From positions 62,001 through 126,000 of the forward strand of contig JANQKR010000003.1 in NCBI GenBank assembly GCA_028281025.1: 64,000 bases of DNA, given 5' to 3'. This DNA comes from Croceivirga sp. (GTDB lineage: Bacteria > Bacteroidota > Bacteroidia > Flavobacteriales > Flavobacteriaceae). The notes under the pieces were generated by a model, which ran no database searches, was not told the DNA's origin, and saw only the letters and a program-made list of their open reading frames with translations. Below are positions 1 through 64,000 of the stretch, in pieces. Numbering within the stretch: the stretch's first letter is position 1; each line of letters starts with the position of its first letter. Made by a program: the position numbers and the translations under genes.

Positions 1-71
1 TTATTGGCTATGATGGGTTTGATGACAACTTTGACTTTGATATTGCACTAGGTATACGGTACCAATTTTAG
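1..71 (+). CDS. C-terminal end of an outer-membrane beta-barrel protein (partial)
   Basis: Reading frame 3 is open from the window edge to a TAG stop at 69-71. The last 22 residues alternate polar and hydrophobic positions, are rich in Gly and Asp, and end in Arg-Tyr-Gln-Phe. A final Phe after an alternating strand is the usual C-terminal signature of a Gram-negative outer-membrane barrel, so this is probably the last strand of such a protein. The start lies outside the window, so no family can be assigned. A hairpin terminator follows within 25 bases, which supports a real gene end. Confidence 0.55.
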   Translation, partial: IGYDGFDDNFDFDIALGIRYQF

Positions 72-94
72 CCTTTTTGATTCCATTATATATG

Positions 95-119
95 AAGTGC
101 TCCCAGGAGCACTTTTTTT
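95..119 (+). terminator. Rho-independent terminator
   Basis: The arms AAGTGCTC and GAGCACTT form a perfect hairpin around a 4-base loop (CCAG), followed by a run of seven T. It lies just after the barrel gene that enters from the left edge and would separate that gene from the thioredoxin-like lipoprotein. Confidence 0.85.
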
Positions 120-164
120 ATGCCTTGCAATATCATTACCTTTGGACCAAATTTTAAATCAGTC

Positions 165-1277
165 ATGAAAAAATTTGTTGTAGGTCTTCTGATTACCGTT
201 CTTTTTGCGGCTTGTAATTCCACTCCCGAAGGTTATGTGCTCAATGGCGAATTGCGGGGGGATGTAGAGAATGGCACAAAGGTCTTTTTAAAAACTGCGG
301 ATTCCCTAAGAAGGGCATTGATAGACATTGATACCGCCACCGTGGAAAATGGGCAATTTACCTTTTTGGGCAATTCTGATGTTCCCCAAATGTATTATCT
401 TTTTGTTGATGGAATAAGGGGCAATTGCCCAATCATCATGGAAAATGGGGAAATCATCTTTAAAGCACAAATAGACAGTCTCACCTTTGCCGAAATAAAG
501 GGTACCCCACAAAACAATTTGTTTATGGATTATATGGAGGAATCCAGAAGATTGGGTTCCATGTCCAAAACAATGAACGATGATTTTAGGAAAGCCAGCC
601 TTGCCAAGGATACGGCTACTGTAGAGGCATTACGGGCCGAATATTTTGAACTGCAGGAAAGAGCAAAGGATTTTGAGCTGGATTTTGTTAAGGCGCATCC
701 AGATGCACTGATATCTGCCTTGATTTTAGAAAAAATAATGGCATCAAAAGTGCTGCCCTTTGATGAAGTTCAAAGCCTTTATGAAGCCCTTACCCCGGAA
801 GTTAAGAACTCCAAACCCGGGAAGCGCATGGAAAAAGAACTGGAAAAGGCAAAAACTACGGCCATAGGCACCAAAGCTCCAGAGTTTTCGGGACCTACGC
901 CCAACGGGGAACAATTGGCCCTGAACGATGTTAAGGGAAAATTGACCTTGATCGATTTTTGGGCCGCATGGTGCAAGCCGTGCCGGATGGAAAACCCCAA
1001 TATTGTCTCCGTCTATGAAAAATACAAGGATAAAGGACTTAATGTAGTTGGTGTTTCCCTAGATCGAAAAAAGGAAGACTGGATAAATGCCATAGAAAGT
1101 GACGGTTTGTCCTGGAACCATGTGTCCCATCTTCAATATTTTAACGATCCCATTGCACAGATGTACCAGGTAAATGCCATACCGGCTGCATTTTTATTGG
1201 ATGAAAATGGGGTCATTGTAGCCAAAAACCTCCGCGGGCCGGCCCTGGAGCAGAAAGTTGCAGAGCTTTTGAATTAA
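165..1277 (+). CDS. TlpA/ResA-like thiol-disulfide lipoprotein with N-terminal DUF4369 domain
   Basis: Predicted envelope thiol-disulfide oxidoreductase of 370 residues. The start at 165 is preferred over an in-frame ATG at 120 because it places a lipoprotein signal at the N-terminus (lipobox LFAAC, lipidated Cys17) and because the upstream ATG overlaps the terminator. Residues about 25-120 resemble the DUF4369 domain that precedes thioredoxin folds in many Bacteroidota proteins. The C-terminal 140 residues are an AhpC/TSA-thioredoxin fold with the redox motif WCKPC (Cys270 and Cys273) and the cis-Pro region near AIPAAF. The family reduces or exchanges disulfides in the periplasm, for example in cytochrome c maturation. 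The actual client cannot be read from the neighbours. Confidence 0.88.
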   Translation: MKKFVVGLLITVLFAACNSTPEGYVLNGELRGDVENGTKVFLKTADSLRRALIDIDTATVENGQFTFLGNSDVPQMYYLFVDGIRGNCPIIMENGEIIFKAQIDSLTFAEIKGTPQNNLFMDYMEESRRLGSMSKTMNDDFRKASLAKDTATVEALRAEYFELQERAKDFELDFVKAHPDALISALILEKIMASKVLPFDEVQSLYEALTPEVKNSKPGKRMEKELEKAKTTAIGTKAPEFSGPTPNGEQLALNDVKGKLTLIDFWAAWCKPCRMENPNIVSVYEKYKDKGLNVVGVSLDRKKEDWINAIESDGLSWNHVSHLQYFNDPIAQMYQVNAIPAAFLLDENGVIVAKNLRGPALEQKVAELLN

Positions 1278-1306
1278 AACAACATAAGTTCCAAATAAGA
1301 AAATTA

Positions 1307-1451
1307 CGTCATTTTGAGTGTTTTTGCGATAGCAAAAATGTATCGAAAAACCTGTATGCCAGCTGCAGGGCAGGCAAGTAATTTTCTTACAAAACCCTAA
1401 TTTCGATACAATTTTTCTTCATTTCATTACGAAAAACCACTCAATTTGACG
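1307..1451. repeat. Dispersed palindromic intergenic repeat, copy A
   Basis: The outer arms CGTCATTTTGAGTG and CACTCAATTTGACG are inverted (12 of 14 positions pair). Inside them a second pair, GTATCGA and TCGATAC, is also inverted. The same nested design occurs at 18599-18731 and 23695-23808, and the inner arms alone at 16353-16400. It lies between two convergent genes and has no coding capacity, so it may act as a hairpin terminator or be a relic of a non-autonomous mobile repeat. This copy is the most divergent of the three long ones. Confidence 0.7.
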
Positions 1452-1486
1452 GATTTTGGTCGATAAAAAATGATATCGAACTCACT

Positions 1487-3121
1487 TTAGAATTTATCTT
1501 GAACGTCATCAAAGTCTCCCGTCACCGTTGCTCCCTCTGCAATCTCAACGTCTCCAAAAATATTGATACGGGAATTATCGCCCAAAAATTCCAATCTGGC
1601 ATTTTCCCCAAGGATGAGGTCCCCATAAACCGTAAGATCTCCCTCTATCCTGACCGTAGCATTTTCGGCCAAAGAGAAGTTTCTCCTTCTATTGTTTCGT
1701 GCGGCAACCAGTGTTCCACGCAATTCAAACAAGGCATTGGCGCTTATATCCACGGCATTTCTGACCGTCCATGTACCGCATAGGAGCAATGCACCGTCAA
1801 CACTCATGTTCGATAGGCGTCGGGAACCACTGTAGGCCAGTTCATCCTGTGCCCCTACCCTAAGGTTTGCACTCCCCGAATATCTGGGGGTGTCCGCACA
1901 TCTCGCCGCCAAATCGTCCGAAGGTTTGTTCATTTTGATAATTTGCAGGCCCCTTTTTCCCGAAGCCGCAAAAATGTAATCCCCTCTGGAAGCTACATAG
2001 TTGATGGAACCTTGGAGTTCAATGATTCCAACGATGTCCACCCCCTCGTTATCTTCGGAAAGGCAGAGTCCTGCCCCACCATTTGCCATCAGCAATACGT
2101 CTTCATTTAGTGCGGTTGCATTGGTCACAATATTGGTTTGGGCAACTTCTGAAGGATTGATCGGAATGGGAACATGTTCGATTAATGCCCCCGTTGCGGT
2201 ATTATAGATTCCCGCTCCTTTTGAACCTTCCGCAACCACAACTTTCTCATCGGAGAAATCAAGGGTCCGTTTGTCCGCCAATCTAAAGTCGGAATCAATG
2301 GGAATCTGTCGGGTCTCAGCGAAATTGGCATCCAGGAAGCGTACCCCAAAACTGGCATCCAAAACTGCAATTTGGCCGTTGTTCATGGCCAGGGAACGTA
2401 AATCCGGATAAGGGGTTTCATTGGTAATCTCCAAACTGTTTTTATCAAATTCCGTGACATAGCCATCCCGGCCACTGGTCATGATGACCGAGCTTGGGGT
2501 AATGATAATGTCATTGGCCACAAATCCTTCCTGAAACCCATAGAATATGCCACTGGAAAGATTGAACCGCCCGTTGGAAACAGCAATTTTGGCCACAAAG
2601 GAGTTGGCAGAGGCGGTAACCGATTTTTCAGCATCCACACCACCGGCCGCATATACAAATCCATTGTCAAACTTTAAGGAATTGATATCCGCATTCAAAT
2701 AGTACAAACGTGAGGTAACCCTTGGTCGTAGGGGATCGCCAACATAAATAATATCGATACCGCCCACATAATCGGAATCAATGGTGTTATAGGACACATA
2801 CGCATAGTCCCCCACAATATGCACATGGGAAGCCGTTAAGTTTTCCCCACCGTTAAAGGAAGGGGGATTGACCTGTGCCACAAGGGTCAATGGATAATCA
2901 CCAGCTTGCTCGTCATTGGATTTGGACTGGACCCCAATGTTTTGGTCTTCTTCATAAATATCCAAAACCCCACTGTCATCGTAATTGATGCTGTTCTCCA
3001 ATACCGCTGTATTGGTTTCCATTTGAATATCATCCTCCCCATCCACAAAAACGGTGGTGGAATCGGAACAGGAAATCGAAAGAATAAGGGCGAAAAGACT
3101 GGGTAGTAGTATCCTTTTCAT
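1487..3121 (-). CDS. Secreted lipoprotein, predicted beta-propeller with C-terminal beta-rich domain
   Basis: A protein of 544 residues with a lipoprotein signal ending at Cys18 (SISC). Residues about 75-410 contain repeated short beta segments, such as VHIVGDYAYVSY, LKFDNGFVYAAGG and VASRGDYIFAASG, resembling LVIVD-type propeller blades. The last 120 residues carry regularly spaced short strands (ALFELRGTL, ATVRIEGDL, ARLEFLGDN, INIFGDVEI) that look like a small beta-helix. No catalytic motif was found. It is probably an exported surface or periplasmic scaffold or binding protein. It is convergent with the thioredoxin lipoprotein. The product is not recognised beyond this. Confidence 0.7.
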   Translation of the reverse strand: MKRILLPSLFALILSISCSDSTTVFVDGEDDIQMETNTAVLENSINYDDSGVLDIYEEDQNIGVQSKSNDEQAGDYPLTLVAQVNPPSFNGGENLTASHVHIVGDYAYVSYNTIDSDYVGGIDIIYVGDPLRPRVTSRLYYLNADINSLKFDNGFVYAAGGVDAEKSVTASANSFVAKIAVSNGRFNLSSGIFYGFQEGFVANDIIITPSSVIMTSGRDGYVTEFDKNSLEITNETPYPDLRSLAMNNGQIAVLDASFGVRFLDANFAETRQIPIDSDFRLADKRTLDFSDEKVVVAEGSKGAGIYNTATGALIEHVPIPINPSEVAQTNIVTNATALNEDVLLMANGGAGLCLSEDNEGVDIVGIIELQGSINYVASRGDYIFAASGKRGLQIIKMNKPSDDLAARCADTPRYSGSANLRVGAQDELAYSGSRRLSNMSVDGALLLCGTWTVRNAVDISANALFELRGTLVAARNNRRRNFSLAENATVRIEGDLTVYGDLILGENARLEFLGDNSRINIFGDVEIAEGATVTGDFDDVQDKF

Positions 3122-3270
3122 AACATGTAGGCTTTACTAAGTTTAGGTGCTACTGTAACGAACACCTGTCCCGTATGTTATGTGAATTGTAGTGATTTTT
3201 CGATAAAATGCAGCTTTTTATTGAATTATTCTCAATAAATAAGAATATTCTTACAAATAAATGTAACGAT

Positions 3271-3921
3271 TTATAGTTTTCCCGCTTTCTCCAAAACGAA
3301 AAGAATAATTATGGGTACTGCCAATAAGATGACCATTAACGTATCCGTTGCCAATAATGAAGGCCTAAAGATCAAGGTAGTCACGTACCCCCCTATTGCC
3401 CCACCAAAATGGGCGCTATGACCAATATTGCCAATCCTGCTTTTCATTCCATAAATGGAATACAACAAATAGCCGATACCCAACACATAGGCCGGTAATG
3501 GAATTGGTATGAACATAATCCCCAAACGCATATCCGGTTGTAATAAAATAGCAGCGTACAGAATACCCGTAACAGCGCCACTGGCCCCTACCGCACTGTA
3601 GTAGGGTTCGTCCTTATGGAAAAACAAGGCCAAAAGGCTGCCCGCAAGCAGACTGATGAAATACATGATCACAAACTTGGAAGGGCCAAACCAGGTGATG
3701 ACCACATTGGCGAAAAAAAATAGGGTAATCATGTTGAACAGCAAATGGGAAAAATCCACATGCAAAAAACCGGAAGTAACCGTGCGTTCACGTTGCCCTG
3801 CATTTACGGCACCAATACTGAACTTGTAGCGTTCAAAAAAAGCACGATCGTTAAACCCTTTTACAGATACGAGAAAATTGGCGGCAATAATGGCTATGGT
3901 AGCCATATGCAAGTTGTACAT
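3271..3921 (-). CDS. Rhomboid family intramembrane serine protease
   Basis: 216 residues with about six membrane segments. The family cleaves transmembrane substrates inside the bilayer. The catalytic Ser114 lies in GASGA and the catalytic His171 in SAHFGG; the conserved HVDFSHLLFN segment (residues 54-63) is in the first loop, as usual for the family. A second in-frame ATG at 3906 is possible, but the longer form gives a first membrane segment of normal length. The gene is divergent from the acyltransferase, with only 51 bases between them. The substrate is unknown. Confidence 0.88.
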   Translation of the reverse strand: MYNLHMATIAIIAANFLVSVKGFNDRAFFERYKFSIGAVNAGQRERTVTSGFLHVDFSHLLFNMITLFFFANVVITWFGPSKFVIMYFISLLAGSLLALFFHKDEPYYSAVGASGAVTGILYAAILLQPDMRLGIMFIPIPLPAYVLGIGYLLYSIYGMKSRIGNIGHSAHFGGAIGGYVTTLIFRPSLLATDTLMVILLAVPIIILFVLEKAGKL

Positions 3922-3948
3922 GATTGACGGTTTGGCCGTAAATATAGC

Positions 3949-3956
3949 TATATTTG
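3949..3956 (+). promoter_or_regulatory. Bacteroidota -7 element (TATATTTG) upstream of the acyltransferase
   Basis: TATATTTG matches the TAnnTTTG consensus of the Bacteroidota primary sigma factor, with a TTG 22 bases upstream as a possible -33 element. It would start transcription about ten bases before the ATG at 3973, a short leader typical of these organisms. Confidence 0.6.
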
Positions 3957-3972
3957 ACCATTCAAATTATGT

Positions 3973-4881
3973 ATGCAATTACTGGTTTATCTCTTGGCAT
4001 ACCCCCTGCTGTGGTTGGTTTCAAGACTTCCATTCGGCTTATTGTACTTCATCTCGGACGCGTTGTACCCCTTGATTTACAACGTCATCGGTTATCGTAA
4101 AAAAGTGGTGCGTGAAAACCTATCCCTGGTCTTTCCCGATAAGACCCCATCCGAACACCTTTCCATTGAAAAGGGCTTCTTTAAACATATGTGCGACATG
4201 TTTCTCGAAATGGTAAAAACCATTGGCATATCCAATACCCAATTACAAAAAAGATTTGTTTTTACCAATTTGGAAGTCTTGCACCAACTTGAGGAAAAGG
4301 GCAAAAGTGTCATGCTGATGTTTCCCCATTATGCAAGCTGGGAATGGGTCATTGCACTCGATGCCCATATCAAATCCAAAGGTTATGCCATTTATTTGCC
4401 CATTCAAAACAAATATTTCGACAAATTGGTCAGGGATATTCGGGAAAAATTTGGTACTACCTTGATCACTACAAAAACAACAAGGGCCATTGTCTCCAAA
4501 AACAGAAAAGAAGGGCAATTAAGCATGTACGGTATTTTAAGCGATCAATCCCCTATGATCAGTAAGGCACAGCATTTTACGGATTTTATGGGAATAACCG
4601 TTCCCGTGCATGTTGGTGCCGAGGACTTGTGCAAAAATCTGGATTTGCCGGCCGTATATTTAAAAGTAACCAAAAGGAAACGGGGCCATTACGAGGGTAG
4701 TTTTAAGTTGCTGGCGGAACATCCCAGGGATTATACCGATTTTGCAATTACGGATATGTTTTTAAACGAGGTGGAACAATCCATACGGGAAAAACCTGAA
4801 TTTTACTTTTGGACACATAAGCGATGGAAGCATCGGAATAAAGTTCCGACAAAATACCTGGACATTTCCAAAAACCAGTGA
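3973..4881 (+). CDS. Lipid A biosynthesis-type lysophospholipid acyltransferase (LpxL/HtrB-like)
   Basis: 302 residues, membrane-associated. The family transfers a fatty acyl chain from acyl-ACP to lipid A precursors at the inner face of the inner membrane. An N-terminal hydrophobic anchor (residues 2-28) precedes the catalytic HX4E motif HYASWE (His119, Glu124). Length and motif placement agree with LpxL-type enzymes. The downstream alpha/beta hydrolase begins one base after this gene's stop codon, so the two are probably co-transcribed. Whether the acceptor is lipid A or another envelope lipid (many flavobacteria make ornithine or sulfonolipids) cannot be told from sequence. Confidence 0.85.
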   Translation: MQLLVYLLAYPLLWLVSRLPFGLLYFISDALYPLIYNVIGYRKKVVRENLSLVFPDKTPSEHLSIEKGFFKHMCDMFLEMVKTIGISNTQLQKRFVFTNLEVLHQLEEKGKSVMLMFPHYASWEWVIALDAHIKSKGYAIYLPIQNKYFDKLVRDIREKFGTTLITTKTTRAIVSKNRKEGQLSMYGILSDQSPMISKAQHFTDFMGITVPVHVGAEDLCKNLDLPAVYLKVTKRKRGHYEGSFKLLAEHPRDYTDFAITDMFLNEVEQSIREKPEFYFWTHKRWKHRNKVPTKYLDISKNQ

Positions 4882-4882
4882 A

Positions 4883-5737
4883 TTGAAAATTCAAATCCAA
4901 GAAAACCTTTTTTTGAGGCTTCTGTTGCTGGGATGTATTTTGCTTTTAAACTCCTGTTTTACCATGCGAACTTCCCCAAGAAAGACCAAACTATTTTTTG
5001 CTGAAAGGAACATTGCCTTTATCGATTCCACGGTACGGATTAAAAATCGCACCATACGTTATATACAGACCGGGAATACGGACAAACAGACCCTAGTTTT
5101 CGTTCATGGCTCACCGGGAAGCTGGGATGCTTGGAAATCATACCTTAGTGATACCGTCCTGCTCAAACACTTTAGGATGATTGCCCCCGATCGTCCCGGT
5201 TTTGGGTTCAGCAATTTCCGGAAAAGCTCAAATTTGGATGAACAGGCCCTATTGTTAAATGCGCTTATCGGCCAACTTAAGAATGGGGAAGTCACCACTT
5301 TGGTAGGGCATTCCTATGGAGGGCCTTTAATTGTAAAAATGGCCCTTGAAAACCCCAATCTGTTCCATAACCTATACATTCTTGCGGGTGCTGTGGATCC
5401 AGAAGCCGAAAAACCCGAAAAATGGAGAAAGCCCCTAACCTGGGTTCCTTTGAAGTATTTGGTCCCGGGGGCCCTAAAACCTTCCAATGATGAGATTTGG
5501 ATGCTAAAAAAAGATTTGTGGAACATGAAACCGGGATTGGCCGCCTTATACCAAAACACCGTTATTATCCACGGCACCAATGACAAATTGGTTCCCTACA
5601 GCAATGTGGATTTTATGCAAAAGGAATTTGTGAACGTCTCCAACCTGGAAGTCATCCGAATTGAAGATGAAAACCATTTTATCGTATGGAACCGCGAAGG
5701 GTTGATCAAAGAAAAACTATTGGATTTGGTCAAATAG
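4883..5737 (+). CDS. Alpha/beta-hydrolase lipoprotein
   Basis: 284 residues starting at a TTG codon, with no better ATG before the signal. The N-terminus is a lipoprotein signal ending at Cys25 (LLNSC). The alpha/beta-hydrolase fold is clear: oxyanion segment HGSPGSWDAW, nucleophile elbow GHSYGG (Ser144), acid HGTNDKLVP (Asp234) and ENHFIVW (His265). The complete triad implies an active esterase or related hydrolase in the envelope. It directly follows the acyltransferase gene, which suggests a lipid- or ester-related substrate, but this is inference from position. Confidence 0.85.
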   Translation: MKIQIQENLFLRLLLLGCILLLNSCFTMRTSPRKTKLFFAERNIAFIDSTVRIKNRTIRYIQTGNTDKQTLVFVHGSPGSWDAWKSYLSDTVLLKHFRMIAPDRPGFGFSNFRKSSNLDEQALLLNALIGQLKNGEVTTLVGHSYGGPLIVKMALENPNLFHNLYILAGAVDPEAEKPEKWRKPLTWVPLKYLVPGALKPSNDEIWMLKKDLWNMKPGLAALYQNTVIIHGTNDKLVPYSNVDFMQKEFVNVSNLEVIRIEDENHFIVWNREGLIKEKLLDLVK

Positions 5738-5818
5738 TGTCGTTTTTGTCGAATTCGTCTTGAGTTCATCGAGTAAGCTATTACAACGTAGTTCCGACTC
5801 AACTAAAAAATAGACGCT

Positions 5819-6280
5819 ATGAAAAGAGTATTCGTATCCCTGGTAATGACTTTGACCTTATCCACCGGCCTTTTTTCGCAGACATTCAATTCCATACCCA
5901 TGGACTGGGAAATCTCCCAATTGCCAAACGGTTGGTATAAATTTAAGCTTGATGGTGTAGCCTTTGACGTGGAAGTTGAATTCGGAAAATACAAAAAGGG
6001 AAATATTAGCTGGTTGGATGGCAGTACCTATTCCGGAGATCTGAACGGTGTTCATATCACTGGAAAAGGAAGCTATACTTGGCCGGACGGTTCCCAATAC
6101 CAAGGCAGCTTTAGAAGGCATCAACGCCATGGCAAAGGTTCCCAGATCGCCAAGGATGGTTCCAAATGGAGCGGTAAATGGAAGAACGACCAAAAAAATG
6201 GCAAGGGTACAACCTTCGATACTAATGGAGCCATAGTACAATATGGTGTTTGGGGAGCTGGTCAACTTCTGGAGAAATAA
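5819..6280 (+). CDS. Secreted MORN-repeat protein
   Basis: 153 residues with an N-terminal signal peptide (cut after about residue 20, FSQ). After a short unique region there are three to four MORN-type units with the core YxGxxxxxxxxGxGxxxxxDG: STYSGDLNGVHITGKGSYTW, SQYQGSFRRHQRHGKGS and SKWSGKWKNDQKNGKGT. MORN repeats form a beta-strand array that usually mediates lipid or protein contacts and are common in exported Bacteroidota proteins. No enzymatic domain is present. Function unknown. Confidence 0.8.
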   Translation: MKRVFVSLVMTLTLSTGLFSQTFNSIPMDWEISQLPNGWYKFKLDGVAFDVEVEFGKYKKGNISWLDGSTYSGDLNGVHITGKGSYTWPDGSQYQGSFRRHQRHGKGSQIAKDGSKWSGKWKNDQKNGKGTTFDTNGAIVQYGVWGAGQLLEK

Positions 6281-6398
6281 GGGTTGGTAATGATCAGCAG
6301 GAAGACGTTGGCAGTTGCATACGTTATCGAAGTGATATATGATATTTCTGGGAACAGTTCAAGTGACATTCCGTATCTTGATGACCTAATCCGTTTCA

Positions 6399-8066
6399 AT
6401 GAAAGATATCGATATTGCCCGCCAAGTGGATTTAAAGCCCATTACGGCCATTGCGGAAAAGTTAGGTGTTCCTGTTGCGCAAATTGAACCTTATGGTAAG
6501 GATAAGGCCAAGATTCCAGTAGAGCTGATAGACCAGGACAAAGTGGGACAATCCAACTTGATCCTGGTTTCTGCCATTTCCCCTACTCCTGCAGGTGAAG
6601 GAAAGACCACCATGTCCATTGGTCTTACCGAAGGCCTGAACCGGTTGGGGAAAAAAGCGACCGTAGTACTTCGGGAACCTTCGTTGGGGCCGGTATTTGG
6701 AATCAAAGGAGGGGCTACCGGTGGGGGCTATTCCCAAGTGTTGCCCATGGAGGACATCAACCTTCATTTTACCGGGGATTTTGCGGCAATTGAAAAAGCC
6801 CACAATCTATTATCTGCATTGATTGACAACAATATCCAAAGTAAAACGGCTTCCTTAAACCTGGATCCCAGGACCATTTCATGGAAACGGGTTGTGGATA
6901 TGAACGACCGATCCTTGCGCCACGTAATCGTTGGTCTGGGAGGAACAGCTTCGGGAATTCCAAGGGAAACCGGATTTGATATCACGGCAGCTTCTGAAAT
7001 CATGGCCATCCTTTGCCTGGCAAACGATTTGAAGGATCTTAAAAAGCGTCTCGGTTCCATTTTTGTTGGCTACACCTTTGATGGACAGCCCCTTTATGCC
7101 AGGGATTTGAAAGCCGAAGGGGCCATGACCGTACTGCTTAAAGACGCCATAAAGCCCAATTTGGTTCAGACCATTGAAGGAAATCCGGCCATTATCCATG
7201 GGGGGCCGTTTGCGAACATCGCCCAAGGGACCAACTCGGTTATAGCCACCAGAATGGGAATGACCTTTTCGGAGTATACGGTGACCGAAGCCGGTTTCGG
7301 GTTCGATTTGGGTGCCGAAAAGTTCTTTGACATTAAGTGTCAAAGTGCGGGACTTTCTCCTAAGGCAGTGGTATTGACCACCACCATACGCGCATTGAAA
7401 TATCACGGTGGGCAGGCCTTGACCGATTTAAAGGAACCCAACACGGAAGCACTTCAAAAAGGGATTTCCAATTTGGAAAAGCATGTGGAGAACATTAAAC
7501 AGTTCAATGTGGAGCCCATTATTGCCATTAATCGTTTTGTCACCGATAGCGATGATGAAATCGCCCTTATTCAATCAACGGCAAAGGCGTTGGGGGTCCG
7601 CGTATCCTTAGCCGAGGTTTGGGCAAAAGGCGGCGAAGGCGCATTGGATTTGGCAAAAAATGTGGTGGAGGTGTGCCAAAGGGCAACTACTGCATTTACA
7701 CCTATGTATGATTGGAAGGATTCCATCATGGCCAAAATTGAAAAAATTGCCACTTCCATCTATGGCGCAGAGCATGTGGATTACAGTGTACAGGCAAAAA
7801 AGGACCTCAGAAAAATCAAGAATTTGGGGTTGGAGCATTTGCCCGTTTGTATTGCAAAGACCCAAAAATCCCTCTCGGACAATCCCAAACTATTGGGAAG
7901 GCCCAAAGATTTTATTATTACCGTTCGTGAAATTGAGATTGCCGCTGGTGCGGGATTTGTAATCCCCATTACTGGAAATATCATGCGGATGCCCGGATTG
8001 CCCGCTAAACCAGCATCAGAACATATTGATATTGATAACGAGGGAAATGTTTCAGGTCTATTTTAA
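6399..8066 (+). CDS. fhs: Formate-tetrahydrofolate ligase
   Basis: 555 residues, full length for this family. It makes 10-formyl-tetrahydrofolate from formate, tetrahydrofolate and ATP in cytosolic one-carbon metabolism. The ATP-binding P-loop-like segment SPTPAGEGKTT lies at residues 61-71, and the family signature GIKGGATGGGYSQV follows at about 107-120. The C-terminal ITGNIMRMPGLP is also characteristic. The ATG at 6399 gives the expected N-terminus (MKDIDIARQ). The 118 bases upstream contain no convincing structured leader. Confidence 0.96.
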   Translation: MKDIDIARQVDLKPITAIAEKLGVPVAQIEPYGKDKAKIPVELIDQDKVGQSNLILVSAISPTPAGEGKTTMSIGLTEGLNRLGKKATVVLREPSLGPVFGIKGGATGGGYSQVLPMEDINLHFTGDFAAIEKAHNLLSALIDNNIQSKTASLNLDPRTISWKRVVDMNDRSLRHVIVGLGGTASGIPRETGFDITAASEIMAILCLANDLKDLKKRLGSIFVGYTFDGQPLYARDLKAEGAMTVLLKDAIKPNLVQTIEGNPAIIHGGPFANIAQGTNSVIATRMGMTFSEYTVTEAGFGFDLGAEKFFDIKCQSAGLSPKAVVLTTTIRALKYHGGQALTDLKEPNTEALQKGISNLEKHVENIKQFNVEPIIAINRFVTDSDDEIALIQSTAKALGVRVSLAEVWAKGGEGALDLAKNVVEVCQRATTAFTPMYDWKDSIMAKIEKIATSIYGAEHVDYSVQAKKDLRKIKNLGLEHLPVCIAKTQKSLSDNPKLLGRPKDFIITVREIEIAAGAGFVIPITGNIMRMPGLPAKPASEHIDIDNEGNVSGLF

Positions 8067-8147
8067 GATAAATGAAGCAAAGTTGGGCCATGGCATTTTG
8101 GTCCATTGCCTATTCGTAACGTTCGACATCATCTCTAAATGACACTC

Positions 8148-8678
8148 ATGAAAAATATCGTATCCCTATTTCTAGTACTACCCTTCTTTTTTCTACACGC
8201 CCAAGAAAGACAGGTATCGGAAGAAATCGTGGAATCCATAAAAAAGCAGGTTTGGATCCCTTTTATGGAAGCCTATGCGGACCTGGACGCGAAAAAACTA
8301 AAATCAATACATGCCGTGGATATCTTTCGTGTCACCATCGATCAAAATCAAGTACGGACCGGTGAAGCTTATCTGGATGAATTTGGTGGCTTTTTGGAGC
8401 AAGTAAAGAATCGTAAGGGCAAATTGGGAATTGCCTTTGCCATCTTGACCACTGCCATTGACAGTTCTGGTGATTTGGCCTATCAAACCGGATATTATGA
8501 GTTTAGTTCGCAAGGTGAAAATGACCAGAACCTAGTGGTTAGGGGATATGGCCATTTTAACGTTGGATTGCGAAAGACCAATGGGGTTTGGAAACTCTTT
8601 CTGGATTCGGACAAAAGAATCGATATCACCAAAGCTGAATTTGAAGGGCAGGAAACCGTATATCGGCTAGAGCCCTAA
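8148..8678 (+). CDS. Secreted SnoaL/DUF4440-like NTF2-fold protein
   Basis: 176 residues from the ATG at 8148; an ATG three codons upstream is also possible, but the signal peptide reads best from MKNIVS. After cleavage near HAQ the protein resembles the NTF2-like cone fold of the DUF4440/SnoaL type: an N-terminal helix with WIPFMEAYADLDAKKLKSIH, then curved sheet strands ending in GVWKLFLDSD. Such exported small proteins rarely have an assigned reaction. It lies between fhs and the convergent glmM with no tight coupling. Confidence 0.7.
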   Translation: MKNIVSLFLVLPFFFLHAQERQVSEEIVESIKKQVWIPFMEAYADLDAKKLKSIHAVDIFRVTIDQNQVRTGEAYLDEFGGFLEQVKNRKGKLGIAFAILTTAIDSSGDLAYQTGYYEFSSQGENDQNLVVRGYGHFNVGLRKTNGVWKLFLDSDKRIDITKAEFEGQETVYRLEP

Positions 8679-8679
8679 T

Positions 8680-10068
8680 TCAAATACCCGCTATCCCCTT
8701 GATTTCTTCAATAATCCGGTCGGCCAACCCATCAGCTTCCGCCTGACTTTTCGCTTCGGTATAAATACGGATAATGGGTTCGGTGTTTGATTTTCTAAGG
8801 TGTACCCAATTTTCCGGGAAATCGATCTTCACCCCATCAACCGTACTGATATCCTCATGCTTATACTTGTTGTACATCGCCTCCAATAACGCATCCACAT
8901 CCAAATCCGGTGTCAATTGAATTTTCTTTTTGCTCATAAAATAGGCAGGATAGCTCTCCCGCAATTCGGCAACCGTACCTCCCCGTTCGGAAAGCAACAT
9001 TAGGAACAAAGCTGTTCCCACCAAAGCGTCGCGACCATAATGACTTTCCGGATAAATGATACCGCCATTACCTTCTCCTCCGATCACTGCATTGGTGGCC
9101 TTCATTTTTGCAACTACATTGACTTCGCCCACGGCAGCAGCCTCATAGCTTCCGCCATGTTTCTCGGTCACATCCCGTAAGGCGCGGGAAGAAGAAAGGT
9201 TGGACACGGTATTGCCTTTGGTCTTACCCAGTACGTAGTCTGCACAGGCCACCAAAGTATATTCCTCACCGAACATCTCGCCATCATTGCTTATAAAGGC
9301 CAGGCGGTCCACATCGGGATCCACAACGATGCCAAAATCGGCTTTTTCCTCCACCACTTTTTTACAGATATCCCCCAAATGTTCCTTTAAAGGTTCTGGA
9401 TTATGGGGAAAATGCCCAGTGGGTTCGCAGTAGAGCTCCACAACCTCAACGCCAAGATGTTTTAAAAGCCTGGGGATGGCAATACCCCCAGTAGAGTTTA
9501 CGCCATCAACAACCACCTTAAATCCGCCTTTGCGAATGGTTTCCGCATCCACAAGGCGCAGGTCCAGAACTTCTTCAATATGCTTCTCAATAAAAGTGTC
9601 ATTTTTGGTAATGGTTCCCAATTCATCCACCTCCGCAAAATAAAAATCCTCCTTTTCCGCCAGGTCCAGGATCTTGGTACCCTCCGTTGCATCCAAAAAC
9701 TCACCCTTTTCGTTTAAAAGTTTTAGGGCATTCCATTGTTTGGGATTATGGCTGGCGGTCAGGATAATGCCACCATCGGCCTTTTTTAGGGGAACGGCAA
9801 TTTCTACCGTAGGTGTTGTGGACAATCCCAGATCCACAACATCAATTCCAAGACCGACCAAGGTTGATATGACCAAATTTTGAATCATTTCACCGGAAAG
9901 TCGGGCATCACGGCCAATCACCACCTTAAGATTTTCCCTTTGGGTGTGATCCTTCAACCATGCGCCGTAAGCGGCAGCAAACTTTACAGTATCGATTGGG
10001 GTCAAATTATCCCCGGTATTCCCCCCAATGGTTCCCCGAATTCCTGAAATGGATTTGATCAGTGTCAT
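8680..10068 (-). CDS. glmM: Phosphoglucosamine mutase (alpha-D-phosphohexomutase family)
   Basis: 462 residues. It interconverts glucosamine-6-phosphate and glucosamine-1-phosphate for peptidoglycan and lipopolysaccharide synthesis. The phosphoserine loop TASHNP is present (Ser106), with the metal loop DPDVDR, the sugar loop GEGNGG and the C-terminal phosphate-binding RKSNTEP. The ATG at 10068 is chosen over one at 10089 because the upstream codon lies against a -7 promoter element and homologs begin near TLIKSISGIRG. A related phosphomannomutase/phosphoglucomutase activity cannot be excluded, since the family is hard to split by motif. Confidence 0.88.
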   Translation of the reverse strand: MTLIKSISGIRGTIGGNTGDNLTPIDTVKFAAAYGAWLKDHTQRENLKVVIGRDARLSGEMIQNLVISTLVGLGIDVVDLGLSTTPTVEIAVPLKKADGGIILTASHNPKQWNALKLLNEKGEFLDATEGTKILDLAEKEDFYFAEVDELGTITKNDTFIEKHIEEVLDLRLVDAETIRKGGFKVVVDGVNSTGGIAIPRLLKHLGVEVVELYCEPTGHFPHNPEPLKEHLGDICKKVVEEKADFGIVVDPDVDRLAFISNDGEMFGEEYTLVACADYVLGKTKGNTVSNLSSSRALRDVTEKHGGSYEAAAVGEVNVVAKMKATNAVIGGEGNGGIIYPESHYGRDALVGTALFLMLLSERGGTVAELRESYPAYFMSKKKIQLTPDLDVDALLEAMYNKYKHEDISTVDGVKIDFPENWVHLRKSNTEPIIRIYTEAKSQAEADGLADRIIEEIKGIAGI

Positions 10069-10086
10069 ATTGTTAAAAAGTTTTTG

Positions 10087-10094
10087 CAAATATA
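10087..10094 (-). promoter_or_regulatory. Bacteroidota -7 element (TATATTTG) of glmM
   Basis: On the minus strand the bases read TATATTTG, a perfect TAnnTTTG. It sits 18 bases before the ATG at 10068, so transcription would begin inside the first few codons of the longer reading frame. This decides the glmM start in favour of 10068. Confidence 0.65.
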
Positions 10095-10136
10095 TGCGGA
10101 CCGTGGTTACCGAATGTTGCCAATTTGTAAATTCGA

Positions 10137-10733
10137 ATGGTGAATTTTTTAGCCCATATCTATCTTTCCTTTGAAGATCCCGAAATTACCTTGGGCAACT
10201 TTTTTGCCGATCATATCCGTGGCAACAAATACAAGCACCTTCCCAATAAACTTCAGAAAGGGGTTTTATTGCATAGGGCCATTGATTCCTTTACGGATGC
10301 CCACCCCATTCCAAGGATGAGCAGTAAACGATTGCACAAGAACTACAGTCACTATAGCAGGGTTATTGTGGACATTTACTACGATCATTTTTTGGCTAAA
10401 AATTGGATGGATTATTCGGACACCCCCTTACTGGAATTTGTAGCGGGATTCTATGCTCTTTTGGAAAGCAATTACGATATATTACCGTTGGGCACGCAAC
10501 GTATGATGCCCTATATGATTGCGGACAACTGGCTCTATAACTATTCCAACCTTGAAGGTATTTCCCGTGTATTGAACGGGATGAACCAACGCACACAGAA
10601 TAAATCCAACATGAATTTGGCCATTTTGGATTTAAAAGCGCACTATTCAGACTTTGAAAGTGAGTTCAAATCCTTTTTTGCAGAATTGATTACCTTTTCC
10701 CAACAAAAATTCGACGAATTATGCGCAAGCTAA
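10137..10733 (+). CDS. Acyl-carrier-protein phosphodiesterase-like protein (AcpH family)
   Basis: 198 residues, all-helical. It matches the ACP phosphodiesterase family, which removes the phosphopantetheine arm from acyl carrier protein: the N-terminal NFLAHIYLS is typical, followed by NFFADHIRG, the HD-like HRAIDSFTDAHP and IVDIYYDHFLAKNW. The Asp and His residues in these segments are the expected metal ligands. The gene overlaps the start of the gamma-glutamyltransferase gene by 13 bases, so the two are translationally coupled. In Bacteroidota the substrate of these proteins is not well established, so the name is a family call. Confidence 0.82.
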   Translation: MVNFLAHIYLSFEDPEITLGNFFADHIRGNKYKHLPNKLQKGVLLHRAIDSFTDAHPIPRMSSKRLHKNYSHYSRVIVDIYYDHFLAKNWMDYSDTPLLEFVAGFYALLESNYDILPLGTQRMMPYMIADNWLYNYSNLEGISRVLNGMNQRTQNKSNMNLAILDLKAHYSDFESEFKSFFAELITFSQQKFDELCAS

Positions 10734-12403
10734 CAGTACTGCTTTCCTTACTCCTTTTCGTTCATTGCAAACAGGCTCCCATAATCCCTACCGGTTTGGT
10801 CACCGAGAAAGCCATGGTGGTCTCTGCTCGCGAAGAAGCATCCAAAATTGGAGTCGCTATTATGGAGAAAGGCGGAAATGCCTTTGATGCCATGGTCGCA
10901 ACGGAATTGGCCTTGGCGGTCGCCTACCCTTTTGCCGGAAATCTTGGTGGTGGTGGATTTATGGTGTATCGGAAAAAAAATGGTGAAGTAGGTGGTTTGG
11001 ATTATAGGGAGAAAGCACCATTGGCCGCCCATAGGGATATGTACCTGGATTCCTTGGGCAATGTAATTCCAAATATGAGTACCGTTGGCGCAACCGCTGT
11101 GGGTGTCCCGGGAACAGTGGCCGGCGTTTTTGAAGTACATGAAAAATTTGGTTCCCTACCCATTGCAACCATCCTAAAACCCATCATTGTCCTTGCAAAA
11201 AAAGGGGTTGTAGTCACGGAAAAACAGGCAAAACGGCTGGAAGGATACCGAGAGCGTTTTATTGAAGTCAATGGGGATAGCACCAAATTCGCACAGCCCT
11301 TTAAAGCTGGGGATACCATTAAATATCCTGCCCTGGCCACCACGTTGACCAAATTGTCCGTTGAAGGAAAAGATGGGTTCTATACCGGTGAAATTGCAAA
11401 AAAATTAGCCGGTTTTATCCAAGGGAGAGGCGGTTTTATCACCACCGAGGATTTGGAAAAATATGAGGCCGTATGGAGGCAGCCGGTCATTTTTGACTAT
11501 AAGGACCTGAAGATCATAAGTATGAGTCCACCCAGTAGTGGGGGCGTTACCATGAACCAGATGTTCAAAATGATGGAGCCCTATGCCATTGGTGACTATG
11601 GACACAACTCCACTAAGGCCATTCAGCTGTTTACCGAGGCGGCTCGAAGGGCCTATGCCGACCGAAACTACTTCTTGGGCGACCCGGATTTTGTTGATAT
11701 CCCAATAGATCTTTTGGTAGGCCAAAACTATCTGGCGGAACGGTTTTCCGACTTTTCCTTTGAAGCAGCAACCCCCTCGGAACGTGTTTCCCATGGTGTC
11801 GTGGAGGTCGTGGAAAGTATGGAAACCACCCACTACTCCATTGTGGATGATGAAGGAAATGCCATATCGGCCACCACCACTTTGAATGGGGGTTATGGCT
11901 CCAAACTTTACCATCCCGAATTGGGCTTCTTTTTGAACAATGAAATGGACGATTTCAGTTCTAAGATCGGGGTGCCAAATATGTTTGGCCTTATTGGAGC
12001 GGAGGCCAATAGTATTGCACCGGAAAAACGGATGTTAAGTAGTATGACACCTACCATTGTAGAAAAGGACGGAGAACTCTATATGGTAGTTGGCACACCC
12101 GGTGGTTCCACCATCATTACCGCTGTTGCCCAGACCATCCTAAATGTGTATGAATTCAATTTGAGTATGCAAGAGGCGGTTAACGCACCACGTTTTCACC
12201 ACCAGTGGTTACCGGATATGATCATGTTTGAAGAGGAAGGTTTTTCCACGGAACTAAAGGAAGAACTCAAATCCAAAGGGTATTCCATTTTGGAAGGGAG
12301 GACCCGTATTATTGGTAAGGTGGATGCCATTCGCGTATTGCCCGATGGCCAACTGGAAGGAGGGGCCGATAAACGGGGGGATGATAAAGCAATGGGATTT
12401 TAA
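10721..12403 (+). CDS. ggt: Gamma-glutamyltransferase (lipoprotein)
   Basis: 560 residues. The enzyme cleaves gamma-glutamyl bonds (glutathione, gamma-glutamyl peptides) and transfers the group to water or amino acids. A lipoprotein signal ends at Cys16 (FVHC), placing it in the envelope. The precursor self-cleaves before the nucleophile Thr369 in ETTHYSIVD; substrate-binding features GGGGFMVYR and the late SSMTPTIV and GTPGGSTIIT are present. It overlaps the previous gene by 13 bases and shares one base (TAATG) with the next, an ATP-grasp protein. The pairing of a gamma-glutamyl-cleaving enzyme with a possible peptide ligase is noted as a finding. Confidence 0.93.
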   Translation: MRKLTVLLSLLLFVHCKQAPIIPTGLVTEKAMVVSAREEASKIGVAIMEKGGNAFDAMVATELALAVAYPFAGNLGGGGFMVYRKKNGEVGGLDYREKAPLAAHRDMYLDSLGNVIPNMSTVGATAVGVPGTVAGVFEVHEKFGSLPIATILKPIIVLAKKGVVVTEKQAKRLEGYRERFIEVNGDSTKFAQPFKAGDTIKYPALATTLTKLSVEGKDGFYTGEIAKKLAGFIQGRGGFITTEDLEKYEAVWRQPVIFDYKDLKIISMSPPSSGGVTMNQMFKMMEPYAIGDYGHNSTKAIQLFTEAARRAYADRNYFLGDPDFVDIPIDLLVGQNYLAERFSDFSFEAATPSERVSHGVVEVVESMETTHYSIVDDEGNAISATTTLNGGYGSKLYHPELGFFLNNEMDDFSSKIGVPNMFGLIGAEANSIAPEKRMLSSMTPTIVEKDGELYMVVGTPGGSTIITAVAQTILNVYEFNLSMQEAVNAPRFHHQWLPDMIMFEEEGFSTELKEELKSKGYSILEGRTRIIGKVDAIRVLPDGQLEGGADKRGDDKAMGF

Positions 12404-13323
12404 TGGCTGGATTGGATGTCGTATTACTTACTGCCGATGCGTATTTGGATACGGAAACCCAAAATCCATTGGCGCGCAACGTGGTTTTAGAGGACGGCTT
12501 GGTTGCGGAGGCCTTAAAAAATGAAGGGTTGAATTTGGACATAAAATCGTGGTCCGATCCCCTATTTGATTGGAACAACACGGACTATGTACTGATTCGT
12601 ACACCCTGGGACTATTTTGAACGCTTTGAAGATTTTATGGGATGGTTCAAAATCACTTCAAAACAAACCAAGTTCATCAATAGCGCAGCCCTTATCCATT
12701 GGAATATTGACAAGAATTATTTGAAGGAACTTCAGGAAAGGGGTATCCGTTTACCCAATACGTACTTTATTCCCTCGGCTTCCAATAGTTCACTGGAAGA
12801 AGCCATGGCCCTCGCCGAACAACAGTTCGGACACAAATGTAATACCTGGGTATTGAAACCCTGCATTGCAGCCGGGGCGTTCAATACCTATAAATTTAGT
12901 ACGGAAGAAGCGAAAGGATATCAAGAGCGGTACAAAAAGCTGACTCAAAAACAAGACTTTATGCTTCAGGAATTTCAACAAAGTGTTGTGCGCAAAGGGG
13001 AAATCTCCCTGATGTTGTTCAATGGCGCGTACTCCCATGCCGTTCTTAAGCAGGCCAAACCCGGTGATTTTCGTGTACAGGATGATTATGGGGGCACGGT
13101 GGAATTGTACGAAGCTTCCAACAAAGAAATTGCCTTTGCCCAAAAGGTAGTACAGGTATGCAAGGAAATGCCGTTGTATGCCAGGGTCGATATTTTGGAA
13201 GACAATAGGGGAAAACTCGCTTTGGCCGAATTGGAAATTTTTGAACCTGAACTTTGGTTCCGGTTTAAACCCAATTCCGCAAAAGCACTGGCCCATTCGA
13301 TAAAAGAAACTTTTTTTACATGA
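12403..13323 (+). CDS. ATP-grasp domain protein
   Basis: 306 residues, soluble. It resembles RimK/glutathione-synthetase-type ATP-grasp proteins: a small N-terminal alpha/beta domain with YVLIRTPWDYFERFEDF, the lid region with VLKPCIAAGAFNTYK, MLQEFQQSVVRKGEISLMLF and the C-terminal LALAELEIFEPELWFR that supplies Mg ligands (Glu-x-Glu). ATP-grasp enzymes join a carboxylate to an amine or thiol through an acyl phosphate. The substrates are unknown. The start codon overlaps the ggt stop (TAATG) and the gene's end overlaps the next gene by 4 bases, so all are one operon. Confidence 0.78.
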   Translation: MAGLDVVLLTADAYLDTETQNPLARNVVLEDGLVAEALKNEGLNLDIKSWSDPLFDWNNTDYVLIRTPWDYFERFEDFMGWFKITSKQTKFINSAALIHWNIDKNYLKELQERGIRLPNTYFIPSASNSSLEEAMALAEQQFGHKCNTWVLKPCIAAGAFNTYKFSTEEAKGYQERYKKLTQKQDFMLQEFQQSVVRKGEISLMLFNGAYSHAVLKQAKPGDFRVQDDYGGTVELYEASNKEIAFAQKVVQVCKEMPLYARVDILEDNRGKLALAELEIFEPELWFRFKPNSAKALAHSIKETFFT

Positions 13324-14021
13324 AACGAATTCTAAAGATTTTAGGCATTGGATTGGGATTGCTGATCCTTATTGGATTGGTTTTTGGTATTATCACCCAT
13401 GAAACCTTACCAGAAGGACGGACAGGTCCCGAGGCCGATAGGCTCGCCCAAAAAATGTTGGACGCTTTGAACCATGAAAAATATAGCCAGACCCGCTATC
13501 TGGAATGGTCCTATCAAGGGGGGCGTAATCAATATAAATGGGACAGGGAATTGGGGCTATGCCAGGTAAAATGGGATGACCATGAAGTTGATTTAAACCT
13601 ATCAAAACCTAATGAAAGTAAGGTCATGAAAAAGGGGGAGCCACTTCCAAAGGATGAGGGAAAGGCGATTGTGGAAAAAGCCTTGACCTATTTTAACAAC
13701 GATTCCTTTTGGCTGGTCGCGCCGTACAAGGTGTTCGATGCGGGGACCACACGTAGTATCGTGGTTTTGGAGGACGGCACCGAAGGTCTATTGATTACGT
13801 ATAACAGTGGTGGGACCACACCAGGGGACAGTTATTTATGGAAGCTCAATCCCAATGGATTTCCCAATAGCTATAAAATGTGGGTAAAAATCATCCCCAT
13901 AGGAGGATTGGAAGCTTCATGGGACGATTGGATGGTAGTGGAAAGCGGTGCTTTTTTACCCAAAAGCCATAAGTTGGGGCCTATTACCTTAAGTATGGGT
14001 GATGTAAAGGGGTACAACTAA
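13320..14021 (+). CDS. Membrane-anchored protein of unknown function
   Basis: 233 residues. One N-terminal membrane segment (about residues 5-26, ILGIGLGLLILIGLVFGII) precedes a periplasmic domain rich in Trp and Tyr (YLEWSYQGGRNQYKW, SFWLVAPYKVFDAGTTR, YLWKLNPNGFPNSYKMW). No known domain was recognised. It overlaps the ATP-grasp gene by 4 bases (ATGA), the last member of the overlapping series that begins with the AcpH-like gene. It may be an accessory factor in the same envelope process as ggt, which is inference from the coupling only. Confidence 0.7.
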   Translation: MKRILKILGIGLGLLILIGLVFGIITHETLPEGRTGPEADRLAQKMLDALNHEKYSQTRYLEWSYQGGRNQYKWDRELGLCQVKWDDHEVDLNLSKPNESKVMKKGEPLPKDEGKAIVEKALTYFNNDSFWLVAPYKVFDAGTTRSIVVLEDGTEGLLITYNSGGTTPGDSYLWKLNPNGFPNSYKMWVKIIPIGGLEASWDDWMVVESGAFLPKSHKLGPITLSMGDVKGYN

Positions 14022-14056
14022 TTGCACAAATCTTCTTAAACCGTTAACTTCATCCT

Positions 14057-14575
14057 ATGCTAAAAGGTAATGGAATTGTTTTTGTGCTTGGGACCCTCAC
14101 ACTATGTTTTTTAGGGGCGTGCAATCCTAAAAATGAACCGCCCAAAGGGGTTGATCTTTCAAAACACGCGGCAACGATCAATTCCGAAGATTCACTGGAA
14201 AAAGGCAGCAGTTACCTTTCCGTATATTCCGATGTATACAGTTATTCCGAACAATTAAAACACAGCTTAACGGCAACGATCAGTTTAAGGAACCTGGATG
14301 AATCCAATCCAATATACATTTACAGGGCAGAATATTTTGATACCAGTGGAAAAATGATCCTGAACTATGTACCACAGCCCATTGCATTAAAACCTTTGGA
14401 GACCATAAACATCATTATTGCAGAGACTGATGAAAGTGGTGGTACCGGAGCTAATTTTGTTTTCGATTGGGCAATTCCCAAAGGTGGTATTGAACCGTTG
14501 TTTGAAGCCATTATGATATCTACCAAAGGGCAACAAGGGCTTTCCTTTGCCACTACGGGACATCGTATCAGATGA
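14057..14575 (+). CDS. DUF3124-family lipoprotein
   Basis: 172 residues with a lipoprotein signal (lipobox LGAC, Cys22). The body matches the DUF3124 pattern as I recall it: LSVYSDVYSYSEQLKHSLTATISLRN, IYIYRAEYFDTSGKMI, LKPLETINIIIAETDESGGTGANFVF. The fold is probably an all-beta sandwich. The role is unknown. It follows the ggt operon by 35 bases on the same strand and may be co-transcribed with it. Confidence 0.75.
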   Translation: MLKGNGIVFVLGTLTLCFLGACNPKNEPPKGVDLSKHAATINSEDSLEKGSSYLSVYSDVYSYSEQLKHSLTATISLRNLDESNPIYIYRAEYFDTSGKMILNYVPQPIALKPLETINIIIAETDESGGTGANFVFDWAIPKGGIEPLFEAIMISTKGQQGLSFATTGHRIR

Positions 14576-14590
14576 ATCTTTGGAGTTGGA

Positions 14591-15655
14591 TCATAATTCA
14601 GTCAGTCCAAACTCGGATAGGATGATCTCCCATTCCTGGGTCTCCGCAATTTCCAATATCCGTTGAGAAATGGCCTGTTCCAATGCCACGGCATCTTTTT
14701 TGATCCCAAAGGCATAAAACTGCACATCAAACTTCAGGGGTAATAGTTCCAATTGTTTCAAATCGGCATCTTTCTTAATGCGGTATTGCAGGATGGGTTC
14801 GTCATAAATAAAGGCGTCCAATTGATGGTTCTTTAATGCCTTTAGACCGGGGACCACCCCTTCAAACTCCTCAACATCCTTAAAAAAATGGACTTTTAAA
14901 AAATCCCTGGCCTCGGAACCTTTTATGGTGCCCACCTTTCGTTCTTTAAACGCATTAAAACTATCATTACTGTTCGCAAGTTGATCGACGGTAAGACTGG
15001 AGGCAATACTTGCCGTTAACCCGGAAACAAAGAGCAATCCACTGAGCATTAGCCCCATTGCTGCAATTTTACCCCCTCTGGTCCTTGGGGATTTATCGCC
15101 ATACCCTACTGTGGTCAAGGTAACCGCGGACCACCATAGTCCGTCCCAAACCCCTTTGTGGTTTTTACGGAACTCCGGATTTCCCCTACGTTCAAAAAAC
15201 CAGGCCAGTGTGCCAAAAAACAGTAATATAATGACCAACAGCAAAAACCCTTTTAGGAAATTCAACTTAAAGAACGAAGCAATAAACTGTCGCAGTTTTT
15301 GAAAGGACGATTCCTGTGCCACGGCAACGGAAGAATGTGAGGCAAAAAACGAATGTGTAAATTCCATGTCCTTACTTCTATGGCCCGTAATGGTCAAAGG
15401 ATTGATGGACACATCCACATCGCCGCTTTTTAGGGCATCCAACATGTCCGAAAAATTCATTTGCTTTAGCTCGTATTCCAGTTCCAAGTCGTTCGCCACC
15501 TGCCTCCAAAGCCAAACATTTATTCCCTCCAACAAGCCTTCTTCCTGAATGATAAATGGCGCTGCGGGTGCATAGGCCACTACTAAGGTATCCCTAGGGG
15601 CCTGTCCCATTAAAAACTGAACGGTCATAAAGAACAGAAGTAATGGTTTGGTCAT
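14591..15655 (-). CDS. GluR0-like ligand-gated potassium channel
   Basis: 354 residues. Domain order: signal peptide (1-18), first lobe of a periplasmic amino-acid-binding fold (about 22-118), membrane helix M1 (about 135-153), a pore helix and selectivity filter TVGYGD (182-187), membrane helix M2 (about 196-220), then the second lobe of the binding fold (about 223-354). This is the layout of prokaryotic ionotropic glutamate receptor homologs such as cyanobacterial GluR0. The intact TVGYGD implies K+ selectivity. The first lobe holds SGDVDVSINPLTITGHR, close to the ligand-contact region of SBP_bac_3 proteins. Plain substrate-binding proteins lack the inserted pore, so the channel call is strong. 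The ligand is unknown. Confidence 0.9.
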   Translation of the reverse strand: MTKPLLLFFMTVQFLMGQAPRDTLVVAYAPAAPFIIQEEGLLEGINVWLWRQVANDLELEYELKQMNFSDMLDALKSGDVDVSINPLTITGHRSKDMEFTHSFFASHSSVAVAQESSFQKLRQFIASFFKLNFLKGFLLLVIILLFFGTLAWFFERRGNPEFRKNHKGVWDGLWWSAVTLTTVGYGDKSPRTRGGKIAAMGLMLSGLLFVSGLTASIASSLTVDQLANSNDSFNAFKERKVGTIKGSEARDFLKVHFFKDVEEFEGVVPGLKALKNHQLDAFIYDEPILQYRIKKDADLKQLELLPLKFDVQFYAFGIKKDAVALEQAISQRILEIAETQEWEIILSEFGLTEL

Positions 15656-15799
15656 ACGCTTGATTGGTATTTCAATTTAAATATACATCGATTCGTCTTC
15701 ACCAATAAAAATTTTGAACAATTTGGGGTACAATGACCTATATCATTGTTAATAAAATAAGTTCCCCATAGCTTCGTACCCGATTTAAATATAATCAAT

Positions 15800-16243
15800 A
15801 TGGTAGCTAGAACTAAATTACTGATTGCAATTGCCTTACTGACTTGCTGTATTATGTATGCACAAAAGGGTTTTGAAAAGGAAATAGGGTTTGATGACAA
15901 TCCAATTCCAATAGAATTGATTGAATTGAACGGTGTAGTGAGTAGTGTTTATGAAGCTTCTTGTGATTTTACCTATGGAAAATCCGAAACGGAACTTCAT
16001 CTTTTGGTCTTAACCGATGAAGAACAAGAAGTACACGTCCACCTGGGACCTGTTTGGGCCACCTCCATCTGGACGGATGGCGTAGAAGGACAGGTGGTTA
16101 ACCTTATTGTTTTCTCCATAGAGCATCTTCCGCATAACCATTATGTTGCCAAGGAATTACATTGGGACGGCCACAATGCGGAATTTAGGGATGAGTATTT
16201 GAAACCATTTTGGGTAAACGGCTATAACCAAGGAATTTGGTAA
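15800..16243 (+). CDS. Secreted protein of unknown function
   Basis: 147 residues with a signal peptide cut near residue 21 (YAQ). The mature part is acidic and beta-rich (ELHLLVLTDEEQEVHVHLGP, GQVVNLIVFSIEHL), with several His and one Cys, and ends in a conserved-looking YNQGIW. The strand pattern suggests a small OB-like barrel, but no family was recognised. It is divergent from the channel gene and isolated on its other side. Confidence 0.6.
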   Translation: MVARTKLLIAIALLTCCIMYAQKGFEKEIGFDDNPIPIELIELNGVVSSVYEASCDFTYGKSETELHLLVLTDEEQEVHVHLGPVWATSIWTDGVEGQVVNLIVFSIEHLPHNHYVAKELHWDGHNAEFRDEYLKPFWVNGYNQGIW

Positions 16244-16352
16244 AATCCAGGCAGGTAGTACAGGAACGTTAGGACTTTCGGTTAAAATCATTTTTACTTG
16301 TATTACCTGCTTTTTCCATACCACTACCCGTGATGCATTTTGAATAGCGATA

Positions 16353-16400
16353 GGTATCGAGAATACGGTTACGAAGATAAAAGTGCTATTTCTCGATACC
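16353..16400. repeat. Dispersed palindromic repeat, copy B (inner arms only)
   Basis: GGTATCGAGAA and TTCTCGATACC form a perfect 11-bp inverted pair around 26 bases. The same arms occur inside copies C and D. The outer CGTCA-TTCGAGTG arms of the family are not found here, so this may be a worn or truncated copy. It lies between the convergent secreted-protein and S24-repressor genes; the rest of 16244-16469 shows nothing else recognisable. Confidence 0.6.
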
Positions 16401-16469
16401 GTTTTTATGGCCCCGCCCCAAAAACTGCTCGAATTAATGGCCTTTGGTAAAGCTGTTTGGATGCCCCTC

Positions 16470-17222
16470 CTAATTTTTAAGCTGTCTCTTTAATTCTTCC
16501 ATCGATTCCTGCAATTGTCTGAGCAGGCCATGATTGCTTGTAGGATTTAAATCAAAGGTAAGTTTGCTACTGACTTCCCAAATCTCTTGGATTTGAAAGG
16601 GTTTGATGTCATACGGTGGATAATTTTCATTGGTGGATATCAGGGTAATGTTATTGGAGTTTGGTCGTTTTTCTATCTTTTTGACCATAACGGAATCCTG
16701 AAGCACCACCACGTACATTTTATTGGGACTTACATGATCTATATGTTCTATGGCACGGGCCATCACCCAATCGTTGGGATATAGATTGGGGAGCATACTG
16801 TCCCCTTCCACCTGAAAACCCCGATAGGTGGCATTGCGAAACTCTGGAATGGGGAGGTCAAAAGCGGGTAATTGTTTGTACCAACTGGTGTCCGCAATGT
16901 TTTGGGGATACCCTGCCGCAGCTTTGGCGTTGACCAAAACCATGTTATCATTGTCCTGACTATCTATGGTAACTACTTTGGGGATGACACTGGTTTTGGC
17001 AGTGTCCAAATGTTTGGCATCACTCTCCCCAAACAGCCACAACGGATTTATTTTAAACTGTCGCAACAATTCCGAAACCACCTTACCGGACAATTTGGTC
17101 TTTCCCCGTTCAATATCCGCAGTGGTATTGGAAACCCCCAATAACTTGGCAAATTCTGCCTGGGTATAGCCTAAATCCCTTCGTATTTCAGAAAACCGCT
17201 TAAGTGTCAATTCATTTTCCAT
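16470..17222 (-). CDS. LexA-like transcriptional repressor (XRE helix-turn-helix plus S24 peptidase)
   Basis: 250 residues from the ATG at 17222; a TTG two codons upstream is less likely. Residues about 5-62 are an XRE-type helix-turn-helix (TQAEFAKLLGVSNTT). Residues about 95-225 are an S24 self-cleaving domain: Ala-Gly cleavage site in AKAAAGYP (Ala103-Gly104), nucleophile Ser142 in EGDSMLP and general base Lys181 or Lys182 in DSVMVKK. The C-terminus is a short charged helix. S24 repressors cleave themselves when stimulated by RecA filaments and release their operators. Four copies of a palindrome in the divergent promoter and the repair genes on the other side make it the likely regulator of the locus and of itself. 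Confidence 0.9.
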   Translation of the reverse strand: MENELTLKRFSEIRRDLGYTQAEFAKLLGVSNTTADIERGKTKLSGKVVSELLRQFKINPLWLFGESDAKHLDTAKTSVIPKVVTIDSQDNDNMVLVNAKAAAGYPQNIADTSWYKQLPAFDLPIPEFRNATYRGFQVEGDSMLPNLYPNDWVMARAIEHIDHVSPNKMYVVVLQDSVMVKKIEKRPNSNNITLISTNENYPPYDIKPFQIQEIWEVSSKLTFDLNPTSNHGLLRQLQESMEELKRQLKN

Positions 17223-17238
17223 ACCCAAATATAGGGTA

Positions 17239-17319
17239 TTTGGAATATTTCCAAAAATATTTTTGGACTATTTCCATATTTAGGAATATTTCCATACTTT
17301 TGGTTGGAATATTTCCAAG
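17239..17319. promoter_or_regulatory. Four-operator array in the divergent promoter of the S24 repressor and repair operon
   Basis: Four 17-bp sites share the form TTTGGAA-TAT-TTCCAAA (two 7-bp arms, constant TAT centre): 17239-17255 (perfect arms), 17262-17278, 17280-17296 and 17303-17319. Centres are 23, 18 and 23 bases apart. The first site begins 17 bases from the repressor start; the last ends 3 bases before the ATG of the radical-SAM gene, so it covers that gene's translation start region. The spacing of about two helical turns suggests repressor dimers binding side by side. The assignment of these sites to the S24 protein is inference from position. Confidence 0.85.
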
Positions 17320-17322
17320 TAG

Positions 17323-18588
17323 ATGAACTTTGAACGTATTAAGGAGAAACTGAACATTTTGGCGGATGCTGCCAAATATGACGTTTCCTGTGCCAGTAGC
17401 GGAAGTACCAGGACCAATAAAAACAAAGGTCTGGGCAACGCTACCCGTATGGGAATCTGCCATAGTTATACGGAAGATGGTCGTTGTGTTTCCCTTTTAA
17501 AAATATTGCTGACCAATCATTGTATTTATGATTGCGCCTATTGTGTGTCCCGCAGGAGCAACGACATCAAAAGGGCCGGTTTTAGGATTCAGGAAGTAGT
17601 GGATTTGACCATCAACTTCTATCGTAGAAACTATATCGAGGGGCTTTTTTTAAGTTCCGGAATCTTTAAAAGTCCCGACCATACCATGGAACGCTTGGTC
17701 CGTGTGGCCAAAAAATTGCGGGAAGAGGAGAATTTTAATGGTTACATCCATTTAAAGTCCATTCCGGGATGTAGTGACGAATTGATGTACGAGGCCGGGT
17801 TGTATGCGGACCGATTGTCGGTCAACATAGAAATCCCCACCATTTCCGGCCTTAAACTATTGGCCCCGGAAAAGGAGCATCAAGACTTTACCAAGCCCAT
17901 GCGTAAAGTGAAAAATGAAATTGTCCGGTACCATAGTGAACGAAAGCTTATCCGAAATACTCCAAAATATGCCCCCGCAGGGCAAAGCACACAAATGATC
18001 GTAGGTGCCACTGGGGAGACCGATAAGGATATTATGTATTCCGCTACCTATTATTATAAGACCTACAGTATGAAACGGGTCTATTATTCGGGTTATGTCC
18101 CGGTCTTGGAAGATAGTCGTTTGCCTTCCCTAACGGCCAAAGTACCCATGCTACGGGAGAATAGATTGTATCAAACGGATTGGTTGTTGCGCTTTTATGG
18201 GTTTGCCGTAAATGAACTATTGAACGATGCCCATCCCAATTTGGATGTAGACGTGGATCCCAAGCTTTCTTGGGCTTTGCGGAATTTACAACATTTTCCC
18301 GTGGACATCAATAAGGCGGACAAGCGAATGCTGGCACGGGTACCAGGGTTGGGGATGCAGTCCGTTGGGAAGATTTTGAGTGCGAGACGATTTCGAAAAT
18401 TGAACTGGGACCATCTCAAAAAAATGGGGGTGGCCCTCAACCGTGCCAAGTATTTTATGGTGTGTGATTCCCGCCATTGGGAACGCCGCGATTTGGATGC
18501 GGATAAAATTAAAGGACTGATTTTGCAGAACTCGTCCGGGAAGTTCAGAAATCAGTACAGTCAGCAATTGTCATTGTTTAACCAATGA
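17323..18588 (+). CDS. Putative DNA modification/repair radical SAM protein (TIGR03916 type)
   Basis: 421 residues. The radical-SAM cluster motif CX3CX2C is present (Cys67, Cys71, Cys74 in HCIYDCAYC), with an upstream conserved stretch CASSGSTR and CHSYTEDGRC containing additional Cys residues. Residues about 326-373 form a helix-hairpin-helix DNA-binding unit (INKADKRMLARVPGLG). This combination matches the family named putative DNA modification/repair radical SAM protein, whose members sit next to a TIGR03915 partner, often fused to uracil-DNA glycosylase. The lesion handled is not known; photoproduct-lyase-like chemistry is one possibility. It begins 3 bases after the fourth operator. The partner lies 690 bases downstream. 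Confidence 0.9.
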   Translation: MNFERIKEKLNILADAAKYDVSCASSGSTRTNKNKGLGNATRMGICHSYTEDGRCVSLLKILLTNHCIYDCAYCVSRRSNDIKRAGFRIQEVVDLTINFYRRNYIEGLFLSSGIFKSPDHTMERLVRVAKKLREEENFNGYIHLKSIPGCSDELMYEAGLYADRLSVNIEIPTISGLKLLAPEKEHQDFTKPMRKVKNEIVRYHSERKLIRNTPKYAPAGQSTQMIVGATGETDKDIMYSATYYYKTYSMKRVYYSGYVPVLEDSRLPSLTAKVPMLRENRLYQTDWLLRFYGFAVNELLNDAHPNLDVDVDPKLSWALRNLQHFPVDINKADKRMLARVPGLGMQSVGKILSARRFRKLNWDHLKKMGVALNRAKYFMVCDSRHWERRDLDADKIKGLILQNSSGKFRNQYSQQLSLFNQ

Positions 18589-18598
18589 TTGGAAAATT

Positions 18599-18731
18599 CG
18601 TCAATTCGAGTGATTTTATTGGAGTTGAATGTAGGGAAACTCAGAAAATAGTATCGAGAATGGAATTTTTGAAACATATGCCTGCTTGTTCTCGATACGA
18701 TTCCAACGAGTTGGAACCACTAGAACTGACG
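18599..18731. repeat. Dispersed palindromic intergenic repeat, copy C
   Basis: Outer inverted arms CGTCAATTCGAGTG and CACTAGAACTGACG enclose inner arms GTATCGAGAA (18651-18660) and TTCTCGATAC (18689-18698). A short reading frame across it is incidental. The repeat begins 10 bases after the radical-SAM stop codon and may attenuate transcription into the partner gene. Confidence 0.75.
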
Positions 18732-18756
18732 TGGAAAGTCAAAAAGCTAGGATACC

Positions 18757-18930
18757 ATGGAAAGAACACTAATGAAAACGAACTATTTGGAACGTAAGCG
18801 CCAGGCCATTTTGGACATGGGCTATACGTATGTCAGATTTCGAAGCAGGGCTAAAAAGTCGCTGCGAACACTAAAAAGAATCATGCAAAACAATATAGGT
18901 CATTTCGAATGTCACATAGAGCGCAGTTGA
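18757..18930 (+). CDS. Small basic protein, unknown (tentative)
   Basis: An open frame of 57 codons too short to stand out by length. It encodes a strongly basic helix-prone peptide (YLERKRQAILDMGY, RSRAKKSLRTLKRIM) with an internal alternative ATG at 18772. Codon use over the first 45 codons looks like that of neighbouring genes, but the last 10 codons run into a separate palindromic repeat (18899-18997), so the natural C-terminus may have been replaced. It could be a small DNA- or RNA-associated protein of the repair operon, a truncated gene, or chance. Confidence 0.35.
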   Translation: MERTLMKTNYLERKRQAILDMGYTYVRFRSRAKKSLRTLKRIMQNNIGHFECHIERS

Positions 18931-18997
18931 AACGGATACGGGAAATCCAGGTTCCTACTTTCCCTTCAACAGGATCGTGGCGACACGTTGAAATGAT
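18899..18997. repeat. Second type of palindromic intergenic repeat (tentative)
   Basis: Near the ends, GTCATTTCGAAT and CGTTGAAATGAT are imperfect inverted arms, and the interior includes AGCGCAGTTGAA and CCCTTCAAC, which pair in part. The general look (TCATTTCGA with AGCGnAGT) is familiar from dispersed repeats in flavobacterial genomes, and a short related fragment occurs at 20139-20160. It is the only long copy in this window. Confidence 0.45.
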
Positions 18998-18999
18998 AA

Positions 19000-19287
19000 C
19001 ATCAAAAAACAAAATATCATGAAAAACTCGTTACTCGTACCAATTCTTTCCTTCTTCCGCAGTATAAGAAGCCATTTCCGTAAAAAATTCCTGAAGCCTT
19101 GGAAGGAATTTAGGAAGTGGATTCAGGTTTTTGCCGACAAAGCAAAAAATACCTCGGAAGAAGTGCCCTTTCTTTTGGTTCGTTTTCTTTGGGCAAGCAA
19201 AGAAAATAAACAAGAAGCTTATCTCTACGTAGTTCCTTGCCGCACTGCCACAAATAAAGCATCAAAAAACAAAATATCATGAAAAAC
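19000..19287. repeat. 28-bp direct repeat flanking a 232-bp inserted sequence
   Basis: The 28 bases at 19000-19027 are repeated exactly at 19260-19287, starting CATCAAAAAACAAAATATCA and ending in ATGAAAAAC, thus including a start codon. The 232 bases between them (19028-19259) have no terminal inverted repeats. On the minus strand they read through frames with low-complexity aromatic and Lys-rich peptides, not a recognisable protein. The structure fits either insertion of a sequence with a long target duplication or a tandem duplication followed by replacement. The second copy supplies the start codon of the TIGR03915 gene. Confidence 0.8.
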
Positions 19288-20085
19288 GCAACAATGGATT
19301 CCCATCTACCCGGGAGTGACAAAAAAACAACTCTCATTTATGATGGGAGCTTCAACGGCTTTCTTACCGCTGTCTTCATTGCCTTTGAAGAAAAATTAAA
19401 CATGGCGGACATTCAAAAGAACGGTCAGGCCCAAAATGGACTGTTTTCCGAGAACGAGACCATCTTTACCAATGTCGATAAGGCCAAGCGGGTGTGGAAT
19501 GGGGTCCGTGCCAAAAGTTATAACGCCATTAGCAACATTTACTTTGCCTTTTTAAGTGAAACCGAAGGCGTGGAACGGCTTCTTTTTGAATACATCAAAA
19601 AACTGATGGCCCAGAAGGGAAAACAGGCCGATTTTTCCGATGGGACCGTTCTGTACATTTCACAGTTGGCCAGAAAAGTAGGACGTGAAAAACACCGTAT
19701 GGAAGCCTTTGTCCGTTTTCAATTGACCAAGGACAATATTTATTTTGCCAATATAGAACCGGACTTCGATGTATTGCCCTTAATTTCCAAACATTTTCGA
19801 AATCGGTATGCCGACCAGCAATGGTTGATCTATGATGTAAAGCGACGTTATGGGATTTTTTATGATTTGGATGGAGTGGAAATCGTTTCCCTAAACCTGG
19901 ACAAAATCCATTTTAACCGTACCCGAAAGAGCAAGGCCTTTACGGATGGGGAATACGAATATCAAGACCTTTGGAGCAATTATTTTAAAAGCACCCACAT
20001 TAAATCGCGAATCAATAGAAAATTGCATACGCAACATATCCCCAAGCGCTATTGGAAGTACCTTTCTGAGAAAAAGGCGGTCTAG
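19279..20085 (+). CDS. Probable DNA metabolism protein (TIGR03915/DUF4130 family)
   Basis: 268 residues. The N-terminal LIYDGSFNGFLTAVFIAFEEK is the family hallmark, followed by conserved VWNGVRAK, YIKKLMAQKG, VLYISQLARKVGREKHRMEAFVRFQ and ending with IKSRINRKLHTQHIPKRYWKYLSEK. The family is the standard genomic partner of the radical-SAM repair protein found upstream and in other bacteria is fused to a uracil-DNA glycosylase-like domain; that domain is absent here. Start at 19279 lies inside the duplicated 28 bases; an alternative ATG at 19294 is possible. Its exact reaction is not known. Confidence 0.88.
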   Translation: MKNATMDSHLPGSDKKTTLIYDGSFNGFLTAVFIAFEEKLNMADIQKNGQAQNGLFSENETIFTNVDKAKRVWNGVRAKSYNAISNIYFAFLSETEGVERLLFEYIKKLMAQKGKQADFSDGTVLYISQLARKVGREKHRMEAFVRFQLTKDNIYFANIEPDFDVLPLISKHFRNRYADQQWLIYDVKRRYGIFYDLDGVEIVSLNLDKIHFNRTRKSKAFTDGEYEYQDLWSNYFKSTHIKSRINRKLHTQHIPKRYWKYLSEKKAV

Positions 20086-20138
20086 ATTTTCTATGCTTCT
20101 ATTAGTGTATGTGAACCTTATGAAAGTAAATTAGCGTG

Positions 20139-20162
20139 CCCTGAGCGCAGTCAAGGGGTGCG
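20139..20162. repeat. Fragment of a dispersed intergenic repeat
   Basis: The bases CCCTGAGCGCAGTCAAGGGG form a short imperfect hairpin (CCCT against AGGG) in the gap between the TIGR03915 gene and the AlkC-like gene. Sequences of this kind are common as intergenic repeats in related genomes, from memory. It may mark the boundary between two transcription units. Confidence 0.35.
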
Positions 20163-20184
20163 GAAAAAACAAGCAATCTAAAAA

Positions 20185-20955
20185 GTGGCTTACAAACAAC
20201 TCAAATTATGGTTTGACCGGGACTTGGCGGTACTATTGGCCGATAAACTGCTAAGCAATGGAGTTCAATTTGACAAAGATGCTTTTGTCCATATCGCCAC
20301 CCAAGGGCTGGATGATCTGGAACTCAAAGGCCGCGTGGAGTATATCGCTGATGCGTTGTACCAGCATCTGCCCTTTGATTATCAAGAGGCAATTTCAAAA
20401 CTTGTTGCCATTCTTGGACCTGAAAATGAAAAGGAAACGGGCATGTTCAAGGAGTTTTACTGGGTGATGCCCATTGCCAAATATGTGGAGAAATATGGTT
20501 TGGCCGATTTTAATACCTCCATGAATGCCATTTACGAAATTACCAAGCGCAATACCGGGGAATATACTATTCGTCCCTTTTTGGAAAAGCACCCTGAAAA
20601 AACCTTAAATCTGCTGGAGCAATGGGCAAAGGACCCCAACAAACATGTCCGGCGATTGGCCAGTGAAGGGGTACGGCCCCGACTGCCCTGGGCAGCAAAA
20701 TTGGACCAATTCATTCAGGACCCCAAACCCATTTTGCCCATTTTGGACACCCTTAAAGACGACCCCAGTAAATATGTGCAAAAGTCAGTGGCCAATTGTA
20801 TCAACGATATTCTAAAGGACAATACTGAAGTTGGGAAAACATTGATTGAAAGTTGGGTGCCCAACGCCTCCAAAGAACGGAAATGGATCATAAAACATGC
20901 CCTACGGAATTTGGTAAAGAATGGGGATGAATGGGCAACGGGAATAGTGAAATAG
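20185..20955 (+). CDS. AlkC-like DNA alkylation repair protein (HEAT-like repeats)
   Basis: 256 residues of tandem helices. The stretches HVRRLASEGVRPRLPW and DDPSKYVQKSVANCINDILKD match the AlkC group of the AlkC/AlkD superfamily, which excises N3- and N7-alkylated purines by wrapping DNA in a HEAT-repeat solenoid. The frame opens at a TAA just upstream and the first usable start is GTG at 20185. The N-terminal 70 residues are helical and diverge more. Location after the radical-SAM pair on the same strand suggests membership of the same repair island, although a 99-base gap with a repeat fragment separates them. Confidence 0.83.
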   Translation: MAYKQLKLWFDRDLAVLLADKLLSNGVQFDKDAFVHIATQGLDDLELKGRVEYIADALYQHLPFDYQEAISKLVAILGPENEKETGMFKEFYWVMPIAKYVEKYGLADFNTSMNAIYEITKRNTGEYTIRPFLEKHPEKTLNLLEQWAKDPNKHVRRLASEGVRPRLPWAAKLDQFIQDPKPILPILDTLKDDPSKYVQKSVANCINDILKDNTEVGKTLIESWVPNASKERKWIIKHALRNLVKNGDEWATGIVK

Positions 20956-21048
20956 AAATCGCATCGTCACGTATATGACCGCAAAAAACGTGTTCTTAGT
21001 TTAATTTTTGAATTTACTTTTTTAAAAACCAATACTAATGTCCTGACA

Positions 21049-21714
21049 CTAAATGAAATAATACCATAAAATAACTATAAGAGGTGTAATCCAAGTTAGA
21101 GCATAATATTGAACAAATCCGAGATGATTATATTCAAAATTTATTCCAAAACTCTCTATTCTGGAATAGCTTTTTGCTTCAAGTTTAAATGGTTCTAAAC
21201 CCTCACTCATTAGAAATTTCTTATAGTCAATTAGGCTGTGTATTTGATCATCTTTAATGCACATTGAATACTTTTTGCTAAGCTCATTGACTTCTACCAG
21301 TAACTTTTCCGAATCTTTATAAAGACTTTTAGTTGTGAATAAGAGTTTGTCTAAAATTCTGTCTATTTCGGAAGCTTTTTGTTTGAATTTTTGGGCTCTA
21401 TGCTTGAAATCTTTACTAGCGACTATTTGTCCATAAATCAATATCACTATAGATAATGAAACACTAATTAAGGAAAAGTCTTCATAATCAAATTTATTTG
21501 TTTTGGAAAATGCGAACCAAATATTTACTATGACCAAATAAGCGGATAGGAATCCAAGCGTAGTTTTCGATAGCTCTGAATGTCTTAGTAATCTTTTGCT
21601 TGCGGCATATTTGCAGCCTTTTGTAATTCTCAATCGCATTCTAAAATTTTCAATATAATCATCAGGTAAGCCAGAGCTTGCCTTTATTAAGTTTTCATTT
21701 TTCAAAATGCTCAT
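21049..21714 (-). CDS. SLATT-like membrane protein, probable orphan effector, AT-rich
   Basis: 221 residues. Two adjacent membrane helices (about residues 52-70 and 81-99) are followed by a long amphipathic helical region and a final hydrophobic segment at the C-terminus (YALTWITPLIVILWYYF). The N-terminal RMRITKGCKYAASKRLLRHSE ahead of the helix pair, and the segment after it (DFKHRAQKFKQKASEIDRILD), resemble SLATT proteins, membrane effectors of predicted nucleotide-sensing conflict systems. No SLOG, reverse transcriptase or cyclase partner is adjacent. Base composition differs sharply from its neighbours: two sampled 60-base lines inside it hold 17 G/C each, against 27 in a line of the nearby deoC. 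Recent acquisition is likely. Confidence 0.6.
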   Translation of the reverse strand: MSILKNENLIKASSGLPDDYIENFRMRLRITKGCKYAASKRLLRHSELSKTTLGFLSAYLVIVNIWFAFSKTNKFDYEDFSLISVSLSIVILIYGQIVASKDFKHRAQKFKQKASEIDRILDKLLFTTKSLYKDSEKLLVEVNELSKKYSMCIKDDQIHSLIDYKKFLMSEGLEPFKLEAKSYSRIESFGINFEYNHLGFVQYYALTWITPLIVILWYYFI

Positions 21715-21788
21715 AAAATACTAAACTTAGAAATTCTTAATCATTTTAGTTATGGAAACAAAAAAACCAATCAGTAAGTTACCAAAGA

Positions 21789-22487
21789 TTAAATCAAGGC
21801 CAATGCCATTTCAACCATCGTTCGAAACGAAGCCTCGCGTTCCTTATGACTTAATTGTTCCTTGGTCACCAAAGAATCCGAAATGGTCAATAAGGTCAAT
21901 GCTTCTATGCCGTATTTAGCGGCCAAGGTGTAGATACCGGCCGTTTCCATCTCCACGCAGAGCACACCATAATCGGCCCATTTTTTATAATAGTCGGGGT
22001 TATCATCATAAAAGATATCCGAAGACAAGATATTCCCCGCTTTTATGGGAATATTCCGTTCCGTGGCATAGTGAATGGCCTTTTGGAACAGTTCAAAACT
22101 GGCTGTTGGTGCATAATTGGCATGGGGAAATCGGGAAGCATTCACATTGGAATCCGTGGAGGCCGCCATGGCCACCACAATATCATTGAGTTGTACATCC
22201 GCTTGATAGGAACCTGCAGAGCCTACACGAATAATCTGCTTTACTCCATATTCTTTGACGAGTTCGTTGCAATACACCAAAGTGGAGGGAATACCCATTC
22301 CACCGCCCTGTACAGATACCTTTCTTCCTTTATAAGTTCCCGTATAGCCCAGCATGCCACGAACTTGATTGTAGCAAAAGACCGCTTCCAAAAAGGTCTC
22401 TGCAATCCATTTGGCACGCAACGGATCTCCAGGTAACAATACGGTTGGGGCAATTTCCCCGTCTTTGGCTTCAAGATGTACGGACAT
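21789..22487 (-). CDS. deoD: Purine-nucleoside phosphorylase, DeoD type
   Basis: 232 residues, the usual length of the hexameric bacterial enzyme. It phosphorolyses purine (deoxy)nucleosides to base plus (deoxy)ribose-1-phosphate. Recognised motifs: phosphate loop LLPGDPLRAKWIAE, IIRVGSAGSYQ, the ribose-binding CVEMETAGIY and catalytic Asp in TISDSLVT. It lies nine bases downstream of deoC on the same strand, so a deoC-deoD unit recycles deoxynucleosides. Confidence 0.94.
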   Translation of the reverse strand: MSVHLEAKDGEIAPTVLLPGDPLRAKWIAETFLEAVFCYNQVRGMLGYTGTYKGRKVSVQGGGMGIPSTLVYCNELVKEYGVKQIIRVGSAGSYQADVQLNDIVVAMAASTDSNVNASRFPHANYAPTASFELFQKAIHYATERNIPIKAGNILSSDIFYDDNPDYYKKWADYGVLCVEMETAGIYTLAAKYGIEALTLLTISDSLVTKEQLSHKEREASFRTMVEMALALI

Positions 22488-22496
22488 AACGGTTAT

Positions 22497-23138
22497 TTAG
22501 GTTTTGACCAAAATGGGTCCTGAGGAAGTTCCGATTCGGGAAACACCCAGTTCAATATACTCCAGGGCAGTCGATCTATCCCGAATGCCACCGGACGCTT
22601 TTATTAGGGCTTTATCGCCCACAATGGATTTCATTAACCGAACATCGTCCAAAGTGGCCCCACCGGTTCCGAAACCGGTGGATGTTTTTACAAAATCGGC
22701 ACCTGCTAATACCGCCAAATGGCTGGCCCTTTTCTTCTCATCATCGGTCAGGTAACAGGTCTCCAGAATCACCTTCAATACCTTCTCCCCTATCCCCTCC
22801 TTAATTTGGGCAATTTCGTCCTGTACATTGGCATCCCATCCAGATTTTAACCAACCTATATTAAGGACCATGTCCACTTCGTCCGCACCCTTATTCACGG
22901 CATCTTTTGCTTCAAAGATTTTTGCCTCCGTGGTCATGGCACCCAAAGGAAACCCAATGACGGTTGCTACTTGGGTAGCATGTCCCTGCAATTGGTTTAC
23001 CGCCAACTCCACATAACAGCCATTTACACAAACGGCCTTAAATCCGTAGGCAATGGCCTCTTGACACAGTTTTTTAATATCGTCCTCGGTAGCTTGAGGT
23101 TTTAAAAGGGTATGGTCAATATATGGTGCTAAATCCAT
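22497..23138 (-). CDS. deoC: Deoxyribose-phosphate aldolase
   Basis: 213 residues. It splits 2-deoxyribose-5-phosphate into acetaldehyde and glyceraldehyde-3-phosphate. The Schiff-base Lys is in ADFVKTSTGFGTGGAT, with the second Lys in ALIKASGGIRD and Asp in KDAVNKGADEVDMVLNIGW. It is transcribed with the downstream deoD and the upstream Tudor-like gene, which ends ten bases before it. Confidence 0.95.
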   Translation of the reverse strand: MDLAPYIDHTLLKPQATEDDIKKLCQEAIAYGFKAVCVNGCYVELAVNQLQGHATQVATVIGFPLGAMTTEAKIFEAKDAVNKGADEVDMVLNIGWLKSGWDANVQDEIAQIKEGIGEKVLKVILETCYLTDDEKKRASHLAVLAGADFVKTSTGFGTGGATLDDVRLMKSIVGDKALIKASGGIRDRSTALEYIELGVSRIGTSSGPILVKT

Positions 23139-23148
23139 TAACGGTCAA

Positions 23149-23673
23149 TTATTTTGTTCGTTCCCCTACAAACTGATCACTCTTATTTTTGAAGAGCACA
23201 TTAAAACTGGTCAAGGACCCATAAATTCGGGTGATGTACTGTTGCAAATCCACCTTTTCCTGATCGTCCAGATTTTTACTGCTGTTGATTTTTTGTTCCA
23301 TGACCCGCAGCCGATCGCGCACCATAACAATTTTATGAAAAAAAGTGTCGATGGGCATTTCCTTGTTCGCCAAATTATCCCCGGGTTCCAAGATAAGTTT
23401 CCCCCCTCTCCATTTATCTGCAATGGCCACCCGCTCATGGGTGTCACCCCACTTTTTTAGTATGGATACCAAGGAGCTTTCCACATCAAAAAGGCTTACG
23501 GTGTCCACATCGTCATCCGATCGTTCAATAACTTCAAAATCGGCATCCAAATCAATGGTTTCCAGCCCATTTTCGATAAATGTGACCCAATAATGTTGCG
23601 AGGATACATTGGTGACCACCCCTTTTCCATATTCTGGATGGTCTATACGAGAGCCTATGCCCAATAATTTCAT
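23149..23673 (-). CDS. Tudor-like domain protein of unknown function
   Basis: 174 residues from the ATG at 23673. The longer frame would run through palindromic repeat D, so the internal ATG (MKLLGIGSRIDHPEYG) is preferred. Residues 1-45 resemble the small SH3/Tudor-like barrel found at the C-terminus of UvrD/PcrA helicases (IGSRIDHPEYGKGVVTNV). The remainder is helical with a coiled coil near residues 110-150. Its position at the head of the deoC-deoD unit is not explained by this fold. Confidence 0.65.
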   Translation of the reverse strand: MKLLGIGSRIDHPEYGKGVVTNVSSQHYWVTFIENGLETIDLDADFEVIERSDDDVDTVSLFDVESSLVSILKKWGDTHERVAIADKWRGGKLILEPGDNLANKEMPIDTFFHKIVMVRDRLRVMEQKINSSKNLDDQEKVDLQQYITRIYGSLTSFNVLFKNKSDQFVGERTK

Positions 23674-23694
23674 AGCATACGTTTTGACAAAAAC

Positions 23695-23808
23695 CGTCGA
23701 TTCGAGTGATTTGCGGAACACAAATTGAATCGAGAATAGGTTTACCATACGTGTTCTCGATACCATTCCAACCCGATAGTTATCGGGTTGGAATTACTCG
23801 AACTGACA
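23695..23808. repeat. Dispersed palindromic intergenic repeat, copy D
   Basis: Outer arms CGTCGATTCGAGTG and TACTCGAACTGACA, inner arms GAATCGAGAA and TTCTCGATAC, as in copy C. This copy also has a perfect 14-bp inverted repeat, ATTCCAACCCGATA and TATCGGGTTGGAAT (23765-23794, 2-base loop), a very stable hairpin. Copy C has a degenerate version of the same segment. Confidence 0.75.
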
Positions 23809-23839
23809 TTAATGTTCGATTCTTTTGCTCAAAAATACC

Positions 23840-24718
23840 CTACTCCTTTTCAAAAGACAACAGGGTATTGTAAAAATCTTGGTAAATCGCATTGGCATCA
23901 ATGCTTTTGTAAAAGGTAATTGGACGCTTGCCACTATCACGGGAAGTGGTAATACGTTCTGTTTCAGCAAAATTGGGGTTGATGTATGCAGCAACCAATG
24001 CCAAATCCCACAATACCCTACTTTTTCGGGAGCCGTCCAAATGTCCGTCCCAACGTCTTAGTAAAAATCGCCCTATATTATGGTTTCCAATTTCACTGGA
24101 AAGCTCTTTATATGCAATTTCCATGGCAACGGCCACGCTTACGGGCATAATGGAAAGCTTAACCTCTGAATCCAATAGATAATCCAAAGCAAATGGATCC
24201 ATCATGGGGTTAAAATCATTTCGTTTCAAGACTCCGGAATCAAAATCCATTGTTGTTCCCAACCAATATACATTCAGTTTTTTGGCAATTTCGGGTTCAA
24301 TAAACACAGCGGAGGCAACATTGGTCAACGCGCCCAAAACTAGAATAGTGACTTGTTCGTTCGCCTTGGCCTGCTTTATGATTTCGTAGGCGGCCGCAGA
24401 ATGTTGGGCACGATCCCCCCAATCGTACATACGTGCCATTGCGCCACGAAGGGTTTTTACCTCCAATCCCAATTCGCCCAATAATTGCTGATTTAATCTA
24501 TGACTGTTCTCCATGGAACGCGGTTCGGCCCAGTGACTGGTTTGCCAGTGGGCAGCATTTAAGGCCGTAACCTTAACCGTGGGCTCCAGTAAAATTCGGA
24601 CAAGGGCGTACAGATCATCGACTTCATTGCCCGTATCCGCATCCACAATGACCTGCCGTTTTTGGGCGTGCCCAAAAAGCATTCCCAAGAGCACAAAAAA
24701 AAGAATGGGGTATCGCAT
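23840..24718 (-). CDS. Secreted inosine-uridine-type nucleoside hydrolase
   Basis: 292 residues with a signal peptide (cut after FGHAQ, about residue 19). The Ca2+-binding nucleoside hydrolase motif is DADTGNEVDD at residues 26-35 (the family pattern is DxDxGxDD), followed by NVASAVFIEP and WYL-type segments ending near DANAIYQDF. The enzyme splits N-glycosidic bonds of ribonucleosides. Export to the envelope suggests scavenging of extracellular nucleosides, complementing the cytosolic deoC-deoD pair. Confidence 0.88.
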   Translation of the reverse strand: MRYPILFFVLLGMLFGHAQKRQVIVDADTGNEVDDLYALVRILLEPTVKVTALNAAHWQTSHWAEPRSMENSHRLNQQLLGELGLEVKTLRGAMARMYDWGDRAQHSAAAYEIIKQAKANEQVTILVLGALTNVASAVFIEPEIAKKLNVYWLGTTMDFDSGVLKRNDFNPMMDPFALDYLLDSEVKLSIMPVSVAVAMEIAYKELSSEIGNHNIGRFLLRRWDGHLDGSRKSRVLWDLALVAAYINPNFAETERITTSRDSGKRPITFYKSIDANAIYQDFYNTLLSFEKE

Positions 24719-24803
24719 GGATTAGGTGTATTTCCCTAAAAATACCTGAAAACATTTACAAAACCACAACATAACCCTACTTCTTTTTTAGTTCCCAAAA
24801 CCG

Positions 24804-24811
24804 TATTTTTG
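24804..24811 (+). promoter_or_regulatory. Bacteroidota -7 element (TATTTTTG) of uvrA
   Basis: TATTTTTG is a perfect TAnnTTTG lying 18 bases before the ATG at 24830. A longer frame would start at a TTG that lies inside this element, so the promoter fixes the uvrA start. No site resembling the four-operator palindrome is seen here. Confidence 0.65.
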
Positions 24812-24829
24812 CAGCTTTGCTGTGACTCA

Positions 24830-27691
24830 ATGATAAATTACGAGGAAAACATCGAGGTTAAGGGCGCTCGCGTGCACAACCTCAAAAATATCGATGTCAC
24901 CATACCCCGTGAAAAGTTGGTGGTCATTACCGGACTTTCCGGTAGCGGAAAATCTTCCTTGGCCTTTGATACCATTTATGCCGAAGGACAACGCCGTTAC
25001 ATTGAAACGTTTTCGGCCTATGCCCGACAATTTTTAGGGGGATTGGAACGCCCGGATGTGGACAAAATTGATGGACTCTCCCCCGTAATCGCCATTGAGC
25101 AAAAGACCACTTCAAAATCACCCCGTTCCACCGTAGGGACCATTACCGAGGTGTACGATTTTCTTCGCCTTCTTTTTGCCCGCGCAAGTGATGCCTATAG
25201 CTACAATACGGGTGAAAAAATGGTCAGCTATAGTGATGAACAGATAAAGCAGTTGATCGTTCAGGCATACGAGGGCAAAAAAATCAATGTCCTGGCACCG
25301 GTAATCAAATCCCGTAAAGGGCATTATCGTGAGCTTTTTGAGCAAATTGGCAAACAGGGTTTTGTTAAGGCCAGAGTGGATGGGGAAATCCTGGATATTG
25401 TCAAGGGGTTGAAGGTGGACCGTTACAAAACACACGATATTGAAATTGTTATTGATCGATTGAAGATCACGGCGGGTGAAGAGTTGGACAAACGCTTGAC
25501 CGAAACCATAAATACGGCCATGTACAGTGGCAATAACGTACTTATGATCCTGGAAGAGGGGGAATCCGAGCCACGTTATTTTAGTAGGGATTTGATGTGT
25601 CCCAGTACGGGGATCTCCTACCCCACACCGGAACCCAACACCTTCTCCTTCAATTCCCCAAAGGGAATGTGCCCTGAATGCAATGGACTCGGCCATGTAT
25701 ACGAAGTGAACGAGGAAAAGATATTTCCCAATAAAAAACTGTCCATAAAAGCCGGCGGTATTGCGCCATTGGGGGAATACAAACGTTCCTGGGCCTTCAA
25801 ACAATTGGAGACCATTGGCCAGCGTTATGGTTTTGACCTGGAAACACCCATTGAAAAAATTCCTGCCGAAGCCATGGACGTCATTCTCAATGGTGGTAAG
25901 GAAAGCTTTTCCGTGAATTCCAAAACACTAGGGGTGAGAAGGGAATACAGTATTGATTACGAGGGTATTTCCAATTTTATAAAGAATCAGTTTGAAGAGG
26001 CCAATTCCACCTCAATAAAACGGTGGGCAAAGGAATATATGGACAAGATCTGTTGTCCCAGTTGCGGAGGCTCAAGGTTGCGCAAAGAATCCCTCTACTT
26101 TAAAATCCAGGGGAAGAATATTGCAGAATTGGCGCAGATGGATATTGCCGAATTGGCTGCCTTCTTCAATACCCTGAACAATACATTGGAAGGTAACCAA
26201 AAGAAAATCGCCGAGGAAATAGTCAAGGAAATTAACGCCAGGATTGGATTTCTGCTCGATGTAGGTTTGGATTACCTCTCCTTGAATCGAGGTTCCAAAA
26301 CCCTATCCGGAGGAGAAGCACAACGCATCCGTTTGGCCACGCAGATCGGCTCCCAATTGGTTGGGGTACTCTATATACTGGATGAACCCAGTATTGGACT
26401 GCACCAAAGGGACAACGCACGTTTGATACAGAGCTTGCAGTCGCTCAGGGATATTGGCAATTCGGTTATTGTGGTGGAACATGACCGGGATATGATAGAA
26501 GCTGCGGACCATGTAATTGACATTGGGCCAGAAGCCGGAAAACATGGTGGTGAGATCATTTCGGAAGGTCCGCCCGAGGAATTGGCCTCCCATCATACCC
26601 TAACAGCGGATTATATTACTGGGGAAAGGGAAATTGAAGTACCGTCAAAACGTAGGAAAGGGACCGGTAAAAAGATTACCCTTTCGGGTTGTACGGGAAA
26701 CAACTTAAAAAATATAAGTGTTGATTTTCCCCTGGGTAAAATGATTGGCGTGACCGGGGTCTCCGGTAGTGGAAAATCCACCTTGATCAATGAGACGCTC
26801 TATCCGATCATGAACGCCCATTATTTTAATGGTGTTAAAAAACCCATGCCCTACAAAAAGATTACCGGCCTGGAACATATCGATAAGGTAATCGATATCA
26901 ACCAATCCCCCATAGGACGTACACCGCGTTCCAATCCAGCCACCTATACGGGTGTATTTAGTGAAATACGCTCCTTGTTTTCCAAGACCACCGAGGCCAC
27001 CATTAGGGGATACAAACCAGGACGGTTCAGCTTTAACGTCCAAGGAGGACGATGTGAAACCTGCCAGGGTGGTGGATTGAAAATCATTGAAATGAATTTC
27101 CTCCCCGATGTTTATGTGGAATGTGAAACTTGCAACGGCAAGCGTTTTAATCGGGAAACCCTGGAGATTCGTTACAAAGGCAAGTCCATTGCCGATGTTT
27201 TGGAAATGACGATTGACGAAGCCGTGGATTTTTTTGAAAACATTCCTAAAATCCATCGAAAACTAAAGACCATTAAGGATGTAGGTCTGGGCTATATTTC
27301 CTTGGGACAGCAATCCACCACATTGTCCGGCGGGGAGGCCCAGCGGGTAAAACTGGCCACAGAACTGTCCAAAAGGGATACGGGCAATACCTTTTATATT
27401 TTGGACGAACCTACTACAGGTCTGCATTTTGAGGACATCCGTGTTTTGATGGAAGTATTGAATAAGTTGGTCGACAAAGGCAATACCGTCCTTGTCATAG
27501 AACACAACATGGATGTAATTAAAATGATGGACCATATTATTGATATTGGGTACGAAGGGGGACGTGGCGGTGGTATGGTCGTTGCCAAAGGAACACCGGA
27601 ACAGGTAATCAAAGATGGAAAGGGTTACACCGCACAATTTTTGAAGAAAGAATTGGAAAACTCCAATAAAAAAATAGCCAAAGCCGTTTAA
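24830..27691 (+). CDS. uvrA: Excinuclease ABC subunit A
   Basis: 953 residues, full length. UvrA is the dimeric ABC ATPase that finds bulky lesions and loads UvrB in nucleotide excision repair. First Walker [10 protein letters not shown] (residues 35-43), second GVSGSGKST (about 643-651), signatures [12 protein letters not shown] and [12 protein letters not shown], Walker [10 protein letters not shown] and LDEPTTGLH. The zinc module after the second Walker A (CETCQGGG and CETCNGKR) is intact. In the first zinc module the first pair reads CPST in place of CxxC, leaving three of four Cys ligands. A LOG-family gene follows by nine bases. Confidence 0.96.
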
Positions 27692-27700
27692 CAGAATAGT

Positions 27701-28387
27701 ATGAGAAAAGAACAGCATCATAAAGGCTGGAACGAAATCAAAACCAATGATTCGTGGGCCATTTTTAAGATAATGGGTGAATTTGTCAATGGATTTGAAC
27801 GGATGAGCCTCATAGGCCCCTGCGTGTCCATTTTTGGTTCAGCAAGGATACGCCCTGGCGACACTTACTATGAACTGGCAGTGAATGTAGCCAGGCGTAT
27901 TGCAGAATCGGGCTACGGCGTTATTACCGGAGGTGGTCCGGGTATCATGGAAGCAGGTAATAAGGGAGCGAATATGGCCGGGGGAACTTCTGTGGGCCTG
28001 AACATCGATCTTCCTTTTGAACAACATGACAATCCCTTTATTGATTCCGATAAGAGTTTGGATTTTGACTATTTCTTTGTCCGAAAGGTAATGTTTGTGA
28101 AGTACAGTCAAGGTTTTGTGGTCATGCCAGGTGGTTTTGGAACTTTGGATGAACTTTTTGAAGCGATGACATTAATCCAAACCAACAAAATACACACTTT
28201 TCCCATCATTTTGGTTGGTACCGAATTCTGGAGTGGCCTGCTGGATTGGATTAAAAGTACCATGCTCGAAGCTGGGAACATTAGCGCCCACGACATGGAT
28301 TTAATCCGGCTTGTGGATACGGAAGATGAAGTGGTTGAAATTATAGACGCCTTTTACAAGGGCAATACCTTAAGTCCCAATTTTTAA
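27701..28387 (+). CDS. LOG family protein (TIGR00730, probable cytokinin-type nucleoside monophosphate phosphoribohydrolase)
   Basis: 228 residues. A Rossmann-like fold with the two family motifs: GGGPGIMEAGNKGA and PGGFGTLDELFEAMT. LOG enzymes cleave the base from nucleoside monophosphates. The gene is 9 bases after uvrA on the same strand. LOG belongs to the SLOG superfamily, but this is the common housekeeping form. Confidence 0.9.
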   Translation: MRKEQHHKGWNEIKTNDSWAIFKIMGEFVNGFERMSLIGPCVSIFGSARIRPGDTYYELAVNVARRIAESGYGVITGGGPGIMEAGNKGANMAGGTSVGLNIDLPFEQHDNPFIDSDKSLDFDYFFVRKVMFVKYSQGFVVMPGGFGTLDELFEAMTLIQTNKIHTFPIILVGTEFWSGLLDWIKSTMLEAGNISAHDMDLIRLVDTEDEVVEIIDAFYKGNTLSPNF

Positions 28388-28401
28388 ACCGACAAACGCT
28401 C

Positions 28402-31239
28402 TTGAAAGTTCCCTTTGCCCTTTATACCTTATTTTTAGTAATTGTCCTGTATGGCTTACCGGGACATGCCCAGCATAAAAATAGGGTCACGGCCACTTTA
28501 CGGGGAGAGGACCATACCATTACCATCAGTCAACAGTTTTCCTATACCAACCAATCCCAGACAGGATTGAATGTGTTGTATTTCAATGATTGGAACCATT
28601 CGTATTCCAGTAAAAAAACAGCGCTTGCCAAAAGGTTTGGCGAAGAGTTCAATAGGAGCCTTCACCTGGCCAAGGATAAGAACAGGGGTTTCACGGAAAT
28701 CACAAGTATAGTTGATAAGGATTACCGCGGATTGGAATGGGAAAGAACCGAGGAAAGGGAAATTATTAGGGTGACCCTTGCCGAAACCCTGGAGCCAGGC
28801 GAATCAATCGATTTGTTTTTTACCTATGATGTGGATTTGCCCAGTAGCCGCTATACGAATTATGGCCATGGCTATTTGGGGGGATATTATTTACGGGATT
28901 GGTACCTTACCCCAGCAGTTTTTGATAAAGAGTGGAAACTTTATGCCAATAAGGACTTAAATGACCTGAATACCGAAATTACCGATACGGAAATACGTTT
29001 AAATTTTCCAAAGGGATTACATCTGGCCACCAATTATGAAGTGGTCACGCTTACCAATATTTCCATAAGCAACCACGCCTATCTCACGGCAAAAAACAGA
29101 AAGAACTGCCAAATCGTGCTCACCCCGGAAAAACGGTTTACGACCCATGCCACATCTTTCCTAACGGTCACTACGGATATAGAAGCTTCAAAATACGATA
29201 AGACCTCACAGGGCATCTCCATAGATAGGGTGGCAACCTTTATCGAAAGGAATTTGGGACACTATCCCCATAAGAACCTATTGGTGGCCGAAGTGGACTA
29301 TGCCAGAAACCCCTTGTATGGATTGGGACTATTACCCAGTTTTATACGACCTTATCGCGAGCAGTTCCAATTTGAGATGAAATTCCTCAAAACAGCTTTG
29401 TACAATTTCGTGGAAGAGACCCTATTTTTGGATGAGCGCAAGGAGCGATGGGTCCATGATGGAATTGTCAATTACCTCATGATCAAGTACGTTGATGAAT
29501 ATTATCCCGATCAAAAGTTTACCGGAAAACTATCCAAGGTATGGGGGTTTCGTTCCTACAATCTGGCCCAAATGCATTTTAATGAGCAATATTATCTCTT
29601 GCAAATGACGTCTGTAAGACGAAATGACCATCAGCCGCTCTCTACCCCAAACGATTCCCTAACACGCTGGAACCAGAAGATTGCCAACCGCTATAAGGCT
29701 GGGCTCGGTTTGGCCTATCTTGGTGAATATATAGGCTATGAACATGTGGACAACAGTATTACCGAGTTTTTTGAGGAATTTAAACTAAAGCCACATGTCA
29801 AAGCATTGGATATGGAACGTATCCTCAAAAAGAGATCGGAAAAAGATATCAACTGGTTTTTTGATGAGTATGTCGCCCTCCGTAATAATATTGACTTTAA
29901 AATCAAAAAAGTATCAAAAACGGAGGATTCCATTTCCTTCACCATTAAAAATAAAACGGGCAGTAAGGTTCCCATATCACTTTTTGGACTCCAAAAAGAT
30001 TCCATCGTTTCAAAATACTGGTTCACGGGCATTGACACCACCAGTAGTTTTACGGTTCCCAACAATGGAGAAAACCGGTTGGTGCTGAATTACGACAAAA
30101 AAATTCCTGAGGTAAACCAAGACAATAACTGGAAGAGTCTCAACGGTTTTTTTTCCAGCAATAAGAAATTACAGTTCCGTTTTTTTAAGGACACTGAAAA
30201 CCCCTATTACAACCAATTGTTTTATGTACCGGAATTTAAGTTTAATGTCAACGATGGCCTGTCCGCAGGGGTAAGTTTAAACAACAGGCCTTTTATCTTA
30301 AGACCTTTCTCTTTTGACATTAAGCCGAGGTATGCCACAAAGGAAAGATCCATAGTCGGTAGTGCAAACCTTACCAAGCGGCAGTTTTTCAATGAGGGAA
30401 AGTTGAATTTCATCAGTTACTCCCTTAGTGGCGGAACTTCTTTTTTTGATGAAAGATCCCGGTTTACCACCATTACCCCTTCCATAAACTTTGTTTGGCG
30501 CCCAGAGGATTTTATTTCCAATCGGAGGCAATTTATGTTTTTTAGGGTGCGAAATGTATTCCGGAACATTGACGAAAACATTATTGACCAAATCGATACC
30601 GAACCCGATTTTACGGTCTTTAACCTACGTTACGGAGATATCGACAACAATATTCTCCGGTTTCGTTCATGGATTGTTGATGCTCAGGTAGCAGGGGATT
30701 TTTCAAAAGTGTCCTTCGAATGGGAACAACGTACCTTGTTCGACAACAATCGCCAATTGAATTTACGACTCTATGCCGGAAAATTCATTACCAACAATTC
30801 CAACTCAGACTTTTTTAGTTTTGCCCTAGATCGTCCCACGGATTATTTATTTGACCTGCCCTATCTCAACAGATCGCAAAATGCCACAGGCTTTACCAGT
30901 CAGCAATTCATTTTGGCGGAAGGGGGATTCAAATCCATTTTTGACGATCGTTTTGGCAATGATTGGATACTTACGGGGAATCTCAGCTTTAACCTTTGGC
31001 AATGGCTGGAGCTATATGGGGACATTGGAGGTATAAAGGATCAGGATGAACGGGCAAGATTCAAGTATGGCTATGGGGTGCGCTTGAATTTGGTTACGGA
31101 CTTTTTTGAACTGTATTTTCCCATTTATTCCAACAACGGTTACGAAATTGCGCAGCCCAATTACGGGGAACGTATCCGATTTGTAGTTACAGTAAGCCCA
31201 AGAATATTAACGGGACTGTTTACGAGACGGTGGTTTTAA
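28402..31239 (+). CDS. M1-peptidase-like domain fused to an outer-membrane beta-barrel, catalytic residues absent
   Basis: 945 residues starting at TTG, with a signal peptide of about 24 residues. Residues about 25-225 resemble the N-terminal domain of M1 aminopeptidases (DHTITISQQFSYTNQSQ) and about 240-480 the gluzincin domain. The segment equivalent to WLNEGFATYL reads WVHDGIVNYL (Asp353 for Glu), and 18 residues upstream, where HExxH should lie, the sequence is Lys-Thr-Ala-Leu-Tyr; no HExxH exists elsewhere. Residues about 570-945 show repeated alternating strands and end in Arg-Arg-Trp-Phe, typical of an outer-membrane barrel. It is probably a non-enzymatic surface or transport protein. 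A LOG gene lies 14 bases upstream. Confidence 0.75.
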   Translation: MKVPFALYTLFLVIVLYGLPGHAQHKNRVTATLRGEDHTITISQQFSYTNQSQTGLNVLYFNDWNHSYSSKKTALAKRFGEEFNRSLHLAKDKNRGFTEITSIVDKDYRGLEWERTEEREIIRVTLAETLEPGESIDLFFTYDVDLPSSRYTNYGHGYLGGYYLRDWYLTPAVFDKEWKLYANKDLNDLNTEITDTEIRLNFPKGLHLATNYEVVTLTNISISNHAYLTAKNRKNCQIVLTPEKRFTTHATSFLTVTTDIEASKYDKTSQGISIDRVATFIERNLGHYPHKNLLVAEVDYARNPLYGLGLLPSFIRPYREQFQFEMKFLKTALYNFVEETLFLDERKERWVHDGIVNYLMIKYVDEYYPDQKFTGKLSKVWGFRSYNLAQMHFNEQYYLLQMTSVRRNDHQPLSTPNDSLTRWNQKIANRYKAGLGLAYLGEYIGYEHVDNSITEFFEEFKLKPHVKALDMERILKKRSEKDINWFFDEYVALRNNIDFKIKKVSKTEDSISFTIKNKTGSKVPISLFGLQKDSIVSKYWFTGIDTTSSFTVPNNGENRLVLNYDKKIPEVNQDNNWKSLNGFFSSNKKLQFRFFKDTENPYYNQLFYVPEFKFNVNDGLSAGVSLNNRPFILRPFSFDIKPRYATKERSIVGSANLTKRQFFNEGKLNFISYSLSGGTSFFDERSRFTTITPSINFVWRPEDFISNRRQFMFFRVRNVFRNIDENIIDQIDTEPDFTVFNLRYGDIDNNILRFRSWIVDAQVAGDFSKVSFEWEQRTLFDNNRQLNLRLYAGKFITNNSNSDFFSFALDRPTDYLFDLPYLNRSQNATGFTSQQFILAEGGFKSIFDDRFGNDWILTGNLSFNLWQWLELYGDIGGIKDQDERARFKYGYGVRLNLVTDFFELYFPIYSNNGYEIAQPNYGERIRFVVTVSPRILTGLFTRRWF

Positions 31240-31369
31240 TTGCGAAATCAACAATATTTCCTTCACAAAGGAAGCTTTAATTGTTATTTTCTTCTTTTAA
31301 AGCGGCATTTTTTGTCATTTTAAGAATAAAATATGACAAAAGTCGTTTTTTTAAAAGCGCTCTTTTTGA

Positions 31370-31377
31370 TATTTTTG
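31370..31377 (+). promoter_or_regulatory. Bacteroidota -7 element (TATTTTTG) of the E1 gene
   Basis: TATTTTTG, a perfect TAnnTTTG, ends 18 bases before the ATG at 31396. The preceding 130 bases contain several T-runs but no clear hairpin. Confidence 0.65.
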
Positions 31378-31395
31378 CACCAAATTCCTAACTAG

Positions 31396-33807
31396 ATGAA
31401 AACTGACCCTAAAACAAGCAATGACATTTCGTTTGAGGATTTTAAAGATCAAATCTTAAATGATTACAGGATTGCCGTTGTAAGTAGGGAATGTAGTCTC
31501 CTGGGCCGTAGGGAGGTTTTGACCGGAAAGGCAAAATTTGGGATTTTTGGAGATGGTAAGGAATTGCCACAGTTGGCAATGGCCCGGGCTTTTAGGGACG
31601 GTGATTTTAGAAGTGGTTATTACAGGGACCAAACGTTTATGATGGCTTTGGGCTATTTGGGGCCAAAAGAATTCTTTCACGGATTGTATGCCACTACGGA
31701 TTTGAACAAAGATCCCATGAGTGCCGGTCGCCAAATGGGAGGACATTTTGTGACACACAGTCTTAACGAAGATGGGACATGGAAGGATTTGACCAAACAA
31801 AAGAACAGTAGTGCGGACATCTCCTGTACTGCTGGACAAATGCCCCGTTTATTAGGTTTGGCCCAAGCCTCTAAAATATATAGGGAGGTTCCGGAAATTG
31901 ATCCAACCAATTTCTCCAATAACGGAAATGAGGTAGCTTGGGGAACCATAGGAAATGCCAGTACCAGTGAAGGGCATTTTTTTGAGACCTTAAACGCTGC
32001 AGGAGTTATGCAGGTACCCATGGTCATCAGTATTTGGGATGATGAATATGGGATATCCGTACCCCAGGAGTTCCATACCATAAAAAGTGATATTTCCGAA
32101 GCATTGAGTGGATTCCAAAAAACCGATACGAAAAATGGGTTTGAACTTATTAAAGTACCTGGTTGGGATTATACCGCATTGATACATGCCTATGAAAATG
32201 CATCGGATAGCGCGCGGGAATCCCATATCCCCGTTTTGATACACGTGACCGAACTTACCCAACCCCAGGGGCATTCAACTTCGGGTTCCCATGAACGGTA
32301 TAAAAGTGCCGAACGCCTTGAATGGGAGCGCGAAAACGACTGTAATAAACGCTTCCGGGAATGGATCATCCAAAACAACATTGCCGGTGAGGAGGCCTTA
32401 AAGAATATTGAGAAATCCTGCAAGCAGGAGGTGAGAAATGCCAAGAAGGAAGCATGGGCCGAGTTTCTGTCCCCCAATCTTGCCGAGAAAAGGCGGGTTA
32501 TAGGGCTTTTGGAGAACATGGCGGCTACCAGCCCCAATAAATCGTTTATCAATAAGGTCAAAAACGATCTCATTGCCATAGATGAACCTATTAAAAGGGA
32601 TTTGGTCTCCCATGCAAGAAAGTCTTTGCGATATGTCATTGGGGAAGAAAACGAATCCAAAAAAGCACTAAAGGCCTGGGTAAATGGTTACCTTACGAAA
32701 ACACAACCAAAATACAGTTCACATCTTTATAGTGAACTCCCGACCAATGCCACTACAATACCCGAAGTCAAACCCGTTTACGCAGAAAATGGGGAAACGG
32801 TCGATGGAAGGATCATCCTCAGGGACAATTTCGACAAACTTTTTGAAAAATATCCCAAAGCCCTTGTTTTTGGAGAGGATACCGGAAATATAGGGGACGT
32901 AAACCAAGGACTGGAAGGTTTGCAAAACAAATATGGAAAATTACGCATCGCAGATACTGGAATACGGGAAACTACCATTGTTGGGCAGGGCATCGGAATG
33001 GCCCTTCGAGGATTAAGGCCTATTGCGGAAATTCAATATTTGGACTACATCCTTTACGCCATTCAAACCCTGAGCGATGACTTGGCGACCCTACACTACA
33101 GAACGGTAGGTAAGCAGATGGCCCCATTGATCATCCGTACACGTGGACATCGATTGGAAGGTATCTGGCACTCCGGATCCCCAATGGGTGGATTGGTCCA
33201 TTTGCTGCGGGGAATGCACATCCTGGTTCCAAGAAACATGACCAAAGCTGCTGGTTTTTACAATACCCTTATGCAGGCCAATGAGCCCGCCCTGGTTATT
33301 GAAAGCTTAAATGGGTATCGCTTAAAGGAACCAAAACCTACCAACCTTGGGGAATTCCGTACACCAATAGGTGTTGTGGAAACCGTTAAGGAAGGAACCG
33401 ATATTACCTTGGTGTCCTATGGTTCCACATTGCGAATGGTACTTAAAGTGGCCAAAGAGCTTTTGGAAGTTGGAATCGATGCCGAAGTCATTGATGCCCA
33501 ATCACTGCTTCCTTTTGATATTCATCACGATGTGGTAAAAAGTATACAGAAAACCAACAGGTTATTGGTCATTGATGAGGACGTTCCCGGAGGTGGGTCC
33601 GCTTACTTGTTGCAGGAAATTGTGGAAAAACAAGGAGCCTATCACTATCTGGACAGTGCACCGCAAACCTTGTCCGCCAAAGCGCATCGTCCGGCCTATG
33701 CCACGGATGGCGATTATTTTTCAAAACCCAACGAAGAGGACATTTTTGAAAAGGTGTATGCCATTATGCACGAGGCACAACCAAACGATTATCCAGGTTT
33801 AAGATAA
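31396..33807 (+). CDS. 2-oxoacid dehydrogenase E1 component, alpha and beta domains fused
   Basis: 803 residues. The first half (about 1-330) is the E1 alpha fold with the thiamine diphosphate loop (GTIGNASTSEGHFFETLN then DDEYGIS), the second half (from about 460) is E1 beta with EDTGNIGDVNQGLEG and RGHRLEGIWHSGSPMGG. Such fused E1 proteins are normal in Bacteroidota and decarboxylate pyruvate or branched-chain 2-oxoacids in the E1-E2-E3 complex. The branched-chain type is more likely from the overall motif pattern, but substrate choice is uncertain. E2 and E3 are not in this window. Confidence 0.9.
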   Translation: MKTDPKTSNDISFEDFKDQILNDYRIAVVSRECSLLGRREVLTGKAKFGIFGDGKELPQLAMARAFRDGDFRSGYYRDQTFMMALGYLGPKEFFHGLYATTDLNKDPMSAGRQMGGHFVTHSLNEDGTWKDLTKQKNSSADISCTAGQMPRLLGLAQASKIYREVPEIDPTNFSNNGNEVAWGTIGNASTSEGHFFETLNAAGVMQVPMVISIWDDEYGISVPQEFHTIKSDISEALSGFQKTDTKNGFELIKVPGWDYTALIHAYENASDSARESHIPVLIHVTELTQPQGHSTSGSHERYKSAERLEWERENDCNKRFREWIIQNNIAGEEALKNIEKSCKQEVRNAKKEAWAEFLSPNLAEKRRVIGLLENMAATSPNKSFINKVKNDLIAIDEPIKRDLVSHARKSLRYVIGEENESKKALKAWVNGYLTKTQPKYSSHLYSELPTNATTIPEVKPVYAENGETVDGRIILRDNFDKLFEKYPKALVFGEDTGNIGDVNQGLEGLQNKYGKLRIADTGIRETTIVGQGIGMALRGLRPIAEIQYLDYILYAIQTLSDDLATLHYRTVGKQMAPLIIRTRGHRLEGIWHSGSPMGGLVHLLRGMHILVPRNMTKAAGFYNTLMQANEPALVIESLNGYRLKEPKPTNLGEFRTPIGVVETVKEGTDITLVSYGSTLRMVLKVAKELLEVGIDAEVIDAQSLLPFDIHHDVVKSIQKTNRLLVIDEDVPGGGSAYLLQEIVEKQGAYHYLDSAPQTLSAKAHRPAYATDGDYFSKPNEEDIFEKVYAIMHEAQPNDYPGLR

Positions 33808-33812
33808 AAAAA

Positions 33813-33851
33813 TCTCCCCGTCGTCATTTCCATGCCATAACGTAGGGGAGA
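33813..33851. terminator. Bidirectional terminator between E1 and the M16 protease
   Basis: TCTCCCC (33813-33819) pairs with GGGGAGA (33845-33851), with A-rich bases on the left and CTTTTTAG on the right, so either strand would form a stem followed by T residues. The two flanking genes are convergent. Confidence 0.75.
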
Positions 33852-33863
33852 CTTTTTAGGTCG

Positions 33864-36644
33864 TTAGTTCTTTAGGTCAGTTCCTTGATCCGTCATTGCC
33901 GGCACTGTTGGATTGCCATCGGCATCGATTTCAATGATTTCATCAAAACCGAGTTCATCCAGTTTGGAAATGATCTTGGCCCGGTCCCCTACCATAAACC
34001 AATTCACTTCTTCAGGTTTTACCACTTTTTTACTTACTTCCTTGATATCGTTCAAAGACAGTTCCCGTACACTTTTATCATACGTCTGATAATAGTCGTT
34101 TGGCAGGTTATACCTGACCATATTCCTTACGGAACTGTTTACGGAGCTGTTGGTTTCCCACTGCCCGGGAAGCTTCAATACCTGATTGGTCTTTACTTTA
34201 TCCAATTCGTCCTGTGTGGGGGGTCTGGAGGTTAGAAAATCCCCGATTTCCTTTCGCAATTCGGTAACTGACTCGGCTGTTTTATCCGTTTGTACCGGAG
34301 CGTAAAGAATAAATGGACGTTCTTCCTTGGAACCCAGGACAAAACCACCTGCACCATACGACCAGTGTTTGTCCTCACGTAAATTCATGTTGATACGGGA
34401 GGTGAAATCCCCACCAAGAATGCTTACCATTTGCTCCAAGGCAACCTCTGACAGGCCTCCGTATTTATCCGTTAAATGTCCCGCTATGATAACCGATTGC
34501 TGGGATTCCGGACGATTCATTAAATAAAGGGTATTCCTACTATTGGTCTTTGGTGGGGTAAAGGTTACCTGGGGAACCTCTCCCTTTTTCCATTTCCCCA
34601 GTGATTTTTGAAGCTTTGCCTTCAGCATATCCATGGAAACATCCCCTGTAACAATGAGAGTGGAGTTGTTGGGCTTGATCCAAGTATCATAAAATTGAAC
34701 AATATCATCCCTTGTGAGCTTCTCCACGGTTTCCTCATACCCCGTTCCGGTGTAAGGTGAGCTGTACGGATGTCCTTTGCCGTATAAATACTTGTTCATG
34801 ACCCTCAGGGCCATGGCCACGGGCTGGGATTTTTCCTGTCTAATGTCATTGATCTGCTCGTCCTTTAACCTATCAAATTCCTTAGCTGGGAACTCAGGAT
34901 TAAGGACTACATCCGCAAATAGATCCAAGCTTGCATCCAAACTCTGTTTTAAAGTGGACATATAGACATTGGATTGGTCCTGATTGGAAAACGTATTTAG
35001 GGATGCGCCCAATAATTGCAGTGTTTCATTGATTTGCAAGGAGTTCTTTTCCTTGGTACCTTCATCCATAAGGTTCATGGCCAATTCTGCCGTCCCAGGA
35101 CTGGATAAATGATCGGTTTTATAGCCCGCGTCGGTCACCAAATTGATAATTACCGTCGGTACACCCGTTCTTTGGGCCAAAACAACTTCCAAGCCATTGG
35201 ATAAGGTCGTACGCTGCAGGTCCGGAAACTTAGAGCTTTTCTGTGGTCCCAATTCGGGTAGTTTGCTCCTATCCACTGTGGATTGTTCCACATCGTATTC
35301 CGGAAAGGGCTTGCAGACTAAAATATGCTTGCCTTTGGTCAACCATTTTTTCGCGGTATTTTTCAAATCTGCTACCGTGGCTTCCTCAACATATTTTAGT
35401 TGGGTTTTATAATAGGAAGCATCCCCATGATAGGTCTGATTGGAAGCCAGGATATCGGATACTCCGCCAAATCCTCCAATACGCTCCAATCCTTTGATAA
35501 AGTTGGCGAAGTAATCTGCCTTTACCCTTTTCAACTCTGCTTCCGTAGGACCTTCTTCAATAAACTTGGCAATCTCCTCCCAAAGTTGTTTTTCCAGTTT
35601 TTTGGCATCCTCCCCAGGCTTAACATTAAGATAGGCAATGAATCTACTGGCAATTTCACTGGAAGCTTGAAACGATACAGCGGCGCTGGCCGACTGGTCT
35701 TCGTACACAAACTTTTTGTACAAACGGGAATTCTTTCCATTGGTCAAAATGGCCGAGATCAAATCAAAATGAAGATCCTCCTGTGAACCGTACTGCGGCG
35801 TGTTCCATGCGAACAAGACCCTTGTTTCGGGTACTCTGTCCTCATATACTTGATACGAATCATACACCTTATTGGGAATGTTTACTTCCTGGCGCTCTAC
35901 GGTCGGTCCAGATGGAATATCACCAAAATACGTGACCACCTTTTGATAAACTTCATCGGGATTTACATCCCCTGCAATCGCCAATACGGCATTGGCCGCT
36001 CCATAATATGACTTGAACCATTCTTGTACATCTTCCAAAGAAGCGGCATTCAGGTCTTCCATTTCCCCAATGACCGTCCAGGAATAGGGATGGCCTTTAG
36101 GATACATTGCCTTGGTCAAATAATCCCATTGCATGCCATAAGGATTGTTCTCCCCTTGACGCTTTTCATTCTGTACCACACCTCGTTGCTCATCCAGTTT
36201 TGCCTGGTCGATAGCACCCAGCAGGTGTCCCATTCGGTCAGATTCCAAAAACAATACCTGGTCCAAAGCCGCTATGGGAACATTTTGGAAGTAATTCGTC
36301 CTGTCATTGTTGGTGGTTCCGTTCAGATCCGTGGCACCAATACGTTCCAACGCTTGAAAATAATCGGTGTTGTAGTTTTCGCTACCATTGAACATCAGAT
36401 GTTCAAATAAATGCGCAAACCCACTCTTTCCCAGTTTTTCGTTTTTGGAACCCACATGGTACCATACGTTAATTGCAGCAATGGGCGCTTTATGGTCTTC
36501 ATGGACCAGTAGGGTAAGGCCATTTTTTAAGGTGTACTTCTTGTAGGGAATTTCAATATCATCTGCTTTAAACTGAAAGTCCTGTGCCCATAGTCCATTG
36601 GCACATAAAAAGGTCAATACCAATACGCAAAGTAATTTTCTCAT
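33864..36644 (-). CDS. Secreted M16 family zinc protease (two M16 units)
   Basis: 926 residues from the ATG at 36644, chosen because it starts a clear signal peptide (cut after LWAQ, residue 21); an upstream frame extension of 44 codons has no signal. The inverted zinc motif HLFEH is at residues 78-82, with the downstream Glu in EQRGVVQNEKRQ. The second half repeats the M16 fold without the zinc motif, as in pitrilysin and processing peptidases. It probably degrades peptides in the periplasm. It is divergent from an AraC-type membrane regulator. Confidence 0.92.
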   Translation of the reverse strand: MRKLLCVLVLTFLCANGLWAQDFQFKADDIEIPYKKYTLKNGLTLLVHEDHKAPIAAINVWYHVGSKNEKLGKSGFAHLFEHLMFNGSENYNTDYFQALERIGATDLNGTTNNDRTNYFQNVPIAALDQVLFLESDRMGHLLGAIDQAKLDEQRGVVQNEKRQGENNPYGMQWDYLTKAMYPKGHPYSWTVIGEMEDLNAASLEDVQEWFKSYYGAANAVLAIAGDVNPDEVYQKVVTYFGDIPSGPTVERQEVNIPNKVYDSYQVYEDRVPETRVLFAWNTPQYGSQEDLHFDLISAILTNGKNSRLYKKFVYEDQSASAAVSFQASSEIASRFIAYLNVKPGEDAKKLEKQLWEEIAKFIEEGPTEAELKRVKADYFANFIKGLERIGGFGGVSDILASNQTYHGDASYYKTQLKYVEEATVADLKNTAKKWLTKGKHILVCKPFPEYDVEQSTVDRSKLPELGPQKSSKFPDLQRTTLSNGLEVVLAQRTGVPTVIINLVTDAGYKTDHLSSPGTAELAMNLMDEGTKEKNSLQINETLQLLGASLNTFSNQDQSNVYMSTLKQSLDASLDLFADVVLNPEFPAKEFDRLKDEQINDIRQEKSQPVAMALRVMNKYLYGKGHPYSSPYTGTGYEETVEKLTRDDIVQFYDTWIKPNNSTLIVTGDVSMDMLKAKLQKSLGKWKKGEVPQVTFTPPKTNSRNTLYLMNRPESQQSVIIAGHLTDKYGGLSEVALEQMVSILGGDFTSRINMNLREDKHWSYGAGGFVLGSKEERPFILYAPVQTDKTAESVTELRKEIGDFLTSRPPTQDELDKVKTNQVLKLPGQWETNSSVNSSVRNMVRYNLPNDYYQTYDKSVRELSLNDIKEVSKKVVKPEEVNWFMVGDRAKIISKLDELGFDEIIEIDADGNPTVPAMTDQGTDLKN

Positions 36645-36784
36645 TTTGAAGGGTTTTAGATTGTAATTTGATTGATAAACTTTAATTATACAAGATAACA
36701 AATTGTTACTTACAGTGCTCGTTTCGGTTAAAAATATAAGAGGCCTATTAAAAGGAATAATGTCTATTTTTAACAAAAATAAAG

Positions 36785-37963
36785 TTGGTGTTTTTAACGT
36801 TTCCGGATTTTAATATTTGGAGTACCCCCTTACTCTTACTTACATTACAAGGACTTATTTTTGCTTTTCTACTCTTACAACGTTACCTGAAAAAGGGAAA
36901 CATCTCGGACCTGTTCCTATTTTCCATTTTAGTGATCACTTGCTACCATCAAACCTGTTATACCGTTGGTTTTATGGGATGGTACGACACGTTTAGGAAC
37001 ACCAAAATCAATTATGCCCTGATTACACTATCAGTAGCTATTGCTCCACTGATCTATCTTTATGTGAAATCGGTGACCATGTCCGCATTTCAATTTAGAA
37101 AAAAGGATTGGCTCCACTTCGTACCTGCCTTCAGTATCATAGTCTACAGAATCATCATTTATACCTATGACGCAAGTCAGAATGGGTTTTCCGAAACCCA
37201 AAATGGCTATTTGAAAATTCATTTGGACGAAGCTTTTGTATTACCCTTATATGACGTTTTTGGCTACTTCCAGAACTTTCTTTATTTGGCTTTTACGTTT
37301 CAGCTATTCTATTTCTATCGAAAAAAAATCAAGGAATACTTTTCCAATATCTACAAGTTGGAACTCAACTGGATCCTCTCCTTTTTAATCTTGTATTCCA
37401 TTCTTTATTTCTATGGGTTTGTCCAGACATTGGTTGCGGAGTTTGTCATGGAACTCAACTATATGCAGCGATGGTGGATGGTACTTCTTACAGGAGTGGT
37501 CATTGTCTACGTGGGGATAAAGGGCTATTTTACGGATACCACCAAACTTAAAAAGCTGAATTTCAGCTTTGCCCCTACCCGTGTAAGTATTCCAGAAGCG
37601 CCAAGCCCCAGTTCAAAAGGTGTTACTGAGGAATCCGTTACCCAGTTGAAAACACTTATGGAAGTCCAAAAGCCATATTTAAACCCAGAACTGAACCTTG
37701 CGGACCTATCCGAATTGGCAAATATGAATAGGGCACAACTTTCGGAAACCATCAATAGCGGTTTTGGAAAGAACTTCAACGATTTTATAAATCAATATCG
37801 AATTGATGAATTCAAAAAAATGCTCGAAGCGAACAAACAAAATAAATTATCCCTGCTCGGAATGGCCTTTGAATGTGGGTTCAACAGCAAAGCGACCTTT
37901 AACAGGGTATTTAAAAAAATAACCCAGCTTTCCCCTACCGACTATCTGAAAACCACGGTTTAG
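36785..37963 (+). CDS. Membrane-bound AraC family transcriptional regulator
   Basis: 392 residues. The first 240 contain about seven membrane helices; residues about 290-390 hold an AraC-type double helix-turn-helix (LADLSELANMNRAQLSETINSGFGKNFNDFINQYRI then GMAFECGFNSKATFNRVFKK). Such integral-membrane AraC regulators are common in Flavobacteriia and bind DNA from the membrane. The start codon is uncertain: TTG at 36785 or GTG at 36788. It is divergent from the M16 protease and upstream of the DoxX genes, so either may be its target, although nothing in the sequence proves this. Confidence 0.85.
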   Translation: MVFLTFPDFNIWSTPLLLLTLQGLIFAFLLLQRYLKKGNISDLFLFSILVITCYHQTCYTVGFMGWYDTFRNTKINYALITLSVAIAPLIYLYVKSVTMSAFQFRKKDWLHFVPAFSIIVYRIIIYTYDASQNGFSETQNGYLKIHLDEAFVLPLYDVFGYFQNFLYLAFTFQLFYFYRKKIKEYFSNIYKLELNWILSFLILYSILYFYGFVQTLVAEFVMELNYMQRWWMVLLTGVVIVYVGIKGYFTDTTKLKKLNFSFAPTRVSIPEAPSPSSKGVTEESVTQLKTLMEVQKPYLNPELNLADLSELANMNRAQLSETINSGFGKNFNDFINQYRIDEFKKMLEANKQNKLSLLGMAFECGFNSKATFNRVFKKITQLSPTDYLKTTV

Positions 37964-38086
37964 ATACATTTTTCAATTGACTTAAGACGTCTCAAATCGT
38001 ATGTGATACCTATTCAGTATGATTTGAAACGTAGGAATGACGGACATTTTTGAGTTTTGACCTGTTCAATAAAAACTAAAAATGTC

Positions 38087-38578
38087 ATGAAAAAAGTAAT
38101 TCAAATTCTTTTACGCCCCATTACCCAAAAGCATTGGTCAGGGGATCTCATGTTTGCCGTACCACGTTTTATCTGTGGTCTACTTCTCGCTGTGGATTTT
38201 GGCGCTTCAAAATTTGGTATGCCCTGGACTGCGGATAGCCAGAACCTTAACCTATTTGAAGTTGCCGCCTGGTTTCCAAAGGATGTTGCCGAATACGGAG
38301 GAATATTTGCCTTTTCGCCCATATTTTTTGCTTGGATGGGGGCATTTAGTGAAGCCGTCGGAGGCCTTTTTCTTGCCTTCGGATTAAAAACAAGGGTTTC
38401 GGCCTTTCTTATTATGTGTACCATGCTGGTTGCCATATTTCTTCAAAAATGGGGTCAAGGTACCTGGGGAATGTTGCCCGCTATGGGCTTTCTCTGGATA
38501 GCCATATTCCACTTTTATTTGGGTTCAGGACGATTTGGATTGGACTACCTATTAAACAAAAAACTATATAAACTTTAA
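38087..38578 (+). CDS. DoxX-family membrane protein
   Basis: 163 residues with four predicted membrane helices. The start at 38087 (MKKVIQILL) is preferred to an upstream ATG whose ten extra residues are polar and lie in the intergenic region. The pattern (FICGLLLAVDFGASKFGMPW, FFAWMGAFSEAVGGLFLAFGLKTRVSAF) matches DoxX/DoxD-like proteins; the function is not defined. Three bases separate its stop from the next gene, so they form one unit. Confidence 0.8.
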   Translation: MKKVIQILLRPITQKHWSGDLMFAVPRFICGLLLAVDFGASKFGMPWTADSQNLNLFEVAAWFPKDVAEYGGIFAFSPIFFAWMGAFSEAVGGLFLAFGLKTRVSAFLIMCTMLVAIFLQKWGQGTWGMLPAMGFLWIAIFHFYLGSGRFGLDYLLNKKLYKL

Positions 38579-38581
38579 ACT

Positions 38582-38977
38582 ATGAAATCAATGATCAAAA
38601 GGATAACGGTTCTAACATCCCTTACCCTACTTTTCGCCTGTGTACAAGAAGAACATCTTAAAACCATTACCTTTAAAGTGGATATGTCCCGCGTGGAAAA
38701 TATAGGAAATGTAGGGATTAGGGGGCAGTTTACAAGTCCGCCCTGGCAAGTGACCCTCCCAATGACAGATCGGAATGGGGATGGGATTTATGAGCTGACG
38801 CTCTCCGAAACCACAGCGCAATCCTCGGTTGCATTCAAGTTCGTCAATCAGGACAATGTATTTGAATTGGACTGTAAGCCCAACCGCACCGTTCAATTTG
38901 AATATAGACCGGAAACATTGGAATTCCAAGCGGTCTTTGATGTTGAAGGCGGAAATCAAAAAAGCATAAAACCCTGA
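38582..38977 (+). CDS. Small lipoprotein with starch-binding-like beta-sandwich
   Basis: 131 residues with a lipoprotein signal (lipobox LFAC, Cys20); an in-frame ATG at 38591 could also be used. The mature region is an all-beta fold like CBM20/CBM48 type modules: ITFKVDMSRVENIGNVGIRGQF, PWQVTLPMTDRNGDGIYELTL, AFKFVN, YRPETLEFQAVF. Such modules either bind glycans or act as structural add-ons. Placed 3 bases after a DoxX gene. Confidence 0.65.
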   Translation: MKSMIKRITVLTSLTLLFACVQEEHLKTITFKVDMSRVENIGNVGIRGQFTSPPWQVTLPMTDRNGDGIYELTLSETTAQSSVAFKFVNQDNVFELDCKPNRTVQFEYRPETLEFQAVFDVEGGNQKSIKP

Positions 38978-39110
38978 ACGGGCACAAAAGTTTGTCCCTA
39001 AGAATCAATAGATCCAATGCCGTACCACCATTGGATATGACCGGAAATTTTGGCGGGGGGAGTAATTCATTCAAAAATTTTAGATTTGCATAAATTAATT
39101 TCCCCCACAA

Positions 39111-39488
39111 ATGAAAAGTAGTTTTCTAACTAACATTGGTCTTGCCCTTTTACGAATAGCACCTTCATTAATGTTAATGACCCACGGATATCCCAAACTG
39201 CAAAAGTTGATTTCCGGCAATTTGGAATTTGCCAATCCCTTGGGTATTGGTGAGGGACCGTCACTTTTTTTAACGGTAATTGGTGAATTCGTAGCCCCGA
39301 TACTATTGATCTTTGGATATAAGACCCGATTTGCCGCCGTTCCGTCATTGTTGACCATGTTGGTGGCCGGTTTTGTTGTCCATGGTCCCGATCCGTTTGG
39401 CAAAAAAGAGTTGGCCTTGCTTTATGCTACCTGCTTTGCCACTATAATTCTCTTGGGACCAGGGAAATACAGCGTGGACAGAAAATAG
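39111..39488 (+). CDS. DoxX-family membrane protein (small)
   Basis: 125 residues, four predicted membrane helices with the DoxX pattern ALLRIAPSLMLMTHGYPKL, GEFVAPILLIFGYKTRFAAVPSLLTM and ATIILLGPGKYSVD. It ends 1 base before the convergent holA gene. Despite sharing the fold with the protein at 38087 the two are clearly diverged. Function unknown. Confidence 0.85.
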   Translation: MKSSFLTNIGLALLRIAPSLMLMTHGYPKLQKLISGNLEFANPLGIGEGPSLFLTVIGEFVAPILLIFGYKTRFAAVPSLLTMLVAGFVVHGPDPFGKKELALLYATCFATIILLGPGKYSVDRK

Positions 39489-39489
39489 G

Positions 39490-40491
39490 TCAATAGATAA
39501 GGCCCAACAATTCCTTTAACAGGTCGTCCTGCGAAATATTCTGGGCGCCCAATCCCTTTCCCTTTAAATCCAGTTCCCTAAGGCCAGAAATGATCTTACT
39601 TACCCTTTTCATGGGGTAGTTTTTTGCAGCTATTTGATACTCTCCAATAAAATAGGGGTTTATCCCCAGACTTTGGGAAACCGATTTTGAGGAATGGTCG
39701 TTCAAACCATGGTATTGCAACAACTGTGAAAAAAAGGTATGTAGCAATGTCACGGTAACTACAAATGGATTGTCCTTTGGGTTTTGCGAAAAATACCGGA
39801 TGATATGACTGGTCTTGGAAAGATCTCGTTCCGCAATGGCCTTTTTTAACTCAAAATTGTTGTAATCCTTGCTTATCCCTATATGTTTTTCAATAAGCAC
39901 CGGGGTAATCTCCTGGCCCTTTTCAATGGACAGGTACAGCTTTTGTAACTCATTGTCAATTTTGCTTAGATCGGTTCCCAGATATTCCACCAACATGGCC
40001 GAGGATTTGGGGGAAATTCCATATCCCTTCCCGGAAAGTACCCTACGGATCCAGTCGGCAACCTGATTTTCGTACAATTTTTTACTTTCAAACAAAACTC
40101 CGGACTGGACAACGGATTTGTACAACTTCTTTCTCTTGTCCAGTTTTTTATACTTGTAACACACTACCAGGACCGTCGTAGGCTGAAGGTTTTGACAGTA
40201 CGAAGCCAACTGCTCTATATTTCGGGACAGGTGTTGTGCCTCCTTTACGACCAAAACCTGGTATTCGGCCATCATGGGGAATCGTTTGGCATGTGATATG
40301 ATCTCATCCACGGAAGTCTCTTTTCCGTAAACCACCATTTGGTTGAATCCACGTTCTTCTTCCGTAAGGACGTTTTGGGCTATAAAATCCGCTATCTTAT
40401 CAATATAGTAGGGCTCATCCCCCATCAAAAAGTAAATGGGTTTAATATCCCTGGCCTTTATGGCCGATACTATCTGTTTTACTTCTTTCAT
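39490..40491 (-). CDS. holA: DNA polymerase III delta subunit
   Basis: 333 residues. Delta opens the beta clamp within the clamp-loader complex. The N-terminal AAA+-like region (IYFLMGDEPYYIDKIADFI) lacks a working Walker A, as expected for delta, and the C-terminal helical domain is present (LKKAIAERDLSKTSHIIRYF). The HsdR-N-like gene starts 26 bases from its start codon on the other strand, an arrangement frequent in Flavobacteriia. Confidence 0.92.
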   Translation of the reverse strand: MKEVKQIVSAIKARDIKPIYFLMGDEPYYIDKIADFIAQNVLTEEERGFNQMVVYGKETSVDEIISHAKRFPMMAEYQVLVVKEAQHLSRNIEQLASYCQNLQPTTVLVVCYKYKKLDKRKKLYKSVVQSGVLFESKKLYENQVADWIRRVLSGKGYGISPKSSAMLVEYLGTDLSKIDNELQKLYLSIEKGQEITPVLIEKHIGISKDYNNFELKKAIAERDLSKTSHIIRYFSQNPKDNPFVVTVTLLHTFFSQLLQYHGLNDHSSKSVSQSLGINPYFIGEYQIAAKNYPMKRVSKIISGLRELDLKGKGLGAQNISQDDLLKELLGLIY

Positions 40492-40517
40492 TATGAAAAA
40501 AACTTCACTTTTGCCTT

Positions 40518-40964
40518 ATGGAACGTCTTAATTTCCCGAAATTCAACTTTAGGGTTAAAAATACCGAAAATCAACTTCGGATATTTGACATTGTCCGTAA
40601 AAAGTTTGTGGTCCTTCATCCCGAAGAATGGGTCAGGCAACATGTGGTCCACTATCTTTCAACCAATAAAAAATACCCATTGGGACATATCAATATAGAA
40701 AAACAATTACTGCTCCATGGACTAAGAAAGCGATACGATGTGATTGTCCTTAATACCGATGGTTCCATTGAAATCCTAGTGGAATGTAAATCCCCAAAAG
40801 TATCCATAACCCAAAATACTTTTGACCAAATGGCAAGGTACAATTTAAGGGCAAATTCCAAATACCTTATGGTCACCAATGGTTTGGAGCACTATTACTG
40901 TAGGATGGACATGGAAAATGAAAAATATCGATTTCTAAAGGATATTCCTGATTTTAGCCGTTAA
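40518..40964 (+). CDS. Type I restriction HsdR N-terminal-domain protein (stand-alone)
   Basis: 148 residues, essentially one PD-(D/E)XK-like domain: EWVRQHVVHYLSTNKKYP, IEKQLLLHGLRKRYDVIVLN and ILVECKSPKVSITQNTFDQMARYN, where the ExK pair (Glu-Cys-Lys) follows the Asp of RYDVIVL. It lacks the helicase part, so it is not a restriction system; it is a conserved flavobacterial neighbour of holA and may process or bind DNA. Function unproved. Confidence 0.8.
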   Translation: MERLNFPKFNFRVKNTENQLRIFDIVRKKFVVLHPEEWVRQHVVHYLSTNKKYPLGHINIEKQLLLHGLRKRYDVIVLNTDGSIEILVECKSPKVSITQNTFDQMARYNLRANSKYLMVTNGLEHYYCRMDMENEKYRFLKDIPDFSR

Positions 40965-40976
40965 TTTGCAGCCGTC

Positions 40977-41978
40977 TTGAAGGTAGCTATCGCGATACTG
41001 AACTGGAACGGGGCCGAACTGTTGAAACGGTTCCTCCCGAGTGTTTTGGAATTTTCCGAAGGTGCCGATATCTATGTTATAGACAATGCCTCCACCGATG
41101 ATTCGGTCCGTGTGCTCAAAGAGAGGTTTCCAGAGGTGCATGTGATCCAAAATGACAAAAACCATGGATTTGCCGGAGGGTATAATCTTGGTCTCAAATC
41201 CATAGACGCCGATATTTATTGTCTGTTAAACTCTGATGTTAAGGTAACCAAAAACTGGTTGCCCCCGGTTTTGGAACAATTTAAAAACAACAGGGACCTC
41301 GCTATAGCCCAGCCCAAAATCCTGGATTTGAACAAGCCGACCTATTTTGAATATGCCGGTGCAGCTGGAGGCTTTATTGACAAGTTGGGCTATCCCTTTT
41401 GCAGGGGACGTATTTTTCAGGCATTGGAAAAAGACCTAGGGCAGTACAACGACATCAAAGAGGTTTTCTGGGCGACCGGGGCCTGTATGTTCATTAGAAG
41501 TGCCGTTTTTAAGGAGCTCCAAGGTTTTGATGACGATTATTTTGCGCATCAAGAAGAGATCGATCTTTGTTGGCGGGCAAAAAACAATGGACATGCCGTG
41601 TATTATGTTGGCCACAGTGAGGTGTTCCATATGGGAGGTTTTACATTGGAGAACTCCAATCCCCATAAGACGTTTCTAAACTTTAGAAATTCCCTGTATA
41701 CCATCACCAAAAACCTGCCGGCAAAATCCGCTTATCCCATTTTGTTTTTCCGTTTGGTGTTGGATGGTATTGCAGCACTCCGTTTTTTGGCCCAATTTAG
41801 GGCAAGGCACACATTTGCCATTCTTAAAGCGCACCTGAGTTTTTATCGCAACTTTTCAATGATTTACCGGAAAAGGGAAAAGACTAATTTTTTGATAAAA
41901 TACTATCCCGTGAAATCTATAGTATGGTCACACTTCGTACATCAGGTTAACAACTATAACATTTTAGTAAAAGATTAA
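40977..41978 (+). CDS. Family 2 glycosyltransferase
   Basis: 333 residues starting at TTG, 12 bases after the HsdR-N stop codon. GT-A fold with ILNWNG, VIDNASTDDS, the metal-binding NSDVKV and the acceptor region GACMFIRSAVFKELQGFDDDYFAHQEEIDLCWR. It resembles rhamnosyl- or similar transferases of surface polysaccharide synthesis. The C-terminal 60 residues are basic and may bind the membrane. Confidence 0.85.
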   Translation: MKVAIAILNWNGAELLKRFLPSVLEFSEGADIYVIDNASTDDSVRVLKERFPEVHVIQNDKNHGFAGGYNLGLKSIDADIYCLLNSDVKVTKNWLPPVLEQFKNNRDLAIAQPKILDLNKPTYFEYAGAAGGFIDKLGYPFCRGRIFQALEKDLGQYNDIKEVFWATGACMFIRSAVFKELQGFDDDYFAHQEEIDLCWRAKNNGHAVYYVGHSEVFHMGGFTLENSNPHKTFLNFRNSLYTITKNLPAKSAYPILFFRLVLDGIAALRFLAQFRARHTFAILKAHLSFYRNFSMIYRKREKTNFLIKYYPVKSIVWSHFVHQVNNYNILVKD

Positions 41979-42011
41979 CGATAGAGAAATTTTGCCCAAT
42001 CCGTTTTTATC

Positions 42012-42019
42012 TAATTTTG
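42012..42019 (+). promoter_or_regulatory. Bacteroidota -7 element (TAATTTTG) of the OmpA-like gene
   Basis: TAATTTTG is a TAnnTTTG match with TTTG at 41991-41994 (17-base spacer) as a plausible -33 element. Transcription would start about 45 bases before the ATG at 42073, leaving an AT-rich leader. Confidence 0.65.
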
Positions 42020-42072
42020 GCGGAATAATTAGGAAAAATCGTATCTATTTAACCATTGAAATATTTAGTATT

Positions 42073-42921
42073 ATGAAAAAAGTTTTTCTAGGGATGCTTG
42101 GTATGGCCATTTTATTGAGCTCTTGTGTTTCCCAAAAAAAATATGCGGAACTGGAGGCTAAGCATAAAGAAGCCCAGGATTTGTTGAACTCTGCTACTGT
42201 AAAACTCAATGATTGCCTGGAAGAAAGGGCAACGGCAACTTCAAAAATGAAGGCTTTGGAGGACCAAAACGCCTTCCTACGTGCCAATAACCAGGAATTG
42301 ATCAATAATATGGGGGATTTGACCACCTTAACTGCGAAAGGGGCAGAAAACCTTGAAAAATCATTGGAAAGCCTTCGCGAAAAGGATTTGACCATTAGAA
42401 GACTACAGGATGCCGTGACCCGAAGGGATTCCGTTAACCTTTCCTTGGTACAGAGCCTTAAAGGCGTTTTGGGCAATTTGGATGATGAGGACATCGAAGT
42501 CAGTGTGGAAAAAGGTGTCGTTTTTGTATCCATTTCAGACAAGCTTTTGTTTAGAAGTGGTAGTTATAATGTTACAAATGCTGCCAAAGAAGTGCTGGGC
42601 AAAGTAGCCAAAGTGGTAAACAACAAGCCCGATTTTGAATTTATGGTGGAAGGCCATACGGATGATGTACCTTACCGAAGCGGTGTATTGTTGGATAACT
42701 GGGATTTGAGTGCCAAAAGGGCGACTTCAATCGTAAGGATACTTCAAAACGATTATGGAGTGGATCCAAAACGAATGACTGCCGCCGGAAGGTCGGAATA
42801 TATTCCTGTTTCAACTACCGAAAAGGCCAAAAACAGAAGGACACGTATAGTGGTACTTCCAAAATTGGATCAGTTCTATAGCATGATAGAGGAAGGAATG
42901 AAAGATCCTGCCATCAACTAG
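42073..42921 (+). CDS. OmpA-family lipoprotein with N-terminal coiled coil
   Basis: 282 residues from the ATG at 42073; the longer frame starts in the promoter. Lipoprotein signal ends at Cys18 (LSSC). Residues about 22-125 are coiled coil (AKHKEAQDLLNSATVKLND), and residues about 150-265 the OmpA peptidoglycan-binding domain (FMVEGHTDDVPYRS, NWDLSAKRATSIV, GRSEYIPVSTTEKAKNRRTRI). It anchors the outer membrane to peptidoglycan. It ends 18 bases before a bidirectional terminator. Confidence 0.92.
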   Translation: MKKVFLGMLGMAILLSSCVSQKKYAELEAKHKEAQDLLNSATVKLNDCLEERATATSKMKALEDQNAFLRANNQELINNMGDLTTLTAKGAENLEKSLESLREKDLTIRRLQDAVTRRDSVNLSLVQSLKGVLGNLDDEDIEVSVEKGVVFVSISDKLLFRSGSYNVTNAAKEVLGKVAKVVNNKPDFEFMVEGHTDDVPYRSGVLLDNWDLSAKRATSIVRILQNDYGVDPKRMTAAGRSEYIPVSTTEKAKNRRTRIVVLPKLDQFYSMIEEGMKDPAIN

Positions 42922-42939
42922 GATTCCTTCAGGACAAGT

Positions 42940-42977
42940 AAACAAAAAGGGCGGTCAATTGACCGTCTTTTTTGTTT
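42940..42977. terminator. Bidirectional terminator between the OmpA-like and Sua5-type genes
   Basis: The bases AAACAAAAAGGGCGGTCAATTGACCGTCTTTTTTGTTT form a long near-perfect palindrome: stem GGCGGTCAATTGACCGTC with A-run on the left and T-run on the right. It serves both convergent genes and overlaps the stop codon of the minus-strand gene. Confidence 0.9.
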
Positions 42978-43596
42978 AAAAAATATCGATGGAACCCTTT
43001 CCTTCCCTTAGAATCAAGGGTTCCCCATCGGAAAGGTCTACAATGGTAGAGGCCACATTATCCCCATATCCCCCATCGATGACAATATCCACCAGATTTT
43101 GCCATTTCTCAAAAATAAGTTCGGGATCTGTGGTATACTCCAAGACATCATCCTCGTCATGTATGGAAGTTGAAACAATGGGATTTCCCAGGGCCTTCAC
43201 CAAACTGATGACAATGGCATTGTTTGGCACACGAATCCCTACCGTTTTCTTTTTTTTAAAATCCTTTGGAAGATTATTGTTGCCCGGCAATACAAAAGTA
43301 TATGGGCCGGGAAGGGCCCGCTTCAATATTTTAAAGGTAGCCGTATCTATTTGCCGCACATAGTCCGAAAGATTACTCAAATCCGCACAAACAAAGGACC
43401 AATTGGCCTTGGACAGTTTTACTCCCTTTATACGGGCAATTTTTTCCAGGGCCTTTGTATTCGTAATATCGCAACCCAAACCATAAACCGTGTCCGTTGG
43501 GTAAATGATCAGTCCTCCTTTTTTAAGAACGGATATTACTTCGGCGACCTTTTTGGGGTCCGGATTTTCTTCATACAACCTAATGAACCTAGCCAC
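42976..43596 (-). CDS. Threonylcarbamoyl-AMP synthase family protein (Sua5/YciO/YrdC)
   Basis: 206 residues, one YrdC domain. The motifs KGGLIIYPTDTVYGLGCD, RIKGVKLSKANWSFVC and PGPYTFVLP (with the nearby KKKTVGIRVP) fit the family that makes threonylcarbamoyl-AMP for the t6A modification of tRNAs. There is no C-terminal Sua5 domain, and the lysine-rich loop is that of the YciO side of the family, so the precise activity is uncertain. Confidence 0.88.
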   Translation of the reverse strand: MARFIRLYEENPDPKKVAEVISVLKKGGLIIYPTDTVYGLGCDITNTKALEKIARIKGVKLSKANWSFVCADLSNLSDYVRQIDTATFKILKRALPGPYTFVLPGNNNLPKDFKKKKTVGIRVPNNAIVISLVKALGNPIVSTSIHDEDDVLEYTTDPELIFEKWQNLVDIVIDGGYGDNVASTIVDLSDGEPLILREGKGSIDIF

Positions 43597-43689
43597 AAAT
43601 TCCTAAATTTAGAATCGTACGTTTTTTATTACAGATCATATACTTTAATCATTTTACAATCGTTTTTAGATTGTCCCAAATGAATCATT

Positions 43690-45516
43690 ATGAACAGTAT
43701 TAGGGGAAGAATACTACTAGCTTTTTTAGCCTTAAGCTTATTGGTAACCCCTTTTGTGATTTTTTCGTACAGCTCTTATAAAAAAGTCAATAGGGCAAAG
43801 TACTTTAAGGAGCAGGTCGTTTTTTTCAATATTAACCGTTTAAAAGCGGCCAGTGCATTCTCCAATGTCCTAGATACTGATACTAAGATAGATTCTTTTT
43901 ACCTATCGGGAACCACAAAAAACCTGAAACGTTACAAAAACTATGTAGGGGTTGCGGATGATGCCCTCCAAGTAGTGAGATTGTCCGAATTTTCACGGGA
44001 TACCGTTGTAGGTGGACGGCTGGATGCCATTCAGAGGAATATTGCAACGCTACAATCCATAATAGATACCGTACTTGCATTACAAGTAAAAAGGGGATTC
44101 AAGGATTTTGGCCTTGAAGGCAACATGAGGAAACATATTCATAGCCTCGAAAATGTTGACGGCATTACCTTGGCCGAAAACCTGATGTTGCGCAGACACG
44201 AAAAAGATTTTTTTCTCAGGGACGATCCCATCTATACCCAGTTGTTAAATAGAAAATCAGATTCCATTATACAAAGGATGTCCGCAAATACCGAAAAAAA
44301 TCAAAAATCAATAGACGTCCTTAAAAATTACCAGAAGAGTTTTAATGCCATTGTATCCCTTGAGCGCGAAATAGGAAACGAGAACAGGGGATATGTAAGG
44401 GAAATCTATGTTTTGAACCAAAAGTTGGACCACGGGATAAACCAGCTCTATCAAATAGTGGATACCAATCTGCAGCTATTGACCAATAGTATCCGTTCGT
44501 ACATCGTGCTCTTTTTTGTCATTACGGTTGTTTTTGCAATCCTCTTCAGTATCTTTTTCTCAGGGCATATCGCCATTCCCTTGCAGCGTTTGGTAACGGA
44601 CATGGACTATATAACGGAAAAAAACTTTGAAGGGGGCCTAATGGTACAACCGGGAATAAATGTTAGTGAAATCAATAGGCTTACCTCCACCTATAATTCG
44701 CTGATTGCAAAAATACGTCATCAAATTGTTGACCTTAATGAAAACAATAAGGCCCTCAATGGATTGAATGTAAAGCTTAAGGAGTCGGAAGAGGAATTAA
44801 AGGAAGCCTCTAGGGTAAAGGACAAATTTTTCTCCATAATCTCCCATGACCTAAGGGGACATACCGGCAATGTACTTTCTTTGGCCAAAATTCTTGACGA
44901 GGAATCTACCTTAAGTGAAAAAGAAAAAACGGTTTTCACCAAGTATTTGGTGGATTCCTCCCAAAACCTTCAACTTTTATTGGATAATCTGCTCAACTGG
45001 GCCAAGACTCAAATGAACGATCATGATATGTCCAAAAAAGCGTTCCATGTAGGCAAGCTTATCGAAGGCAACATGACACTGTTCAAGGACAATGCGCAGC
45101 GAAAGGGTATCGTCATGGAATTTGAACAAAGTAAGGTCTCAAAGGCATTTGCCGATAAGGATATGATGGATTTTGTGATACGGAACCTTCTGTCCAATGC
45201 ATTGAAGTTCACTACCAAAGGAGATACGGTAACATTTCGTATTTCGGAGAAGGACAATTTCATAGTAATCAGTATTTCCGATACTGGAGTGGGAATGACC
45301 AAAAAACAAATGGATACCCTGATGAACGCCAATACGGAAGGCTATACCACCAAAGGAACACAGAACGAAATTGGAACTGGACTTGGCTTTTCCATTTGTA
45401 AGGATTTTGTGGAGAGAAATGGGGGCAAAATCAATATTTCCTCTGAGCGTGGTACAGGTAGTGTTTTTTCGTTTACGGTGCCCACCAGCCTAACCCGGGA
45501 AAGCATTCTTTCTTAA
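43690..45516 (+). CDS. Membrane sensor histidine kinase (HAMP, HisKA, HATPase)
   Basis: 608 residues. Membrane helices at about 8-27 and 270-292 enclose a periplasmic helical sensor of about 240 residues; a HAMP linker (about 295-345) and coiled coil follow. The phosphoacceptor is His386 in SHDLRGH, then an ATPase domain with NLLSNALKF, SDTGVGMT and GTGLGFSICKDF. No receiver domain is fused and no response regulator gene is adjacent, so its partner is elsewhere. It overlaps the convergent helicase gene by 4 bases at the 3-prime ends. Confidence 0.93.
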   Translation: MNSIRGRILLAFLALSLLVTPFVIFSYSSYKKVNRAKYFKEQVVFFNINRLKAASAFSNVLDTDTKIDSFYLSGTTKNLKRYKNYVGVADDALQVVRLSEFSRDTVVGGRLDAIQRNIATLQSIIDTVLALQVKRGFKDFGLEGNMRKHIHSLENVDGITLAENLMLRRHEKDFFLRDDPIYTQLLNRKSDSIIQRMSANTEKNQKSIDVLKNYQKSFNAIVSLEREIGNENRGYVREIYVLNQKLDHGINQLYQIVDTNLQLLTNSIRSYIVLFFVITVVFAILFSIFFSGHIAIPLQRLVTDMDYITEKNFEGGLMVQPGINVSEINRLTSTYNSLIAKIRHQIVDLNENNKALNGLNVKLKESEEELKEASRVKDKFFSIISHDLRGHTGNVLSLAKILDEESTLSEKEKTVFTKYLVDSSQNLQLLLDNLLNWAKTQMNDHDMSKKAFHVGKLIEGNMTLFKDNAQRKGIVMEFEQSKVSKAFADKDMMDFVIRNLLSNALKFTTKGDTVTFRISEKDNFIVISISDTGVGMTKKQMDTLMNANTEGYTTKGTQNEIGTGLGFSICKDFVERNGGKINISSERGTGSVFSFTVPTSLTRESILS

Positions 45517-47837
45517 CCATCGATCACCTCTAATTTCGCAAAGCGCAGCAGCAATTTCTTCACATCACCCCTTTCGAACTGTATTTCCGCTTTTTTATCG
45601 TTTCCAACCCCCTCTATTTTCAGTACTTTGCCCTTTCCAAAACGAGTGTGGTTTACCATGCTGCCTATAGCCAAATCCAGTGTTCCGGAAGAGGTGTGAT
45701 CCGGATTGCCAAGATTTGGTTTTAACTTTCTAAGTTTCCTTAATTGGTTTTCCGAAGGCTTGGGACCGGAAGGGGGTGTTCCATTTTTAGGTTTTACTTG
45801 ACGTAATTTGCTTTTATCCACTTCTCCCCAAATATCATTGCCAATAAGGGATTTGTAGCGATAGCCATCGGTAATGGGGGTTAGATTTTCAATATATTGT
45901 TCATCCATCTCTTCCAAAAACCGACTGGGTTCGGCATCGATCAATTTCCCCCAACGATACCGATTGCGCGTATAGGTAAGATACGCCTGTTTTTCTGCCC
46001 TGGTCAAAGCCACATAAAAGAGGCGGCGTTCCTCTTCCAATTCACTTCGGGTATTCATGCTCATGGCCGAGGGAAACAAATCCTCTTCCATTCCGACGAT
46101 ATAAACAAAGGGAAATTCCAATCCCTTGGCCAGGTGAATGGTCATCAAAGCCACCCTATCGTCATCGCCAATGTCCTTATCCATATCGGTCGCCAATGCT
46201 ACATCCTCCAAAAATTCGGTAAGACTTCCCGTGGCCTCTGCCAATTCCTTCTGACCTTCCACAAAATCCTGGATACCATTGAGCAATTCCTCGATATTTT
46301 CCAATCGTCCTATGCCCTCTGGCGTACCGTCCTTCTTAAATTCCAACAACAGTCCCGTCTTTTTGGCCACGTGTTCCGCAAGGACAAAGGCATCTGCGCT
46401 TTCGTTCAGGATTTGGAAGCTCTTGATCATGGTAATAAAATCCCCAAGTTTGTTTTTGGTGCCTGAATTAATCTTCAGGTCCAGCTTGTCCAAACGCTCC
46501 ATGACCTCAAAAATCGAACGGTCGTAATGGTTGGCGGCAACGGTCAATTTGTCCACGGTCGTTTGTCCAATACCCCTGGAAGGGAAGTTGATGACACGTT
46601 TTAAAGCCTCTTCGTCCTTGGGGTTTACAACCAATCTTAAATAGGCCAAAACATCTTTTATTTCCTTCCGTTGGTAAAATGAAAGCCCGCCGTAAATGCG
46701 ATAGGGAATATCCTTTTTTCTCAAGGCATCTTCAATTGCCCTGGATTGTGAATTGGTTCGATACAAAACCGCAAACGCCCCATTTCCAAGTTGTTGTTGC
46801 ATTTTGTTCTCAAAAATGGAACTGGCTACATATCGACCCTCTTCGGCATCCGTATCACTTCGATGTATCTTTATTTTGTTACCATCATCATTGGCCGTCC
46901 ATACCACCTTCTCCAATTGGTTTTTGTTTTTGGCAATAATGGAATTGGCGGCATTGACAATGTTTTTTGTGGAACGGTAGTTTTGTTCCAGACGGTATAC
47001 GCCAACATCATCATAATCCCTTTGGAAATTGAGGATATTACTGATATTGGCACCACGGAATGAATAAATACTTTGAGCATCATCCCCCACCACACAAATG
47101 TTTTGATAACGGTCCGCCAATGCCCTAACGATCAAGTATTGCGAGTGATTGGTATCCTGATACTCATCCACCAATATGTATTTAAACCGTTCCTGATACT
47201 TCATGAGCACTTCCGGAAAACGGTTCAGCAGTTCATTGGTACGTAGCAACAGATCGTCAAAATCCATGGCTCCCGCCTTAAAACAACGATCTACATAGTT
47301 TTGGTAAATCTCACCCATTCTCGGACGCTTGGCCATGGCGTCCCCTTCCATCAATTCAGGATTTTGAAAATACGCCTTGACCGTAATCAGGCTATTCTTA
47401 TAGGAAGAAATCCTATTTTGGATTTGTTTGTACTTGTAAATATCCTTGTCCAAGCCCATCTCCTTAATAATGGAAGCAATCAAACGTTGGGAATCCTGGG
47501 TATCGTAAATGGTGAAGTTGCTTGGAAAGCCCAATTTATCACCATCATAGCGCAACAAGCGGGCAAAAATGGAATGGAAGGTACCCATCCAAAGGTTTTT
47601 CGCTTCGGAGGCACCTACTATATCGGCAATGCGCTTTTTCATCTCGCGTGCCGCTTTGTTGGTAAAGGTCAACGCCAAAATATTAAAGGAATCCACCCCT
47701 TGCTCCATTAAATGTGCGATACGATAGGTCAATACCCTGGTTTTTCCGGAACCGGCACCAGCTATGACCATGAGTGGTCCCTCCTTGTGCAGCACAGGAC
47801 TCCGTTGGGCATCATTTAGTTCATCCAGATATGACAT
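45513..47837 (-). CDS. UvrD/PcrA-type DNA helicase
   Basis: 774 residues. Superfamily 1 helicase of DNA repair and replication. Walker A AGAGSGKT (residues 26-33), motif II VDEYQDT, motif III VGDDAQSIYSFRGA, motif V and VI TIHLAKGLEFPFVYIVG and VALTRAEKQAYLTY. The C-terminus ends in a Tudor-like barrel (IGSMVNHTRFGKGKVLKIEG), the same kind of domain that occurs alone in the protein at 23149. 47838-47982 upstream is non-coding with no obvious consensus promoter. Confidence 0.94.
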   Translation of the reverse strand: MSYLDELNDAQRSPVLHKEGPLMVIAGAGSGKTRVLTYRIAHLMEQGVDSFNILALTFTNKAAREMKKRIADIVGASEAKNLWMGTFHSIFARLLRYDGDKLGFPSNFTIYDTQDSQRLIASIIKEMGLDKDIYKYKQIQNRISSYKNSLITVKAYFQNPELMEGDAMAKRPRMGEIYQNYVDRCFKAGAMDFDDLLLRTNELLNRFPEVLMKYQERFKYILVDEYQDTNHSQYLIVRALADRYQNICVVGDDAQSIYSFRGANISNILNFQRDYDDVGVYRLEQNYRSTKNIVNAANSIIAKNKNQLEKVVWTANDDGNKIKIHRSDTDAEEGRYVASSIFENKMQQQLGNGAFAVLYRTNSQSRAIEDALRKKDIPYRIYGGLSFYQRKEIKDVLAYLRLVVNPKDEEALKRVINFPSRGIGQTTVDKLTVAANHYDRSIFEVMERLDKLDLKINSGTKNKLGDFITMIKSFQILNESADAFVLAEHVAKKTGLLLEFKKDGTPEGIGRLENIEELLNGIQDFVEGQKELAEATGSLTEFLEDVALATDMDKDIGDDDRVALMTIHLAKGLEFPFVYIVGMEEDLFPSAMSMNTRSELEEERRLFYVALTRAEKQAYLTYTRNRYRWGKLIDAEPSRFLEEMDEQYIENLTPITDGYRYKSLIGNDIWGEVDKSKLRQVKPKNGTPPSGPKPSENQLRKLRKLKPNLGNPDHTSSGTLDLAIGSMVNHTRFGKGKVLKIEGVGNDKKAEIQFERGDVKKLLLRFAKLEVIDG

Positions 47838-47982
47838 TGATCCTTCCTTTAACTGAAAAGGTGAAATTAGCCATTAATTGGAGTTTCGAAAAATGTAACC
47901 TTCAATATTTTTACACAGCGGACGTAACCCTAAGAATTTCATGGGACAGTTCCTGATGGGAGTTAGGTGTTGAGAATTGAGT

Positions 47983-48024
47983 GTTAAAGGTTAAAGGTTA
48001 AAGGTTGAAGGTTGAAGGTTGAAG
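47983..48024. repeat. Heptamer tandem repeat (six units)
   Basis: Three units of GTTAAAG are followed by three of GTTGAAG, in perfect 7-bp register, in the 603-base gap between the helicase gene and the DsrE-like gene. The only other feature of that gap is the much longer heptamer array starting at 48081; 48025-48080 holds nothing recognised. Confidence 0.9.
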
Positions 48025-48080
48025 CTCAAGAATTAAGATGCACGATTGGGCAAGTGTTGTGTCCATATCTCATATCTTAT

Positions 48081-48381
48081 GTCTTGTCTCTTGTCTCTTG
48101 ACTCTTGTTTCTTGTTTCTTGTTTCTTGTGTCTTGACTCCTGACTCTTGTCTCCTGACTCTTGTCTCTTGTCTCTTGTCTCTTGACTCTTGTTTCTTGTT
48201 TCTTGTTTCTTGTTACTTGTGTCTTGTCTCCTGACTCTTGCCTCTTGTCTCTTGCCTCTTGCCTCTTGCCTCTTGACTCTTGTCTCTTGTCTCTTGTCTC
48301 TTGTGTCTTGTCTCCTGACTCTTGCCTCTTGTCTCTTGCCTCTTGTCTCTTGTCTCTTGTCTCCTGACTCTTGTCTCTTGC
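48081..48381. repeat. 43-unit heptamer tandem repeat (satellite)
   Basis: 301 bases made of 43 consecutive 7-bp units with consensus CTCTTGT and variants CTCTTGA, CTCTTGC, CTCCTGA, TTCTTGT, GTCTTGT and TACTTGT. No insertion or deletion breaks the register. Higher-order blocks are visible: units 3-8 and 15-20 share the order (A-type, T-type, three TTCTTGT), and units 22-26 resemble units 34-38. Because 7 is not a multiple of 3, all six frames stay open over long parts and give repetitive false proteins. It could vary in copy number between strains. Confidence 0.97.
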
Positions 48382-48440
48382 AGCACAACGATCTTGCCCC
48401 ATGATGATCCATTTGAATTCCATTTAATATCTTAGGCATC

Positions 48441-48980
48441 ATGAAACCATTACTTCCCGTTATTGTACTCAGTATGCTCTTGATGTATACCGGAAAATCC
48501 CAGGAAAAGAAAACCGGTCCCATAATTAAGGACTATGGAAAGGTGTGGCCCATTACATCCCCGGATTATAAAATTGAAGCGAATGCCGAATTCAAGGTGG
48601 TATTTGATATCATGGACAGTCCCGAGGATACCTCCAAACGCAACGGAAGTATTGAAACGGCTGCCCGTTTTTTGAATATGCATGCCCAAAGTGGGGTATC
48701 TCCCGAAAACATGAAAGTTGCCCTGGTAGTACATAATAAGGCCTCCAAGGATATCATCACCAACGAAGCCTATCAAAAACGTTTTGGGGTGGACAATCCC
48801 AATGCCGAAATGGTGCAGCAATTGCTGGATGCCGGGGTCGAATTTATTTTTTGTGGACAATCATCACTATCCCGAAATTTTCCGAGACAGGAAACCATGG
48901 AAGGCGTGCAGCTTTCCCTCTCGGCAATGACAGCCCTAATACAGTTACAAAACCATGGGTATCGCCTGATAAAATTTTAA
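48441..48980 (+). CDS. Secreted DsrE-like protein
   Basis: 179 residues. Signal peptide ends near GKSQ (residue 20). The body matches the DsrE/DsrF-like fold: AEFKVVFDIMD, ARFLNMHAQSGVSPENMKVALVVHNKASKDI, and MVQQLLDAGVEFIFCGQSS with a conserved Cys. DsrE proteins act in sulfur transfer in the cytosol, but exported versions of unknown role are frequent in Bacteroidota. The amidohydrolase gene follows by ten bases. Confidence 0.82.
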   Translation: MKPLLPVIVLSMLLMYTGKSQEKKTGPIIKDYGKVWPITSPDYKIEANAEFKVVFDIMDSPEDTSKRNGSIETAARFLNMHAQSGVSPENMKVALVVHNKASKDIITNEAYQKRFGVDNPNAEMVQQLLDAGVEFIFCGQSSLSRNFPRQETMEGVQLSLSAMTALIQLQNHGYRLIKF

Positions 48981-48990
48981 ACACTTGATC

Positions 48991-50271
48991 ATGAAAATTA
49001 AAACTACCGTACTGTTATCCCTCTTTTCATTAATGGCATTCGCGCAGGGACCAAATCTTGAAGAGGATTATAAAGCCATTGAACCCAAAGTAATAGAATG
49101 GCGGCATGACATCCATCAAAATCCGGAACTGGGGAACAGGGAGTTCAGGACTGCGGAAAAAATTGCCAACCATTTGAGGTCCCTCGGGATTCAGGTAACC
49201 ACTGGGGTAGCACATACTGGGGTCGTTGGGGTCCTAAAAGGGAATAAACCCGGTAAGGTGGTGGGCCTGCGCGCCGATATTGATGCACTTCCCGTAACCG
49301 AACGCAATGACCTGCCCTTTAAATCTACGGTCACTTCAGAATTTTTAGGGGAAAAAGTGGGGGTAATGCACGCATGCGGACATGATACCCATACCGCCAT
49401 CCTTATGGGTGTTGCCGAAGTATTGTCCAAGAATAAGGACCAAATCAATGGAACGGTAAAATTCATTTTTCAACCTGCCGAAGAAGGGCCACCTCCCGGG
49501 GAAGAAGGTGGAGCCTTATTGATGGTAAAGGAAGGAGTGCTAAAAAATCCTGATGTGGATGCCATATTTGGATTGCACATTAACTCCCAAACACCGGTTG
49601 GAACCATTCGATATAAGGCAGGGGGCACCATGGCCGCGGCACAGAGTTTTACCATAACGGTAAAAGGGAAGCAAAGTCATGGTTCACAACCCTGGTCTGG
49701 TGTTGATCCCATTTTGATAAGTGCAAAAATTATAGATGGGTTACAGACCATTATAAGTCGGGAGGCCAATTTGACCAATGAAGCTGCGGTCATTACCGTA
49801 GGTAAAATTAAAAGTGGTGTCCGGTCCAATATCATTCCGGAATCCGCAGAAATGATCGGTACCATACGGACTTTGGATTATGATATGAAAGATCACATCA
49901 ACAAGCGGATGAAGGAGATGGTATCCACTATCGCCAAGGCATATGGTGGAGAGGCCACTTGTGAAATCAAGGATGCTACGGATATAACATTCAACGACCC
50001 GGATTTAGTGGCCCAGATGTTACCCACTTTGCAGCGCGTGGCCGGTAAGGAAAATGTGGTGAACGGCAAAGCCGTGACCGGAGCGGAGGATTTCTCCTAT
50101 TTTCAACGGGAAGTTCCCGGGTTTTACTTTTTCTTGGGCGGAATGACCCCAGGAAATACCACACCCTATCCGCACCATACCCCGGATTTTAAAATTGACG
50201 ATGCCGGGATGCAATTAGGGGTAAAAGCCATGACCGAGCTTACCCTGGATTATTTGAACGCGGGGAAATAA
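48991..50271 (+). CDS. Secreted M20-family amidohydrolase
   Basis: 426 residues from the ATG at 48991, which starts a signal peptide (cut near LMAFAQ); a TTG two codons upstream is also open. The metal-binding motifs are those of the amidohydrolase branch of M20: HACGHDTHTAIL, the Glu pair in QPAEEGPPPGEEGG and C-terminal MTPGNTTPYPHH. These enzymes hydrolyse N-acyl amino acids (hippurate- or IAA-amino-acid-type). Export suggests external peptides or conjugates as substrate. Confidence 0.92.
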   Translation: MKIKTTVLLSLFSLMAFAQGPNLEEDYKAIEPKVIEWRHDIHQNPELGNREFRTAEKIANHLRSLGIQVTTGVAHTGVVGVLKGNKPGKVVGLRADIDALPVTERNDLPFKSTVTSEFLGEKVGVMHACGHDTHTAILMGVAEVLSKNKDQINGTVKFIFQPAEEGPPPGEEGGALLMVKEGVLKNPDVDAIFGLHINSQTPVGTIRYKAGGTMAAAQSFTITVKGKQSHGSQPWSGVDPILISAKIIDGLQTIISREANLTNEAAVITVGKIKSGVRSNIIPESAEMIGTIRTLDYDMKDHINKRMKEMVSTIAKAYGGEATCEIKDATDITFNDPDLVAQMLPTLQRVAGKENVVNGKAVTGAEDFSYFQREVPGFYFFLGGMTPGNTTPYPHHTPDFKIDDAGMQLGVKAMTELTLDYLNAGK

Positions 50272-50298
50272 TTTTGTTGTATTGGACAAAATCAATAG

Positions 50299-50481
50299 GC
50301 AGCATATGGACGTCCCTACCAATTTACAGCAAAAGATATTCCAGTAAATGCCGATGATGACTATCTTAGCGGCGATTTAATGTCCGTTTACGGTTATGAA
50401 ACAAAAAGGGTGCCGTTTAAATCCACAAAGGATTTGTTGAACTGTACCCACCTAGGCGGTAAAACCAAAGCTTATGCATAA
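50299..50481 (+). pseudogene. Possible gene remnant, 60 codons without a start codon
   Basis: A frame open from just after a TAG at 50296 to a TAA at 50479, with no upstream start: it begins Ala-Ala-Tyr-Gly-Arg-Pro and includes NADDDYLSGDLMSVYGYETK and LLNCTHLGGK. Codon use looks coding-like. The only in-frame ATG gives about 28 residues. It overlaps the first codons of the OmpA-like gene in a different frame. It may be the 3-prime end of a deleted gene; no family was recognised. Confidence 0.35.
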
Positions 50482-51244
50482 AAAAATTACGTTAGTCCTT
50501 TTATTGTTTGTCGGAACAGTGTTTACAGTGGATGCGCAAAAGAAAAAGGACCTATTGGATGAAATTGCAATGCTCAAGGACAGCATTACAAATCTAAACG
50601 ATTCCATTTCCAAGGCCAGTAGGCAGGTCAATGTAAGTGTTTCCAAGGCCGCACTTTTTGAAAAAGAGAATACTGAATTGCGGGATGCCAATGCCACCTT
50701 ATTGAAGAATTTGAGCAGTTTTTCCCAAATCTCCAAGCAGAATACGGAAACGGTGAACAAAGCCTTGGCCAGCTTAAAGGCCAAAGAAGGACAATTACAG
50801 TTTATTACGGATAACTTTAGCCAAAATGATTCCACGGCCATTGGTATCCTTACCCAGGCCAAACAAACCCTGGGGCCGGATGCCAAGATCGGAATAAGTA
50901 ACGGGGATGTGATCATTTCCAATAGCATGGATTTTCTTTTTGAAAGTGATCAGGACACAACCCTAACCGAAAGCGCGCGGACTTTTTTACCAAAAGTGGC
51001 ACAAATACTGATTGCCAATCCGGACAGACAGGTCTTCGTTGAAGGTTTGAACATTACCGGGGAATTTGGGTTGACCTACCAACAGTCCTTTTCGGTGGCC
51101 AATGCGTTGATGACCGTGGAAGGGATAAAACCGGAGAACTTGAATATCCTGGTAAAGGATGGAAATTTTAAAGAGGGAATCAATATTCGACTTACCTCCA
51201 ATAAGGAAGAATTTTATGCACAGTTAAAGGAGGAATTCAAATAA
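50474..51244 (+). CDS. OmpA-like protein with degenerate C-terminal domain
   Basis: 256 residues with a signal peptide (cut near VDAQ, residue 22) but no lipobox. A coiled coil (about 28-120) is followed by a region resembling an OmpA domain in layout (VIISNSMDFLFESDQDTTLTESARTFLPKVAQIL, VFVEGLNITGEFG) but lacking the NWDLSxxRA motif that is intact in the protein at 42073. Probably an envelope-associated protein with altered peptidoglycan binding. Confidence 0.7.
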   Translation: MHKKITLVLLLFVGTVFTVDAQKKKDLLDEIAMLKDSITNLNDSISKASRQVNVSVSKAALFEKENTELRDANATLLKNLSSFSQISKQNTETVNKALASLKAKEGQLQFITDNFSQNDSTAIGILTQAKQTLGPDAKIGISNGDVIISNSMDFLFESDQDTTLTESARTFLPKVAQILIANPDRQVFVEGLNITGEFGLTYQQSFSVANALMTVEGIKPENLNILVKDGNFKEGINIRLTSNKEEFYAQLKEEFK

Positions 51245-51306
51245 GAATTGCCATATACTTTTCCCCATAGTTTACCGTTCTTAACACATCAAAACCAAAA
51301 CACAAC

Positions 51307-51825
51307 ATGAGCGGAGACCAGATTTTTCAATTGTTTGCCTATTTGTTGCCCGCTGTGGTCACTGGAGCGGTAGCATTCTATTTTTTTCGTTTACATACCA
51401 GAAATGAAGAAGGACGAAGACGATTTTTATTACATAAGGATTCCCAAAAAGAAACCTTACCGATACGATTGCAGGCCTATGAGCGTATGGTCTTGTTCCT
51501 GGAACGCATAGCCATCAATAATCTGGTTGTGCGGGTTGCTCCAAAAGGACAGAATAAATCCAATTATGAAAACTTGCTCATCAAACAAATTGAGAATGAA
51601 TTTGAGCACAACCTTTCCCAGCAGGTGTATATGAGCGATGAGTGTTGGAATATCATCAAAGCAGCAAAAAGTGCCACTATTCAGATTATTCGATCCGCGG
51701 GAATGAGCGATTCGGAATCGGCGGATAAACTCCGTGAAGATATCTTAAACCAGTCCATGGAGAAACAGTCCCCATCAGCTACGGCCTTGGCATTTGTAAA
51801 AAAAGAAATCGGTGATCTTTGGTAA
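51307..51825 (+). CDS. Conserved membrane-anchored protein of unknown function
   Basis: 172 residues. One N-terminal membrane helix (about 8-27) is followed by a basic stretch (LHTRNEEGRRRFLLHK) and a helical domain with PIRLQAYERMVLFLERI and YENLLIKQIENEFEHNLSQQVYMSD. The pattern matches an uncharacterised family common in Flavobacteriia (the type often labelled DUF7935 or similar, from memory). It is 62 bases after the OmpA-like gene on the same strand. Confidence 0.7.
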   Translation: MSGDQIFQLFAYLLPAVVTGAVAFYFFRLHTRNEEGRRRFLLHKDSQKETLPIRLQAYERMVLFLERIAINNLVVRVAPKGQNKSNYENLLIKQIENEFEHNLSQQVYMSDECWNIIKAAKSATIQIIRSAGMSDSESADKLREDILNQSMEKQSPSATALAFVKKEIGDLW

Positions 51826-51898
51826 AAAATGCACATTGACCTCCACAATGAAACATGCTATCGATCAAAAAGGAATTCCTTTACGGGGCCACCGCTGA

Positions 51899-52813
51899 TC
51901 ATTCGTGCAAATCCGGTTCAATGGGCATGCTTTCCACATTTTTGTTCTTGGCATAGAGGTACCCTTTTTTCCACCACAACCGCATCTTTTCCTTGTTGAA
52001 AATAAGGGAGTTCGTAGTCAAAACGGTTGGGGTGTAATACAGATTGATAATGGCATCCCGTTGATTGGCGACCAGCTTTCCCACACGAATATTCTGGTTT
52101 TCAATCCGATCTAATACAAAGGAAAACATACTGGTCAAAAGCTCAAAGGGGTTTCGGGATGGCATTCGATTGTAATAGCTCACTTCGGTGCGAAGCACGA
52201 TAACATCTATTTCGGTCGCGCCACGAATAATGGCCTCCTCAATGGGAACAAGACTTCCCAGACCCCCATCCGCATATTCACAACCATTTTTTCGAACTAA
52301 ACTCATAAAAGGGGTGTAATTGGCAGAAATCCAAATCCAGTCACAGAATTCATCATAATCAAAATCGTTGATGGACTTGTATTCAATACGATTAAGGGAA
52401 AGATTGGATACCGTGACCACAATGTCCTTTGGACCTTGTTTTAAGGTGTTGAACTCTTCCTGTGTAATGCTATTTCGGATAAGTTCCCTTAGGTTCTCAC
52501 TTTCCCCAAAGGTTTTTTTGCCCCTGATAAAATTCTTAAGGATGTTCCAGTGGTTCATTCCAATAAGATCGGCCCCAAATTTTTTCCGGATAACAAATGG
52601 GCAGTTATTGAAAATGCTATCCTGATCGACCGAAGAATAGATGTCACGGATTTTAGTGATCTTTCCCAATCCCAAATGGGATATCAATAGACTTCCCGTT
52701 GAGGTACCTACCAGGATGTCGTATTCTTTCTTTGCTTCCTCAATCAGGTAATGGGCTACGCCCCCAGCAAAGGCACCCTTACTCCCACCACCGGAAATGA
52801 CCAATGCTTTCAT
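51899..52813 (-). CDS. Patatin-like phospholipase
   Basis: 304 residues from the ATG at 52813; a 50-codon extension lies within the upstream aminopeptidase gene and has no family similarity. Oxyanion motif GGGSKGAF, nucleophile GTSTG (Ser38) and Asp182 in ADGG form the catalytic dyad of patatins. It may release fatty acids from membrane lipids. Its ATG overlaps the stop of the upstream M1 gene (ATGA), so both are translated together. Confidence 0.9.
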   Translation of the reverse strand: MKALVISGGGSKGAFAGGVAHYLIEEAKKEYDILVGTSTGSLLISHLGLGKITKIRDIYSSVDQDSIFNNCPFVIRKKFGADLIGMNHWNILKNFIRGKKTFGESENLRELIRNSITQEEFNTLKQGPKDIVVTVSNLSLNRIEYKSINDFDYDEFCDWIWISANYTPFMSLVRKNGCEYADGGLGSLVPIEEAIIRGATEIDVIVLRTEVSYYNRMPSRNPFELLTSMFSFVLDRIENQNIRVGKLVANQRDAIINLYYTPTVLTTNSLIFNKEKMRLWWKKGYLYAKNKNVESMPIEPDLHE

Positions 52814-54927
52814 GGACTGAGTACGTTTTTTAATGTTTTCCTTTCCTTTTCCGAAAGTTTTTCCCGTAGGGCGAGCAATTGATTTTTCCCATCCTGTAAA
52901 GCGTTTATTTTGCGAATTAACTTTCTCGATGATTTTTTGAATTGCCAAATATGGTGATTGCACGCTTGGACAAGGTTTCTAAGGGAAACATCATTCAATG
53001 CACGTATTTGATGTAAATATTGGAAAGCCAATTGCCGTACTTCAAAATTGAAATGTGAAGCGGTATAGCCATTCAATTCGTCATAAAAGGATTTCTGTCT
53101 TTCCGGTTCATAATCCTGACTTAGCAATGCCAGTGTCAACCATAGTAACCTTACATTTTTATTGGGTAGTCCCACTACCCCATCCAACTGATCTAAATAA
53201 GCTGCCCGATTTTTAGGGAAAGCATCCCAGAGCTTAAAAAGAACGGTTTCCTGGGTTAGGTAGCTCTGATCGGTCAACATGCTTTCAAAATCGGATTGCA
53301 ATTCTTTGGGTACTTTGGGAACCGTTAACGCCACTGCCTGTCTTATCCGTAAAGGTGTGTTGGCAATGATTTCACTTAAATTGGAATCTGGAATCCGGTT
53401 GCCATAGATAAAAATAAACTGTCGTTTAAATTCTTCGGGGATTTCATTTTCCCATAGCAGTGCCAGTTTTTGTTCATCCATGATTGTTGTGTCCGTAACT
53501 GTATTTTTAATCTCAAAGAAAAGCTTTAAGGGCTTGTTGGCTTTCTTTAGATGGGCCTTTACTTCTTGCCATGGGAATTCCTCACTTTCCAACCACTTTT
53601 CACGATAGTCGGTCAAGTCCAAGCCCGATACCTTTTCCATTTCTGCAAGAAAATTAGCAATGGTAACGTTCCTAAAAGCATATTTCTCCAAATAGGCCTT
53701 AATTCCCTTCTTGAAGGCAACTTCCCCAATTTCCTCACGAAGCATGGCCAGTGCCCAAGCTCCTTTTTCATAAAAGGTCAGACTGTTTGCATTAGGGTCC
53801 GTTAACGCTTCCCCACCCTCATTTTCAGAGAGGTTGTGCAAAGTTTTGGCCGTTTGGTACAACTTCCAGTAAAAATGGTCTTCACCAAATACTTCTTTTT
53901 CTGCCAAATAGGCGTAATAGGTGGCAAAGCCTTCATGCAGCCAATGGTGTTTACCGCTAACTTCGGTAACCATATTGCCAAACCACTGGTGTGCCAGTTC
54001 GTGTGCATTGACATTGACGTAGTTTTTGTCCACAAAAGCGATGGAATCGATGACATATTGATTGGAGAATACGGTACAGGACGTATTCTCCATACCGGCA
54101 TAGAGAAAATCCTGAACGGGAACCTGCTTGTAATTCTGCCATGGATAGGGAATGCCTATTTCTTCCTCCAAAAAATCAAACAGCTCCTGGGTATAGCGGT
54201 ATGTAGGTTCCATTTTTAGACTGTCCCCAGGAGCGTAGTACAGTTCTATGGGAACACCAGAGCTGGACTGTATCACTTTTTTGTCAAAATTTCCGATAAC
54301 AAAGGCGGCCAAGTAACTGCTCATGGGGTGGTTCATATCAAAATGCCATTTCCCTGATCCATTATCCATAGTTTTATCCGTTAACCTTCCATTGGATATA
54401 ACGGTATATCCCTTGTCAGCCGTAATGGTGAAGTCGAACTCGATTTTATCGTTCATATCATCAATGGAAGGCAACCAATGACTGGTATACTTCCCCTGTC
54501 CCTGGGTCCATACCTGATGCGAATATGGAGGGCTGAAGCTGTTGGAAGCTACATTTTCACTTTGATCGGCTTCATCATGCACATCAATGAAATAAACCGT
54601 TTGTTTAGGTTTCGCAGTATAACTCAGCGATAATTGATGGTTACCAAGCTTTCTTGGTGCTTTGATACCAATTCTTTGGTTTGAATTTGAATACTTGATT
54701 TTCCTTCCATTCAATTCTACCCTTTCAAAAGTCATGTTTGCGGCATCCAAAAAAATGGAATCCATCCTGGAAACCAAGTCAAACTCATAAGTAGCCCGTC
54801 CTTTTACCATTTTGTCGGAAAAAGAAGGGGTGATGTTAGCATCCGCTTTAATGAAATCCACACTTTTCTGTCGTTGCGAAGAACAGAGCAGGGACAACAG
54901 TAAAAAAACAGGAAACAAATATCTCAT
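52810..54927 (-). CDS. M1 family aminopeptidase
   Basis: 705 residues from the ATG at 54927. Short signal sequence with a possible lipobox (SLLC, Cys15). Catalytic zinc site HELAH (309-313) with Glu332 in WLHEGFATY, and the exopeptidase motif in AGMEN (277-281). An active enzyme, in contrast with the M1-like protein at 28402. It is divergent from recG with 47 bases between and overlaps the patatin start by 4 bases. Confidence 0.93.
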   Translation of the reverse strand: MRYLFPVFLLLSLLCSSQRQKSVDFIKADANITPSFSDKMVKGRATYEFDLVSRMDSIFLDAANMTFERVELNGRKIKYSNSNQRIGIKAPRKLGNHQLSLSYTAKPKQTVYFIDVHDEADQSENVASNSFSPPYSHQVWTQGQGKYTSHWLPSIDDMNDKIEFDFTITADKGYTVISNGRLTDKTMDNGSGKWHFDMNHPMSSYLAAFVIGNFDKKVIQSSSGVPIELYYAPGDSLKMEPTYRYTQELFDFLEEEIGIPYPWQNYKQVPVQDFLYAGMENTSCTVFSNQYVIDSIAFVDKNYVNVNAHELAHQWFGNMVTEVSGKHHWLHEGFATYYAYLAEKEVFGEDHFYWKLYQTAKTLHNLSENEGGEALTDPNANSLTFYEKGAWALAMLREEIGEVAFKKGIKAYLEKYAFRNVTIANFLAEMEKVSGLDLTDYREKWLESEEFPWQEVKAHLKKANKPLKLFFEIKNTVTDTTIMDEQKLALLWENEIPEEFKRQFIFIYGNRIPDSNLSEIIANTPLRIRQAVALTVPKVPKELQSDFESMLTDQSYLTQETVLFKLWDAFPKNRAAYLDQLDGVVGLPNKNVRLLWLTLALLSQDYEPERQKSFYDELNGYTASHFNFEVRQLAFQYLHQIRALNDVSLRNLVQACNHHIWQFKKSSRKLIRKINALQDGKNQLLALREKLSEKERKTLKNVLSP

Positions 54928-54974
54928 ACGTAGCCTATTCTCAAAATTCAAGCCAATTTAGCTATTTTAGTTCG

Positions 54975-57080
54975 ATGCAATCCGGTGTTCTTCATACTCC
55001 CTTGGTTTATCTAAAAGGTGTTGGCCCTAACCGGGCCGAAACCTTAAAGACAGAACTGGGATTGGAGACCTTTGGCGATCTGCTGCAGCTTTATCCCAAT
55101 CGATATCTGGACAAAACCCAATACTATAAGATCAATCAACTAAAGGACAGTGGCGCGGATGTTCAGATCGTGGGCAAAATTGTCCATTTGAAGACCATAG
55201 AACAAAAACGGGGAAAACGCCTGGAAGCCTCTTTTGTGGATGGCACCGGGGAAATAAAATTAGTGTGGTTTCGATCCCAAAAATGGATCCGGGAGAATCT
55301 TAAGATCAATGAGCCCTATGTGGTCTTTGGTCGGATCAATCGATACGGCGGTACTTTTTCCATGCCCCATCCCGAAATGGAATTGCTTAAAGAGCACCAG
55401 GCGGGACTTAAGATTGGCATGCAGCCCATTTATCCATCTACGGAGAAGTTAAGTGCCAAGGGCATTACCAATAGGGCCGTGAGCAAAATGGTACAGCAAC
55501 TCTTTTTGGAAACCAAGGCCAATTTTGTAGAGACCCTATCAAATGGTCTGATTGAGGAATTTAAACTAATGGCGAAAGCCGATGCCCTTTTGAACATTCA
55601 CTTTCCAAAAAGTCAGGAATCGTTGGCCAAAGCCCAATTTCGACTAAAATTTGAGGAACTATTTTTCATTCAGCTGCAATTGCTATCCAAAAAAGCAGCG
55701 CGGAAAAAGAAAATCAAAGGGTTACCTTTTACCGAGGTGGGGGAAAAATTCAATGATTTCTTCAAGAACCATCTTCCTTTTGAATTGACCAATGCCCAAA
55801 AACGGGTCATTAAGGAAATTCGAAACGATATGGGCAGTTCAGCCCAAATGAACCGGCTTTTGCAAGGTGATGTGGGCTCGGGCAAGACCATTGTTGCCCT
55901 AATGTGCATGCTTTTGGCCATTGATAATGGCTTTCAGGCCTGTCTAATGGCCCCAACTGAAATTTTGGCGCAGCAGCACTACAATGGCCTCAAGGATTTG
56001 TTGGGCAGTATGGATTTAAAGATCGCCTTGCTCACAGGTTCAACAAAACGGGCGGAACGCACTTTTTTGCACAATCAATTGGAAAATGGGAATCTAAATA
56101 TTTTGGTGGGCACCCATGCCGTTTTGGAAGATAAGGTGCACTTCAAAAATTTGGGATTGGCCATTATTGATGAGCAGCATCGTTTTGGTGTGGCACAACG
56201 CTCCAAATTATGGCACAAAAATGAAATACCTCCCCATATCCTGGTCATGACCGCAACGCCCATTCCACGAACGTTGGCCATGAGTCTGTATGGTGATCTG
56301 GACATTTCCGTGATCGATGAACTACCACCGGGCCGTAAATCCATTAAAACGGTACACCGCTTTGATACCAATCGATTAAAGGTATTTGGATTCATCAAGG
56401 ATGAAATCAGGAAGGGCCGTCAGATTTATATCGTATATCCATTGATTCAGGAAAGTGAGGCTTTGGATTACAAGGATTTAATGGATGGCTATGAGAGCAT
56501 TACGAGGGAATTTCCAACCCCGGATTATCAAATTTCCATTGTTCACGGGCAAATGAAACCACAGGACAAGGACTATGAAATGGAACGGTTTGTAAAAGGG
56601 GAAACCCAAATTATGGTAGCAACCACAGTAATCGAAGTGGGTGTAAACGTACTCAACGCCTCCGTTATGATCATAGAAAGTGCGGAGCGTTTTGGTTTAT
56701 CCCAACTTCATCAGTTACGCGGACGTGTAGGAAGGGGTGCGGAACAGAGTTATTGCATCTTAATGACCAGTTACAAACTTTCTGAAGATGCCAAAACCCG
56801 TTTGGAAACCATGTGCAGGACCAATGACGGCTTTGAAATTGCAGAAGTGGATTTAAAACTACGCGGCCCGGGAGACCTTATGGGCACCCAACAAAGCGGG
56901 TTGTTGAACCTAAAAATTGCCGATATCATAAAGGATAACCCCATTTTGAAATCCGCACGTTATCACGCCAATCAGATCCTGAAAAACGATCCTAAACTGG
57001 AAAAAGGGGAAAATTTGCCCATTCGAAGGGCTTATGCCGAACTGGTCAAGGATAAGGCCATTTGGGGGTATATTAGTTAA
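54975..57080 (+). CDS. recG: ATP-dependent DNA helicase RecG
   Basis: 701 residues, full length. RecG remodels stalled replication forks and Holliday junctions. An N-terminal wedge domain (OB fold, about 45-150) is followed by helicase motifs: Walker A GDVGSGKT (about 298-305), DEQH in IIDEQHRFGV, TATPIPRTLAM, and VGRGAEQSYCIL. The start at 54975 follows an AT-rich 47-base gap; a near-consensus TATTTTAG lies only five bases upstream, so the message may be almost leaderless. Confidence 0.96.
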   Translation: MQSGVLHTPLVYLKGVGPNRAETLKTELGLETFGDLLQLYPNRYLDKTQYYKINQLKDSGADVQIVGKIVHLKTIEQKRGKRLEASFVDGTGEIKLVWFRSQKWIRENLKINEPYVVFGRINRYGGTFSMPHPEMELLKEHQAGLKIGMQPIYPSTEKLSAKGITNRAVSKMVQQLFLETKANFVETLSNGLIEEFKLMAKADALLNIHFPKSQESLAKAQFRLKFEELFFIQLQLLSKKAARKKKIKGLPFTEVGEKFNDFFKNHLPFELTNAQKRVIKEIRNDMGSSAQMNRLLQGDVGSGKTIVALMCMLLAIDNGFQACLMAPTEILAQQHYNGLKDLLGSMDLKIALLTGSTKRAERTFLHNQLENGNLNILVGTHAVLEDKVHFKNLGLAIIDEQHRFGVAQRSKLWHKNEIPPHILVMTATPIPRTLAMSLYGDLDISVIDELPPGRKSIKTVHRFDTNRLKVFGFIKDEIRKGRQIYIVYPLIQESEALDYKDLMDGYESITREFPTPDYQISIVHGQMKPQDKDYEMERFVKGETQIMVATTVIEVGVNVLNASVMIIESAERFGLSQLHQLRGRVGRGAEQSYCILMTSYKLSEDAKTRLETMCRTNDGFEIAEVDLKLRGPGDLMGTQQSGLLNLKIADIIKDNPILKSARYHANQILKNDPKLEKGENLPIRRAYAELVKDKAIWGYIS

Positions 57081-57086
57081 CCTTTT

Positions 57087-59054
57087 CTAATTACAGCTCT
57101 TCCCACCATCCATTATCTTCCAATTATATGTTTCTATAATATTTTGTCTGGCTGATTCACCATCACAATATTTGCTTGATCCCGCATCAAATTCTACGTC
57201 GGGTTTTAATGTGGTAATAGTATTCCAACCTATTAAAGTGGCATCGTAATTATCAGTTGACAATCCGGAATTCTTGAACATCTCAAGCATGTTGGTTACA
57301 TTACCAATGTCCCAATCACCAAGACTTCTATCATAGCCCGTCGCTCCCATAAACATCTTCTGCATGCCTTTAACATTGGAGGTATCCCATTGCGACAAAT
57401 CCTGATTAAATATTGTATTATTCCAAAAAAGCCCTCCCATTTCTTCAACATTGCCAACATCCCACCCACTTATATCTTGATTAAACGTTGAATTAGAGGC
57501 AAACATAACAGCTATATTCTTAGCATTGGACACGTCCCAGTTGGTAATATCTTGTGTAAATGAATCAGCACCTTGAAACATTGCAGCCAAATCAATGGCA
57601 TTGGACATGTCCCAATGGCCAATGGGCTGGTCAAAACTTTCTGCACCTTGGAACATGGACGAAAAATCTTCTACATTTGACACATCCCAATTACTTATAT
57701 CTTGATTGAATGATTCAGCTCCCGCAAACATACCGCTCAGGTCCGTCACTTTTGGAAAAATCCAGTTGCCTATGTCTTGGTTAAATGCTTTTGCAAAACT
57801 GAACATTCCCCTTATTCTTTCCACATTACTCATATCCCAACCACTTATATCTTGATCAAAAGACCGTGCCCCAGTAAAGAAACCACTCATAGAAACCATG
57901 TTAGAAACATTCCACGAACCAATATCTTGGTTAAATAAAGAGCAGGATGCAAACATGCTGGAAGAACTAACAACATTAGAAACATCCCAGTTTTGAAAAC
58001 TTGAATTACCTACCAATTTTTCACAAGAAGAGAACATGTAATTTAGTGCGTAGACATTCGTCAAATTCGGAACATCATTAGCTGTCACATCCAATTCATT
58101 ACAACCTGAGAATGCTCCATAAAAACTTTCCCACTGTATATTGCCCCATTGATAAACGGAAATTATTTTTTGACAATCAGAGTCTATACTATAAGATATA
58201 TCATTAAAATAGAGCCTTGGAAAGCGCCCTGTAATGCTCACGTAGTAAGTTCCAGGAATTTCGTAGGAATGTTGGGCGTCACCTTTAACATTCTCTTCAA
58301 TAGTTCCATCGCCCCAATCAATGGTATAATTGTAGTTATAATCAGATATTTCTATCGGGTACGTTGGTACTTTAATAGAAGCATCATCCGAAAAACCGTA
58401 GTTGGTAGTAATCCATTTTGTTATAAATCCTTCACTGCTTGGTGCATTTTGGATTTTTATAATCTTAACAAGCCATTCTTTAGCCTCTCCACTTTGGGAC
58501 GTCACAGTATAAGTCACCGGATCGGTAAAATCTTGCGGCACTTCCAACGAAGGGGATATCGTTTCTCCATTGTACTCAATATTAGGCATTAAAGATGTTA
58601 AATCCGCTCCTTCGGGTAATTGTAACCCCAAAGTTAGTTCATCAATAAAAATCCCTTCTGTTTCATCTATGGATAATGATAAAATTTCATTGGTGGCAGT
58701 TCCTATCACCCACAGAACTATTTCGTCCCGTATTGATTCATTTTGTTCTGATTTGGCAGAAATAACGACTTCACCAATTCCTAATGCAGACACCATACCG
58801 TTTTCGTCAACAGTGGCTATTTCTTCCGAACTACTTGACCAAATGACTTTTTTATCCGTTGCATTGGTTGGATTAATATCTACTGACAATTGTAGCGTTT
58901 CACCTTTAACGATACGTTCTTGATCATTGATCAAATCGATGGAAGCTACGTCAATAAAAATACCTTCTTCATTTGGGGAATCGTTAGCCTCTTCGCAAGA
59001 AGAAAAAAGGCCTACGGTCATTATTATGGCAATAAAGGTTATGGGGTTTTTCAT
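57087..59054 (-). CDS. Surface lipoprotein with Ig-like domain and BspA-like 25-residue repeats
   Basis: 655 residues from the ATG at 59054 (upstream frame lacks a signal). Lipoprotein signal ends at Cys20 (FSSC). Domain order: BIG2-type Ig domain (about 30-125), a second beta-sandwich resembling DUF5018 (about 128-205), a PKD-like segment with YTIDWGDGTIEENVKG, then about ten tandem 25-residue repeats of the form WDVSNVxxMxxMFxGAxxFNQDIxx (DUF285/BspA-like), and a C-terminal cap (DATLIGWNTIT). BspA-like proteins on Bacteroidota surfaces bind matrix proteins or cells. Ten near-identical repeats invite copy-number change by recombination. Confidence 0.88.
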   Translation of the reverse strand: MKNPITFIAIIMTVGLFSSCEEANDSPNEEGIFIDVASIDLINDQERIVKGETLQLSVDINPTNATDKKVIWSSSSEEIATVDENGMVSALGIGEVVISAKSEQNESIRDEIVLWVIGTATNEILSLSIDETEGIFIDELTLGLQLPEGADLTSLMPNIEYNGETISPSLEVPQDFTDPVTYTVTSQSGEAKEWLVKIIKIQNAPSSEGFITKWITTNYGFSDDASIKVPTYPIEISDYNYNYTIDWGDGTIEENVKGDAQHSYEIPGTYYVSITGRFPRLYFNDISYSIDSDCQKIISVYQWGNIQWESFYGAFSGCNELDVTANDVPNLTNVYALNYMFSSCEKLVGNSSFQNWDVSNVVSSSSMFASCSLFNQDIGSWNVSNMVSMSGFFTGARSFDQDISGWDMSNVERIRGMFSFAKAFNQDIGNWIFPKVTDLSGMFAGAESFNQDISNWDVSNVEDFSSMFQGAESFDQPIGHWDMSNAIDLAAMFQGADSFTQDITNWDVSNAKNIAVMFASNSTFNQDISGWDVGNVEEMGGLFWNNTIFNQDLSQWDTSNVKGMQKMFMGATGYDRSLGDWDIGNVTNMLEMFKNSGLSTDNYDATLIGWNTITTLKPDVEFDAGSSKYCDGESARQNIIETYNWKIMDGGKSCN

Positions 59055-59180
59055 TTGAAAAAATTTTGGAAAATGAACAAAAAATAAAAATGATACCAAT
59101 GAGAAAGAAAAGATTTTGTGCATTTCTAAATTGGGGTTACATAGAATCAAACCTGATAATAAAAGTAACGAACACGCAAA

Positions 59181-59207
59181 CAAAAAAGCCTGACAAAAGT
59201 CAGGCTT
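59181..59207 (-). terminator. Rho-independent terminator of the DUF2911 gene
   Basis: On the minus strand AAGCCTGAC and GTCAGGCTT form a perfect 9-bp stem with a TTTT loop, followed by T residues. It lies downstream of the minus-strand gene that ends at 59236 and upstream of the BspA-like gene, so it separates two minus-strand units. Confidence 0.9.
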
Positions 59208-59235
59208 CCCAGCGACACTTTATCAAGATGATGGG

Positions 59236-60345
59236 TTAGTTAATATCTGTTCCTTCCTTGAGTTTTTCCATATTGGTGGCGATCGCATTTTTGTTTTGGG
59301 GGTCCGGAGCCCTTCCTTCCGCAATTTTAATATGCTTCATGGCGGCTTTATAATTGCCCAAAGCAGAATAGCCCCTGGCCAGTCCATAGTCCACCGGCCA
59401 CTGATTCTTGTGGTTTTTGGCATTCCATTGAAAAACTTCCAAAGCCTTATCCTTTTGCCCAGCTGCAATCAATCGCCTTCCGTAACCATGCACCTGAAAT
59501 ACGGTTCCCAAGGGCATGGCCTCATCCATAATGGTGGTAGCTTCGGCCATGTTACCTTGCTTCATCAATATCTGGGCCTTAATCGCCATATTGTTGAAGG
59601 TTTTTTGGCTGAAGAATTGACCGGCAATGGCCGCATCGATCCACCCCATAGCTTCATCCAAATCCCCGCCATTGTTGAGTGCAAAATTGGCCGCTTGCTC
59701 CCAGGTTTGTCGGTTGAACCCTTCCTGGTTCTGCATCTTGGAACGAATATCGGTCAGAACGATATCGGTAACCGGGACCTCAATTTTGAATGGGAATTGT
59801 TTTTTCTCCCAATTCAATGAAGCAACAGCGGAAGTGGCATCCACTTCATTAAATTCAAATTTCAACTGTTCCACATGGGGAATCTCCACAGTGGAAATGT
59901 CCACTTGCAGTACATCCTCCGAAGGCTCGTAAAAATAGCTTCCCCATGCGCCATGGTTTTTGGAGAACAGCACTTTGGCGGTATTATCCTCATTGACCAC
60001 AATATGGAGACCATATTTTCCGGCAGGTAGTTCCTTACCTCCGATTTTAATGGCATGTGTGGTTTTAAAAATGGTGTTTTCATTGGCTCCTGCACGCCAT
60101 GGGGACTCCTTGGCCGTACCAAATCCAAAATTGTTCATTCCATAGGGAACCAGTTGTCCCCAAATTTCACGATCGTTCACACTGGGCCTTGAGTAAACGA
60201 TGGTAATGTCGGTAATCCCAATTCGTTGGGAAACTTTCGCCATCTGACTTCCCCGTGGAAGGTCCAATTGGGCAAAGGCCTTGCTGTAGAAGCACAGGCA
60301 GACCAATAATGATATCATCATGGTCGTTAGGTAGCATTTTTTCAT
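59236..60345 (-). CDS. DUF2911-family secreted protein with TPR-like C-terminal region
   Basis: 369 residues. Signal peptide ends at about residue 25 (AFAQ). Residues about 30-185 match DUF2911: PRGSQMAKVSQRIG, IVYSRPSVNDREIWG, LVPYGMNNFGFGTAKESPWRAGANENT, KVLFSKNHGAWGSYFY. The C-terminal third carries TPR-like helical pairs (AMGWIDAAIAGQFFSQKTFNN, ALEVFQWNAKNH, YSALGNYKAAMKHIKIAEG). Both regions are common together in Flavobacteriia; no enzymatic activity is known. Confidence 0.85.
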   Translation of the reverse strand: MKKCYLTTMMISLLVCLCFYSKAFAQLDLPRGSQMAKVSQRIGITDITIVYSRPSVNDREIWGQLVPYGMNNFGFGTAKESPWRAGANENTIFKTTHAIKIGGKELPAGKYGLHIVVNEDNTAKVLFSKNHGAWGSYFYEPSEDVLQVDISTVEIPHVEQLKFEFNEVDATSAVASLNWEKKQFPFKIEVPVTDIVLTDIRSKMQNQEGFNRQTWEQAANFALNNGGDLDEAMGWIDAAIAGQFFSQKTFNNMAIKAQILMKQGNMAEATTIMDEAMPLGTVFQVHGYGRRLIAAGQKDKALEVFQWNAKNHKNQWPVDYGLARGYSALGNYKAAMKHIKIAEGRAPDPQNKNAIATNMEKLKEGTDIN

Positions 60346-60657
60346 TTGTTTGTCTTTAATTAGGTTAACTTATTTCGAGTACTACTAAAAGTATCCATTG
60401 ATTTAGGCCCAATTCGTTACTGGGATGTTAAATGAAGGCCCATGATGTTAAAAAAGGTCTTTTTGATTGGGAATTAACAGATAATACAATCAATTTAACA
60501 TACCAAACCAACGATTAGTATTGATTATAAATTATTGATTTTAATGGTATTAATAGTGCATTTACGGCTTTGGACATCGTAATTGACATAGGTCCCAAAT
60601 GGTCTTAAGAGGATTACAAATTTTATATTTGAAGGTTAATTTGGAAAAGATTCTGAG
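60346..60657. other. Divergent intergenic region of 312 bases
   Basis: Between the divergent DUF2911 gene and leuC. Apart from the leuC -7 element near its right end it is AT-rich and shows no reading frame, no repeat shared with the rest of the window and no strong hairpin. A leader peptide rich in Leu codons, as in enteric leu attenuation, was looked for and not seen. Confidence 0.5.
60624..60631 (+). promoter_or_regulatory. Bacteroidota -7 element (TATATTTG) of the leu operon
   Basis: TATATTTG is a perfect TAnnTTTG, 26 bases before the ATG of leuC at 60658. Confidence 0.65.
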
Positions 60658-62064
60658 ATGGGCAATACACTCTTCGACAAGGTTTGGGACGCGCACGTGG
60701 TCAAAAAAATAAAAAACGGCCCAGACGTTTTATTTATTGACCGCCACTTGGTTCACGAGGTCACAAGTCCTGTGGCTTTTTTAGGTTTAAAAAATAGGGG
60801 TATTCCCGTTTTGTACGCCGGAAGGACCTTTGCAACCGCGGATCATAACACCCCAACACTCAACCAACATTTACCGGTAAGTGACCCGCTGTCCGCAAAC
60901 CAGTTAAAAGCACTGGAAAAAAACGCGGCTGAACATGGGATTCCGTACTGGGGATTGGGACATGAAAAAAATGGTATTGTCCACGTTATTGGTCCGGAGA
61001 ATGGGATTACCCTGCCCGGAGCCACAATTGTATGTGGGGATTCCCACACGTCCACCCATGGCGCATTTGGGGCCATTGCATTTGGTATTGGAACGTCTGA
61101 GGTAGAAATGGTACTCTCCAGCCAATGCATTATGCAGCCCAAGCCCAAGAGCATGCGCATCAATATCAATGGAAAGCTGAATTTTGGGGTAACCCCCAAG
61201 GATGTGGCATTGTACATTATTTCACAACTGACGACTTCCGGTGCAACCGGTTATTTTGTGGAGTATGCTGGGGAAGTCTTCCGTAACATGAGTATGGAGG
61301 GACGTATGACCGTCTGTAACCTTAGTATTGAAATGGGGGCCCGTGGGGGTATGATCGCTCCTGACGCCACCACATTTGAATACATCAAAGGGCGTGAGTT
61401 TGCCCCCAAAGGTGCGGATTGGGATAAGGCCATGGCGTACTGGGAAACTTTACATTCCGAGGACAATGCCGAATTTGATAAGGAACTCAGCTTTGATGCC
61501 GCCAATATAGAACCCATGATTACCTATGGTACCAATCCAGGAATGGGCTTTGGTATTTCCAATAGCATTCCAAAAGCAGGTGAGGGAACCAGTGCAAATA
61601 CGTATAAAAAATCCCTGGCCTACATGGATTTCAACGAGGGGGAAGCCATGTTGGGCAAGGCTATTGACTTTGTATTTCTTGGAAGTTGTACCAATGGTAG
61701 AATAGAGGATTTTAGGGCATTTGCCTCCATTGTGAAAGGCAGAAAGAAAGCGGAAAATGTTACGGCATGGTTAGTGCCAGGCTCCCATAAAGTGGAAGAA
61801 GCCATTAAGGAAGAGGGCATTTTGGAAATCCTCCATGAGTCCGGCTTCAAGCTCCGTGAACCAGGTTGTTCTGCTTGTTTGGCCATGAACGATGATAAAA
61901 TTCCGGCAGGAAAATACGCCGTAAGTACGTCCAACAGGAATTTTGAGGGCAGACAGGGCCCAGGGGCACGAACCCTTTTGGCAAGTCCATTAGTGGCTGC
62001 AGCTGCCGCAGTAACCGGAGTGGTGACCGATCCCCGTGAGCTCATGGAACTGCAGGAAGCCTAA
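60658..62064 (+). CDS. leuC: 3-isopropylmalate dehydratase, large subunit
   Basis: 468 residues. With leuD it isomerises 2-isopropylmalate to 3-isopropylmalate in leucine synthesis. The three [4Fe-4S] ligands are Cys344 ([11 protein letters not shown]), Cys404 and Cys407 (GCSACLAMN). Substrate motif [12 protein letters not shown] present. First gene of the leu operon; 76 bases, mostly a heptamer repeat, separate it from leuD. Confidence 0.97.
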
Positions 62065-62073
62065 TTAACTTGG

Positions 62074-62129
62074 ACCATCAACCATCAACCATCAACCATC
62101 AACCATCAACCATCAACTATTAACCATTA
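62074..62129. repeat. Heptamer tandem repeat between leuC and leuD (eight units)
   Basis: Six perfect units of ACCATCA (62074-62115) followed by ACTATTA and ACCATTA, all in 7-bp register. It fills most of the spacer, so unit number would change the distance between the leuC stop and the leuD start and could alter leuD expression. It is unrelated in sequence to the heptamer arrays near 48 kb but has the same period. Confidence 0.95.
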
Positions 62130-62140
62130 ACTAAAAACCA

Positions 62141-62737
62141 ATGGCATACGATAAATTCAATATACTCACATCAACCGCGGTACCACTACCGATTGAAAAT
62201 GTGGATACGGATCAGATCATTCCTGCACGCTTTTTAAAAGCTACGGAACGTAAAGGGTTCGGGGACAATCTTTTTCGGGACTGGCGATACAATCCTGACA
62301 ACACTCCTAAGTCGCAGTTCGTTTTGAACAATCCCATCTATGGTGGAAAAATTCTGGTCGGCGGCAAAAACTTCGGTTCCGGTTCTTCCAGGGAACATGC
62401 GGCCTGGGCGGTTTATGACTATGGTTTCCGTTGCGTGGTTTCCAGTTTTTTTGCGGACATTTTCAGAAACAACTGCTTGAATGTGGGCGTACTTCCCGTT
62501 CAAATTGGTCCTGAATTTTTGGAAAAGGTCTTTAGGGCCATTGAAGCCGATCCTAAAACGGAGTTCAAGGTAGACTTGGCCGAACAGACTTTTACCATTC
62601 TTAGTACGGGCGAATTCGAAACATTCGGAATCAATGAGTACAAAAAGGAAAATATGATGAACGGTTTTGATGATATTGACTACCTCTTGAACATTAAGGA
62701 AGATATCAAAACCTTTGCTGAAAGACGGCCTTTCTAA
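62141..62737 (+). CDS. leuD: 3-isopropylmalate dehydratase, small subunit
   Basis: 198 residues. Partner of LeuC. Recognised by NVDTDQIIPARFLK, FGDNLFRDWRY, VGGKNFGSGSSREHAAWAV and FADIFRNNCLNVGVLP. The next gene starts eight bases after the stop. Confidence 0.97.
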   Translation: MAYDKFNILTSTAVPLPIENVDTDQIIPARFLKATERKGFGDNLFRDWRYNPDNTPKSQFVLNNPIYGGKILVGGKNFGSGSSREHAAWAVYDYGFRCVVSSFFADIFRNNCLNVGVLPVQIGPEFLEKVFRAIEADPKTEFKVDLAEQTFTILSTGEFETFGINEYKKENMMNGFDDIDYLLNIKEDIKTFAERRPF

Positions 62738-62745
62738 AACTGCGT

Positions 62746-64000
62746 ATGGCAAGAACCATAGAAATAATGGATACCACCCTTAGGGATGGTGAACAAACTT
62801 CAGGGGTTTCGTTTACGGCATCGGAAAAGCTGACCCTTGCAAAATTGTTACTGGAAGAACTCAAGGTGGACCGCATTGAGGTGGCTTCCGCCAGGGTTTC
62901 CGAAGGTGAATTTCAAGCGGTCAAAAACATTACGGACTGGGCCAACACTACGGGGCGTATCCATCAAGTGGAAGTATTGACCTTTGTTGATGGTGGAGCA
63001 TCCATAGCATGGATGCAAAAGGCCGGTGCCAAAGTCCAAAACTTGCTTACCAAAGGGTCTTTGAACCATTTGACCCATCAGCTTAAGAAAACCCCGAAAG
63101 CCCATTTTGAAGGTATTGCAGAAGTAATCCGGCTTGCTCAAAAAGCCACTATTGAGACCAATGTGTATTTGGAGGATTGGAGCAATGGTATGCGAAACTC
63201 GCAAGAGTATGTGTTCCAGTTTTTGGACTTCTTGACCCAACAGCCGGTTAAACGAATTTTGCTTCCCGATACCCTGGGAATTCTAACCCCTTCCGAAACC
63301 TTTGAATATATTGACATCATTGTTAAGCGGTATCCCAATATCCATTTTGATTTTCATGGCCATAATGACTATGACCTGAGTGTTTCCAATGTAATGGAAG
63401 CGCTTAAGGCAGGGGCCTATGGTCTGCATTTGACCATTAATGGTATGGGGGAACGTGCAGGCAATGCCCCATTGGCCAGTACCATTGCCGTTATCAATGA
63501 TTTTTTGCCTGAAGTAAGGACCAAGGTCATCGAATCTTCATTGTTTAAAGTGAGCAAATTGGTGTCCACATTTACTGGCTTTGGGATTCCTGCCAATAAA
63601 CCGATTGTAGGGGACAATGTCTTTACGCAAACCGCGGGTATCCATGCAGACGGGGATAATAAGAACAATCTTTACTTCAGTGAACTGATGCCGGAACGTT
63701 TTGGGAGAAAGCGGAAATATGCACTGGGCAAAATGTCGGGAAAGGCCAGTATTCAAAAAAATCTGCAGGAACTGGGATTGACGCTGAACGAGGATGAACT
63801 GAAAAAGGTCACTGCACGCATCATCGAATTGGGCGATAAAAAGGAAAAAGTCACTAAAGAAGACCTGCCCTATATTATTTCGGATGTTCTCGATAGTAGC
63901 TCCTTTCAGCAAAAGGTGTTCATTAAATCCTATGTACTTACCCATGCCAAAGGATTAATGCCCTCCACTACCCTATCCATTGAAATTGAGGGAAAGGCCT
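62746..64000 (+). CDS. 2-isopropylmalate synthase-like protein (partial, runs off the window)
   Basis: 418 residues are visible and the gene continues past 64000. Homocitrate/isopropylmalate synthase fold: MDTTLRDGEQTSG (catalytic Arg-Asp), metal ligands in FDFHGHNDYDLS and NGMGERAGNAPLA, then HADGDNKNN and the start of a regulatory-type C-terminal domain. The position after leuCD makes the leucine pathway condensation step the likely role. The motifs resemble the short CimA/LeuA2-like branch found in Bacteroidota more than the long enterobacterial LeuA, so a citramalate or related activity is a weaker alternative. Confidence 0.88.
   Translation, partial: MARTIEIMDTTLRDGEQTSGVSFTASEKLTLAKLLLEELKVDRIEVASARVSEGEFQAVKNITDWANTTGRIHQVEVLTFVDGGASIAWMQKAGAKVQNLLTKGSLNHLTHQLKKTPKAHFEGIAEVIRLAQKATIETNVYLEDWSNGMRNSQEYVFQFLDFLTQQPVKRILLPDTLGILTPSETFEYIDIIVKRYPNIHFDFHGHNDYDLSVSNVMEALKAGAYGLHLTINGMGERAGNAPLASTIAVINDFLPEVRTKVIESSLFKVSKLVSTFTGFGIPANKPIVGDNVFTQTAGIHADGDNKNNLYFSELMPERFGRKRKYALGKMSGKASIQKNLQELGLTLNEDELKKVTARIIELGDKKEKVTKEDLPYIISDVLDSSSFQQKVFIKSYVLTHAKGLMPSTTLSIEIEGKA

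Follow-up and report, generated by a model that had tools for sequence, protein, structure and literature searches.

The closest described system to the locus considered here is the SOS response of Bacteroidetes, whose regulator was identified in 2021 as belonging to this S24 repressor family (PMC8565304). For Flavobacteriaceae, that work describes a "non-canonical LexA" that binds GGA-N5-TCC specifically in vitro, as determined by EMSA, and it reports the induction of a relative's SOS system by mitomycin C as well as a predicted regulon that includes a COG1573-COG4277 operon (PMC8565304), here read as a radical SAM (rSAM)-"UDG" pair. The protein from Salegentibacter agarivorans (WP_075324850.1) combines HTH_3 and S24 domains with an Ala-Gly site and a Ser-Lys pair, and in its group GGA-N5-TCC precedes the repressor's own gene and dinB-dnaE (PMC8565304). 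Two other S24 repressors of damage genes that are not LexA (viz. UmuDAb and HdiR) are also covered there, and their regulons are small, consisting mostly of error-prone polymerases (PMC8565304).

Genes of the locus and class of the repressor

The locus lies within a window of 64 kb (the whole stretch of Croceivirga sp. DNA that was analysed), and its features are listed in Table 1. The profile matches agree with the gene set read earlier from the sequence, viz. an HTH-S24 repressor facing genes for a TIGR03916 rSAM protein, a TIGR03915/DUF4130 protein and an AlkC homologue. We take COG1573 and COG4277 to be the DUF4130 and rSAM genes, respectively. The rSAM protein is also matched by PF04055, its HHH_3 match in Pfam falls below the cut-off of that profile, and its AlphaFold model has a low mean pLDDT (43.5). 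For the product of the third gene, the closest PDB structures are those of AlkC (5vi0/5vhv, 1.5e-42, residues 18-251). A scan of the whole window against Rfam gave no matches at gathering thresholds.

Table 1. Genes and predicted regulatory elements of the locus (positions in the window)
Feature	Position	Strand	Evidence
HTH-S24 repressor	16470..17222	-	Pfam HTH_3 8.3e-9, Peptidase_S24 9.7e-13
Predicted -7 promoter box of repressor, TATATTTG	17226..17233	-	Offset to first site
Predicted operator O1, GGAATATTTCC	17242..17252		Motif match
Predicted operator O2, GGACTATTTCC	17265..17275		Motif match
Predicted operator O3, GGAATATTTCC	17283..17293		Motif match
Predicted -7 promoter box of repair operon, TACTTTTG	17295..17302	+	Offset to third site
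Predicted operator O4, GGAATATTTCC	17306..17316		Motif match
rSAM protein with C-terminal helix-hairpin-helix, TIGR03916	17323..18588	+	675 bits (cut-off 343.5)
TIGR03915/DUF4130 protein	19279..20085	+	TIGR03915 267 bits, DUF4130 1.1e-51
Homologue of AlkC-type alkylpurine DNA glycosylases with HEAT repeats; gene 3, starting with GTG	20185..20955	+	PF08713 1.6e-8

The repressor gene starts with ATG at 17222, an alternative TTG being present at 17228. The earlier note had described the cleavage site and the catalytic residues of the repressor as intact, and when the window protein was aligned with one repressor from each of 17 other genera, A103-G104, S142, K181 and K182 were found unchanged in all 18 sequences; the lysine of the Ser-Lys dyad is presumably K181 rather than K182. 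The S24 autoprotease logic is common to canonical LexA and the window repressor. However, the latter has a CI-type HTH in place of the LexA winged helix (its Pfam/TIGRFAM matches include HTH_3 and neither a LexA domain nor a LexA equivalog), and its operator also differs; as a non-LexA S24 repressor of putative damage genes it resembles UmuDAb and HdiR. Based on motif, domain layout and residues, it is assigned to the GGA-N5-TCC group of Bacteroidetes non-canonical LexA, as it has an N-terminal HTH_3 (PF01381) and a C-terminal S24 domain, a scissile Ala-Gly and a Ser-Lys dyad, and GGA-N5-TCC occurs in its own promoter (four sites) and before dinB and dnaE (two sites). Compared on these three grounds with the S. 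agarivorans group (PMC8565304), no difference was found, and the window repressor likewise faces an rSAM operon of the kind predicted for that group's regulon.

The operator array and its conservation in relatives

The start codons of the repressor and rSAM genes are separated by 100 bp, and within this region four GGA-N5-TCC palindromes are present (Table 1), compared with a mean of 0.04 sites per dinucleotide shuffle and no case of four or more sites in 2000 shuffles. This four-site array is the key feature absent from the earlier note. In near kin, the spacing of the sites is constant within 1 bp and the intergenic gap ranges from 97 to 716 bp; a perfect copy of O4 is lacking in 30 of 65 such loci. 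The predicted -7 boxes, whose consensus we take to be TAnnTTTG, also keep their distance to the sites in near kin. For the repressor box, the offset relative to the first site is -16 in 64 of 65 loci and -17 in the remaining one; for the box of the repair operon, the offset relative to the third site is +12 in 62 of 64.

The linkage of repressor and rSAM genes, on whose presence in relatives the earlier proposal had been staked, is conserved. Among the best 80 named repressor loci, a divergent rSAM gene is present in 65 (four sites in 34 of these, three in 30 and two in one), the remaining 15 loci have at least three sites each, and AlkC, positioned after DUF4130, is found in 19 of the 80. When the comparison is made from the rSAM loci of other genera of the family, the repressor is divergent in 17 of 29, with two to four intervening sites in all 17, so that with the window's genus counted it is present at the rSAM locus in 18 of 30 genera. 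The other 12 rSAM loci are without an adjacent repressor, and the other published motif, CTAA-N5-TTAG, was found upstream of none of these 12 genes (200 bp, at most one mismatch). Both of the unlinked rSAM genes that retain two sites are from genomes carrying a strong repressor homologue elsewhere; among the 10 genomes with no sites in the 200 bp upstream of rSAM, a strong repressor is present in two (G063 and G010).

Sites elsewhere in the genome

A search of the whole genome for paired GGA-N5-TCC sites gave 8 forward and 11 reverse matches, in comparison to one of each for the reversed pattern. Besides the window array, the sole paired-site cluster outside ORFs (at least 70 aa, sketched annotation) consists of two tandem sites upstream of dinB (IMS 4.4e-43) and dnaE (DNA_pol3_alpha 4.4e-65). 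The excess of single sites is modest (141 versus 113 per strand for the reversed-pattern control), and due to this closeness to the control the regulon cannot be bounded by such a scan. Among the matches listed for one-mismatch and W5 single sites, three others lie outside ORFs (L006, L007 and L020). The gene beside L007 encodes a CPBP/Rce1-like membrane protease. No GGA-N5-TCC was found in the 300 bp preceding recA in this genome, although in S. agarivorans recA was not induced (PMC8565304). SRAP (PF02586), a predicted member of the published regulon (PMC8565304), was not found in the window genome.

Proposed switch and its alternatives

Taken together, the locus very probably represents an autoregulatory hub of the Flavobacteriaceae SOS response. 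A dimer of the S24 repressor would occupy the four operators overlapping the two predicted divergent promoters, and it probably shuts off the facing repair genes, silencing both its own gene and a putative rSAM-DUF4130-alkC operon, and would also sit on the two operators upstream of dinB-dnaE. Upon DNA damage, RecA filaments would stimulate the Ser142-Lys181 dyad to cut the repressor between Ala103 and Gly104, and from the operators thus vacated the repair genes and the repressor would be transcribed until the damage is cleared. Counting against this model are the 12 rSAM loci with no repressor beside them, the two genomes (G063 and G010) that combine a strong repressor with a site-free rSAM upstream region, the site-free recA upstream region, the modest excess of single sites and the absence of SRAP. 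Since the repressor of relatives binds the same operator and an rSAM-"UDG" pair is in their predicted regulon, the damage-induced derepression that we infer here is largely established for these relatives (PMC8565304). The earlier proposal of a LexA-like S24 repressor controlling divergent repair genes after damage is well supported by the conserved cleavage residues, the array matching the published operator, the linkage and the dinB-dnaE sites, but its novelty is not: PMC8565304 had already provided the SOS role of the family, the EMSA results, the mitomycin C induction and the predicted COG1573-COG4277 operon, and with the locus tied to that system the claim that S24 control of an rSAM repair pair is unusual falls. 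The locus is real, well conserved and mostly explained by the known SOS response; the divergent four-site layout, AlkC and the versions lacking rSAM are additions, not described in the accessible part of that article.

It could be suggested that the repressor is instead a local one, dedicated to the divergent repair operon and responding to alkylation or another cue, as the operon is tightly linked, AlkC is its third gene, recA lacks an upstream site and just two intergenic site clusters were found in the genome. However, one of these clusters consists of the tandem sites before dinB-dnaE, the cleavage residues are invariant and the regulator of the group has been described as a global SOS regulator (PMC8565304); hence, this explanation is very unlikely. 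That a prophage repressor became stranded by chance beside host repair genes, as its CI-like HTH-S24 architecture might indicate, is extremely improbable, since the repressor recurs at the rSAM locus in so many genera with synteny and operators conserved, and the 7.7 kb analysed from its one IMG/VR relative have no rSAM, DUF4130 or AlkC matches. A phage source of this particular copy was rejected from single-protein IMG/VR queries, which cover close relatives only: the repressor had one match, whereas neither DUF4130 nor rSAM had any.

DUF4130 as the constant predicted target

Of the 14 genomes lacking rSAM at the repressor locus that were searched, 13 have no rSAM anywhere, and all 13 retain DUF4130 under three or four sites. 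In the repressor tree, whose resolution is low (stars on 9 of the 77 inner branches), rSAM presence changes 10 times, where the loci labelled as being without rSAM include L122 (a broken copy elsewhere) and L080 (genome left out of the search). From this distribution, DUF4130, divergent from the repressor in 79 of the best 80 named loci, and not rSAM, is the constant predicted target, and rSAM is dispensable; the earlier focus on an rSAM pair has to be corrected accordingly.

TIGR03915 is fused to UDG domains in other phyla. This, and the COG1573 label in PMC8565304, could be interpreted as showing that rSAM and DUF4130 together carry out base excision as a uracil-DNA-glycosylase system, a reading that concerns the target genes and not the switch. 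It is, however, very unlikely to be correct: the DUF4130 partner has no UDG-superfamily domain, its matches being DUF4130/TIGR03915 and unrelated sub-threshold ones, and although the window locus shares the TIGR03916 and TIGR03915 families with TIGR03914-linked (UdgX-type) rSAM systems, TIGR03914 exceeds its cut-off in none of the 33 rSAM genomes (matches below it in four) and has no match in the window's genome.

When the AlphaFold model of the DUF4130 protein was compared by Foldseek, DHH phosphoesterases came top in two structure libraries: the sole PDB match below 1e-3 was 8a8k (E 4.2e-4, TMq 0.43), and of the five such BFVD matches (TMq 0.30-0.36), four carry the name DHH and the fifth is an exopolyphosphatase. 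The DHH catalytic residues are mostly absent, profile comparison with DHH proteins (hhalign) gave probabilities of 1.4% and 0.1%, and none of 46 DUF4130 members has a DHH Pfam match; the modelled resemblance is thus a lead at the level of fold only (TM at most 0.43). The DUF4130 C-terminal tail is absent in 5 of 14 rSAM-free loci and in 0 of 65 loci with rSAM. A tentative joint reading is that the constant output of the SOS hub may be a catalytically degenerate DHH-superfamily protein (RecJ/Cdc45-like) acting on damaged or single-stranded DNA, to which rSAM and AlkC would be optional chemical modules, the tail serving as the rSAM docking part. The constant DUF4130 target, its partner role without UDG and the DHH-like fold match are not described in the accessible part of PMC8565304.

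Significance

These results sharpen the question of the role of the uncharacterised rSAM and DUF4130 proteins, for which the rSAM-free loci provide a natural experiment, and the DHH fold lead points to what to assay. Further, the compact divergent promoter with its near-fixed site spacing would make a handy SOS reporter for Flavobacteriaceae.

Gene content of the locus

As the earlier note had it, the LexA-like repressor gene is divergent from the genes for a radical SAM protein (rSAM), a DUF4130 protein and an AlkC homologue. If the ATG at 17222 is taken as the start codon, then the repressor residues A103-G104, S142 and K181/K182 were also assigned correctly, and they are invariant in all 18 repressors compared (that of the window and those of 17 other genera, one per genus). 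Immediately past the AlkC gene, on the opposite strand, lies a gene for a SLATT_5 protein (117 bits), which Pfam describes as a SMODS- and SLOG-associated 2TM effector. Further, an inverted-repeat element of 46-48 bp (GTATCGAGAA...TTCTCGATAC; 0 matches in 100 shuffles) flanks the repressor-rSAM pair, its second copy lying inside the 690-bp rSAM-DUF4130 gap, and it looks like a dispersed REP-type repeat.

Features of the repressor locus and its surroundings in the window
Feature	Position	Strand	Remark
Inverted repeat, copy 1	16354-16399		
HTH_3-S24 repressor	16470-17222	-	250 aa
GGA-N5-TCC sites O1, O2, O3, O4	17242, 17265, 17283, 17306 (starts)		putative operators
TIGR03916 radical SAM protein (rSAM)	17323-18588	+	divergent from repressor
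Inverted repeat, copy 2	18651-18698		
TIGR03915/DUF4130 protein	19279-20085	+	
AlkC homologue	20185-20955	+	
SLATT_5 protein	21049-21714	-	
Inverted repeat, copy 3	23727-23763		partial

Operator array and conservation of the linkage

The 100 bp separating the start codons contain four GGA-N5-TCC palindromes (O1-O4) spaced by 23, 18 and 23 bp, a number reached in none of 2000 dinucleotide shuffles of this stretch, and TGGAATATTTCCA, with one mismatch allowed, has no second match anywhere else in the window. In named genomes at least 536 repressor relatives were confirmed, and the best 80 of these were used; by title they come mostly from Muricauda, Allomuricauda, Flagellimonas, Croceivirga, Croceitalea and Maribacter, so this is a set of close relatives whose loci are not independent, and two of them, L092 and L112, seem to repeat the contigs of L041 and L042. 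Among these best 80 of at least 536, rSAM is divergent in 65, DUF4130 is present in 79 and AlkC in 19, and the repressor is preceded by at least two sites in all 80 and by at least three in 79. In the 65 loci with rSAM the start-codon gap is 97 to 716 bp; the start of a CAAAnnTA box (TAnnTTTG as read on the repressor strand) precedes the first site by 16 bp in 64 loci and by 17 bp in the remaining one, and in 62 of 64 loci a TAnnTTTG box begins 12 bp past the third site. TAnnTTTG is the -7 box of Bacteroidetes promoters, so the predicted -7 box of the repressor has O1 just upstream of it, and that of the operon has O3 just upstream and O4 just downstream, a perfect copy of O4 being missing in 30 of the 65 loci. 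Based on this geometry, binding of the repressor would block both promoters.

A family sample of one genome per genus contained TIGR03916 in 33 of 149 genomes, and rSAM loci were obtained for 29 of the 32 positive genomes other than that of the window. The linkage proposed earlier is conserved in relatives: the repressor is divergent from rSAM in 17 of these 29, and all 17 have DUF4130 and two to four sites between repressor and rSAM. Their sites are less strictly spaced (22 or 23 in most cases, then 18 to 20, the last sometimes 19), some sites are degenerate, and by hand count a TAnnTTTG box lies 12 bp past a perfect site in 14 of the 17, the exceptions being L034 (11 bp) and L032 and L040 (no box). 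An adjacent repressor is lacking in the other 12 loci, of which those of genomes G100 and G087 still have two sites before rSAM, with a strong repressor homologue elsewhere in both genomes. Such a homologue is also found in 2 of the 10 genomes without sites before rSAM (G063 and G010), so the match between sites and repressor is imperfect. In two further genomes, by coordinates alone, the repressor adjoins rSAM (G073) or lies about 4 kb from it (G111).

DUF4130 as the constant partner

The constant partner of the repressor is DUF4130, not rSAM. rSAM is missing beside the repressor in 15 of the best 80 of at least 536 loci, and in 14 of these 15 DUF4130 is the first ORF downstream of the sites. 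At E 0.001, TIGR03916 was found in none of 13 of the 14 genomes of such loci that were searched, genome completeness not being given, and the same search detected it in two controls with rSAM (L051 and L054). In the other genome, that of L122, which has no DUF4130 at the locus, an rSAM copy interrupted by a stop occurs elsewhere. This genome is Maribacter sp. ACAM166; its repressor keeps the sites, the next gene is transposase-like by eye, and the single rSAM copy found is at G162:C72:135988-137208. On the weakly supported repressor tree, rSAM presence changes 10 times.

In five rSAM-free loci DUF4130 is only 200-202 aa long and lacks the C-terminal tail; three of these were tested and all exceed the TIGR03915 cut-off, two barely. 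All 65 loci with rSAM lack the short form (L093 judged by match span), and the Fisher value of 9e-5 overstates this association, since the tree shows only two changes. In the rSAM-free loci L085, L088, L097 and L113, AlkC comes directly after a tail-less DUF4130 of 200 aa, with three sites ahead of the pair, a predicted alternative repair operon. L056 and L113 are different records with the same listed length (1270456) and differing DUF4130 genes, possibly a collection error.

Nature of the DUF4130 protein

DUF4130 is described in PMC3765255 as a predicted mutagenesis-related enzyme; this was the only paper found naming any of TIGR03916, TIGR03915 or DUF4130, and none was found naming both DHH and DUF4130. 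With no UDG or DHH Pfam match in any member of a 46-row alignment, and TIGR03914 above cut-off in none of the 33 rSAM genomes (weaker matches in 4), the base-excision label fits poorly here. An AlphaFold model from the 46 sequences (mean pLDDT 83, pTM 0.76) has one PDB match below 0.001, namely the PAP phosphatase 8a8k (E 4.2e-4, TM 0.43, rmsd 8.2), which is of the DHH type. The DHH domain 5yh1 follows at 3.8e-3, and RecJ2, RecJ and Cdc45 appear at E 0.1 to 2, intermixed with RAD51 and others. A viral structure library gave five matches below 0.001 (TM 0.30-0.36), four named DHH phosphohydrolases and one an exopolyphosphatase. On our reading, the N-terminal YDGxFNGFLT can be aligned to the PDGDAIGS motif of NrnA-type proteins; however, the histidine and second aspartate of this motif, as well as the DHH triad, have no conserved counterpart in DUF4130, and profile-profile comparison with DHH proteins (1.4% and 0.1%) gave no support. 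The model provides a lead that DUF4130 may be a DHH-like fold without its metal site, a loss also seen in Cdc45.

The regulon and the published SOS system

Over the whole genome, paired GGA-N5-TCC sites number 8 and 11 on the two strands, versus a single one on each strand for the reversed pattern. Besides the window array they occur at 12 places, 11 of which start inside an ORF of at least 70 aa (ORF sketch). The sole intergenic one (C3:48504-48535, two sites 19 bp apart) directly precedes dinB (IMS 4.4e-43), and the next gene after dinB is of the Pol III alpha type (4.4e-65). The repressor profile has one match in this genome and recA is single-copy, with no GGA-N5-TCC site in its upstream 300 bp. 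Single sites (141 versus 113 in the control) are barely informative, and further targets are thus possible. A single TGGAATTATTCCA site at G000:C8:42004-42016, some 90 bp ahead of the gene for a CPBP/Rce1-like membrane protease, possibly marks one of these, or is due to chance. We take COG1573 and COG4277 to correspond to the DUF4130-containing protein and rSAM.

According to PMC8565304, the SOS regulators of Bacteroidetes are S24 repressors with a CI-type HTH, and the GGA-N5-TCC motif, shared by the window array, goes with a repressor cluster mainly of Flavobacteriaceae. For the Salegentibacter agarivorans repressor, both dyads and the spacer length were required in EMSA, and mitomycin C induced the repressor gene and predicted targets but not recA. 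The predicted regulon includes dinB with a Pol III alpha gene and also a two-gene COG1573-COG4277 operon. The mechanism proposed in the earlier note, in which a damage-responsive S24 repressor controls repair genes, is therefore right in outline; its suggestion that such control of an rSAM repair pair would be unusual is not. As far as our searches show, the regular divergent multi-site layout (which may already be in the supplements of PMC8565304), the dispensability of rSAM and the DUF4130 fold lead are new. The locus itself is real, conserved and mostly explained, and belongs to the non-canonical LexA SOS system of Flavobacteriaceae.
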